Below, in pieces: positions 1-33,771 of a stretch of DNA of 33,771 nt. The notes under the pieces are model-generated. The model was not told the origin of the DNA and did not search any database. It saw only the letters and a program-made list of their open reading frames with translations. Where the stretch lies: NCBI GenBank assembly GCA_902779395.1, contig CACZBK010000030.1, positions 1-33,771 of the forward strand, read 5' to 3'. A program made the position numbers and the translations under genes. The DNA is from an uncultured Lachnospiraceae bacterium (GTDB taxonomy: Bacteria > Bacillota > Clostridia > Lachnospirales > Lachnospiraceae). Each line of letters opens with the position of its first letter. Position 1 is the first letter of the stretch.

Positions 1-302
1 AATTTCCGAATAAAACCTTCGCAATGATCCGAAGCTCAAAATGCTTCGCATTGCTATTGGAATGTTCGGGGTTGGATAGCTGTTTATTTATCAAGGTTCC
101 TATCGCTTTGAAAGGCTTTGTTTTTCTTGCCTTCTTGCGTGCGACTTTTAGATATTAGCACTTTAGTTCATCTCTGTCAACACTTTTTTTGATTTTTTTT
201 AATCTTTTTTTGTGTAACCAGATGTGGTATTCACCAAGGCCTTATCTCTACTATATCTTCCTTATTATAAGGAAATATTTTATGTAAATCGACCTTCTAA
301 AG
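1..302. other. AT-rich non-coding stretch beside tRNA-Ser
   Basis: No credible gene is seen here. The stretch contains a strong imperfect hairpin at 21-54: GCAATG and CGAAGC, separated by a 3-base bulge, pair with GCTTCG-CATTGC around a 7-base loop. Two runs of T follow at about 185-213. The short reading frame over 224-406 is only a shadow of the tRNA-Ser gene. The stretch could be the end of a unit lying outside the window. Confidence 0.5.
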
Positions 303-326
303 TGAAAAGGCAGCCTGCTGGCTGCC
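303..326 (-). terminator. Intrinsic terminator after tRNA-Ser
   Basis: On the minus strand GGCAGCC pairs with GGCTGCC around the tetraloop AGCA (309-326), followed by TTTTCACTTT. It lies directly after the 3' end of the tRNA gene and should end that transcript. Confidence 0.85.
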
Positions 327-328
327 AG

Positions 329-416
329 CGGAGAAGGAGGGATTTGAACCCTCGCGCCGGTCACCCGACCTACACCCTTAGCAGGGGCGCCTCTTCGGCC
401 TCTTGAGTACTTCTCC
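329..416 (-). tRNA. tRNA-Ser(GCU)
   Basis: On the minus strand the acceptor arms GGAGAAG and CTTCTCC pair, with a G discriminator. The anticodon loop CTGCTAA contains GCT, reading AGC/AGU serine codons. The T-arm GAGGGTTCAAATCCCTC is standard, and a long variable arm typical of class II tRNAs is present. CCA is not encoded. A consensus promoter lies just upstream and a hairpin terminator just downstream, so it is a stand-alone unit. Confidence 0.96.
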
Positions 417-461
417 GAATTACTTGCACTACTTATTAAGTTTTTGCCTAAAGCGAAAGTA

Positions 462-490
462 ATTATATTTCAAATACATGCTCTTGTCAA
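462..490 (-). promoter_or_regulatory. Consensus SigA promoter for tRNA-Ser
   Basis: On the minus strand TTGACA (485-490) and TATAAT (462-467) are separated by exactly 17 bases, a perfect match to the vegetative consensus. The expected start near 455 leaves a short 5' leader before the tRNA at 416. Confidence 0.9.
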
Positions 491-533
491 GCAAAAGTTG
501 GTATTTTGAAAAAGATCCCGCCGTACAGCTCAC

Positions 534-1064
534 TCACCCTTTCAGATACAGATCTGTCCCTTCCGTATCTATCACTACAATAGCAGGAAAATCCGAAACC
601 GTAAGCTTTCGTAATGCTTCCGTTCCCAGATCGTCATATGCCACTACTTCTGCGGAAGTTATCGCTTTGGAAAGCAGTGCGCCGGCACCGCCTATCGCCG
701 CAAAATATACCGCACCGTTTTTCTTCATCGAATCCTTTACCGCCTGCGATCTCTTTCCTTTTCCTATCATCGCATTCAAACCCAGGTCAAGCAATGAAGG
801 CGTATATTTATCCATACGGCTTGCTGTCGTGGGGCCGGCAGAACCTATCACCTGTCCTTCACGTGCAGGCGAAGGCCCCATATAATAAACGGTCTGGCCT
901 TTCACATCCACAGGCAGCTCCTCTCCGCGCTCCAGAGCTTCATACATGCGCTTATGCGCGGCATCACGCGCTACATAGATCGTGCCGCTGATATATACCA
1001 TATCTCCCGCTCTTAATCTATTCAGATCTTCCTGTACAAAAGGCGCATTTAAATGATATTCCAT
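534..1064 (-). CDS. Fumarate/tartrate hydratase beta subunit (iron-sulfur class I type)
   Basis: This 176-residue protein matches the beta (C-terminal) domain of class I Fe-S fumarases and L-tartrate dehydratases. Recognisable blocks are SGTIYVARDAAHKR, YYMGPSPAREGQVIGSAGPT and TPSLLDLGLNAMIGKGKR, the last part of the substrate-binding swivel domain. The family reaction is reversible hydration of fumarate to malate, or dehydration of tartrate. The start was placed at 1064 because GGAGG lies 5 bases upstream; an open frame continues to 1127 without a better site. The alpha subunit carrying the Fe-S cluster normally precedes this gene, but here a surface-protein gene precedes it and no alpha gene is in the window. 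It has its own promoter. Fumarase versus tartrate dehydratase cannot be told from sequence alone. Confidence 0.9.
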   Translation of the reverse strand: MEYHLNAPFVQEDLNRLRAGDMVYISGTIYVARDAAHKRMYEALERGEELPVDVKGQTVYYMGPSPAREGQVIGSAGPTTASRMDKYTPSLLDLGLNAMIGKGKRSQAVKDSMKKNGAVYFAAIGGAGALLSKAITSAEVVAYDDLGTEALRKLTVSDFPAIVVIDTEGTDLYLKG

Positions 1065-1092
1065 ATTCTCCTCCATCACTTTCATCAGTGAA

Positions 1093-1127
1093 ATGCAGGA
1101 TCCGAATCCTTCATTCAGATCCTGCAT
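1093..1127 (-). promoter_or_regulatory. Stable 5'-leader stem-loop before the hydratase beta gene
   Basis: A 15-bp stem with one T-G wobble and a GAAGG loop: outer arms ATGCAGGATC and GATCCTGCAT, inner arms GAAT and ATTC. It begins about 10 bases after the predicted transcription start and ends about 28 bases before the start codon. No run of T follows, so it is a poor intrinsic terminator. An mRNA-stabilising or regulatory hairpin is more likely, though it could also stop read-through from the surface-protein gene. Confidence 0.55.
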
Positions 1128-1142
1128 ACGTACTGATCACAC

Positions 1143-1171
1143 ATTATACTCCTGCAGGAGTTATTCTTCAA
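1143..1171 (-). promoter_or_regulatory. Promoter of the hydratase beta gene with palindromic spacer
   Basis: On the minus strand TTGAAG (1166-1171) and TATAAT (1143-1148) are 17 bases apart. The -35 box lies in the last codons of the surface-protein gene. The spacer contains the perfect 14-bp palindrome ACTCCTGCAGGAGT (1148-1161), a possible operator. Confidence 0.7.
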
Positions 1172-4100
1172 CTTTTACCGAGACTGTTACAGTCTTTCCG
1201 TTAAGCTTGGTCGTGAACTTGCCGCTGCCCTTGCTTCTGGCTTCAACATTACCGTCTTCATCGATAAATGCTACCATAGGCTTGGTACTCTTAAATACTG
1301 CCGCCTGATCAAGCGAAGCATCAGTATCGATCCTGACCTTATCGCCCTTCTTAAGTGTCAGTGTATATTTATTTGCTCCCTTTGCCTTTGCAAATCGTGA
1401 GTCTGCACTGCTAAGATCTATCTTCTCAGAATACAGTCTGACAGTATACTCTACGCCGTTTGCGCTTGCGCTCAGAACGGTTTCTCCGGGAGCATTGGCC
1501 GTAACCTTATTCTTCTTTACGGATGCGATATTCTCGGATGCACTCTTCCAATCAAGCTTCTTAACTTTCGGCACCTTGACATTTATCGTCTTAGGCTTGC
1601 CGCCCGAGATCACATGCATGGTACGTTCTGTTGCCACTGCATTCTTTTCCGTTACCTTTACAGTGCATGTATATGCAGATCCGTTAATATATGCAGTTAT
1701 CTTTGCGCTGCCCTTTGCATGAGCCGTCACCTTTCCGTCCTCATCAACTGTAGCTACATCAGGCGATGCACTGTACCATAAAACGGCCATCTTATCTGCC
1801 GGGTAATCCTTAAGCTCTATAAGCTGCGTACCCAATGCCTCAAGCTTATAGCTCTTCTTTGCCATTGCCGGCTTATATACGTGCACTCTCACTGTCCTGC
1901 TGCCGAAGATCATTTTTGCATCACCGGTCTTCTTTGCACTGAACTTACCTTTCTTGCTGATGCTTATGATCTTTTTACTTGCCTTATCATCGCGTGCGAT
2001 CGACCATCCGTCGGGTATATCAAATTTCTGTCCCTTTACAAGATATATATCCTCAGTATCAGAGATTATCTCGGGAAGAGGATCAAGAGCTGATCTGCCG
2101 CCCTTTACCGGTTCGGGCTCAGCCTTCCCGCTCCACTTTGCATAAAGCGTAAAGTCCTTCGTTACCGCAGCGCTGAAATCATATGCATTGCTGCATTCCT
2201 CTTCGGTATACCAGCCTCCGAACTCCATGCCGGATTCCTTAGGATCTACAGGCCTGGGAAGCTTCTTACCGCTCTCTACTTTTACAGAAGCTATGGCCGC
2301 TCCATGTCCCATCATATTAAAGCTTACTGTAAATACAGTTGCGCTCTCATTAAGCCAGCCCGCATATATAACGGTATTCTTGCTTATGGGCGTGTCAAAA
2401 TCATAAACCTTTGTGCATTCTTCATCGCTGTACCATCCGGTAAAGGTATAGCCTTCAGCCGAAGGAGAGGTATAGGGTATGACCGCAGGATCGTTAAGAT
2501 CCACTTTCTGGATATTCGGAACATCCGATGCGCTCACGCCGTTCATATCAAATGTTACTTCAGCTATATCCCTTACCTGTTCTTCAAATCTTTCATTGGT
2601 AAATGTGGCGGTATACTTTTTATACCCATCCACCTCACTAACCTTAGGTGCGACCGTTTCGCTTATCTTATGGGAAGCATCCCTGCTGCATTCACAGATC
2701 GCACTGACAGTCGAAAGATCGACACTCCACTCATAGTAAGGTTCCAGGTAATCATGCCCGGTTTTTTCTATTACCACACCGGTCTTAGTCTGTACCTCAA
2801 ATATCGGATCAGTAAATGCGTCCGATGTATAATCTGCAACACCGTCTTCTTCACAGGCAGCTTCCTTTACTACCGTACGGGTAATGCCGACTTCCTCCGT
2901 GAATACATGTTCGCTGTTATGTATGCAGCAGCATGATGCGGTAACAGCCGAAAGATCATCAGCCCAGTTATATGACACCGATGCGGGATCCCATTCATGC
3001 GCATTTACATCTATGGGAATGATCACATCGTCCATTGTGATCTCTTCGCCTCCGTTGCCATTCCACCACATGGTACCGCAGGCATTGCATACAGCATAGC
3101 TTAAGTTACCGGATACGGTACAGGTGGGTTCCTTGGCCTCGACGGATACGATATCTTCATGGCATGCAGAAATGATCAGCCATTCTTCCGGCTCTCCTGT
3201 TATGTCAATTTCCGGAGAATCCGTTTCCTCATTCCATCTGTATTTGTGACCGCAGATCGTACACTCCTCCCATGCATGATTGCCGGATACCGTACATGTT
3301 TGTTTCTTACCGGGATGTTTCACGAAATCATGTACGTGATCTGCCTTAGGTTTAAATACTGCCGTCATAGTACTGTCGTAGTATTCATACCCACCACTCT
3401 CTTTATATACCTCTACCTGAGGGAATTCAAACTCATAAGTATAGGTATTGGTGGCAGGATCGTAGGTGAATTCAGGAGCTTCCAGATCCACCTTTACATC
3501 CTTAGGCTTTATATTCCCCGTTTCATAATACGGTACTCTCTCAAGCTTATCAAACTCAAAATAAGTCTCAGGAGTTGCGGTCACGATAACTTTTTCTTTC
3601 TCCTTAAAAAATTCCTTGTTAAGCTTAACGGTTCCGCCTCCTCCAAAACCGACATCTACAGCAAGGCGGAATTCGTTATCGCTACGCCATTTTGCGACCA
3701 ATTGCAGATCCTTTGTAACCGGCGTTGAAAAAACATATTTTTCATCCGGTTTAAAGCCATGCCCGTTTACATACCATCCCAGAAAGGTCTTTCCTTCCAT
3801 AATGGGATCTTCAGGCTCGGCAACAGGTTCTCCATCACGCACTTCTACGCTCGTAGTCTCAGCATCTACCGTAAATTCCACAGTATGATATTTGTAATCT
3901 CCCCAGTATGCCTTAAATACTGTATCGGAAGTGATCTGTACTGCAGCGCCTGAATACTTAAGCGCAGAGCCTTTCATCCATCCTATGAAATACTTCTTAT
4001 CCGGCGCTGTAAAATCACATTCCGGAAGAGTAAAGTAATCCCCATCCGCAACTTCTAAGGATGCCATATTCCCGCTGCCGCCGTCAGCATCAAAACTCAC

Positions 4101-5744
4101 CTCATATAATTTCTTCCACTTTGCATACAGCGTGATATTGCCTGTAACGGCTTTGCTGAAATCATATTTGAAAGCATCATCGCAGGCAGCTTTCTTATAC
4201 CAGCCGCCAAAGTCATAGCCTTCGCGCGTGGGATCCTTAGGTTCTACCGCAGTATTGCCTTTCATAACCTTCTGCCGCTGCGGCATACCTGCGGCATCTT
4301 CGCAGTTGGGATCAAAGCTCACCGTCCAGGTCGACTCGATCCACTTCGCATACAGGGTGGTATCGGCTGTTATAGGGGTATCAAAGTCAAATGCATCTCC
4401 GGTGCATGCCTGATTAGCATACCATCCGGCAAAGCTATATCCTGCAGCTTTGGGGTCAGAGGGCTTTACTGCCTTTTCCCCTTTTTCGATCATCTGCGCA
4501 TCCGGCGCGGTACCATTTCCTTTTGTGTCAAATGTAACTTTGTATGTCTTAATGATATTTACGCTATCCTTCTTTATTTCGACAGGCGCGCCCGCATAAT
4601 CGGTTTTATAAGCATCCCCGATAACTTCGGGAAGGATATAGACCCTGTAAGCGCTCCCCCAGTCATTGGCCGAGAGCCCTTCGGGCAGCTTAAAGCTTCC
4701 GGTCCGGTTAGCGGAAAAGCTGCCGTTCACATCAAGCGTGCCATAGTAAAGAATTTTTGCCTTCTGATCATTTCTTGCCAGCGTTTTATATTCATCATCC
4801 AATATCAGAACAGAAACAGCATTCGCGTAAGCGGCATTGTCCCCGTATACATTAAACGGTACACTTACTTCGTCACCTTTAATCTTAACTTCTTTTCCCT
4901 CGGCAAGCTTTATGGGCAATCCATAGAATCTTAAGGTAAGTTTATACTCGGTATCGACTCCTCCCTTCTCTCCCTTGACGGCAGTAGAAAAGACAACATT
5001 ATAAAGATCGATACTAAAAGCGGGACTTACATAATTATCCTCATTGTTATCCCTATGATTAGCCACTTCCCCTTTATCCGTGACGATATCACCATAATTA
5101 AAATTCAATGATTCATAGGAACGCAGCCAGTAGTTTCCGGGTGCAGCCGTGCCGAAAACGTTTTTCTTACGGCTCCCGTGCCTTGCATATCCATAAGCTT
5201 CAGTACTAACATCTCCCTGGTGCAGGTAATATACCAATTGCCCATCAAGCCTGTTCGTGCCATTGACGTATCTGCCATTAGCTTTGACAAGCGCTTCTTT
5301 CTCCTTCGCGCTGAACAGCCCTTTATCCAGAATAGTTTTTTCCGCAAGGGAAACGCCTTCCCATTCGCTTTTAAACAGCAGGCTGTCGCAATCAAGGAAC
5401 AAAGAATATCTATCAACCTGGCTGTGTTCACTATTATCTTTATCAAGCACCCTGTATCTTACGGGTTTGCCCTGATAACTGCCATAGTATACAAAACTTC
5501 CGCTCCATGGATCGGCATCCTGTCCGATAGTACTGGGCTCAAGCATTCCTGCAGTGCAAAGCATGGTATTTTCCGCAGTTTTCACAAAGCCCGCGCCGTC
5601 GTCCGGCTGCACATCATCATCAACATCAGACTCCGCAACCGTCTCATTCTCTCCCGCTGCCATCACCTTAAGGCCTGTGCTTCCTATCTCCGAAAAACAC
5701 ATTGCCAATGTAAGCAGCCAAGCCAACAGTCTTTTTCTTTTCAT
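1161..5744 (-). CDS. Large secreted repeat protein with InlB-type and Ig-like (BIG2) repeats
   Basis: This 1527-residue protein opens with a signal peptide (basic MKRKR, hydrophobic core, likely cut after VMAA). A region near residues 75-255 resembles DUF6273-type domains (YYGSYQGKPVRYRVL, NYWLRSY). Four InlB/Listeria-Bacteroides repeats (GY.F.GWY...LYAKW) follow at roughly 400-690, then a divergent repeat. A cysteine-rich part repeats CTVSGN and CxxC motifs at about 800-1010. Two more InlB repeats lie at about 1060-1205, and four BIG2-like domains run to the end. No LPXTG, SLH or C-terminal membrane anchor is seen, so it is probably secreted or held non-covalently. The start at 5744 was chosen for AAGGAGGG just upstream, rather than the in-frame start six codons earlier. 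Adhesion or matrix function is inference. Confidence 0.88.
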   Translation of the reverse strand: MKRKRLLAWLLTLAMCFSEIGSTGLKVMAAGENETVAESDVDDDVQPDDGAGFVKTAENTMLCTAGMLEPSTIGQDADPWSGSFVYYGSYQGKPVRYRVLDKDNSEHSQVDRYSLFLDCDSLLFKSEWEGVSLAEKTILDKGLFSAKEKEALVKANGRYVNGTNRLDGQLVYYLHQGDVSTEAYGYARHGSRKKNVFGTAAPGNYWLRSYESLNFNYGDIVTDKGEVANHRDNNEDNYVSPAFSIDLYNVVFSTAVKGEKGGVDTEYKLTLRFYGLPIKLAEGKEVKIKGDEVSVPFNVYGDNAAYANAVSVLILDDEYKTLARNDQKAKILYYGTLDVNGSFSANRTGSFKLPEGLSANDWGSAYRVYILPEVIGDAYKTDYAGAPVEIKKDSVNIIKTYKVTFDTKGNGTAPDAQMIEKGEKAVKPSDPKAAGYSFAGWYANQACTGDAFDFDTPITADTTLYAKWIESTWTVSFDPNCEDAAGMPQRQKVMKGNTAVEPKDPTREGYDFGGWYKKAACDDAFKYDFSKAVTGNITLYAKWKKLYEVSFDADGGSGNMASLEVADGDYFTLPECDFTAPDKKYFIGWMKGSALKYSGAAVQITSDTVFKAYWGDYKYHTVEFTVDAETTSVEVRDGEPVAEPEDPIMEGKTFLGWYVNGHGFKPDEKYVFSTPVTKDLQLVAKWRSDNEFRLAVDVGFGGGGTVKLNKEFFKEKEKVIVTATPETYFEFDKLERVPYYETGNIKPKDVKVDLEAPEFTYDPATNTYTYEFEFPQVEVYKESGGYEYYDSTMTAVFKPKADHVHDFVKHPGKKQTCTVSGNHAWEECTICGHKYRWNEETDSPEIDITGEPEEWLIISACHEDIVSVEAKEPTCTVSGNLSYAVCNACGTMWWNGNGGEEITMDDVIIPIDVNAHEWDPASVSYNWADDLSAVTASCCCIHNSEHVFTEEVGITRTVVKEAACEEDGVADYTSDAFTDPIFEVQTKTGVVIEKTGHDYLEPYYEWSVDLSTVSAICECSRDASHKISETVAPKVSEVDGYKKYTATFTNERFEEQVRDIAEVTFDMNGVSASDVPNIQKVDLNDPAVIPYTSPSAEGYTFTGWYSDEECTKVYDFDTPISKNTVIYAGWLNESATVFTVSFNMMGHGAAIASVKVESGKKLPRPVDPKESGMEFGGWYTEEECSNAYDFSAAVTKDFTLYAKWSGKAEPEPVKGGRSALDPLPEIISDTEDIYLVKGQKFDIPDGWSIARDDKASKKIISISKKGKFSAKKTGDAKMIFGSRTVRVHVYKPAMAKKSYKLEALGTQLIELKDYPADKMAVLWYSASPDVATVDEDGKVTAHAKGSAKITAYINGSAYTCTVKVTEKNAVATERTMHVISGGKPKTINVKVPKVKKLDWKSASENIASVKKNKVTANAPGETVLSASANGVEYTVRLYSEKIDLSSADSRFAKAKGANKYTLTLKKGDKVRIDTDASLDQAAVFKSTKPMVAFIDEDGNVEARSKGSGKFTTKLNGKTVTVSVKVEE

Positions 5745-5770
5745 TTTTCCCTCCTTATGCATGAGTAGCT

Positions 5771-5787
5771 GTCGTGAATATCACGAC
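5771..5787. promoter_or_regulatory. 17-bp dyad upstream of the surface-protein gene
   Basis: GTCGTGA and TCACGAC form perfect 7-bp arms around ATA, 27-43 bases upstream of the start codon at 5744. The position fits an operator or a leader hairpin. No clear -35/-10 pair could be assigned nearby. Confidence 0.45.
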
Positions 5788-5807
5788 TCGCCAAATTATT
5801 TCAGATT

Positions 5808-5842
5808 TATTTTAAATAAAAAAGGTGATAGTGTATATCACC
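5808..5842 (-). terminator. Second intrinsic terminator downstream of the FAD gene
   Basis: On the minus strand GGTGATA and TATCACC pair around a 5-base loop (5824-5842) and are followed by TTTTTTATTT. It stands behind another terminator and insulates the surface-protein gene from the ddl-murF-FAD operon. Confidence 0.75.
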
Positions 5843-5861
5843 CATTTGTACCATTTTTTGA

Positions 5862-5895
5862 ATAAAAAAACAGTGACCTGCCGGCCGCTGTTTTT
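5862..5895 (-). terminator. Intrinsic terminator of the ddl-murF-FAD operon
   Basis: On the minus strand an ACAG/CTGT outer stem and a GGCC/GGTC inner stem with a GGCA loop are preceded by A's and followed by TTTTTTTATTC, 35 bases after the FAD gene stop codon. Confidence 0.75.
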
Positions 5896-5930
5896 GTTCC
5901 CTCTTATGTTCAATTCCTGCAATATGTCCT

Positions 5931-7298
5931 TTATGCTCCGCAGATCACCCTTGCCACATGCACGCCGCTGGCGCTGGCATGGGAGAGCGAATGCGTGATG
6001 CCGCTGCCGTCGCCGATTATGAACAGTCCCTTATGGAGCGTTTCAAGATTTTCATCTATCTCGACTTCCATATTATAGAACTTGACTTCCACGCCGTAGA
6101 GCAGGGTATCGTCATTTGCCGTACCCGGAGCTATCTTATCGAGCTTGTAGATCATCTCAATGATACCGTCCAGTATGCGCTTGGGCATAACCAGGCTTAA
6201 GTCACCGGGTGTGGCATTAAGCGTAGGAGTGATGAAAGCCTCACTGATACGCGAAGGAGTGGAGCGGTGCCCTGTTATCAGATCCCCGAAGCGCTGCACT
6301 ATAACGCCTCCGCCCAGCATGTTCGAAAGCCTCGCTATGCTCTCACCGTAACCGTTACTGTCTTTAAAAGGCTGTGAAAAATGCTTAGCCACAAGCAATG
6401 CAAAATTGGTATTTTCCGTCTGCTTTTCCGGATCCTCGTAGCTGTGGCCGTTTACTGTTACTATACCGTTTGTATTTTCATTAACTACTGCACCTTTGGG
6501 GTTCATACAGAAAGTACGTACCAGATCGCCGTATTTAGCGGTACGGTATACTATCTTGCTTTCGTATAGCTCATCCGTAAGATGCGAAAATACCGCCGCC
6601 GGAAGCTCAACGCGCACGCCTATATCCACACGGTTGCTCTTTGTGGGTATCTCCAGCTCGCTGCATACGCTCTCCATCCACTTGCTGCCGCTTCGTCCCG
6701 CAGATATAATGCACTTCTCTCCGGTATAGGAAGCGTCTTTTAACTCCACTTTATATCCGCCGTCGATCATCCTCACATGCTCTACAGGCGAAAGGAAATA
6801 AAAGTCCACTTTATCTTTAAGCTCGGCAAACAGCTGCCCCAGCACGATGTAATTAACATCAGTGCCCAGATGACGGACGGATGCATCCAAAAGATGCAGG
6901 TCATTCTGCAGACAGAGCTTCTTTATCTCGGTATTGGCGGTGGAATAAAGCTTCGTGCCTTTGCCGCCATGGCTCATATTTATATCATCGACATATTTCA
7001 TCAGTTCTATGGCTTTGTTCTTGCCTATATACTCATACAGAGTACCGCCGAACTGATTGGTTATATTATATTTCCCGTCGGAAAAAGCTCCCGCGCCGCC
7101 AAAGCCGTTCATTATCGAGCAGGGCTTACAGCCTATGCAGCTTTTGACTTTATCCCCGTCGATAGGGCATTTGCGTTTTTCCAGCGGATTGCCGCTCTCG
7201 AATACCGCTATCTTAAGACCCGGCTTAAGTTTCGCCAGTTCGTATGCCGAAAATATCCCCCCCGGTCCGGCTCCGATTATCAATACATCATAGTCCAT
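5931..7298 (-). CDS. FAD-dependent dehydrogenase-like protein (COG2509 type)
   Basis: This 455-residue flavoprotein has an N-terminal dinucleotide-binding motif GAGPGG (residues 10-15, within DVLIIGAGPGGIFSAYELA). It also has the family block IGCKPCSIMNGFGGAGAFSDG at about 56-76 and a C-terminal FAD-contacting GLFIIGDGSGITHSLSHA. These match uncharacterised FAD-dependent dehydrogenases, which have no settled substrate. The paired cysteines in GCKPC could be redox-active, which is inference. GGAGG sits 7 bases before the ATG. It starts 13 bases after murF and is probably co-transcribed with ddl and murF, but no cell-wall role follows from the sequence. Two terminators follow it. Confidence 0.85.
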   Translation of the reverse strand: MDYDVLIIGAGPGGIFSAYELAKLKPGLKIAVFESGNPLEKRKCPIDGDKVKSCIGCKPCSIMNGFGGAGAFSDGKYNITNQFGGTLYEYIGKNKAIELMKYVDDINMSHGGKGTKLYSTANTEIKKLCLQNDLHLLDASVRHLGTDVNYIVLGQLFAELKDKVDFYFLSPVEHVRMIDGGYKVELKDASYTGEKCIISAGRSGSKWMESVCSELEIPTKSNRVDIGVRVELPAAVFSHLTDELYESKIVYRTAKYGDLVRTFCMNPKGAVVNENTNGIVTVNGHSYEDPEKQTENTNFALLVAKHFSQPFKDSNGYGESIARLSNMLGGGVIVQRFGDLITGHRSTPSRISEAFITPTLNATPGDLSLVMPKRILDGIIEMIYKLDKIAPGTANDDTLLYGVEVKFYNMEVEIDENLETLHKGLFIIGDGSGITHSLSHASASGVHVARVICGA

Positions 7299-7311
7299 TG
7301 TTATACCTCCG

Positions 7312-8571
7312 TTACCTGGTAAGCGCTTCTACAACTTTTTCAAAATGCATTCCGTGGGAAGCTTTTACAAGTATATTTTTTCCTTTAAGGTCCATTCCGG
7401 AAAGAGCAGCGACCAGCGCATCCGTGCTTTCATAATACCGGGCATCCCCGAAGGCCTCCGCCATATCCTTCGACAAAGCACCGACGGCGATCAGTTCTTC
7501 AACGCCCTTTTCCTTTGCATAAGCCCCGACCGATGCATGAAATGCTGCTTCGTTTTCTCCCAGTTCAAACATATCTCCAAGGATAGCCACCCGCCCGGAA
7601 GCAAATGTTTCGCAAAGCATGTCTATCGAAGCTTTTACCGAAGTGGGATTGGCATTATAACAGTCGTCGATCACATTATAATCCGGGCATTTTACGATGC
7701 TGCCGCGGCCGCTCATGGTCTGAAAGCTCTTTAAGCCTTCCGTTATCTTATCATCATCAACTCCCAGAAGGCGTCCCACTGCTGCCGCACCGTGTGCATT
7801 AAGCTGCATATGTCTGCCCGGGATAAATGAAGTATCAAGGCCGTCGTCAAGCGAATAAAACACCGTGCCTTTTCTGCTTACGGTCCTCAGCTTATCATCC
7901 TCTCCGTTAAGCACTGCGATGCCGTCATCGCTCATGCCTTCAAATATCTCTGTCTTTGCTTTCAGTACGCCGTCACGGTCATGCAATGCTTCAAGATGAC
8001 ATTCACCTATAGTGGTGATGAGTGCTATATCCGGCTTCACCAGTGCGGTAAGACGGCTCATTTCTCCGAAGTGGTTGATGCCCATCTCCACCACGGCGCA
8101 TTCATCATCATCCCTGATACGAAGAATAGTAAGCGGCACGCCTATCTCATTGTTATAATTGCCTTCCGTGCTGAGCACCTTATATTTCTGCCCAAGTACC
8201 GCGGCAGTCATTTCCTTTGTGCTGGTCTTTCCCACGCTTCCGGTAATGCCTATAAACCTGCAGGATAACTGCTTTCTGTAAAATGCAGCGATGGCTGTAA
8301 GTGCTTTAAAGCTGTCCCTGACCACTATGCAGGGTCCTGCCGCATCTGCCGGCGCATTCTCGCATACGACAGCCAGGGCACCTTTTTCAAAAACCTGCGG
8401 TATGAAGCTGTGGCCGTCCACATTCCCGCCCTTCGTCGCTATAAAGACTCCGCCGGGTTCCATCTTTCTGGAATCTATCACCACACAGCTTGCTTCTCTG
8501 TCATCTGCCGCCTTTCCTATGAGTTCTCCGCCGCAGGCGCGGCAGATGTTTTCTATCGTCAGTGCTTTCAT
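7312..8571 (-). CDS. murF: UDP-N-acetylmuramoyl-tripeptide--D-alanyl-D-alanine ligase
   Basis: The 419-residue protein is a Mur ligase. It joins D-Ala-D-Ala to the UDP-MurNAc-tripeptide with ATP in the cytoplasm, completing the peptidoglycan pentapeptide. The P-loop GITGSVGKTSTKEM is at about 108-121. The family blocks EGNYNNEIGVP, AVVEMGINHFGEM and DDCYNANPTSVKASI are all present, and the C-terminal LGDMFELGE matches MurF. It is slightly shorter than the roughly 450 residues usual for the family, mainly in loops. AAGGAG stands 5 bases before the ATG. It lies directly downstream of ddl, which makes its dipeptide substrate, and upstream of the FAD gene, so these form one operon. Confidence 0.97.
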   Translation of the reverse strand: MKALTIENICRACGGELIGKAADDREASCVVIDSRKMEPGGVFIATKGGNVDGHSFIPQVFEKGALAVVCENAPADAAGPCIVVRDSFKALTAIAAFYRKQLSCRFIGITGSVGKTSTKEMTAAVLGQKYKVLSTEGNYNNEIGVPLTILRIRDDDECAVVEMGINHFGEMSRLTALVKPDIALITTIGECHLEALHDRDGVLKAKTEIFEGMSDDGIAVLNGEDDKLRTVSRKGTVFYSLDDGLDTSFIPGRHMQLNAHGAAAVGRLLGVDDDKITEGLKSFQTMSGRGSIVKCPDYNVIDDCYNANPTSVKASIDMLCETFASGRVAILGDMFELGENEAAFHASVGAYAKEKGVEELIAVGALSKDMAEAFGDARYYESTDALVAALSGMDLKGKNILVKASHGMHFEKVVEALTR

Positions 8572-8621
8572 TTATGCTCCTTATTTCATCAGAAAAAACC
8601 ACGAGGTCCGTCCCCCCGGTT

Positions 8622-9647
8622 TTATTTTCTGAGCGATATCTCGATTATCTTCTCGCACAGGCCGGGGAAGTCGATGCCTACGGCAGCTGCTTCCTGGGGG
8701 ATGAGCGATGTGGGCGTCATCCCGGGAAGGGTATTGGCCTCTAAGCAGTAAACATTGCCCGCCTTATCCATCATAAAATCAAGCCTTGCGTATACGGAAA
8801 GATGCAGGGCCTTCCATGCCTTCTCTGCCAGATCCTGTATATGACGCGCGGTTTTTTCATCAAGAGGCGCGGGACAGATCTCCGTCGTCTTTCCGGCCTG
8901 ATACTTGTTCTTATAATCATAATCGCCTTCATTAGGCAGTATCTCTACCAGCGGAAGGGCCTTTCCGTCAAGAAGTCCGCAGGTGAACTCACGCCCGTAA
9001 ATACGAGATTCGATCACGATGTGCGGATCCAGCTCACGGGCCTTTCTCATAGCTTCCTCAAGCTCCTCTTCATTTTCCACAAAATATGTCCCCACCGTGG
9101 AGCCGCCGTTTGAGGCCTTCACCACCGCAGGGAATCTAACTATCCGGGGCCTTCCTCCGGGATAGACTTCCTGCCCCTCCGGCACTGGGATAGAGTGATA
9201 CGCGAGTATGGCGCGGGTGAGTCCTTTATCCAGGCACACCGCGCTGCTGGAATGATCGGTCCCGGTATAGGGGATGCCGTTTAATTCAAACATGGCCTGA
9301 AGCTTTCCGTCCTCTCCGCCTGCTCCGTGCAGCGCCAGAAAGACCACATCGGCCAGTTCGCAGATCTCAAAAACGTTCGGTCCGCAGAAGTGCTTCGCTC
9401 CGTCAGAACGCATAGCCAGGACCTTCTTAAGATCAGGGCTCTCCTCACCTATATCCTTTATGCCTTCAGCCCAGTCCTTATCCAGAGAGAAAGCATCCTC
9501 AGGCTTTACTTCCGCACAGCCCAGGAATACATCAAGCAGCACAACCTCATGGCCGTGTGACTTAAGGGCACGATATACTTCCCTGCCGGAGACCAGCGAC
9601 ACTTCACGTTCAGTGCTGGTGCCTCCCGCCAAAACAGCTATCTTCAT
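8622..9647 (-). CDS. ddl: D-alanine--D-alanine ligase
   Basis: The 341-residue ATP-grasp ligase makes the D-Ala-D-Ala dipeptide used by MurF. Typical blocks are AVLAGGTSTEREVSLVSG at the N-terminus, FLALHGAGGEDGKLQ near 110, the ATP-grasp segment with PAVVKASNGGSTVGT, and the C-terminal metal and substrate site EANTLPGMTPTSLIPQ. The ATG at 9647 (MKIAVLAGG) was preferred because AGGAGTGA lies 8 bases upstream. A GTG four codons earlier overlaps that site and is too close to it. MurF follows after 50 bases. A candidate promoter overlaps the end of the upstream gene. Specificity for D-Ala rather than D-Lac or D-Ser is assumed from the housekeeping context. Confidence 0.96.
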   Translation of the reverse strand: MKIAVLAGGTSTEREVSLVSGREVYRALKSHGHEVVLLDVFLGCAEVKPEDAFSLDKDWAEGIKDIGEESPDLKKVLAMRSDGAKHFCGPNVFEICELADVVFLALHGAGGEDGKLQAMFELNGIPYTGTDHSSSAVCLDKGLTRAILAYHSIPVPEGQEVYPGGRPRIVRFPAVVKASNGGSTVGTYFVENEEELEEAMRKARELDPHIVIESRIYGREFTCGLLDGKALPLVEILPNEGDYDYKNKYQAGKTTEICPAPLDEKTARHIQDLAEKAWKALHLSVYARLDFMMDKAGNVYCLEANTLPGMTPTSLIPQEAAAVGIDFPGLCEKIIEISLRK

Positions 9648-9680
9648 TATATCAGTCACTCCTTTTTAACAGATCAAAAT

Positions 9681-9705
9681 AAGGGGCAGCAAACTGCCGT
9701 CCCTT
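9681..9705 (-). terminator. Hairpin between the EF-hand gene and ddl (likely terminator)
   Basis: On the minus strand AAGGGACGGCAG and CTGCCCCTT pair, with a small internal mismatch, around TTTG, and ATTTTGATC follows. It lies 18 bases after the EF-hand gene and probably ends it. Because a promoter-like pair lies just upstream, the same hairpin could instead form the 5' end of the ddl mRNA. Confidence 0.55.
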
Positions 9706-9734
9706 ATCATATCACATTTATGCTATGCACGCAA
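9706..9734 (-). promoter_or_regulatory. Candidate promoter for ddl-murF
   Basis: On the minus strand TTGCGT (9729-9734) and TATGAT (9706-9711) are 17 bases apart, overlapping the 3' end of the EF-hand gene. Transcription would start at the base of the hairpin at 9681-9705. Confidence 0.45.
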
Positions 9735-10736
9735 AGCCATGCTGCGTTTTGCCAGATCCAGGTGCTGCACGCTTCCCACACCGCCGTTCTCGTATAAGAA
9801 AACCCCGCTCTTGCGTATCCGGCCGTTCATTTCATTATCCGCCGATCGAAGGTCAAATGACGTATCGGCATTTCCGAGATATATAGCTCCTACTCCTTTG
9901 TCTTTAAGACTGTAGAGTTTTTCTTTTCCGTTCTCATCCGTGATCCATATCTTCAGCCTGTCAAAAACAGGATCGGCTTCGTCTATCCATCCGTTGCCGT
10001 CTGTATCGTAAGCTGCAAGATCCGAAAATCCGTCTCCGCTTTTTGTTCCGAAGAGTTCACTGCCGTCATTAACCCTTCCGTCACCGTTTTTATCCAGCGC
10101 CAGATACCCGCTGCCTGTATCAAGACGCGAGATCTCGTCGGTCTCACCATCCGCATCCAGGTCAAAGCGCATCTTAGTATCGGATACTCCGGCAATGCCG
10201 CCGTCAAGATTGATCACCAGCGGGTCGCACAAAAGAGCCACAGGTGAGAGCGTCTGCTGCGTACGCTCTTCGATGTACTGCGAAAAAGATCTGCCCATGT
10301 ACATATCAAGCCTGAATGATATCTCCCTTCCGTCGGCACATCTTACTTTACCCATGGAGGAAAATGAGGTCTCTTCCCTCTCTTCATAACTGTATGCGTT
10401 ATACTCCCATCCGCTGATACTGCCTCCTCCCGGATCCCTGCCCCGGGAATTATTACCGTGAAAGATCTCGTGGATCCTTCTCAAAAACTCAAAAAGCATC
10501 TTCTGTCTGAGCTTTTCGTACTGCGCCGCATCATCCGTTCGCACGCCGCTCTTTTTTGCCGTCATCCGGGAAGAATACCTTGCATTCAGCTGATTTCTGA
10601 ACATCTCCTTCCCGTCCGTCAGCAGCGCCGGCGTCCTTACACTTCCCTGTGCCCAGCCCGCAAGCGTTACGGAAACGCTTTTGGACATATAGGAGCGCGT
10701 TGATCCCATGCTTACACTTGCGGAATCAATGATCAT
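9723..10736 (-). CDS. EF-hand/dockerin-like calcium-binding-motif protein, function unknown
   Basis: The 337-residue protein has three acidic loop motifs in its second half: DLDADGETDEIS near 190, LDKNGDGRVNDGSELFG near 220 and YDTDGNGWIDEADPVFDRLKIW near 245. The last two match the calcium-loop unit seen in RTX/hemolysin-like and EF-hand proteins of many bacteria. The N-terminal half is polar (SVSMGSTRSYMSKS) and has no signal peptide or membrane segment. Either it stays in the cytoplasm or it leaves by a route not visible here. GGAGG stands 8 bases before the ATG. Terminators lie on both sides, so it is transcribed alone. No function is claimed beyond likely calcium binding. Confidence 0.75.
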   Translation of the reverse strand: MIIDSASVSMGSTRSYMSKSVSVTLAGWAQGSVRTPALLTDGKEMFRNQLNARYSSRMTAKKSGVRTDDAAQYEKLRQKMLFEFLRRIHEIFHGNNSRGRDPGGGSISGWEYNAYSYEEREETSFSSMGKVRCADGREISFRLDMYMGRSFSQYIEERTQQTLSPVALLCDPLVINLDGGIAGVSDTKMRFDLDADGETDEISRLDTGSGYLALDKNGDGRVNDGSELFGTKSGDGFSDLAAYDTDGNGWIDEADPVFDRLKIWITDENGKEKLYSLKDKGVGAIYLGNADTSFDLRSADNEMNGRIRKSGVFLYENGGVGSVQHLDLAKRSMALRA

Positions 10737-10776
10737 AAAGACACCCTCCTTATGAAATTGTTATTCAGAGAAATAC

Positions 10777-10788
10777 CACGGCGCCGTG
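10777..10788. promoter_or_regulatory. GC-rich palindrome upstream of the EF-hand gene
   Basis: CACGGCGCCGTG is a perfect 12-bp palindrome in the otherwise AT-rich leader, about 40 bases before the start codon at 10736. Outer CAGAG and CTCTG arms are placed asymmetrically. It may be an operator or a leader hairpin. Confidence 0.35.
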
Positions 10789-10817
10789 CTCTGTAATTTT
10801 TATATCGGATCCCGCGG

Positions 10818-10846
10818 TAAAAAAATAAGAGGCCCTGAGGCCTCTT
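10818..10846 (-). terminator. Intrinsic terminator of the thrS/MORN unit
   Basis: On the minus strand AAGAGGCC and GGCCTCTT pair perfectly around a 4-base loop and are followed by ATTTTTTT. It lies 27 bases after the MORN gene stop codon. Confidence 0.92.
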
Positions 10847-10872
10847 AAGATACATGATAAAAGGGCGGGATC

Positions 10873-12009
10873 TTAACGGAAACGGAAGCCCAGAGCTCCT
10901 AAGTACTCGGAAGTGGAATAGTACACTATCGTACCGTCGGTCAGCTCTACGTAAGGTATGCTGCCGTAATAATACATATCATCATCAAGAGCACCGGTTT
11001 TTATCTCGGGTGCGTCACCGTCCGTAGCCACGTAATCTCCGTGATTGATCCTTCCCACGGAATCAAGCACATCATAAGACATAGGGCCGTCCTGATGGCC
11101 ATCCGTAAAATTACCGGTCACGAAGGTCGTGGTATTGTTGTATTCATCCCTGTTTGTTATGGTACCTTCACCGTTGGGCGCATCTTCATCCCAGTATCCC
11201 TGGAACATCTCATAGGTATCGGTGCCGTTCTTCCAGTAATTGGTGCCGTAGCCCTTGCGGACGCCGTCCACATACTCGCCATAGTAGAAATAATATCCTT
11301 CGGGAACTATGTACAGCCCCATAGCCTCACCGGTATAATCCTTTTCACCGCTGTAATCCGGACCGTAAATGAAAACATCCTGGCCCCTGCTCTTCATAAG
11401 AGAGACAAGAGCATCCGCTTCTTCACTTCCGTCCACATAGAGCATGCTCTTATAATCGCCTGCGCTCATGTATTTATAAGCAGACTCGAGCACGAGTGTG
11501 GGGTCATCATCAGGCCTGTCGGGATTATCGGGATCAGGATCGGGATCCCCAAAAGGATCCGGCTCATCCTGACTCAGATAATCCTTAGCGTTCTGCTCCG
11601 CATCCCGGATCATGCGCTCCACCTTTTTTGAATCGAGGAGCTCATTAAGCTCCGTAAGATAAGCTACCTCATCCTCCATAACCTCGGCAGATAATGCAGG
11701 CTCGTCTTCCTCAAGATAATCCGCCCACATCATGTATGCCCTGTTCAGGCTGTTAAGCGCGTTTTCATTGGCAGGTGCTATATCGAGCATCTCCTGATAC
11801 TTTTCCACGGCCCCTTCATAATCCCTGTTGTTTATGCACATGAGAGCATCTTCATACATCCTGTCAAACGCCCTTGCCGGGCCTGTACCCAGTATGAAAA
11901 CCGCAACACCTGCCCCCAGAAGGGCCACCAGCGCTATAAGACAGATGATGATCCCGGCCGGGCTTTTTTTCTTTACTTCATTTTCCACAGAGTCAGTTAC
12001 TTCTGCCAT
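10873..12009 (-). CDS. Membrane-anchored TPR/MORN-repeat protein
   Basis: This 378-residue protein has one transmembrane segment at about 19-42 (IIICLIALVALLGAGVAVFI). TPR-like helices follow at about 46-95 (MYEDALMCINNRDYEGAVEKYQ), then a helical part. A very acidic, proline-rich linker lies near 148-172. MORN-type repeats (YYGEYVDGVRKGYGTNYW, FQGYWDEDAPNGEGTIT, VTGNFTDGHQDGPMSY) fill about 225-310. The topology suggests an N-in anchor with the repeats outside the membrane. AGGAGG lies 9 bases before the ATG. It follows thrS by 47 bases with a hairpin between them, so it may be partly read through from the T-box promoter. Function is unknown; TPR and MORN repeats usually bind proteins or membrane. 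Confidence 0.8.
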   Translation of the reverse strand: MAEVTDSVENEVKKKSPAGIIICLIALVALLGAGVAVFILGTGPARAFDRMYEDALMCINNRDYEGAVEKYQEMLDIAPANENALNSLNRAYMMWADYLEEDEPALSAEVMEDEVAYLTELNELLDSKKVERMIRDAEQNAKDYLSQDEPDPFGDPDPDPDNPDRPDDDPTLVLESAYKYMSAGDYKSMLYVDGSEEADALVSLMKSRGQDVFIYGPDYSGEKDYTGEAMGLYIVPEGYYFYYGEYVDGVRKGYGTNYWKNGTDTYEMFQGYWDEDAPNGEGTITNRDEYNNTTTFVTGNFTDGHQDGPMSYDVLDSVGRINHGDYVATDGDAPEIKTGALDDDMYYYGSIPYVELTDGTIVYYSTSEYLGALGFRFR

Positions 12010-12024
12010 ATGTCACTTCCTCCT

Positions 12025-12056
12025 GAAAGATCCTTCGGAATAAACTCCGGGATCTT
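12025..12056 (-). terminator. Weak terminator or attenuator between thrS and the TPR/MORN gene
   Basis: On the minus strand GATCC-CGGA pairs with TCCG-AA-GGATC directly after the thrS stop codon. Only TTT follows, so read-through into the next gene is likely. Confidence 0.5.
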
Positions 12057-13844
12057 TTATCTGACTTTTGTTCTGATCTCTTCAGTTACCTTCTTAACAA
12101 AATCGTCAAGGCTCATGACCTCATTCTCCGTGCAGTCACGCTTACGTACGCTCACGGTACCCTCCTCAGCCTCTTTCTGGCCCAGGATGAGCATGTAAGG
12201 AACGCGGTCTACCTGCTGGCCTTCACGGATCTTATAACCTATCTTTTCATTCCTGTCATCAAGCAGGGTACGGACGCCGGCATTCTGAAGCGCCTCGTTC
12301 ACCTTAGCCGCATAGTCGTTGGTCTTTTCGCTCACGGGAAGCACCTTTACCTGAAGGGGTGCCAGCCATACGGGGAATTTACCCATGGTCTGCTCGATGA
12401 TGAACGCCATAAAGCGGTCCAGGGTACCCATGATGGCACGGTGGAGCACCACGGGGGTCTTCTCCGTTCCGTCGCTGTCGATATACTTGAGGTCGAACTT
12501 CTGCGGCAGGCAGAAATCCAGCTGGCAGGTGGAAAGAGTGATCTCCGCTCCTACGGCAGGCTTTACGTTAACGTCCAGCTTGGGTCCGTAGAAGGCAGCC
12601 TCGCCTATCTCCTCGGTATATTCAAGACCTATATCGTTAAGAACGTGGCGCAGCGAATCCTCCGCATTGTTCCACATATCATCGTCGGGATAGTACTTTT
12701 CGGTATCGGCGGGATCACGCAGCGAGAGCACGCAGCGGTAATCCGTGATGCCGAAGTCCTTATATACATCAAGGATCAGGTCCACTACCTTGGAGAACTC
12801 TTCCTTGATCTGATCGGGAGTAACAAACAGATGCGCATCATTCTGGCAGAAGTGACGCACACGCTCGATACCCTTAAGCGTACCGCTTGCTTCGAAACGG
12901 AAGTCGTGTGCTATCTCACCTATACGGATGGGCAGCTCACGATAGCTGTGAGGCTTGTTTGCGTAGATCATCATATGATGAGGGCAGTTCATGGGGCGGA
13001 GTACGAAAGTCTCGCCTTCAACCTCCATGGGAGGGAACATGTTCTTGCGGTAATGATCCCAGTGGCCGCTGGTCTGATACAGCTGCACGCTGCCCACGCA
13101 GGGAGTGAGCACATGCTGGTAACCAAGCTTTAATTCCTTCTGGCGGATGTAAGTCTCGAGCTCCTGCCATATGGTATAGCCTCTTGAAAGGAACATGGGC
13201 AGACCCTTACCGATAAGGTCATCCGTCATGAACAGGCCCATTTCCTTACCTATCTTACGGTGATCGCGGGCTTTTGCTTCCTCAACCTGCTTTTCATATT
13301 CTGCCAGCTCTTCCTGGGTAGCAAAGGCCACACCGTTGATACGGGTGAGCATCTTGTTCTTCGCATCATCCTTCCAATAAGCACCGCTCTGTCCGGTGAT
13401 CTTGAATGCCTTAAGAGCCTTGGTATAAGTGATGTGAGGTCCTATACACATATCAAGATAATCGCCCTGCTGGAAGAAGCTTATCTCAGCATCCTCGGGC
13501 AGATCGCCTATATGCTCCTCCTTATACTTTGCTCCGCGCTCGTGCATGAGCTTAACAGCCTCTTCGCGTCCCAGTATAAAGGACTTGAACTGAAGGTTTT
13601 CCTTGGTTATCTTCTTCATCTCGGCTTCTATGGCTGCAAGATCCTCATCGGAGAGCTTCTTGTCTCCCAGATCCACATCATAGTAAAAGCCTCTCTCAGT
13701 TGCGGGGCCATAGGCGAAATCCGCATCCGGATAAAGCCTCTGGATAGCCTGTGCCATTATATGCGCCGCAGAGTGACGCAGTACGTGCGTTACCTCCTCT
13801 TCGGGGCATTCCCCTACCGTTCCGTCTTTGTAGATGATCTTCAT
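12057..13844 (-). CDS. thrS: Threonyl-tRNA synthetase, short form without TGS domain
   Basis: The 595-residue class II synthetase charges tRNA-Thr with threonine in the cytoplasm. The editing (SAD/TAA) domain is present, with HSAAH near 25-29 and MCIGPH near 131. The catalytic core has the zinc-binding cysteine and first histidine in RPMNCPHHMMIY, the motif 2 region FRFEASGTLKGIERVRHF, and LHRAIMGTLDRF. A C-terminal anticodon-binding domain follows. It is about 45 residues shorter than the usual roughly 640, because most of the N-terminal TGS domain is missing. The AAAGGAG site 6 bases before the ATG supports this start. Upstream is a T-box leader, so expression should rise when tRNA-Thr is uncharged. 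Confidence 0.97.
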   Translation of the reverse strand: MKIIYKDGTVGECPEEEVTHVLRHSAAHIMAQAIQRLYPDADFAYGPATERGFYYDVDLGDKKLSDEDLAAIEAEMKKITKENLQFKSFILGREEAVKLMHERGAKYKEEHIGDLPEDAEISFFQQGDYLDMCIGPHITYTKALKAFKITGQSGAYWKDDAKNKMLTRINGVAFATQEELAEYEKQVEEAKARDHRKIGKEMGLFMTDDLIGKGLPMFLSRGYTIWQELETYIRQKELKLGYQHVLTPCVGSVQLYQTSGHWDHYRKNMFPPMEVEGETFVLRPMNCPHHMMIYANKPHSYRELPIRIGEIAHDFRFEASGTLKGIERVRHFCQNDAHLFVTPDQIKEEFSKVVDLILDVYKDFGITDYRCVLSLRDPADTEKYYPDDDMWNNAEDSLRHVLNDIGLEYTEEIGEAAFYGPKLDVNVKPAVGAEITLSTCQLDFCLPQKFDLKYIDSDGTEKTPVVLHRAIMGTLDRFMAFIIEQTMGKFPVWLAPLQVKVLPVSEKTNDYAAKVNEALQNAGVRTLLDDRNEKIGYKIREGQQVDRVPYMLILGQKEAEEGTVSVRKRDCTENEVMSLDDFVKKVTEEIRTKVR

Positions 13845-13861
13845 AATAAGCTCCTTTCGCT

Positions 13862-14098
13862 GCTAAAAAAACAAGACACCCCTGTCCCCAAGGGTGCCTT
13901 GTTAAGCACGGTTCCACCTTGACTTTTAACTCTTTGTTTCCCTTTACGGCGGGATGACCGTCATGCTTATGCATACAGCTTTCTCACATGAAGCTCGGGA
14001 GCGGTCTCCTCCGTCAGCGCATGATGCCATCTCAGCTGCGGCATCTCTCTGTGATGCGCATCCGACAGATTCGGTCTCCGTCAGTGCCATATAATATT
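13862..14098 (-). ncRNA. T-box riboswitch controlling thrS
   Basis: The leader between the promoter and thrS holds the conserved T-box AAGGTGGAACCGTGC (13906-13920, minus strand). A terminator whose arms ACAAGGCACCC and GGGTGTCTTGT are followed by seven T's lies at 13865-13902. The T-box overlaps the antiterminator alternative, so uncharged tRNA should switch the terminator off. TGGA in the T-box suits a tRNA with a U discriminator. A stem-I region fills about 13990-14090, and an ACC triplet in GGAGACCGCTCC (about 14000-14010) is a plausible threonine specifier, though I did not fold the whole leader. Confidence 0.93.
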
Positions 14099-14105
14099 GT
14101 CAGTG

Positions 14106-14133
14106 ATTATAACACAATGGTTTTAAAATGCAA
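14106..14133 (-). promoter_or_regulatory. Promoter of the T-box-thrS unit
   Basis: On the minus strand TTGCAT (14128-14133) and TATAAT (14106-14111) are 16 bases apart, just after the pgi stop codon. No separate pgi terminator is visible, so pgi transcripts may read into the T-box. Confidence 0.75.
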
Positions 14134-14140
14134 GTACTTA

Positions 14141-15721
14141 TCAGATCTCAAACAGGTCGCTGAATTCCTTAAGCGCTCCTTCGGTATCGTGTGCAAGCAC
14201 CTTCTTTGCAAGCACTTTACCCAGCTGCACGCCTTCCTGGTCGAAGCTGTTCACGTTCCACAAAAAGCCCTGGAACATGATCTTGTTCTCGAAATGTGAG
14301 AGCAGTGCTCCCATGGAAGCGGGTGTAAGCTGTTTTCCTATTATTATGCTCGAAGGCCTGCCGCCGGCAAACTTCTTGTTATTGTTTTCATCATCCTTGC
14401 CGCAGGCAAAAGCGATGATCTGTGCCACAACATTGGCGCACAGCTTCTTCTGGCTGGTGCTGCCCTGTATATCTACATCCACACCCAGCTGGCTGTCCTT
14501 AAAACCTATGAACTGCAGGGGGATGATATCCGTGCCCTGATGCAGCAGCTGGTAGAAGGAATGCTGGCCATTGGTACCCGGCTCACCGAAGAGCACGGGG
14601 CCTGTGGGATAGCTTACGAACTCACCGAAACGGTTAACGCTCTTTCCGTTGGACTCCATATCCGCCTGCTGAAGGTGTGCGGGGAAACGTGAGAGCGCCT
14701 GTGAATAAGGAAGCAGTGCCGTTGAAGGAAAGCCCAGTACGTTTCTCTCATATACGCCGATCAGGGCATCCAGCATAGCGGGGTTCTTCATCACATCCTT
14801 ATCTGCGGCAAGCTTATCTTCCTCAGCGGCACCTTTTAAGAAATCCGCAAACACATCGGGGGTAAATGCCAGTGAGAGCACTGCGCCGCCCACTGCCGAT
14901 GTGGAGGAAAACCTTCCGCCTATAAAATCATCCATAAAGAAGGCATTAAGGTAATCACTGTTGCCTGCAAGAGGTGAAGTCTCGCTGGTAACCGCCACCA
15001 TGTGCTTTGAAGCATCAAGGCCTGCCTTCTTAAGTGCATCCTTAACGAAGGATTCGTTCGTAAGGGTCTCTAAGGTGGTACCGGATTTGGATACCAGCAC
15101 GAAGAGCGAATGTGCAACATCTATACCCTGAAGGACACCTGCGGCATCATCGGGATCCACGTTGCTTATGAACTTTGCTTCCATATTGAAATTACCGGTT
15201 TGCTTAGCCCAGTTCTCCAGAGCGATGTAGATAGCGCGGGGGCCTAAGTCCGATCCGCCTATACCTATCTGTACCACGGTGGTGAACTTCTCTCCGGCAC
15301 CGTTAACTATCTTTCCGGAATGAACATCATTTGCAAACTCAGCTATCTTCTTCTGCTGTGCGGCATAGAATTCCCTCTTGTTCACACCGTCCTTTATGAC
15401 ATCGTTACCCAGCTGTGAACGGGTCAGGTGATGGAGCACCAGTCTCTTCTCTCCGGTATTGATAACTTCGCCGTTGTAGAGCGCTTCGAACTTCTCAGCC
15501 AGCTGCGCTTCTGCTGCAAGCTTTGCCAGAGCATCAACTATATCGTCATCTACTGCCTTTGCCGCATAATTATAATCAAGGCCCGCTGCCATGGGCACAG
15601 TGTATTTCTTTACGCGCGCTGCACCGTCTGCACCGCTCATAACGTCTTTAAGGTTTACCTTTTTCTTTGTACCCAGTTCCTTATAAGAAGCCAGTGTATC
15701 CAGATTCTTCCATTCGATCAT
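14141..15721 (-). CDS. pgi: Glucose-6-phosphate isomerase
   Basis: The 526-residue enzyme interconverts glucose 6-phosphate and fructose 6-phosphate in glycolysis and gluconeogenesis. The SIS-fold blocks are clear: VVQIGIGGSDLGPRAIY (about 152-168), VSKSGTTLETLTN and GGRFSSTSAVGGAVLSL. The C-terminal region has EPGTNGQHSFYQLLHQGTD, with the catalytic histidine, and a late FDQEGVQLGK. The length fits the large bacterial subtype. The ATG at 15721 (MIEWKNL) was chosen because GGAGGG stands 7 bases upstream; a frame open 16 codons further has no better site. It has its own promoter, divergent from the plus-strand gene at 15868. Confidence 0.97.
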   Translation of the reverse strand: MIEWKNLDTLASYKELGTKKKVNLKDVMSGADGAARVKKYTVPMAAGLDYNYAAKAVDDDIVDALAKLAAEAQLAEKFEALYNGEVINTGEKRLVLHHLTRSQLGNDVIKDGVNKREFYAAQQKKIAEFANDVHSGKIVNGAGEKFTTVVQIGIGGSDLGPRAIYIALENWAKQTGNFNMEAKFISNVDPDDAAGVLQGIDVAHSLFVLVSKSGTTLETLTNESFVKDALKKAGLDASKHMVAVTSETSPLAGNSDYLNAFFMDDFIGGRFSSTSAVGGAVLSLAFTPDVFADFLKGAAEEDKLAADKDVMKNPAMLDALIGVYERNVLGFPSTALLPYSQALSRFPAHLQQADMESNGKSVNRFGEFVSYPTGPVLFGEPGTNGQHSFYQLLHQGTDIIPLQFIGFKDSQLGVDVDIQGSTSQKKLCANVVAQIIAFACGKDDENNNKKFAGGRPSSIIIGKQLTPASMGALLSHFENKIMFQGFLWNVNSFDQEGVQLGKVLAKKVLAHDTEGALKEFSDLFEI

Positions 15722-15774
15722 TTTTAGACCCTCCGTGTTTGTGATATTGCTGCGGGCACTCCCGCCCAAAGGGG

Positions 15775-15803
15775 ATTATACTTTATAGCGAAAGGATATT
15801 CAA
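15775..15803 (-). promoter_or_regulatory. Promoter of pgi
   Basis: On the minus strand TTGAAT (15798-15803) and TATAAT (15775-15780) are 17 bases apart. The leader downstream contains a short GC-rich hairpin, GCGGG/CCCGC around 4 bases (15752-15765). Confidence 0.8.
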
Positions 15804-15841
15804 GAGGATGGTTTACTGTGTACTTGCATCCGGCTTTCTGC

Positions 15842-15847
15842 TATAAT
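15842..15847 (+). promoter_or_regulatory. -10 box of the cNMP-domain gene
   Basis: TATAAT lies about 20 bases before the start codon at 15868. The -35 region is weak: TTGCAT occurs, but only 12 bases upstream. The very short leader implied argues against starting at the TTG at 15853. Confidence 0.5.
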
Positions 15848-15867
15848 CTTTATTGAAAAGAGGCTGC

Positions 15868-18204
15868 ATGAACATGGATACGGTAGAGATAAAAGCAAAC
15901 GAGACCCTTCATACCACAGAGGATGTCACATTATGCCTTGAACTGGTAAGCTCCGGCAAAGTAGAGATCACCGCAGGCGACAGGAAGATATCCGCAGGAA
16001 GGGGTGCCATACTGGGGCTCATCGAATTCCCCGGTGAGAATTACAGTTTCAGCTACAGGGCTTCTTCGGACTGTAAGCTGGAGCGTTATCCTTATGAAAA
16101 AAGATCCGATATAGACAGGATAATCAAATCCGGCTCCGTGGAGAGTGATGTGATAGTCAGCGCCAATGCGCATCTGACTCTTTCGCTGCTCAACGGATAT
16201 AAGAGAAACTACCGGAAGAATGAAAAACTGCAGAAATTCATCACCGGAAGCTATGCCACCTATCGCAAACTGTGCAAGAAGTATTCCCTGGAGATGCAGT
16301 CCTGGCCGCTGGCAGAGGAGTTTGAACCCTTCACTCCCGAAGAAGACCTGCCCGACTGGCTGGGGGATTATTATGACCAGCTGGGGCTGATGCCCACGGA
16401 TATAAAGCGCTCCTATTATTCCACACATACGAGCCTCACCACAGCCGCCATCATGGAGGCTGCGGATCACACAGGCCTTATAATGCGGCTTTCGGAAGCG
16501 CTGGATTCCTATAACAGCAATCTGCGCGAAGATTACCGTTCTTCCGTGAACCTCTTCGACCTGTATCTGAACCTGCGCATGCACTGCGATGCTACCCCTG
16601 AAGTATGTGCACAGATAGATGAAGCCGTTGGCGAATATGACACACAGGTAAGCAGCATGGGGCTTATGAGCGATGAGGAACTGAGCGGACGGCGCGCAAA
16701 ATATATGACTGCAGCCGCTGCAAACCAGAGCATCCCCCTTCCGCAGGAGGCAGAGGATATCCCGCCCGCGAAGGATTCCGGGCTGTCGCAGGGTATAACC
16801 CCGGCAAAGGATAATGCCTTCGATCCGTATAAACGCATACGCGGCTCCATAAACATCATCCTGGAATTTGCCGGTATATCGGGGGAAGAAGCGGCGCATT
16901 TTGAAGAGCTGATAAAGCAGTACCGCGCGCTTAAGGAAAAGAATTCGACGGATAAAGAGGTTAAAAAACTGAAATCCGAAATATCCGCGGCTTTCTACAG
17001 GATATACGAATCAGCCTTTTTGGCAGCCGTAAAGATGAAACACAAGCCCCCCGAGATAGTGAGGCTGTTTCTGTATTTCGGCTACATGGATGAGGAGCTG
17101 ATGGGGGTGGATAATACGCTGCAGCTGCTCAAGCTCGCAGACCGCTTAGACAGCGACGGGCATAAAGACTTAAACGTCTATACCGCTTACGAATGGCTTA
17201 AGCTCATATATGACGGCGAGCGCGAACCTTCGATCAACGAATTCGAGCAGGACTATCCCGCTTACCTTAAAAGCTTAAGGCAGGCCGGTGATATAGACGA
17301 TACGATAGAAGAATATATGCTCTTTTCTCCGGAGGAGCGCCTGCACTTCGAGATAGATAATTTCTTTAAGGGGGCAATGGGCATAGCCGGCGGACGCTCG
17401 TCCTCCTTCTGCCCCGTGCTTTCCGCACACAGCTTCGTGCGGCCGCCGGAACAGAGCTTCATCACCGGAAGGAATGTGGATAAAAACTGGGCGTCCATAC
17501 TTGAAACTGATTATTCACTTTTCTACAGGGAGTGCCTTTACCAGAACGAAAGCTATAAGATATCGAAAGAGCTGATACTCAAGGAAGTGAAGCCGGAAAT
17601 GATAATGCTTCCCCAGGTGGGCAAGCTGGGCGGCATGTGGCAGGAGATATCCGGCATAAGCAAGGATACTCCCGCAAGGATGTTCCTTCCGATATTTTCA
17701 GATGAAGACCTTAACCTGATACAGCTGCGTCTGGCAGGGGAATTCCGCTGGGCGATATGCCGCAGGGTGCAGGGCGTGCGCTGGAACAATATAAGCGTTC
17801 CTTCACTCACATCCCACTATTACGATTACCTGCAGTTCTATAAGAAGAACAAAGAGATATCCTCTGCCGCAAAAGAAAAGCTGCGCTCGCAGATCCATTC
17901 CTGCCGCAACAGCTATGAGAACGTCTTTGTGCTAGATTATATCCAGTGGATACGTTTCGAATCGAAAGGGATACCGCGCCTTAACCGTGCCGCCAGGCAG
18001 ATACTCTCCACTTTCTGTCCTTTTTCGGCCGCAGTGCGCGACAAGCTGGGCGCCAATCCCCTGTATTCAAGCCTGATACGGCATCATGAAAGCACCGCGA
18101 ACGAAAAACGCAGACTGCTGGAAAACAAGTACTCTAAATTCAAAGACCCGGAAGGAAACCTCCCGGGCATCATAACAGCGTTCATAAATTATTACAGATT
18201 ATGA
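15868..18204 (+). CDS. Large protein with cyclic-nucleotide-binding-like N-terminal domain, function unknown
   Basis: The roughly 778-residue protein is soluble by sequence. Residues about 10-85 look like a cNMP-binding/cupin fold: hydrophobic strands LCLELVSSGKVEITAG, glycine turns at GRGAILGLIEFPG, and ending ASSDCKLERYPYEKRSDIDRII. The remaining 690 residues are mostly helical, with no motif I can name. A low-complexity proline/alanine linker lies near 295-320 and charged helices follow (YRALKEKNSTDKEVKKLKSEI). No helix-turn-helix or kinase motif is seen. The start is uncertain between ATG 15868 and 15874; AGAGG is upstream of both. It is the only intact gene here on the plus strand, and its end overlaps the convergent glycosyltransferase gene by 6 bases. 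A nucleotide- or membrane-stress-sensing role would be a guess. Confidence 0.7.
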   Translation: MNMDTVEIKANETLHTTEDVTLCLELVSSGKVEITAGDRKISAGRGAILGLIEFPGENYSFSYRASSDCKLERYPYEKRSDIDRIIKSGSVESDVIVSANAHLTLSLLNGYKRNYRKNEKLQKFITGSYATYRKLCKKYSLEMQSWPLAEEFEPFTPEEDLPDWLGDYYDQLGLMPTDIKRSYYSTHTSLTTAAIMEAADHTGLIMRLSEALDSYNSNLREDYRSSVNLFDLYLNLRMHCDATPEVCAQIDEAVGEYDTQVSSMGLMSDEELSGRRAKYMTAAAANQSIPLPQEAEDIPPAKDSGLSQGITPAKDNAFDPYKRIRGSINIILEFAGISGEEAAHFEELIKQYRALKEKNSTDKEVKKLKSEISAAFYRIYESAFLAAVKMKHKPPEIVRLFLYFGYMDEELMGVDNTLQLLKLADRLDSDGHKDLNVYTAYEWLKLIYDGEREPSINEFEQDYPAYLKSLRQAGDIDDTIEEYMLFSPEERLHFEIDNFFKGAMGIAGGRSSSFCPVLSAHSFVRPPEQSFITGRNVDKNWASILETDYSLFYRECLYQNESYKISKELILKEVKPEMIMLPQVGKLGGMWQEISGISKDTPARMFLPIFSDEDLNLIQLRLAGEFRWAICRRVQGVRWNNISVPSLTSHYYDYLQFYKKNKEISSAAKEKLRSQIHSCRNSYENVFVLDYIQWIRFESKGIPRLNRAARQILSTFCPFSAAVRDKLGANPLYSSLIRHHESTANEKRRLLENKYSKFKDPEGNLPGIITAFINYYRL

Positions 18205-19152
18205 ATCTTTTTCCTGCTTTTTTGTGGTATTGATCTTTTCGATATATATGGGGCGGTGCTTAAGCTCCATGTATATCCTTGCCACATATTCCCCTATTAT
18301 ACCCAGAAGAGTCACCAGCACGCCTCCGAAAAAGAGTATCAAAAGTACTATGGTGCCGAAGCCCGAGCCGTTATTTTCGGGGTATCTTATGGCGTTATAC
18401 ACGAGATATACCGCATATACCACCGCTGCTGCGACAATCACGCTGCCGAAGTAGATCATCGCACGCAGAGGTGCGGTCGCAAAGGCTATAAAACCGCTTA
18501 AGGCATACCTTACCAGCCCGAAAAAGTTCCATTTGCTCTTGCCCGCAAGGCGCTCTACATTCTCATAGGGGATCCACTTCGTCTCGAAGCCCACCCAGCT
18601 CATTATACCCTTGGAAAAACGTTCGCGTTCCGTAAGCAGAAGGATGGAATCCACCATCTGGCGCGTCATGCAGCGAAAGTCCGAACCGCCCTGAACCAGC
18701 CTCATCTCCGTCATATGGTTGATGGTGCTGTAGAACATCCTGGAAAATGCACTGCGGATGATGGGCTCGCCCTTGCGGCTCACGCGCCTGGCACCGCAGC
18801 AGTCATAGCCCTCCTCGATACCCTCTATCATCTGAGGTATGAGCTCCGGCGGGTGCTGCAGATCCGCATCCATAAGCACCACCAGCTCCCCGGTGCTGTT
18901 CTTAAGCCCTGCATAGATAGCCGATTCCTTGCCGAAATTCCTGGCAAAGGAGATATACTGCACACGCTCACCTTTATCGGCCTTAAGCTTCTTAAGCTCT
19001 GCCAGGGTACCGTCGCTGCTGCCGTCGTTGATATAAAGGAGCGACCAGTCGTAATCCTTTATTAAAGCGAAAACCTTCTCTACCGCTTCATATAAAGGCA
19101 CGATACAGGGTTCCTCGTTATAGCAGGGAACTATCATCTCGATACGCTTCAT
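18199..19152 (-). CDS. Family 2 glycosyltransferase, GtrB/DPM-type, membrane-anchored
   Basis: This 317-residue protein has an N-terminal GT-A domain with IVPCYNEE (about 7-14), YINDGSSDGT, the metal-binding DADLQHPPE and a GGSDFRCM block. Two long C-terminal transmembrane segments follow (AMIYFGSVIVAAAVVYAVYL and TIVLLILFFGGVLVTLLGIIG). This is the layout of bactoprenol glucosyltransferases and dolichol-phosphate mannose synthase relatives. These move a sugar from a nucleotide donor to polyprenyl phosphate for later transfer outside the cell. The start is the ATG at 19152, with GGGAG 8 bases upstream. The upstream membrane-protein gene ends only 3 bases earlier, so the two are coupled. The sugar is not predictable. 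Confidence 0.92.
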   Translation of the reverse strand: MKRIEMIVPCYNEEPCIVPLYEAVEKVFALIKDYDWSLLYINDGSSDGTLAELKKLKADKGERVQYISFARNFGKESAIYAGLKNSTGELVVLMDADLQHPPELIPQMIEGIEEGYDCCGARRVSRKGEPIIRSAFSRMFYSTINHMTEMRLVQGGSDFRCMTRQMVDSILLLTERERFSKGIMSWVGFETKWIPYENVERLAGKSKWNFFGLVRYALSGFIAFATAPLRAMIYFGSVIVAAAVVYAVYLVYNAIRYPENNGSGFGTIVLLILFFGGVLVTLLGIIGEYVARIYMELKHRPIYIEKINTTKKQEKDS

Positions 19153-19155
19153 CAA

Positions 19156-19887
19156 TTACTCTCCCTTAAGCTCCGCAGTCGCGCTCTTCTTTTCCTTTTT
19201 GGTAATACTGTTCCAAAAGACTGCTGCGGCTACAGCCGTAACCAGCATTATAACATAAGGGATGCCGATGCTCATACTCATATCGGAATCACGGAAATCC
19301 TCGCTTATAAGCGGAAGATATGAAAGCAGTGCAGCCAGGATGAACATGACTATGGCATGCCTGCGGAAATTATTAGCTGCCTTTTCCTTATTCTTAAATA
19401 TCCTGATGAGGCTGATCACAAGCTCAAGAGCCCCGAAGGCGGGTATCACGATAAATACGATCATCACGATGGTAAATATAAGCTTTACCAGCTGAAAATC
19501 CTCGTCATCATTGTAATCAAACGCATCCCCGTACCAGCTGATTATCTTGTTCATGCCGAAGGTCACACGATGCATATCCCAGAGGCTCACACGGCCGCTT
19601 TCAATGGACTGTATGAAGGAACTCATCTTCTTTGCGGGCTCCTTAAGCTTTGCAGCCGCCACGGTATAGGCCTCAAGCTCATCATCCGGCTCCGCTTCAT
19701 CATAGCTTTCTATCTCATATTCCAGCTCCTCGGTCATTGATACGACCTCATCGATAGCATCGCTCACGGCACCCAGGCCGCCGTCCCATTCATCGCCCAG
19801 GTCCAGCTTTATGAACCAGCCGAACACAAAACATACAAAAGAGACCAGCAAAAGCGCTATGGTCAATACAGGTTTTAATACTTTCAT
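19156..19887 (-). CDS. Four-helix membrane protein, function unknown
   Basis: The 243-residue protein has a first membrane helix at about 6-27, then an acidic extracytoplasmic-looking domain of about 105 residues (DEWDGGLGAVSDAIDEVV, EIESYDEAEPDDELEAY). Three more helices follow near 135-162, 175-192 and 208-228, and a basic tail. GGAGG precedes the ATG by 9 bases. It is co-transcribed with the GtrB-type glycosyltransferase and may help present or flip the lipid-linked sugar, but it does not look like GtrA, which is smaller. The role is inference from neighbourhood only. Confidence 0.7.
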   Translation of the reverse strand: MKVLKPVLTIALLLVSFVCFVFGWFIKLDLGDEWDGGLGAVSDAIDEVVSMTEELEYEIESYDEAEPDDELEAYTVAAAKLKEPAKKMSSFIQSIESGRVSLWDMHRVTFGMNKIISWYGDAFDYNDDEDFQLVKLIFTIVMIVFIVIPAFGALELVISLIRIFKNKEKAANNFRRHAIVMFILAALLSYLPLISEDFRDSDMSMSIGIPYVIMLVTAVAAAVFWNSITKKEKKSATAELKGE

Positions 19888-19935
19888 CAGTTAATGCCTC
19901 CCTAAGTTATTGTAAACACTCTCTTAAAATACCAC

Positions 19936-19977
19936 AAACCCTGCGGCTGTACAAGACGCAGGGTTGTTTGCTGTTTT
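19936..19977 (-). terminator. Intrinsic terminator after the SNF2 gene, copy 1 of a duplicated element
   Basis: On the minus strand AACCCTGCG and CGCAGGGTT pair around an 11-base loop and are followed by a T-rich run. The 42 bases at 19936-19977 recur without change at 26200-26241. Flanks on both sides are also partly alike, up to the stop codon of each preceding gene. Confidence 0.85.
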
Positions 19978-20003
19978 ACTGTTTATGCAGCTCAAAATAA
20001 AGC

Positions 20004-23000
20004 CTACGACAGGAGCTTGAGCATCTCATCCTTGTCAAAGGAAGCGGAGCTTATCTCCGATCCGGAAAGGATATCGTCCGCAAGCTGCATCTTGCTCTCC
20101 TTTATCTTCTGGATGCGCTCCTCTATCGTATCCTGAGCTATCAGTTCGTACACGTTCACGGTCCTGGTCTGGCCTATACGATGGGTACGGTCGGTAGCCT
20201 GATCCTGAGCAGCCTTGTTCCACCATGGATCGTAATGTATCACTATGTCTGCCGACGTCAGGTTAAGCCCGGTTCCGCCGGCTTTTAAGGATATGCAGAA
20301 TACCGGCACATCATCATTTGCGAAGGAATCCACCATCTGCATACGTTTTTCCTTGCTCACCGATCCGTCTATCCTGTGGAAAGCCATGCCTTCCTTATCA
20401 AGCCTTGAGCATAGGATATCCAGCATGGATGTAAACTGTGAGAAAAGCAAAAGCTTATGCCCACCTGCTATACTCTGCCTGATAAGCTCCATGCAGGCCT
20501 CAAGCTTGGCACTCCCGCCCTTGTAATCCTCATACATAAGCGACGGATCGCAGCACAGTTCCCTAAGCAGAGTAAGCTGTGCCAGAAACTGCATCTTCCC
20601 GCTCTTAAACTCCGTATTACTCACGGCATTTAACTCGGTCTTAAGCTTTTTTACATTGGCAGTATAAAGCTTTTTCTGTTCTGGATCGAGGCTTACATAT
20701 ATCGTCTCTTCCATCTTATCGGGCAGTTCCTTAAGCACCTGCTTTTTCATACGCCGCAGGATAAAGGGATGCACCATGCGCCGCAGACGCTCACGCATCT
20801 TTTCATCCCCGCTGCTTACAATAGGCAGCTCATATGTTTTCTGAAAGGCGGTATAGCCAAGCAGGAATCCGGGCATAAGGTAATCCATGATACTCCACAG
20901 TTCTCCAAGGTGATTCTCTATGGGCGTACCCGTAAGCGCCAGCCTGAACGAACTGTTTACAAGCCTTACGGACTGTGAAGCCTGCGTATTCTGGTTCTTG
21001 ATATACTGCGCCTCATCTATCACTTCGTTTGCAAAGCTTATATTCTCATAATTCAGAATATCCCTTTTAAGCAGGTCGTAGGATGTGACCCAGATATCCG
21101 CATCGGTCGATGACTTAATAAGCTCTGCCCTCTCCTCCGCTGTTCCGGTGATCATGGCAACGCTTAAATCCCGCGTATAGGTTTCAATCTCCCTTTTCCA
21201 GTTGTACACAAGTGATGCGGGACAGATCACAAGAGTCCTAATCTCATCGCCGCTCTTACCTTCATCTTTCTCCGACAAAAGGAAAGACAACACCTGCAGT
21301 GTTTTGCCCAGTCCCATATCATCCGCAAGTATACCGCCAAAGCCACATTTCTTAAGAAGCTTTATCCACCGGAAGCCCTCCAGCTGATACGGCCTCACTA
21401 TATCCCTTAGACTTTCCGGCGCAGGCAGTTCCTTCACGCTCTGCGGATCCATCTGCTCTATAAGCTCTCTGTAATCCTGTGAGCACTCAAAGCTGACATC
21501 CTGGCGCTGCTCCATGGATTCCTGCAGATAAAGCGCCCTGTACAAAGGTATCTTTATCTTTTCCGGATCCTTATCACCATAGTCATCAAAGAGCTCCGAT
21601 ACCGTCTCCCATATCTTATCTTCCTGATCCTCAAGGGAGAGGAACTCACCGCTCTTTAAGCGGTAATACTTTTTCTTTCTTTTATACGCATGCAGTATCT
21701 CAAACATCTCATCATCCGGGATATCCTCACTGCTCACCGACAAAAGAAGACCTCCGTTCTCCACCTTTACCGCAGCCTTTACCTTCGGAAGGAAACGCAC
21801 TCTTCTTTTTTTAATGGCATCGGTGGAATAAACCGTCCCAAGCTTTTCAAGCTCCGGAAGATTATCCTTCATAAAGTCAAACAGTTCTTCCTCGTCTAAA
21901 TCGGATGAGAGAGTAAAGCTTTGAGAGTCCATGGTATCAAAGAGCTCTGTAAGATACTCCGCTGCCTTTGATTCCGCAGCACCGTTTCTCCTTGCCTTAT
22001 CGGAAGCATCATCAAAAATGTGAACTTTAAACTCCTGTCCGGGATACACGGCTAAAGGCTCACAACTAAGCTCACCTTTATAATAATCAAGACGGAATTC
22101 AAATTCAGGATTTTCTTTCTGATAGTTCTCTTTCTCGAGCCCTTTGCAGATAAGCTCGCCGTATTCTTCAAAGAAAGGCGAAAGCCTGTTGAGCACCCTG
22201 CCTATATCCGACTCCCTGATGTACATGCCCTCACCAATACCGATCAGGGCTTTCAATTCCCTTACCTCTTTGGCAGATGAAGTGCCTATACGGAATATCC
22301 CTTCCTTATCACTTAAATACATCCATGATCCTGTGGACGCTACAAGCTCCAGCAGCTGTATCTGAAGTGATGCTCCGTAGGCTTTCTTTTTAAGCACGGC
22401 ATTTAAGCCTTTCCGCTTAAGACGTATATTAACATCTGCTGTCTCGTTGAACGTAATGCTGTGCGCATCCAGCCGCTCCATTAATCCGTCCAGAAGCCGT
22501 CCGTAAAATATCAGATATCTGTCATTTCTGGGATTTCCCGTTTTGAATACCCTTACTCCTCCGTTACTGTCGCCGTCGGAATAAGCGGAATCGACAAGAT
22601 AATCCATAAGATTTCTGCTGTATGTATCGAACAATGCCGGTGAAAGTGTCATTTCCTCTTTTCCAAAGACATACACTCTTCCATTCTTATACGCTTCAAG
22701 AAAATCCAGAATACTCTTAATGAGATATTTCCTGCCGGAGCCCGCTTTGATATCAAGCAGCATCCTCTCCTGCTCCGAAACGGTAAGAGCGCATTCTACA
22801 CTTATCAGGTCCTTTTTTGCCTTAACCACCCTGTTGGCTTCCCACCTGGGAAGCGCCATATCCTCCGCATCATCTAAAATGGACAGGAGCCTGTCGTCCG
22901 TGCGGCGCAAAACTCCCGGTGCAAAAGGATCCTCCACATTGGCAACAGATCTTAACATGCTCTCAAGCCTTGTACCGGCAAATACATTTTCACCTTCGGT

Positions 23001-23327
23001 CCTTGCCATATACGCCGTTAAAAGAGCCGCAAGGTGAGAACAACCGTACAGATTGGCATTAAATTCATCGCATCCGCATCTGCACTCTGAAGGAAGACCT
23101 GCTCTTTTATTTATCTTAAGAAAGCATCCGCATGTTTCCCCGCGCTTACTTCCATCATTCGCATAAGACCATTCCATCCAGGTCCCGCTTATCCTTACAC
23201 TGTCTTCTTTTTTCAACTTTGCGTTCTCTTCGATCTCTATATCATTTATCTCACCCGCATAGTAAAGCTCGGCACCTTTTGTAAGCTCATCGTCGGTAAA
23301 TGATCTGAAATAATCCCTAAGCTTCAT
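20004..23327 (-). CDS. SNF2-family helicase with N-terminal SWIM zinc finger
   Basis: This 1107-residue protein has a SWIM zinc finger near 81-105 (CRCGCDEFN...CSHLAALL) and a long middle region of about 500 residues. The SNF2 motor fills the last 450. Motif I is DDMGLGKTLQVLSF, the Walker B is VIDEAQYIKN (DEAQ), and motif III lies in LTGTPIENHLGELWSIMDYL. The helicase C half has LLFSQFTSMLDIL, SLKAGGTGLNLTSADIVIH and the arginine finger DRTHRIGQ. Such proteins are ATP-driven DNA translocases. The ATG at 23327 has GGAGG 8 bases upstream; a TTG two codons earlier overlaps the end of the preceding gene. It begins 2 bases after the 558-residue partner gene, so translation is coupled. The helicase family is certain; a defence or repair role is inference. 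Confidence 0.93.
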   Translation of the reverse strand: MKLRDYFRSFTDDELTKGAELYYAGEINDIEIEENAKLKKEDSVRISGTWMEWSYANDGSKRGETCGCFLKINKRAGLPSECRCGCDEFNANLYGCSHLAALLTAYMARTEGENVFAGTRLESMLRSVANVEDPFAPGVLRRTDDRLLSILDDAEDMALPRWEANRVVKAKKDLISVECALTVSEQERMLLDIKAGSGRKYLIKSILDFLEAYKNGRVYVFGKEEMTLSPALFDTYSRNLMDYLVDSAYSDGDSNGGVRVFKTGNPRNDRYLIFYGRLLDGLMERLDAHSITFNETADVNIRLKRKGLNAVLKKKAYGASLQIQLLELVASTGSWMYLSDKEGIFRIGTSSAKEVRELKALIGIGEGMYIRESDIGRVLNRLSPFFEEYGELICKGLEKENYQKENPEFEFRLDYYKGELSCEPLAVYPGQEFKVHIFDDASDKARRNGAAESKAAEYLTELFDTMDSQSFTLSSDLDEEELFDFMKDNLPELEKLGTVYSTDAIKKRRVRFLPKVKAAVKVENGGLLLSVSSEDIPDDEMFEILHAYKRKKKYYRLKSGEFLSLEDQEDKIWETVSELFDDYGDKDPEKIKIPLYRALYLQESMEQRQDVSFECSQDYRELIEQMDPQSVKELPAPESLRDIVRPYQLEGFRWIKLLKKCGFGGILADDMGLGKTLQVLSFLLSEKDEGKSGDEIRTLVICPASLVYNWKREIETYTRDLSVAMITGTAEERAELIKSSTDADIWVTSYDLLKRDILNYENISFANEVIDEAQYIKNQNTQASQSVRLVNSSFRLALTGTPIENHLGELWSIMDYLMPGFLLGYTAFQKTYELPIVSSGDEKMRERLRRMVHPFILRRMKKQVLKELPDKMEETIYVSLDPEQKKLYTANVKKLKTELNAVSNTEFKSGKMQFLAQLTLLRELCCDPSLMYEDYKGGSAKLEACMELIRQSIAGGHKLLLFSQFTSMLDILCSRLDKEGMAFHRIDGSVSKEKRMQMVDSFANDDVPVFCISLKAGGTGLNLTSADIVIHYDPWWNKAAQDQATDRTHRIGQTRTVNVYELIAQDTIEERIQKIKESKMQLADDILSGSEISSASFDKDEMLKLLS

Positions 23328-23329
23328 GA

Positions 23330-25006
23330 TCAATACCTCCTCCTTGTAACCGGCACAGCTTTTGTTCGCTTTACATTTCCGGCTTTCTTCTTTTCGGAAG
23401 CTGATCTTGCCGCCTCTTCCTGCTCTTCTTTGATACGCAGATATTCATTCTTCATTTCCTTAGGCGCATTATTAAGACTGTACCCTCCAAGCCCTACCAA
23501 AGGCATATATTTCGCTTCCTTTTCTATAAGCTTTATTACCTGTGCCTTAACTCTTAGCAGAGTATCCTTGCTTTCCCAATGCACCAGCTTATACAGATTA
23601 CGCTCCATTATCAGCCAGGTATCCTGTGTGCTCTCACCCCAGTGTATGCTTTCGATCACATCGTCCAGTATCTGCGAAATATCGTTGTTATAATAACTGT
23701 AGTATCTGTATTTCACTATTGTCTGCGCCAGCGTGTCCCGGCTGCTGCCGCTAAGCTCCATACCGTTTCTCAATATTGTTTTGATATATGTTTCATCAGG
23801 TATAAAATATTCTTTAGAGCTTCCTCTTCTTGCTACGATATCGCCGATCACTTTCTGCTTAAAGCTGTGCGGATTATAACAATAATACCCTCCCGGCATG
23901 GATGTTATATAATGCTCTCCGATAGATCCGCTGATGGTGTTAAAAGCAGCTTTTTTCTCATTATCGCTAAGACACTTCTCATTGATCACATTTAACACAG
24001 AGTTAAACATGTCATAATCGAACACACCATACAGCAATGCACATACATTAACTGCCGTTGATACATATTTTTCTTTTACAAACTTCTCTTCCTTAACCGT
24101 ACCATATATCTCTTCAAACAGCTCCGCAACCTCTGCCGCGATACAATAACCCGCAGGCGCCATAAAAGTGATAAGACCTCTATCGCAAAACATATAAAGA
24201 ATGTTTTCTATGTCTTTATCAAGCCTTGTCACATTCTCATCCAGAAGATAGTCCCTGAAAGCGTTATATTCATATATGTTCATGTTAGTTATGATCTGCC
24301 ATATCTTCTGGCGATCAAAAAAATTACACAGACGCTCTACTATATCTGCTTTGCGCATCCCGGAATAGTAATAGGCTCCGTATCGTTCGCAGATATCTTT
24401 AAGTACGTCGAGTTTACTGCCGCTTAGTATCTGCCTCATAGGCAGTTTAATGACAGGATTTACTTCTTTTTCGGCTGTCTCGGGCGCAAAACGCCTGCGC
24501 ATGGCATTCTGTGTTCTTTTGGGGATATATTCAAGATCACGGGCATAATAGAGTTTATTGGCAAATGTATAGGATAAATACATATCCAGATTCATAAGTA
24601 TCAAATCTATATCTCTTATATCCCACTGATCGTTTGGAAGGTTATACTTTGTAGCAGCTACTATCTGCGGAGCAGCGGGGATATCCTCTGAAGCGCCTTT
24701 ATCATCCATCCTGTCAATATATATGCATAACTGTGACCTTGCATTCTTTCCACTGTTTTTAGGTAATAAAAGCTCAACACTGTCCGAATCGGTAAACAAA
24801 TCCTTTATCGTATCTGCACCGGTGTGGGTGCATTTCAGATCGCCCTGTGTTACAGGGATCCCCAGGGAGATACACACCGTATCGATCAGCTCATCAGCGG
24901 TATATGAATCCCGCATGATGATCTCCCGCATTATCATAGGATTGCTCCTGGATACTATTATCCGCAATCCTATAAGCGATGATACGTTATCTTCCGATTT
25001 AGGCAT
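23330..25006 (-). CDS. Hypothetical 558-residue partner of the SNF2 helicase, pRiA4b-ORF3-like N-terminus
   Basis: The first 60 residues (LIGLRIIVSRSNPMIMREIIM, then TADELIDTVCISLGI) resemble the pRiA4b ORF-3-like domain. A SAP/Rho-N-like helix pair lies near 210-235 (LDVLKDICERYGAYYYSGMRKADIVERL), often a DNA-binding unit. The rest is helical and unrecognised, with a basic lysine/arginine-rich tail (SEKKKAGNVKRTKAVPVTRRRY) that could bind DNA. GGGAGG stands 8 bases before the ATG. The gene ends 2 bases before the SNF2 gene start, a strong sign that the two proteins work together. The domain assignments are by eye and moderate; no enzymatic motif is visible. Confidence 0.7.
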   Translation of the reverse strand: MPKSEDNVSSLIGLRIIVSRSNPMIMREIIMRDSYTADELIDTVCISLGIPVTQGDLKCTHTGADTIKDLFTDSDSVELLLPKNSGKNARSQLCIYIDRMDDKGASEDIPAAPQIVAATKYNLPNDQWDIRDIDLILMNLDMYLSYTFANKLYYARDLEYIPKRTQNAMRRRFAPETAEKEVNPVIKLPMRQILSGSKLDVLKDICERYGAYYYSGMRKADIVERLCNFFDRQKIWQIITNMNIYEYNAFRDYLLDENVTRLDKDIENILYMFCDRGLITFMAPAGYCIAAEVAELFEEIYGTVKEEKFVKEKYVSTAVNVCALLYGVFDYDMFNSVLNVINEKCLSDNEKKAAFNTISGSIGEHYITSMPGGYYCYNPHSFKQKVIGDIVARRGSSKEYFIPDETYIKTILRNGMELSGSSRDTLAQTIVKYRYYSYYNNDISQILDDVIESIHWGESTQDTWLIMERNLYKLVHWESKDTLLRVKAQVIKLIEKEAKYMPLVGLGGYSLNNAPKEMKNEYLRIKEEQEEAARSASEKKKAGNVKRTKAVPVTRRRY

Positions 25007-25104
25007 AAATAAAACCTCCCTGTATGATATGCATCATAACATATTCCTCATTTTCCATAAGCTTTAATCCTGTTCTTCTTTATTTCCTCTTTTCCAATAG
25101 TGTA

Positions 25105-26073
25105 TCAAACATCCACCGCCAGCAATTCTTTCTCCACGGCAGCAAATACTTTATCAGTATCGTATTCCGGTGCAAAGCGCTCTGCTATATTGCAGATCAT
25201 CTCTACACGTGTGATATCTTCCTCCACCTCATCTGCTATCTGCTCAACATCTTTGCCCCGGTGAAGCTTTTTGCAGATCTGTTCTATCAAGTGACGATCT
25301 TCTCCGCGAGTTTCTCCACGTTTCTCATATACATCAAAAATATCAATCATAGTTACCTTTCCTCCCTTCTCTTCGATAAATGATTTATCTTCCATAATCT
25401 CTGTAAACTTATTATTCCCCAAGAGTGTAGCCATCAGCTGCAGGACCTCACGCACATGCTTCATTTCCTCTTTTGAACCGACGTAAGTTCCGGTACGCTG
25501 CATCTGAACAAAATAATCAGCAACAAATCTGAAATCACTTTTAAAACCCGCCAGCTGCTCATCAGTCAGATACGCTATCTCATATATGTTTATCGGATAC
25601 TCCGGTACAAAAGCTTTAAGCTCATCACTAAGCGCATCTCCCAGGGCTTCATGCAGTGTCCGAGCTTTATCCCAGCGATGCTCATATCCGAAATACAGCA
25701 CAAGCGTTATAACCGGATACCGCTTTCGGGACTTTTTTCTCTTTCCTTTTTCATCCGTCTCATAACATATCTGATCCCGGTATGAAGCCCCATCATAACC
25801 TATCACACGGATGGGCATATCATCTTCTGCCACAGTCTGGTTTTCGAGGCCAAGCAAGGCTACACTTATAGTATTCTCCTGCCAGTATTTAGTTACATCC
25901 CGTTCCAGCTCACGAAATGCTTTTTCTCCCTGATATACCTGCCTTTCCGCCGCCGGTTTAAGATCCTCCTCCTTAATACGCTGCCTGCCGCCAAATACAA
26001 GATTATTTACTATATCAGCAAAGACATCATTATATCTGCATAAGGAATTTTCCAGTATGTCTTTTTCCGCCAT
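25105..26073 (-). CDS. Rpn-family recombination-promoting nuclease/putative transposase
   Basis: The 322-residue protein fits the Rpn (PD-(D/E)XK) family. It has the N-terminal YNDVFADIVNNLVF, the core ISVALLGLENQT followed by MPIRVIGYDGASYRDQ, and YPVITLVLYFGYEHRWDKARTLHEAL. The C-terminal part contains MIDIFDVYEKRGETRGED, also usual for these proteins. E. coli relatives cleave DNA and raise RecA-independent recombination. The active-site lysine position appears as glutamine in LENQ, as in several clostridial members. GGAGG lies 8 bases before the ATG. It has its own promoter with a LexA-type box, pointing to induction by DNA damage. It is separated from the downstream SNF2 pair by about 100 bases. 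Confidence 0.88.
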   Translation of the reverse strand: MAEKDILENSLCRYNDVFADIVNNLVFGGRQRIKEEDLKPAAERQVYQGEKAFRELERDVTKYWQENTISVALLGLENQTVAEDDMPIRVIGYDGASYRDQICYETDEKGKRKKSRKRYPVITLVLYFGYEHRWDKARTLHEALGDALSDELKAFVPEYPINIYEIAYLTDEQLAGFKSDFRFVADYFVQMQRTGTYVGSKEEMKHVREVLQLMATLLGNNKFTEIMEDKSFIEEKGGKVTMIDIFDVYEKRGETRGEDRHLIEQICKKLHRGKDVEQIADEVEEDITRVEMICNIAERFAPEYDTDKVFAAVEKELLAVDV

Positions 26074-26117
26074 GTTCTATACCTCCATATAAATGAACTA
26101 CAACGTTGTGTAGGATC

Positions 26118-26146
26118 AGCATAGAACGTATGTTCGTATGTGTCAA
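26118..26146 (-). promoter_or_regulatory. SigA promoter of the Rpn gene with embedded LexA (SOS) box
   Basis: On the minus strand TTGACA (26141-26146) and TATGCT (26118-26123) are 17 bases apart. The spacer holds CGAACATACGTTC (26124-26136), matching the Gram-positive LexA/DinR consensus CGAACRNRYGTTYC at all but its last base. A bound repressor would block the promoter completely. ACAACGTTGT, a second small palindrome, lies downstream at 26100-26109. Confidence 0.82.
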
Positions 26147-26153
26147 TATGGTT

Positions 26154-26178
26154 TATGACCAAGATTTCGACAACTTTA
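26154..26178. repeat. 25-bp direct repeat, left copy
   Basis: TATGACCAAGATTT, two variable bases, then ACAACTTTA. The same 25 bases with 2 differences occur in the same orientation at 27536-27560. The copies bracket the XRE/ImmA/149-residue cassette and each also lies just upstream of a minus-strand promoter. Confidence 0.8.
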
Positions 26179-26199
26179 TAACCACTCATAAAATAACAT

Positions 26200-26241
26200 A
26201 AACCCTGCGGCTGTACAAGACGCAGGGTTGTTTGCTGTTTT
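26200..26241 (-). terminator. Intrinsic terminator after the 149-residue gene, copy 2 of a duplicated element
   Basis: It has the same 42 bases as 19936-19977. On the minus strand AACCCTGCG/CGCAGGGTT is followed by TATGTTATTTTATG. It lies 20 bases after the stop codon and should end the XRE/ImmA cassette transcript. Confidence 0.85.
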
Positions 26242-26260
26242 TCTATCTATGTTGCTCTGG

Positions 26261-26710
26261 TTAAAGCCCGTACCCCCTCTTAAGCTCCTCGATCTGTTCA
26301 AAAGGAAAGCACTCCGCGCAGCCATCCGGTATCTGCTCCAATTTGGATATAAACTCTTTTACCAGCTCTATTCCTTCAACGCTGTGATCACCGTTCTCCG
26401 GCATATGACGTATGTACCACACCCGGTCATATATCTCGATCTGTGAAATGATCTGCCTGACATCCAGACTGAATTCAGATTCGTTACTCTCATTGGCCTC
26501 ACCATAATGATAGATCACCCGATCCAATCTACGCATAATAGCCTTACGATTCAGATCCAGCGGAAGATATACACGTATGTTGTCTTCCTCATCTTCCGGC
26601 TCTTTGCGAATAACCATTTCGGAAAGAGATTTATCGATCAGGTACGGCTCGTTTATATAGAGCGGTGTCTGATCTTTGGGAATAGGGTATGGGTCAAGTC
26701 GATGATTCAT
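26261..26710 (-). CDS. Hypothetical 149-residue protein of the XRE/ImmA cassette
   Basis: The protein is acidic and has no motif I recognise. It starts MNHRLDPYPIPKDQTPLYI, carries an acidic stretch EPEDEEDNIRVYLPLD, and ends CAECFPFEQIEELKR with two cysteines. No signal peptide or membrane segment is present. AAGGAG lies 6 bases before the ATG. The start overlaps the end of the ImmA-like gene by 17 bases in another frame, so the two are translationally coupled. A partner or substrate role next to the protease-like gene is inference. The duplicated terminator follows it. Confidence 0.7.
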   Translation of the reverse strand: MNHRLDPYPIPKDQTPLYINEPYLIDKSLSEMVIRKEPEDEEDNIRVYLPLDLNRKAIMRRLDRVIYHYGEANESNESEFSLDVRQIISQIEIYDRVWYIRHMPENGDHSVEGIELVKEFISKLEQIPDGCAECFPFEQIEELKRGYGL

Positions 26711-27056
26711 AAAATGCTCCTTTATCTGTCAATTCCTTATCGGTACCAAGTTTCTCCCAGACCTTACAGGCTACATCCCATACATGACCAAGTTCATGAG
26801 CTGCAGCAAAAACCTGTTCTGCAGTTGTCTTAGCGGTATTAATATATACAAAATCAGTAAGCTTTCCCTCTAGAAATCTTTTGATATGAAAGCCTCTGTT
26901 CTTTGTCTCGTCAGCGATAGGGTAGTATACTACGATACAGTGTTTTTCCAATATTTTGAAAATATCATCTTTAATAATTGCGTTGTTAACAATATATTCT
27001 TTCCTAACGCTTTTAACTACTTCTGGTATTAAGCTATTAATCTTATTCCAATCCAT
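26694..27056 (-). CDS. Short ImmA/IrrE-like metallopeptidase
   Basis: The 120-residue protein carries AAHELGHVWDV near 85-95, the HExxH zinc site of ImmA/IrrE proteases that cut XRE-type repressors. The upstream strand IVVYYPIADETKNRGFHIKRF and FVYINTAKTTAEQVFAAAHE fit the family. After HELGH only about 30 residues follow, and the usual downstream Glu in an E..AN.FA segment is missing, so a third metal ligand is not visible. The protein may be truncated, inactive, or completed by a partner. AGGAG stands 9 bases before the ATG. A terminator hairpin separates it from the upstream XRE gene. It overlaps the 149-residue gene by 17 bases. Confidence 0.78.
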   Translation of the reverse strand: MDWNKINSLIPEVVKSVRKEYIVNNAIIKDDIFKILEKHCIVVYYPIADETKNRGFHIKRFLEGKLTDFVYINTAKTTAEQVFAAAHELGHVWDVACKVWEKLGTDKELTDKGAFYESST

Positions 27057-27070
27057 ATTACCTATCTCCT

Positions 27071-27104
27071 AAAAAGGGCTGTACAACTACTATGTACAGC
27101 CCTT
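27071..27104 (-). terminator. Terminator between the XRE and ImmA genes
   Basis: On the minus strand AAGGGCTGTACA pairs perfectly with TGTACAGCCCTT over 12 bp around a 7-base loop, followed by TTTTT. It lies right before the ribosome binding site of the ImmA-like gene, so it acts as an attenuator unless another promoter exists. Confidence 0.88.
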
Positions 27105-27110
27105 ACTAAC

Positions 27111-27434
27111 TCATATTGCCTCTCTTATTTCTACGTACTCATCCATCAAGTCGAGTACTTTATAAAGACTCTCCGGATTACTAAATTCTTTCATAAATTC
27201 AAGATTAGGGGCAAGTCTTTCCGGTTCTTTATTAATCAGATCATCTCCAGATACACCTAACGTAGACGCCAACTTTTTGATTTCTACAGGAGGTATCATC
27301 ACTTTGCCCTCTATCACATTCCAAACATCCTTCATAGAATATGACATCTGCTCAGCTAAATCTTCGGGAGTGAGGTCTGCCTTCTGCATAAAAGTATAGA
27401 CGTTAACGCCAATTTTCCTATACAAATTAGCCAT
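27111..27434 (-). CDS. XRE-family helix-turn-helix regulator
   Basis: The 107-residue protein has an XRE/Cro-type domain at about 10-70: VNVYTFMQKADLTPEDLAEQMSYSMKDVWNVIEGK, then PVEIKKLASTLGVSGDDLI. A short helical tail follows (NPESLYKVLDLMDEYVEIRE). Such proteins usually repress their own promoter and are targets of ImmA-type proteases, which fits the next gene. AAGGAGG precedes the ATG by 6 bases. Repeated GTTT(G)ACAAATT elements lie over the start of its transcript and are candidate operators. Confidence 0.85.
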   Translation of the reverse strand: MANLYRKIGVNVYTFMQKADLTPEDLAEQMSYSMKDVWNVIEGKVMIPPVEIKKLASTLGVSGDDLINKEPERLAPNLEFMKEFSNPESLYKVLDLMDEYVEIREAI

Positions 27435-27453
27435 CTCGTACCTCCTTACAACG

Positions 27454-27513
27454 GTTTGACAAATTTCCTATATAAGTTTACAAATTATACATCTCTTTTA
27501 AAGGCCACGTCAA
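27454..27513 (-). promoter_or_regulatory. Promoter and direct-repeat operator of the XRE/ImmA cassette
   Basis: On the minus strand TTGACG (27508-27513) and TATAAT (27484-27489) are 18 bases apart. On the plus strand GTTTGACAAATT (27454-27465) and GTTTACAAATT (27476-27486) are near-identical and 22 bases apart, about two helical turns. They span the -10 box and the transcription start, so autorepression by the XRE protein is likely. Confidence 0.65.
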
Positions 27514-27535
27514 CTGTTTGTTCCTAAATCTCACG

Positions 27536-27560
27536 TATGACCAAGATTTAAACAACTTTA
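27536..27560. repeat. 25-bp direct repeat, right copy
   Basis: This is the partner of 26154-26178 with 23 of 25 bases identical. It lies upstream of the XRE promoter. Together the copies frame about 1.38 kb. Confidence 0.8.
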
Positions 27561-27575
27561 CTACTGTAATCTTGA

Positions 27576-27593
27576 ATATCTGCTTGCAGATAT
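27576..27593. repeat. 18-bp perfect dyad in the gap before the XRE promoter
   Basis: ATATCTGC and GCAGATAT form 8-bp arms around TT. The dyad lies in the 257-base gap between the XRE gene and the DUF4276 gene. It has no T-run on either side and may be a protein-binding site. Nothing else convincing is seen in the remainder of this gap. Confidence 0.45.
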
Positions 27594-27691
27594 GTTAACC
27601 ATATCTTATGTTCAGTGTGCTTATTAAGGCATCTATAGCCGTATTTAAGCCATTTTTTAAGTCTCATAAGGAAGTTTTTTGTAATATATAC

Positions 27692-28372
27692 TTACCCCTT
27701 CATAACCCTCTCCACCCATTCATTAAAGTGTGGGCACTTTTCTCTCATTTTATCAATACCGATCCTTTGCAGCGGAAATACCACCATTCCACCTTTCCGA
27801 TAATTCAGATATCTTAACAATCTTTTAGAAGGTGCTGTTTCCGATCCCTGATCAATTTCTTCAGGTTCTATACCTTCCACCTCATTTATCAGATTATCTA
27901 TCCCTTCTGATTTGTCCGGATAAAAATCTTTTAAAGCATTAAGTTCACAGTAAAACAATGCTTCAAATTCATGTAACTGAATATAAGGTATGAACAGATC
28001 CTCACTTACACCAATCCTGCTTATGATATCTTCTTTCAAGCTCTCTTCCAGTCTGCATACTTTATCCAGTGCATTTCCCGCTCCCATTGCAGCATCATAA
28101 CCGGGAAAATCTACCGGAATGGCATAAAAGTCAAACATAGTAGTAACTACATCGCCATAAGCCAGGCTTTTTCTAATATCATTTATGGCTTTTTCATACC
28201 GTACCAAACCGCCCTTATATACTTTCCCAGCTTTCCTGTCTACGGAAGTAGTCAGCGTTATTGGCACAAGCTGCACCGAATAAGCCGTCCTTTCCGATAT
28301 ATACGGGGCCAGCACTTCTTTAACAAACCGATTTTCCGATTGTCCTTCGCATATAACCCTTATTATCTTCAT
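27692..28372 (-). CDS. DUF4276 family protein, TOPRIM-like
   Basis: The 226-residue protein has IRVICEGQSENRFV at 4-17, the start of a TOPRIM-like fold with acidic E9 and E13. It also has TTMFDFYAIP with D81, and YIQLHEFEALFY near 130-141, typical of DUF4276. These acidic positions could bind a metal for nuclease activity. The ATG overlaps the stop of the AAA ATPase gene (ATGA), so the two are made together. ATPase plus TOPRIM-like pairs occur in phage-defence systems such as PARIS and the Rlo genes, so defence is a reasonable inference. The exact active residues are a by-eye assignment. Confidence 0.85.
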   Translation of the reverse strand: MKIIRVICEGQSENRFVKEVLAPYISERTAYSVQLVPITLTTSVDRKAGKVYKGGLVRYEKAINDIRKSLAYGDVVTTMFDFYAIPVDFPGYDAAMGAGNALDKVCRLEESLKEDIISRIGVSEDLFIPYIQLHEFEALFYCELNALKDFYPDKSEGIDNLINEVEGIEPEEIDQGSETAPSKRLLRYLNYRKGGMVVFPLQRIGIDKMREKCPHFNEWVERVMKG

Positions 28373-29493
28373 GGCATAGCCCCCAATACATTCTTAAGCC
28401 ACAGATCTCCCAGGGTATAGTCTTCCAGCCATGCTTCCAGTTCTGTATTCCGCATCCTTTTTAATATACTTGTTCTCTTTTTCTCATCATAATCCGCAAC
28501 GATAATGTCTTCCGGCTCAAATTCATTCAGCAATTCTACAGATTGTGTCGCTATAATGATCTGGGCATTTTCCGAAGCCATGCGGATCATTGTTGCCAGT
28601 ATGCTTACCGCATTGGGATGCAAACCTATCTCAGGCTCATCCAATACAATCACTTCAGGCAGATATTCAGCCGGCTGTAAAAGAAGAGTGGTAAGAGCAA
28701 TAAAACGAAGAGTTCCGTCCGAAAAAGCGCTTGGTCCAAACACTTCATCGCTGTCCTTTTCATACCATGTAAGGCTCAGCCTGACATCGGTCCCTTCATA
28801 TGGCAATTCCAATTCAAAATCATGAAACCTGGGAAATACTTCTCTTATAAAACCTACTATTCTTGTATAATAAGGTTTAAGGTTTTCTTCCTGTTTCATA
28901 TGATACAGATATGCTGCAAGATTACCTGCATCGTTGCGCAGGTACTTATAATCCCAAACAGAACCGGGCTGACGGATCTTAGATGTGATGGAAGTATCAT
29001 TGAAATGGTATACCCTGACCCCCGCTAAAAAATCAGCTATCCTTTTTCTTATCGCTGCACTTTCTTCATCAGCATAACTAATCAGAGCGCTGGTTTTTCC
29101 GGGTATAGGATATACCCACTTCTGTTCTTTTTGAGCCTCGTCTCCTGTTATGCTAACCGATTCCTGTGACAGGAATAATTCACCATTTATGCCATGTGCA
29201 AGTGCGAGATCATATACCAACTCTTCGTTCTCATCCGCTAATGTCACCTGTGCATTAATGTTCTCTGTATTCTTTACTCCAAAATGCATAAGCGCATCCG
29301 CATAGCCATTCTCCGCAACATACTTCCCCAGCTTATCCGTAACTATAGCAGAAAGCAGCTCCATAAAGGAGATATAATTACTCTTCCCTACGCCGTTTGC
29401 ACCTATCAGCGTGTTAACGCAGTCCAGTGCCAGGCTTTCCATCCCTGTCCCGTATGATTTAAATCCTTCTATCTTAATTTCTTTTATTCTCAT
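28369..29493 (-). CDS. AAA ATPase of the ABC/RecF-like type
   Basis: The 374-residue protein opens with IKEIKIEGFKSYG and a Walker A GANGVGKS at 31-38. It has an ABC-type signature region FSDGTLRFIALTTLLLQP at about 255-272 and a Walker B VIVLDEPEIGLHP near 287, followed by the switch IIIATQSVELLNEF. This is the AAA_21/RecF-like layout found in ATPases paired with effector nucleases. AGAGG precedes the ATG by 5 bases. It overlaps the DUF4276 gene by 4 bases. About 95 bases separate it from the upstream membrane-anchored hypothetical gene, which may belong to the same unit. It most likely acts as the sensor and energy module of the pair. Confidence 0.9.
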   Translation of the reverse strand: MRIKEIKIEGFKSYGTGMESLALDCVNTLIGANGVGKSNYISFMELLSAIVTDKLGKYVAENGYADALMHFGVKNTENINAQVTLADENEELVYDLALAHGINGELFLSQESVSITGDEAQKEQKWVYPIPGKTSALISYADEESAAIRKRIADFLAGVRVYHFNDTSITSKIRQPGSVWDYKYLRNDAGNLAAYLYHMKQEENLKPYYTRIVGFIREVFPRFHDFELELPYEGTDVRLSLTWYEKDSDEVFGPSAFSDGTLRFIALTTLLLQPAEYLPEVIVLDEPEIGLHPNAVSILATMIRMASENAQIIIATQSVELLNEFEPEDIIVADYDEKKRTSILKRMRNTELEAWLEDYTLGDLWLKNVLGAMP

Positions 29494-29588
29494 AAGTGCC
29501 TCTTCTTATATAACTTTGTCTCATAATCCATAAGTATTCGTTATAGTAGACCCGTATTAAAATACATAATTTTAGTCTCAATATATAT

Positions 29589-30293
29589 TTATCGTCTTCT
29601 TCTCGATTTATTCATCTTTTTGTTAGCCCTATTAACTTCACCCTTCATAATATTATCATCTTTTACTCTTTGGTTCTTACACTCTTCTGTAGATAACCCA
29701 ATATCATTTTCTCTACATAAAGTCTCAATTGTATTTCTAAGGCTATTTATTTCTTCATTAATATGCTTTACTTCTCTTAACAAACGTTCTTCATCACTAT
29801 CTGAAGAGTAAAACGAAGCATAGCTTGCCAAATCGATGTAAATCTCACTCTCATATTTGTTTTTATCCTGATATGATAACCTCCCCGTCAACGGTTTCAT
29901 ATTAGGATTCCCGCGAAGGCTACTATCTGAAATATACAAATCGTAATGCTGTCCTACTCCAATAATAACTTCTTTATTCTTTTGATCACGTAATATTTCT
30001 CTAAAATTCTTTTCCGGTAAACTATCAATAAATTCATCTTCCAAATCTATCTTTACATGATATGCTGTTTTTTTACCATGATTAATAAATCTAACAATAT
30101 ACCATGCACGTCTCTCATAACAAAATTCATATTCTATATATGCCCTATTCTCTTCATCATACTGTCTCCTTATCTCTGCCAATTCCTCTCTCGATGCTTT
30201 CGCCGAAGAATTATTTGCGTGAAATATAAAGATAGTTACCACGACATAAATTCCTGTAGTAAAAAGCATAAGCCAGTCTGTTATATTAGGCAT
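29589..30293 (-). CDS. Hypothetical membrane-anchored coiled-coil protein
   Basis: The 234-residue protein has one transmembrane helix at about 6-27 (WLMLFTTGIYVVVTIFIFHA) and then a polar body. A helical segment near 30-50 (AKASREELAEIRRQYDEENR) leads into a beta-rich middle. A coiled-coil-like stretch lies at about 167-195 (SDEERLLREVKHINEEINSLRNTIETL), and the tail is very basic (ANKKMNKSRRRR). GGGAGG lies 7 bases before the ATG. The gene is noticeably AT-rich. It resembles small membrane proteins of accessory islands, but no family can be named. Its position ahead of the AAA/DUF4276 pair suggests a possible link, unproven. Confidence 0.65.
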   Translation of the reverse strand: MPNITDWLMLFTTGIYVVVTIFIFHANNSSAKASREELAEIRRQYDEENRAYIEYEFCYERRAWYIVRFINHGKKTAYHVKIDLEDEFIDSLPEKNFREILRDQKNKEVIIGVGQHYDLYISDSSLRGNPNMKPLTGRLSYQDKNKYESEIYIDLASYASFYSSDSDEERLLREVKHINEEINSLRNTIETLCRENDIGLSTEECKNQRVKDDNIMKGEVNRANKKMNKSRRRR

Positions 30294-30780
30294 TACTCAT
30301 CCCTCCCCAAAACATCATTGGCTTTTATAATAGTATACATTCACTTTTTTTAGCCCGCATAGATTTTATTGTTATTGTAGTCATAGATCAACGATTCCAT
30401 GTACAATTAACACAGAATCCGTTGCCCACATCATTATCCACATGTTGTGTATACAAATCTTTATAATCTGGGACTCTTTATTCTCATATTGTTATATCAA
30501 CAAACTGCTTATTATTTTCAATGCACCAGCTCCCACAAAAAGTACAAGCTGATAATCATCCATCGCCTGCCGAATAATCCTTTTTGATTCAATATACTGG
30601 TTCAGAAGGTTATTATTCATGTTATCAGTGCTATTCTGACTCACCTGCTTTTCTCCTCTTGCTCATTTTGGTACAATTACCAAACCGTTTTCTTCTATAC
30701 TTTTGCACTTCTTTTGTACATCATTTGATACGCTTTTTGTGTAATTCACGTCAACCAAAATCTATTGTCCCCAAACGATA
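30294..30780. other. AT-rich gene-poor stretch with remnants
   Basis: No intact gene is seen. On the minus strand the stretch holds the stub of a SIR2-type gene (30492-30644) and, just upstream of it, a short open frame (about 30663-30758) ending in NGLVIVPK with a TGA. That frame looks like the tail of an earlier gene of the same operon. TTTGGTA and TACCAAA form a dyad around CAAT at 30667-30684. The rest (30294-30491) shows nothing convincing. Confidence 0.5.
30492..30644 (-). pseudogene. Truncated SIR2-family gene stub
   Basis: A 50-codon frame starts at GTG 30644 with GAGGAG 8 bases upstream. After a helical stretch it reads DDYQLVLFVGAGA, the signature N-terminal nucleotide-binding strand and glycine loop of SIR2 proteins (FVGAGxS). 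The frame then runs into ten unrelated residues and a TAA, where an intact gene would continue for hundreds of codons. The downstream part has been lost, probably by internal deletion. SIR2 proteins consume NAD in several antiphage systems, so this is likely a dead defence gene. Confidence 0.65.
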
Positions 30781-31020
30781 TTAAACATCGAGTAATCTGT
30801 ATGGATTTCCGGCCAGTTCCTCCTTTAATATATCCAATACGGCTTCTCGTGATTCCAGATAAAGATCCGTATCCTCATCCATCAAAGCCGCATATACTGT
30901 TGTCTTGATCAAAAACTCGACAGCTTCATCCCTGGAACACCCTTTATCGTTCATAATGTATTCAACAAGAAATGCCGCTATATTTCGCATAGCCTTTTTC
31001 TGATCAGCACCTGTAATCAT
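30781..31020 (-). CDS. Small helical protein of the DUF3990 cassette
   Basis: This 79-residue helical protein contains the segments AFLVEYIMNDKGCSRDEAVEFL and LYLESREAVLDILKEEL. I cannot name a family with certainty; similar small proteins accompany DUF3990/DUF3791 genes in clostridia. Its ATG overlaps the DUF3990 stop by one base (TAATG), so it is co-translated. A role as antitoxin or regulator of the ART-like protein is inference. Confidence 0.72.
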   Translation of the reverse strand: MITGADQKKAMRNIAAFLVEYIMNDKGCSRDEAVEFLIKTTVYAALMDEDTDLYLESREAVLDILKEELAGNPYRLLDV

Positions 31021-31574
31021 TATCCAATCACCTGCCTTTTCACTTTGTCAAAGCTCAAGGTATTCACTGCCTCCTGGGTTCTGAAAAAGTACTGTTTAGG
31101 TAAATTCTCCGGCTTTAACTCCGCAATTACCTTATCGCATACTTCATCGGAATATCCTGATTCCTCCAGTTCATCATAGTATTCATTGATAATAGTAGTT
31201 GTTTCAGCATCCGCTGTAGGGCCTATCACGATATCATAATCATGCGTACAACCATTACATTTACGGTTTTGAAGGATAAATCGCAGCCACTCCTTATCGG
31301 CTTTTTCAAATACCTTAACCTTTAGTCCAGCCGTTTCTTCACTGAACAGAAGATTATATCTGTAGGCTACAATCGGCTGTATCTTTATTCCCTTTTTGTT
31401 TTTGAGAAAGCTTTGGCGTTTCTCTGCAATGCTCTTGTTTCTGATTGCAAGCCTCTCCGCATGTGAAGGAACTGCGGTGGCATAGAATCCTTTGCCAAAA
31501 TCCTTATAACCTTTTCCGGCTGATACATCTATCTCCTCAAAATCATATATCGTTCCATGATACAAAGGCTTCAA
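31020..31574 (-). CDS. DUF3990 protein, possible ADP-ribosyltransferase-fold toxin
   Basis: The 184-residue protein begins MKPLYHGTIYDFEEIDV and continues with AGKGYKDFGKGFYATAVPSHAERLA. This H-Y-type start and the following block are the hallmark of DUF3990 and recall the NAD-binding part of ADP-ribosyltransferases. A further block DYDIVIGPTADAETTTIINEY lies near 112-132, and LPKQYFFRTQEAVNTLSF near the end also fits the family. Translation starts at TTG 31574, supported by GGGAGG 9 bases upstream; the site overlaps the DUF3791 stop codon. Enzymatic activity is not proven by the sequence. The cassette order suggests a toxin-antitoxin-like unit. Confidence 0.84.
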   Translation of the reverse strand: MKPLYHGTIYDFEEIDVSAGKGYKDFGKGFYATAVPSHAERLAIRNKSIAEKRQSFLKNKKGIKIQPIVAYRYNLLFSEETAGLKVKVFEKADKEWLRFILQNRKCNGCTHDYDIVIGPTADAETTTIINEYYDELEESGYSDEVCDKVIAELKPENLPKQYFFRTQEAVNTLSFDKVKRQVIG

Positions 31575-31795
31575 CTAACTCTACCTCCCTGCATTTCTAT
31601 ATAGTCCTGTAAATCATCGATAATGCCCTGATTCCCGGTAGAATTGTAATTTTCATAGCAAACATCAATATAACTCAATACATCATATTTCTTGAGCAGA
31701 TCCGATAACTCAGAATATGTTTTCTTCCAAGCTTCTGCTAAAACCGGTATTAAAACCAGCTGCATATTAAGTACTTCTTTATCTCTCATACTCAT
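31571..31795 (-). CDS. DUF3791 family small protein
   Basis: The 74-residue protein has MRDKEVLNMQLVLIPVLAEA, then SELSDLLKKYDVLSYIDVCYE and GNQGIIDDLQDYIEMQGG, matching the DUF3791 pattern. Start 31795 was chosen because GAGGAG lies 10 bases upstream; an ATG 11 codons earlier has no site and would overlap the HTH gene. It overlaps the DUF3990 start by 4 bases. These proteins regularly precede DUF3990 genes, and an antitoxin or immunity role is plausible but not shown. Confidence 0.82.
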   Translation of the reverse strand: MSMRDKEVLNMQLVLIPVLAEAWKKTYSELSDLLKKYDVLSYIDVCYENYNSTGNQGIIDDLQDYIEMQGGRVS

Positions 31796-31824
31796 AACAG
31801 AAGTTCTCCTCAACATTATATTTC

Positions 31825-32019
31825 TCATGTGTTGACAGTTTTTAACTGCTCAACATCTGCCTTAAATTCCATAAGTTCCAGGACATACTCCGGCATTTTA
31901 CGTTTTCCTGCTTCCCAGTCAGTAACAGTCCTGTACGGTATATTATAATAATCACAAAATTCTTTGCGATTCATTCCCATATCTGTTCGTAATTTTTTTA
32001 TCTCATTCGCTGTATCCAT
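31825..32019 (-). CDS. Small helix-turn-helix regulator of the DUF3990 cassette
   Basis: The 64-residue protein has IKKLRTDMGMNRKEFCDYYN then IPYRTVTDWEAGKRKMPEYV, a compact XRE-type DNA-binding domain with little else. It is the first gene of the cassette. The strong promoter just upstream has a palindrome over its -35 box, the expected target for autorepression. The site before the ATG is a weak GGGTGA, so expression may be low. Confidence 0.83.
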   Translation of the reverse strand: MDTANEIKKLRTDMGMNRKEFCDYYNIPYRTVTDWEAGKRKMPEYVLELMEFKADVEQLKTVNT

Positions 32020-32046
32020 ATCGTATCACCCATTTCTATTAATACT

Positions 32047-32078
32047 ATAATAGCACTTTTAACGCATTGCATCAATGC
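32047..32078 (-). promoter_or_regulatory. Promoter and palindromic operator of the DUF3990 cassette
   Basis: On the minus strand TTGATG (32070-32075) and TATTAT (32047-32052) are 17 bases apart. GCATTG and CAATGC (32064-32078) form perfect 6-bp arms around a 3-base centre and cover the -35 box. This is the arrangement of a self-repressing HTH operon. Confidence 0.78.
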
Positions 32079-32400
32079 CCTATCACAAAAAACTGCAATA
32101 ATACACAGGATCCCCATTCACCAGATACAAAAGTCCCACCCAGCGTAACTGGTAGATAATAGGTGTGTTTTTCAATACGACCTCCGCTGATACAATAAGC
32201 CTATGAAGCAACAGTGCTTTAGCCAGAAATGAAGAAGAACTGCAGGAATTCCGCGATAAAGTAAATCTGCTGCAGAAAGAGGTTAATGAAAAAAACGCAT
32301 CATAGATAAGATCCGCACTCTTGTCGATCTTTGAACATTTCCTGAGGAGACCGCGGATGAAAGATAAGTGTGAACTTCCCACAAAATTAACTATCGACGC
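32079..32400. other. Gene-poor stretch with probable gene fragments
   Basis: No intact gene is seen. On the plus strand about 32207-32304 there is an open frame of coiled-coil character (NEEELQEFRDKVNLLQKE) ending in TAG, which looks like the tail of a lost gene. Near 32355 a very short frame (MKDKCELPTK) with an upstream GGAG runs to TAA at 32403. Neither can be assigned. The minus-strand open frame over 32083-32382 appears to be antisense noise. Confidence 0.45.
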
Positions 32401-32735
32401 CTAAAAACCCTCGTCTTCATCATCCCATTCGTCCCAATCAGGGTACTGTTCTAGGATTCCAACCGACTTGATCAATTTCGGGTCCGATCTTTGAGATTCA
32501 TCCTCTATCTTCTGCACATGGATTGTAAACATCCAATCATCGCCGTAATCATAGTGCAGCGAAAAATTCTGTCCTTTAACCAGTTTAATCTTATCGATAG
32601 CTATGTCTGTTGACGGACCACCATCTTCCGGACCATACTCATAACTGTCATCGCTATACATCCTATTATCCATGCAAAACTCGTAAAGATGCTCATGGAC
32701 AAAATCAAACGAAGGGAATACTTCCTTCACTGTTT
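32401..32735 (-). pseudogene. 5'-truncated pRiA4b ORF-3-like gene
   Basis: About 110 codons encode FDFVHEHLYEFCMDNRMY, then KLVKGQNFSLHYDYGDDWMFTIHVQKI and a very acidic tail (YPDWDEWDDEDEGF). These are the pRiA4b ORF-3-like blocks that normally follow a 20-30 residue start. The only candidate start is a GTG at 32730, and the beginning of the domain is absent. Upstream sequence belongs to a transposase on the other strand. The gene was therefore cut at about 32725-32745, leaving a fragment. Confidence 0.72.
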
Positions 32736-33677
32736 CAGGAACTGTACAATCTTTCTGTTGACATCTTCTATAAAAACATCAAGAAAAGAAAGACCTGGCA
32801 CGGCTATCATGTTTTTGCTATCGACGGTTCTAAACTCCAGCTCCCAAACTCAAAAAGCAACTTTGAGGAGTTCTGCGAAATGTTCAGTGCTCATAATCAG
32901 GACAAGAAGTTTTCCATGGCTTTAGCGTCAATGGTCTATGATGTCCTTGATGACTACATCATTCATGCTTCAATCAATCCATATCTTACATCAGAAAGAC
33001 AGGCTGCACTTACTCATCTTAAGGCAATCGAAGACCTGGACATTTATCACGATTCTGTTATTATTTTTGATCGCGGTTACTATGCTGAATGGCTATTCCG
33101 TTACTGCACATCTAAAGACCATCCCTGTGTTATGCGCTTGAAGGATAAGCTTAAAATCGCACGCTCTTCACACGGCGACACAATAACAGTTCTCCCCGGT
33201 AATCCTAAAATAGGGACAGAAGATATGATGGTTCGTGTGATAGCTGTCCCTCTTGAACGCGGCGAAACAGAATATCTGGCAACAAACATCTTCGATAAAT
33301 CTTTTAGTGCCGAGATGTTTAAAGAGCTGTATTTCCTCAGATGGCCTTGTGAGAGCAAGTATTATGAGCTCAAATACCGTATAAGTCTTGAGGAATTCAA
33401 TGGTGCCACAAGCAACTCGATACGTCAGGAATTCTTTATCAACATGCTCATATCCAATCTTGCATCGCTGATAAAGAATGATGCCGATGAAACGATAGAT
33501 TCCAATGCTGATCCAAGAAACAAATATCGTTATCAGGCAAACCGCACCTTTATCATTGGACGGATCAAAAAAATCTTTCCCAAAATTCTGGCTGGAGTAT
33601 ATAAAATCTCTGTTATTGATAAAATCTTTTCAGATGCACTCAAAAAGAAATCACTACTTCAGCCTGATCGAAAGTAA
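32736..33677 (+). pseudogene. 5'-truncated IS4-type DDE transposase
   Basis: From about 32736 the plus strand encodes an IS4-like transposase core. The first catalytic aspartate is in GYHVFAIDGSKLQLP, the second in VIIFDRGYYAEW, and the glutamate in the Y-x2-R-x3-E-x6-K signature YFLRWPCESKYYELK. About 300 residues remain to a TAA at 33677. The usual 80-120 residue N-terminus is missing, and the open frame before 32730 is antisense to the pRiA4b fragment. No start codon with a ribosome binding site exists, so the element is dead. No clear terminal inverted repeat is found to 33771. Confidence 0.8.
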
Positions 33678-33771
33678 GCGCTAAATAATCCAGCGGTTTC
33701 ATAATCGTAAATAAGCCCCAGGCTGTAATAAGCCGGAGCACCTTGACAATTCACATATGATCGAGATCAGT
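33678..33771. other. Sequence downstream of the transposase remnant
   Basis: No gene or clear inverted repeat end is seen in these 94 bases. The right end of the insertion sequence may lie here or beyond the window. Confidence 0.4.

What the first reader, a model, noticed from the sequence alone, without database searches (positions are those of the whole stretch)
26118..26146. SOS-controlled Rpn nuclease: LexA box inside the promoter
CGAACATACGTTC, 12-13 of 14 positions of the Gram-positive LexA/DinR consensus, lies between TTGACA and TATGCT of the Rpn gene. Rpn proteins cleave DNA and promote recombination, so a repressor lifted by DNA damage would make this nuclease part of the SOS response. 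I do not recall that link as established for clostridial Rpn genes.
Basis: partly seen in the sequence, partly recalled or inferred. Interest (0 to 1): 0.72.

Follow-up and report, generated by a model that had tools for sequence, protein, structure and literature searches.

The report
LexA-controlled Rpn nuclease toxin–antitoxin gene
A gene for a probable DNA-cutting toxin with a built-in antitoxin carries, inside its promoter, the docking site of the bacterial DNA-damage repressor, so DNA damage probably switches it on; this wiring is seen in a few related gut bacteria and not in most relatives of the gene.

Summary
On the minus strand, TTGACA–17 nt–TATGCT precedes the rpn gene, and the spacer holds CGAACATACGTTC (13 of 14 to the Firmicute LexA consensus). 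The genome encodes LexA and RecA, and recA has the box at the same place between -35 and -10. A weight matrix from 42 non-rpn SOS-type sites of the genus finds only this site in the window. Three other species keep the box before their rpn orthologue (61–64% protein identity). Nine of 13 close homologues lack it, as do nearly all more distant Rpn genes scanned: the link is clade-specific, not a general clostridial trait. A second gene of this genome, a PD-(D/E)XK-like putative nuclease, has a near-identical SOS promoter. The window gene belongs to the Rpn family by homology and has a conserved internal start for an 81-aa RpnS-type antitoxin. Best reading: LexA represses full-length Rpn and damage releases it. 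Binding, induction and cleavage are untested. My searches listed no report of LexA control of an rpn gene.

The parts
25105..26073 (-). rpn gene, 322 aa, Rpn/YhgA-like PD-(D/E)XK protein (RpnL)
   Evidence: ORF; no Pfam/NCBIfam hit of its own at the thresholds used, but of 100 aligned members (itself included) 71 match PF04754 Transposase_31 and 20 match TIGR01784 Rpn; N23 and D59 invariant, E77, R89, Y93, D94 at least 90% in 100 sequences; AF2 pLDDT 92
25105..25350 (-). internal RpnS-type ORF, 81 aa, starting at codon 242
   Evidence: GGGAGG (25366-25361) ahead of ATG 25350; internal ATG behind a GGAG/GGAGG run in 6 of 6 close homologues; M242 at least 90% conserved in 100 sequences; role from PMC10327210
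26123..26136 (-). LexA box CGAACATACGTTCT
   Evidence: kept in three other species
26141..26146 (-). -35 hexamer TTGACA
26118..26123 (-). -10 hexamer TATGCT (17-nt spacer)
26082..26086 (-). Shine-Dalgarno GGAGG of rpn
   Evidence: sequence
26154..26176 (-). upstream element AAGTTGTCGAAATCTTGGTCATA just before the -35; possible site of a second regulator
   Evidence: second copy at 27536-27558, same at 21 of 23 positions; none in 100 shuffles of the window. Diverged copies in the rpn promoters of G073 and G090 rest on position only: with 3 mismatches allowed the genus has about as many control as real matches
26200..26229 (.). palindrome AAACCCTGCG...CGCAGGGTT between the upstream operon and rpn, terminator-like by inspection
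   Evidence: sequence; not listed by the terminator scan
27536..27558 (-). second copy of the upstream element, ahead of the HTH/M78 operon

Best explanation
The rpn gene is a clade-specific member of the SOS regulon. A LexA dimer sits on the box in the promoter spacer and keeps RNA polymerase off. DNA damage (RecA filaments, LexA self-cleavage) lifts repression and full-length RpnL, a PD-(D/E)XK DNA nuclease, is made. The same message carries an internal start for an 81-aa RpnS-type antitoxin, which would restrain RpnL. Since Rpn overexpression itself triggers SOS in E. coli, the circuit would be a brake-guarded positive feedback, probably serving anti-phage defence or arrest of damaged cells. 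Shown here: operator, promoter, lexA and recA presence, conservation in four species, family membership by homology, conserved internal start. Inferred: LexA binding, induction, cleavage, inhibition by RpnS, purpose.
For: Operator and promoter; shuffles 1/1000; only matrix hit in the window. LexA (TIGR00498, 5.8e-69), RecA (TIGR02012) and a YneA-like protein (54 bits, cut-off 60) in the same genome, with boxes; recA has TTGACA-N4-box-TAT. Orthologues at 61-64% identity in G073, G078 and G090 keep TTGAC-N5-(C/A)GAACNNNNGTTCTAT while the N4 before the box differs in each. Promoter pattern TTGACN5CGAACN4GTTCTAT: 16 sites in 397 family genomes, reversed control 0. Rpn membership. Internal start in 6 of 6; C-terminal length varies by multiples of four residues, as described for RpnS (PMC10327210).
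Against: No binding or expression data. 9 of 13 close homologues lack the box and the tree needs two changes (gain plus loss, or two gains). G090's 12/14 site alone is reached by 58 of 1000 shuffles. Raw box counts and promoter-like counts are not above control. The window protein itself matches no Pfam or NCBIfam family and Foldseek gives nothing at E<=0.001. The 10 relatives of the second gene that were scanned have no box above 11/14.
Confidence: 0.85

Rival explanations
1. The palindrome is a site of another repressor (for example an ImmR/CapH-type regulator such as the HTH at 27111-27434, or a phage-type repressor), not LexA.
For: An HTH + M78 peptidase pair resembling CapH/CapP (PADLOC PDC-M69A 7e-14, capH 6e-5; PDC-M69B 3e-20, capP 0.003) lies directly upstream, and a shared element (21 of 23 positions) stands before both rpn and that operon.
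Against: The box has the form of the boxes at recA, lexA and polymerase genes of the genus. G073 and G090, which keep the box at rpn, have no relative of the HTH protein at E<=0.001. The shared element is a different sequence from the box.
Confidence: 0.08
2. Chance: a promoter that happens to hold a LexA-like palindrome and is not regulated.
For: Loose box scanning is at background; most Rpn promoters scanned lack it.
Against: Shuffles 1/1000, 0/1000, 1/1000 for three species, same position in four, only matrix hit in the window.
Confidence: 0.04
3. LexA does bind, but the main physiological product under SOS is the RpnS antitoxin, so the circuit protects from Rpn-type nucleases rather than releasing one. 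(This is a variant within LexA control, so its odds overlap with the best explanation.)
For: The RpnS start is conserved; in E. coli RpnS levels and the short internal transcript are higher than the full-length ones (PMC10327210, parts 1-2 of 4 read); a separate RpnS-like 77-aa ORF, 69% identical, exists elsewhere in the genome.
Against: The box lies at the 5' promoter, ahead of the RpnL start; E. coli rpn genes have internal transcription starts for RpnS (PMC10327210). An internal promoter candidate here (25407-25380, 9 of 12) is no better than chance.
Confidence: 0.2

Closest known systems
E. coli Rpn (YhgA-like, PF04754/COG5464) RpnL/RpnS genes-within-genes toxin-antitoxin (PMC5350276, PMC10327210)
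   Same: PD-(D/E)XK core residues at nearly the same spacing, internal RpnS start, C-terminal part varying by 4-aa units, placement beside defence genes
   Different: The word LexA occurs in neither main text; there Rpn induces SOS, here SOS probably induces Rpn. The window protein is divergent and below Pfam thresholds.
SymE/SymR of E. coli: LexA-repressed toxin (PMC1891008, listing and start of abstract seen)
   Same: Toxin gene under LexA repression with extra layers of restraint
   Different: Product homologous to the antitoxin MazE; restrained by antisense RNA and Lon instead of an intragenic protein antitoxin
DNase colicins (recalled, no call)
   Same: LexA-repressed DNA nuclease with a neutralising protein
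   Different: Secreted, plasmid-borne, other fold, separate immunity gene
LexA regulon of Clostridioides difficile (PMC4234289, passages seen)
   Same: GAAC-N4-GTTC-type boxes at recA, lexA, uvr and accessory genes
   Different: 'Rpn' does not occur in that text; one 'Transposase' target (GAAC....GTTT at -217) was not identified by me as Rpn or otherwise

Membership tests
Rpn / YhgA-like nuclease family (PF04754, TIGR01784) | Sequence match to the family model | tested here: inconclusive
   Window protein: no hit. Of 100 aligned members including it, 71 match PF04754 and 20 match TIGR01784.
Rpn / YhgA-like nuclease family (PF04754, TIGR01784) | PD-(D/E)XK residues corresponding to RpnA D63, E82, Q84, R94 (PMC5350276, passages) | tested here: met
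   D59 invariant, E77 and R89 at least 90% in 100 sequences; Q79 present in the window protein but E in some boxed orthologues. D-to-E spacing 18 against 19 in RpnA, E-Q and E-R spacing equal; correspondence by spacing, not by alignment to RpnA.
Rpn / YhgA-like nuclease family (PF04754, TIGR01784) | PD-(D/E)XK fold | tested here: inconclusive
   AF2 model pLDDT 92; Foldseek best hit NucC at E 0.03, further down Card1, Can2 and restriction enzymes mixed with unrelated folds; nothing at E<=0.001
RpnL/RpnS genes-within-genes | Internal ribosome site and start for the C-terminal domain | tested here: met
   6 of 6 close homologues, M242 at least 90%
RpnL/RpnS genes-within-genes | 4-aa repeats near the start of the C-terminal domain, varying in number | tested here: met
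   Against the window protein, five homologues differ there by -4, 0, 0, +8 and +16 residues; the extra residues are IEQG/IEKG-like units
RpnL/RpnS genes-within-genes | RpnL toxic and DNA-cleaving, RpnS inhibitory | not testable with these tools
   needs expression
LexA (SOS) regulon, Firmicute type | CGAAC-N4-GTTC operator overlapping the promoter | tested here: met
LexA (SOS) regulon, Firmicute type | LexA and RecA in the genome | tested here: met
LexA (SOS) regulon, Firmicute type | Operator conserved at orthologues | tested here: inconclusive
   4 of 13 close homologues, all four in one genus
LexA (SOS) regulon, Firmicute type | LexA binding and damage induction | not testable with these tools
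   needs wet work

The most novel reading that the evidence does not exclude
A lineage of Lachnospiraceae has wired DNA-cutting toxin genes (Rpn with intragenic antitoxin, and a second PD-(D/E)XK-like protein) to the SOS repressor through a shared promoter cassette, giving a self-amplifying damage switch: damage makes nuclease, nuclease makes damage, and the antitoxin sets the threshold. This would be an SOS-gated suicide or anti-phage module.
Probability: 0.35. Interest if true: 0.75.

Novelty: new variant of a known kind. Interest (0 to 1): 0.57.

Why it matters
Rpn proteins are widespread toxin–antitoxin nucleases with anti-phage activity whose native regulation is hardly known; the E. coli work links them to SOS only as inducers of damage. 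A LexA operator in the rpn promoter would close the loop and gives a direct test of when such a nuclease is released. It also suggests that SOS regulons recruit defence-type nucleases within single genera.

Tried and rejected
General rule 'clostridial Rpn genes are SOS-controlled': rejected. Upstream scans of 26 non-own loci from the family search gave at most 11/14 (28 were given, L014 too short, L035 unusable; L022, L030 and L032 matched only the C-terminal part, so their scanned stretch is not a true promoter). Of 80 GTDB loci 79 were scanned (L290 too short): 7 reached 12/14. L222, L223 (identical copies), L225 and L227 are the boxed genus genes; L230 (same genus) and L236 lie at -215 without promoter context; L289 (Butyrivibrio) is a lone 13/14 site at -82. 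The in-gene control gave 2 of 79 at 12 and none at 13.

HTH/M78 pair as the owner of the box or of the TTGGTCATA element: not supported, as relatives at E<=0.001 are absent from G073 and G090. The element itself is secure only as a pair within the window: in 35 genus genomes with 3 mismatches allowed the listed matches (30) are no more than the control matches (31 by my sum of the table).

Second gene (L001/L120/L150) as an Rpn homologue: not shown. Profile comparison gave probability 66% with an unconvincing alignment, no Pfam hit; only the invariant D44 and E71-x-K73 pattern in 8 of 8 relatives suggests a PD-(D/E)XK nuclease. Ten other loci scanned have no box above 11/14.

AAA-ATPase/PDDEXK_9 genes: 4 of 27 upstream stretches scanned reach 12/14 (one more too short); three are G078 genes, two of them with the box in the promoter spacer. 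Suggestive only. The first structure job with six sequences gave pLDDT 45; the 100-sequence alignment gave 92. The first upstream scan was on wrongly oriented loci and is superseded.

Full report
WHAT IS THERE. The finding lies in the promoter of a minus-strand gene at 25105–26073 (322 aa). Read on that strand: TTGACA (26146–26141), 17 nt, TATGCT (26123–26118), and the spacer is CATACGAACATACGTTC. CGAACATACGTTCT differs from CGAACRNRYGTTYC at one position. The start codon follows at 26073 behind GGAGG. A palindrome at 26200–26229, terminator-like by inspection only (the scan does not list it), lies between the gene and the upstream HTH/M78 operon.

IS IT MORE THAN CHANCE. Counting alone does not decide: 7 window matches at up to 2 mismatches against 5.0 expected, 8 genome sites for CGAACRNRYGTTY against 6 for the reversed pattern, 3 promoter-like pairs against 2.8. 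The identity of the 8 sites speaks for function: two at recA, one between lexA and a yneA-like gene, one at a Y-family polymerase gene, one here, one before a second putative nuclease, one overlapping a parS-like palindrome near a relaxase-like ORF, one in a stretch without a clear promoter (families of lexA, recA, yneA-like and polymerase). recA shows TTGACA-AAAT-CGAACAAACGTTT-TATATT, the same geometry. A matrix trained on 42 sites of the genus before recA, gyrB-like, polymerase and other genes (labels partly by eye; rpn excluded; all chosen by the promoter pattern, so the geometry is built in) gives 18.7 bits to this site, and no other window position reaches 8.5. Of 1000 dinucleotide shuffles of the upstream 200 nt, 1 reaches the score.

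CONSERVATION. In 35 genomes of the genus, the rpn orthologues of G073, G078 (two identical copies) and G090 keep the box in the spacer: TTGACT-TGAG-CGAACATATGTTCTAT, TTGACA-ACAG-CGAACGTATGTTCTAT, TTGACG-AAAC-AGAACATACGTTCTAT. Protein identity to the window gene is 61–64% and the N4 before the box differs in each. Shuffles reaching their scores: 1, 0 and 58 of 1000. Other close homologues have no promoter box: five genes of G064, G060 (and its frame-broken copy), G088 and G089 (one of them, L161, has a 12/14 site at -215). On a tree of 29 N-terminal domains the four boxed rows lie in one 13-row clade (SH-aLRT 97) and the box needs two changes; 2 of 500 shuffles are as clustered. In 79 GTDB loci scanned, nothing outside the genus has a convincing promoter box; a lone 13/14 Butyrivibrio site lies at -82. 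In 397 family genomes the strict promoter pattern TTGACN5CGAACN4GTTCTAT has 16 sites, control 0. Two are in this genome; of the 14 others none shows an rpn-like ORF by eye, though three gave no informative ORF. There a sigma-like protein appears three times, a ~97–116-aa protein three times and a ruvA-like gene once (labels by eye).

A SHARED PROMOTER CASSETTE. The second own-genome site with the identical 13-mer (C1:274831) sits in AACCATATTGACATACCCGAACATACGTTCTATAATG before a 285-aa protein. Compared with the rpn promoter AACCATATTGACACATACGAACATACGTTCTATG, all but the N4 is the same over 33 nt. The downstream proteins are not shown to be homologous (inconclusive); the second has an invariant D44 and E71-x-K73 in 8 of 8 relatives and, in some relatives, GEAR-like repeats in the C-terminal part, so a PD-(D/E)XK nuclease is likely but not shown. 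In G090 (L114) and G070 (L079) a similar cassette stands before only a 4-codon ORF; in L114 a longer ORF begins about 420 nt further on. An upstream element AAGTTGTNNAAATCTTGGTCATA precedes rpn and, at 27536–27558, the HTH/M78 operon. Look-alikes precede the SOS promoters of G073 and G090, but with 3 mismatches allowed matches are at control level in the genus, so only their position speaks for them. Its owner is unknown.

WHAT THE GENE IS. The protein itself has no Pfam or NCBIfam hit, but of 100 aligned members (itself included) 71 match Transposase_31/YhgA-like and 20 match the NCBI Rpn model. D59, E77, Q79 and R89 stand at nearly the spacing of RpnA D63, E82, Q84, R94, whose mutation abolishes or weakens activity (PMC5350276, passages read). 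AlphaFold2 with 100 sequences gives pLDDT 92; Foldseek's best solved match is the PD-(D/E)XK nuclease NucC, only at E 0.03. Codon 242 is an internal ATG behind GGGAGGAAAGGTAACT; an internal ATG with a Shine–Dalgarno-like run is present in 6 of 6 close homologues, and just behind it the homologues differ by multiples of four residues. Both are hallmarks of RpnS, the intragenic antitoxin (PMC10327210; passages and parts 1–2 of 4 read). A free 77-aa RpnS-like ORF, 69% identical, lies elsewhere in the genome.

MECHANISM. LexA on the spacer would block the promoter that gives full-length RpnL. Damage clears LexA, RpnL and RpnS are made from one message, and the outcome depends on their ratio. In E. 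coli, Rpn overexpression induces SOS and RpnS reduces this (PMC5350276, PMC10327210). Joined with the operator found here, this makes a positive feedback with a protein brake. Steps shown: sequence, conservation, family. Steps inferred: binding, induction, cleavage, inhibition, benefit. The neighbourhood (HEC-01A/B pair, CapH/CapP-like pair) fits a defence island.

NOVELTY. Searches for Rpn with LexA/SOS or damage terms listed no paper that reports LexA control of an rpn gene; the held library is open-access only, and most listings were cut to the best rows. 'LexA' occurs in neither of the two Rpn papers' main texts. One parallel: rpn-like pseudogenes and a similar gene in the pneumococcal ComX regulon, in a species without a LexA-mediated SOS response (PMC6560143, passages). 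I rate it a new variant of a known kind: known nuclease TA family, known repressor, new and clade-limited wiring.

Noticed in passing
window 26261-27434: Three-gene minus-strand group: HTH (CapH-like), M78 peptidase (CapP-like) and an unknown 149-aa protein; PADLOC PDC-M69A/B.
   Followed up: partly
window 27692-29493: AAA ATPase plus DUF4276 pair matching PADLOC HEC-01A (1.7e-121) and HEC-01B (1.5e-62), near rpn.
   Followed up: no
window 31020-31574: 184-aa protein matching PADLOC candidate PDC-M13B (4e-32).
   Followed up: no
L059, L060, L072, L076, L084, L099, L107 (genus) and L336, L337, L343 (other genera): An uncharacterised ~97-aa protein (VDVICQH..DG..P.RIR..DEDG) repeatedly sits directly behind a LexA-box promoter; the one member tested (L060) has no Pfam hit.
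   Followed up: partly
L103, L115, L335, L342, L345: A sigma-factor-like protein of about 186 aa (labelled by eye) behind SOS-type promoters in several genera.
   Followed up: no
L043, L054, L057, L069, L071, L082, L088, L097, L106: gyrB-like genes (by eye) behind SOS-type promoters in the genus.
   Followed up: no
L114 and L079: SOS promoter cassette with the upstream element but only a 4-codon ORF directly behind it, similar in two genomes: gene remnant or non-coding RNA.
   Followed up: partly
L116, L117, L321 (G078): AAA-ATPase/PDDEXK_9-type genes with LexA-like boxes (12, 12 and 13 of 14) upstream, two in the promoter spacer.
   Followed up: partly
L007 1501-1522: LexA-like match overlapping a parS-like palindrome TGTTCCACGTGAAACA near a relaxase-like ORF (parS motif and relaxase label recalled).
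   Followed up: no
L121/L146 (G078): Two contigs carry identical boxed rpn genes, each directly behind an AAA-ATPase/PDDEXK-type gene: duplication or assembly redundancy.
   Followed up: no
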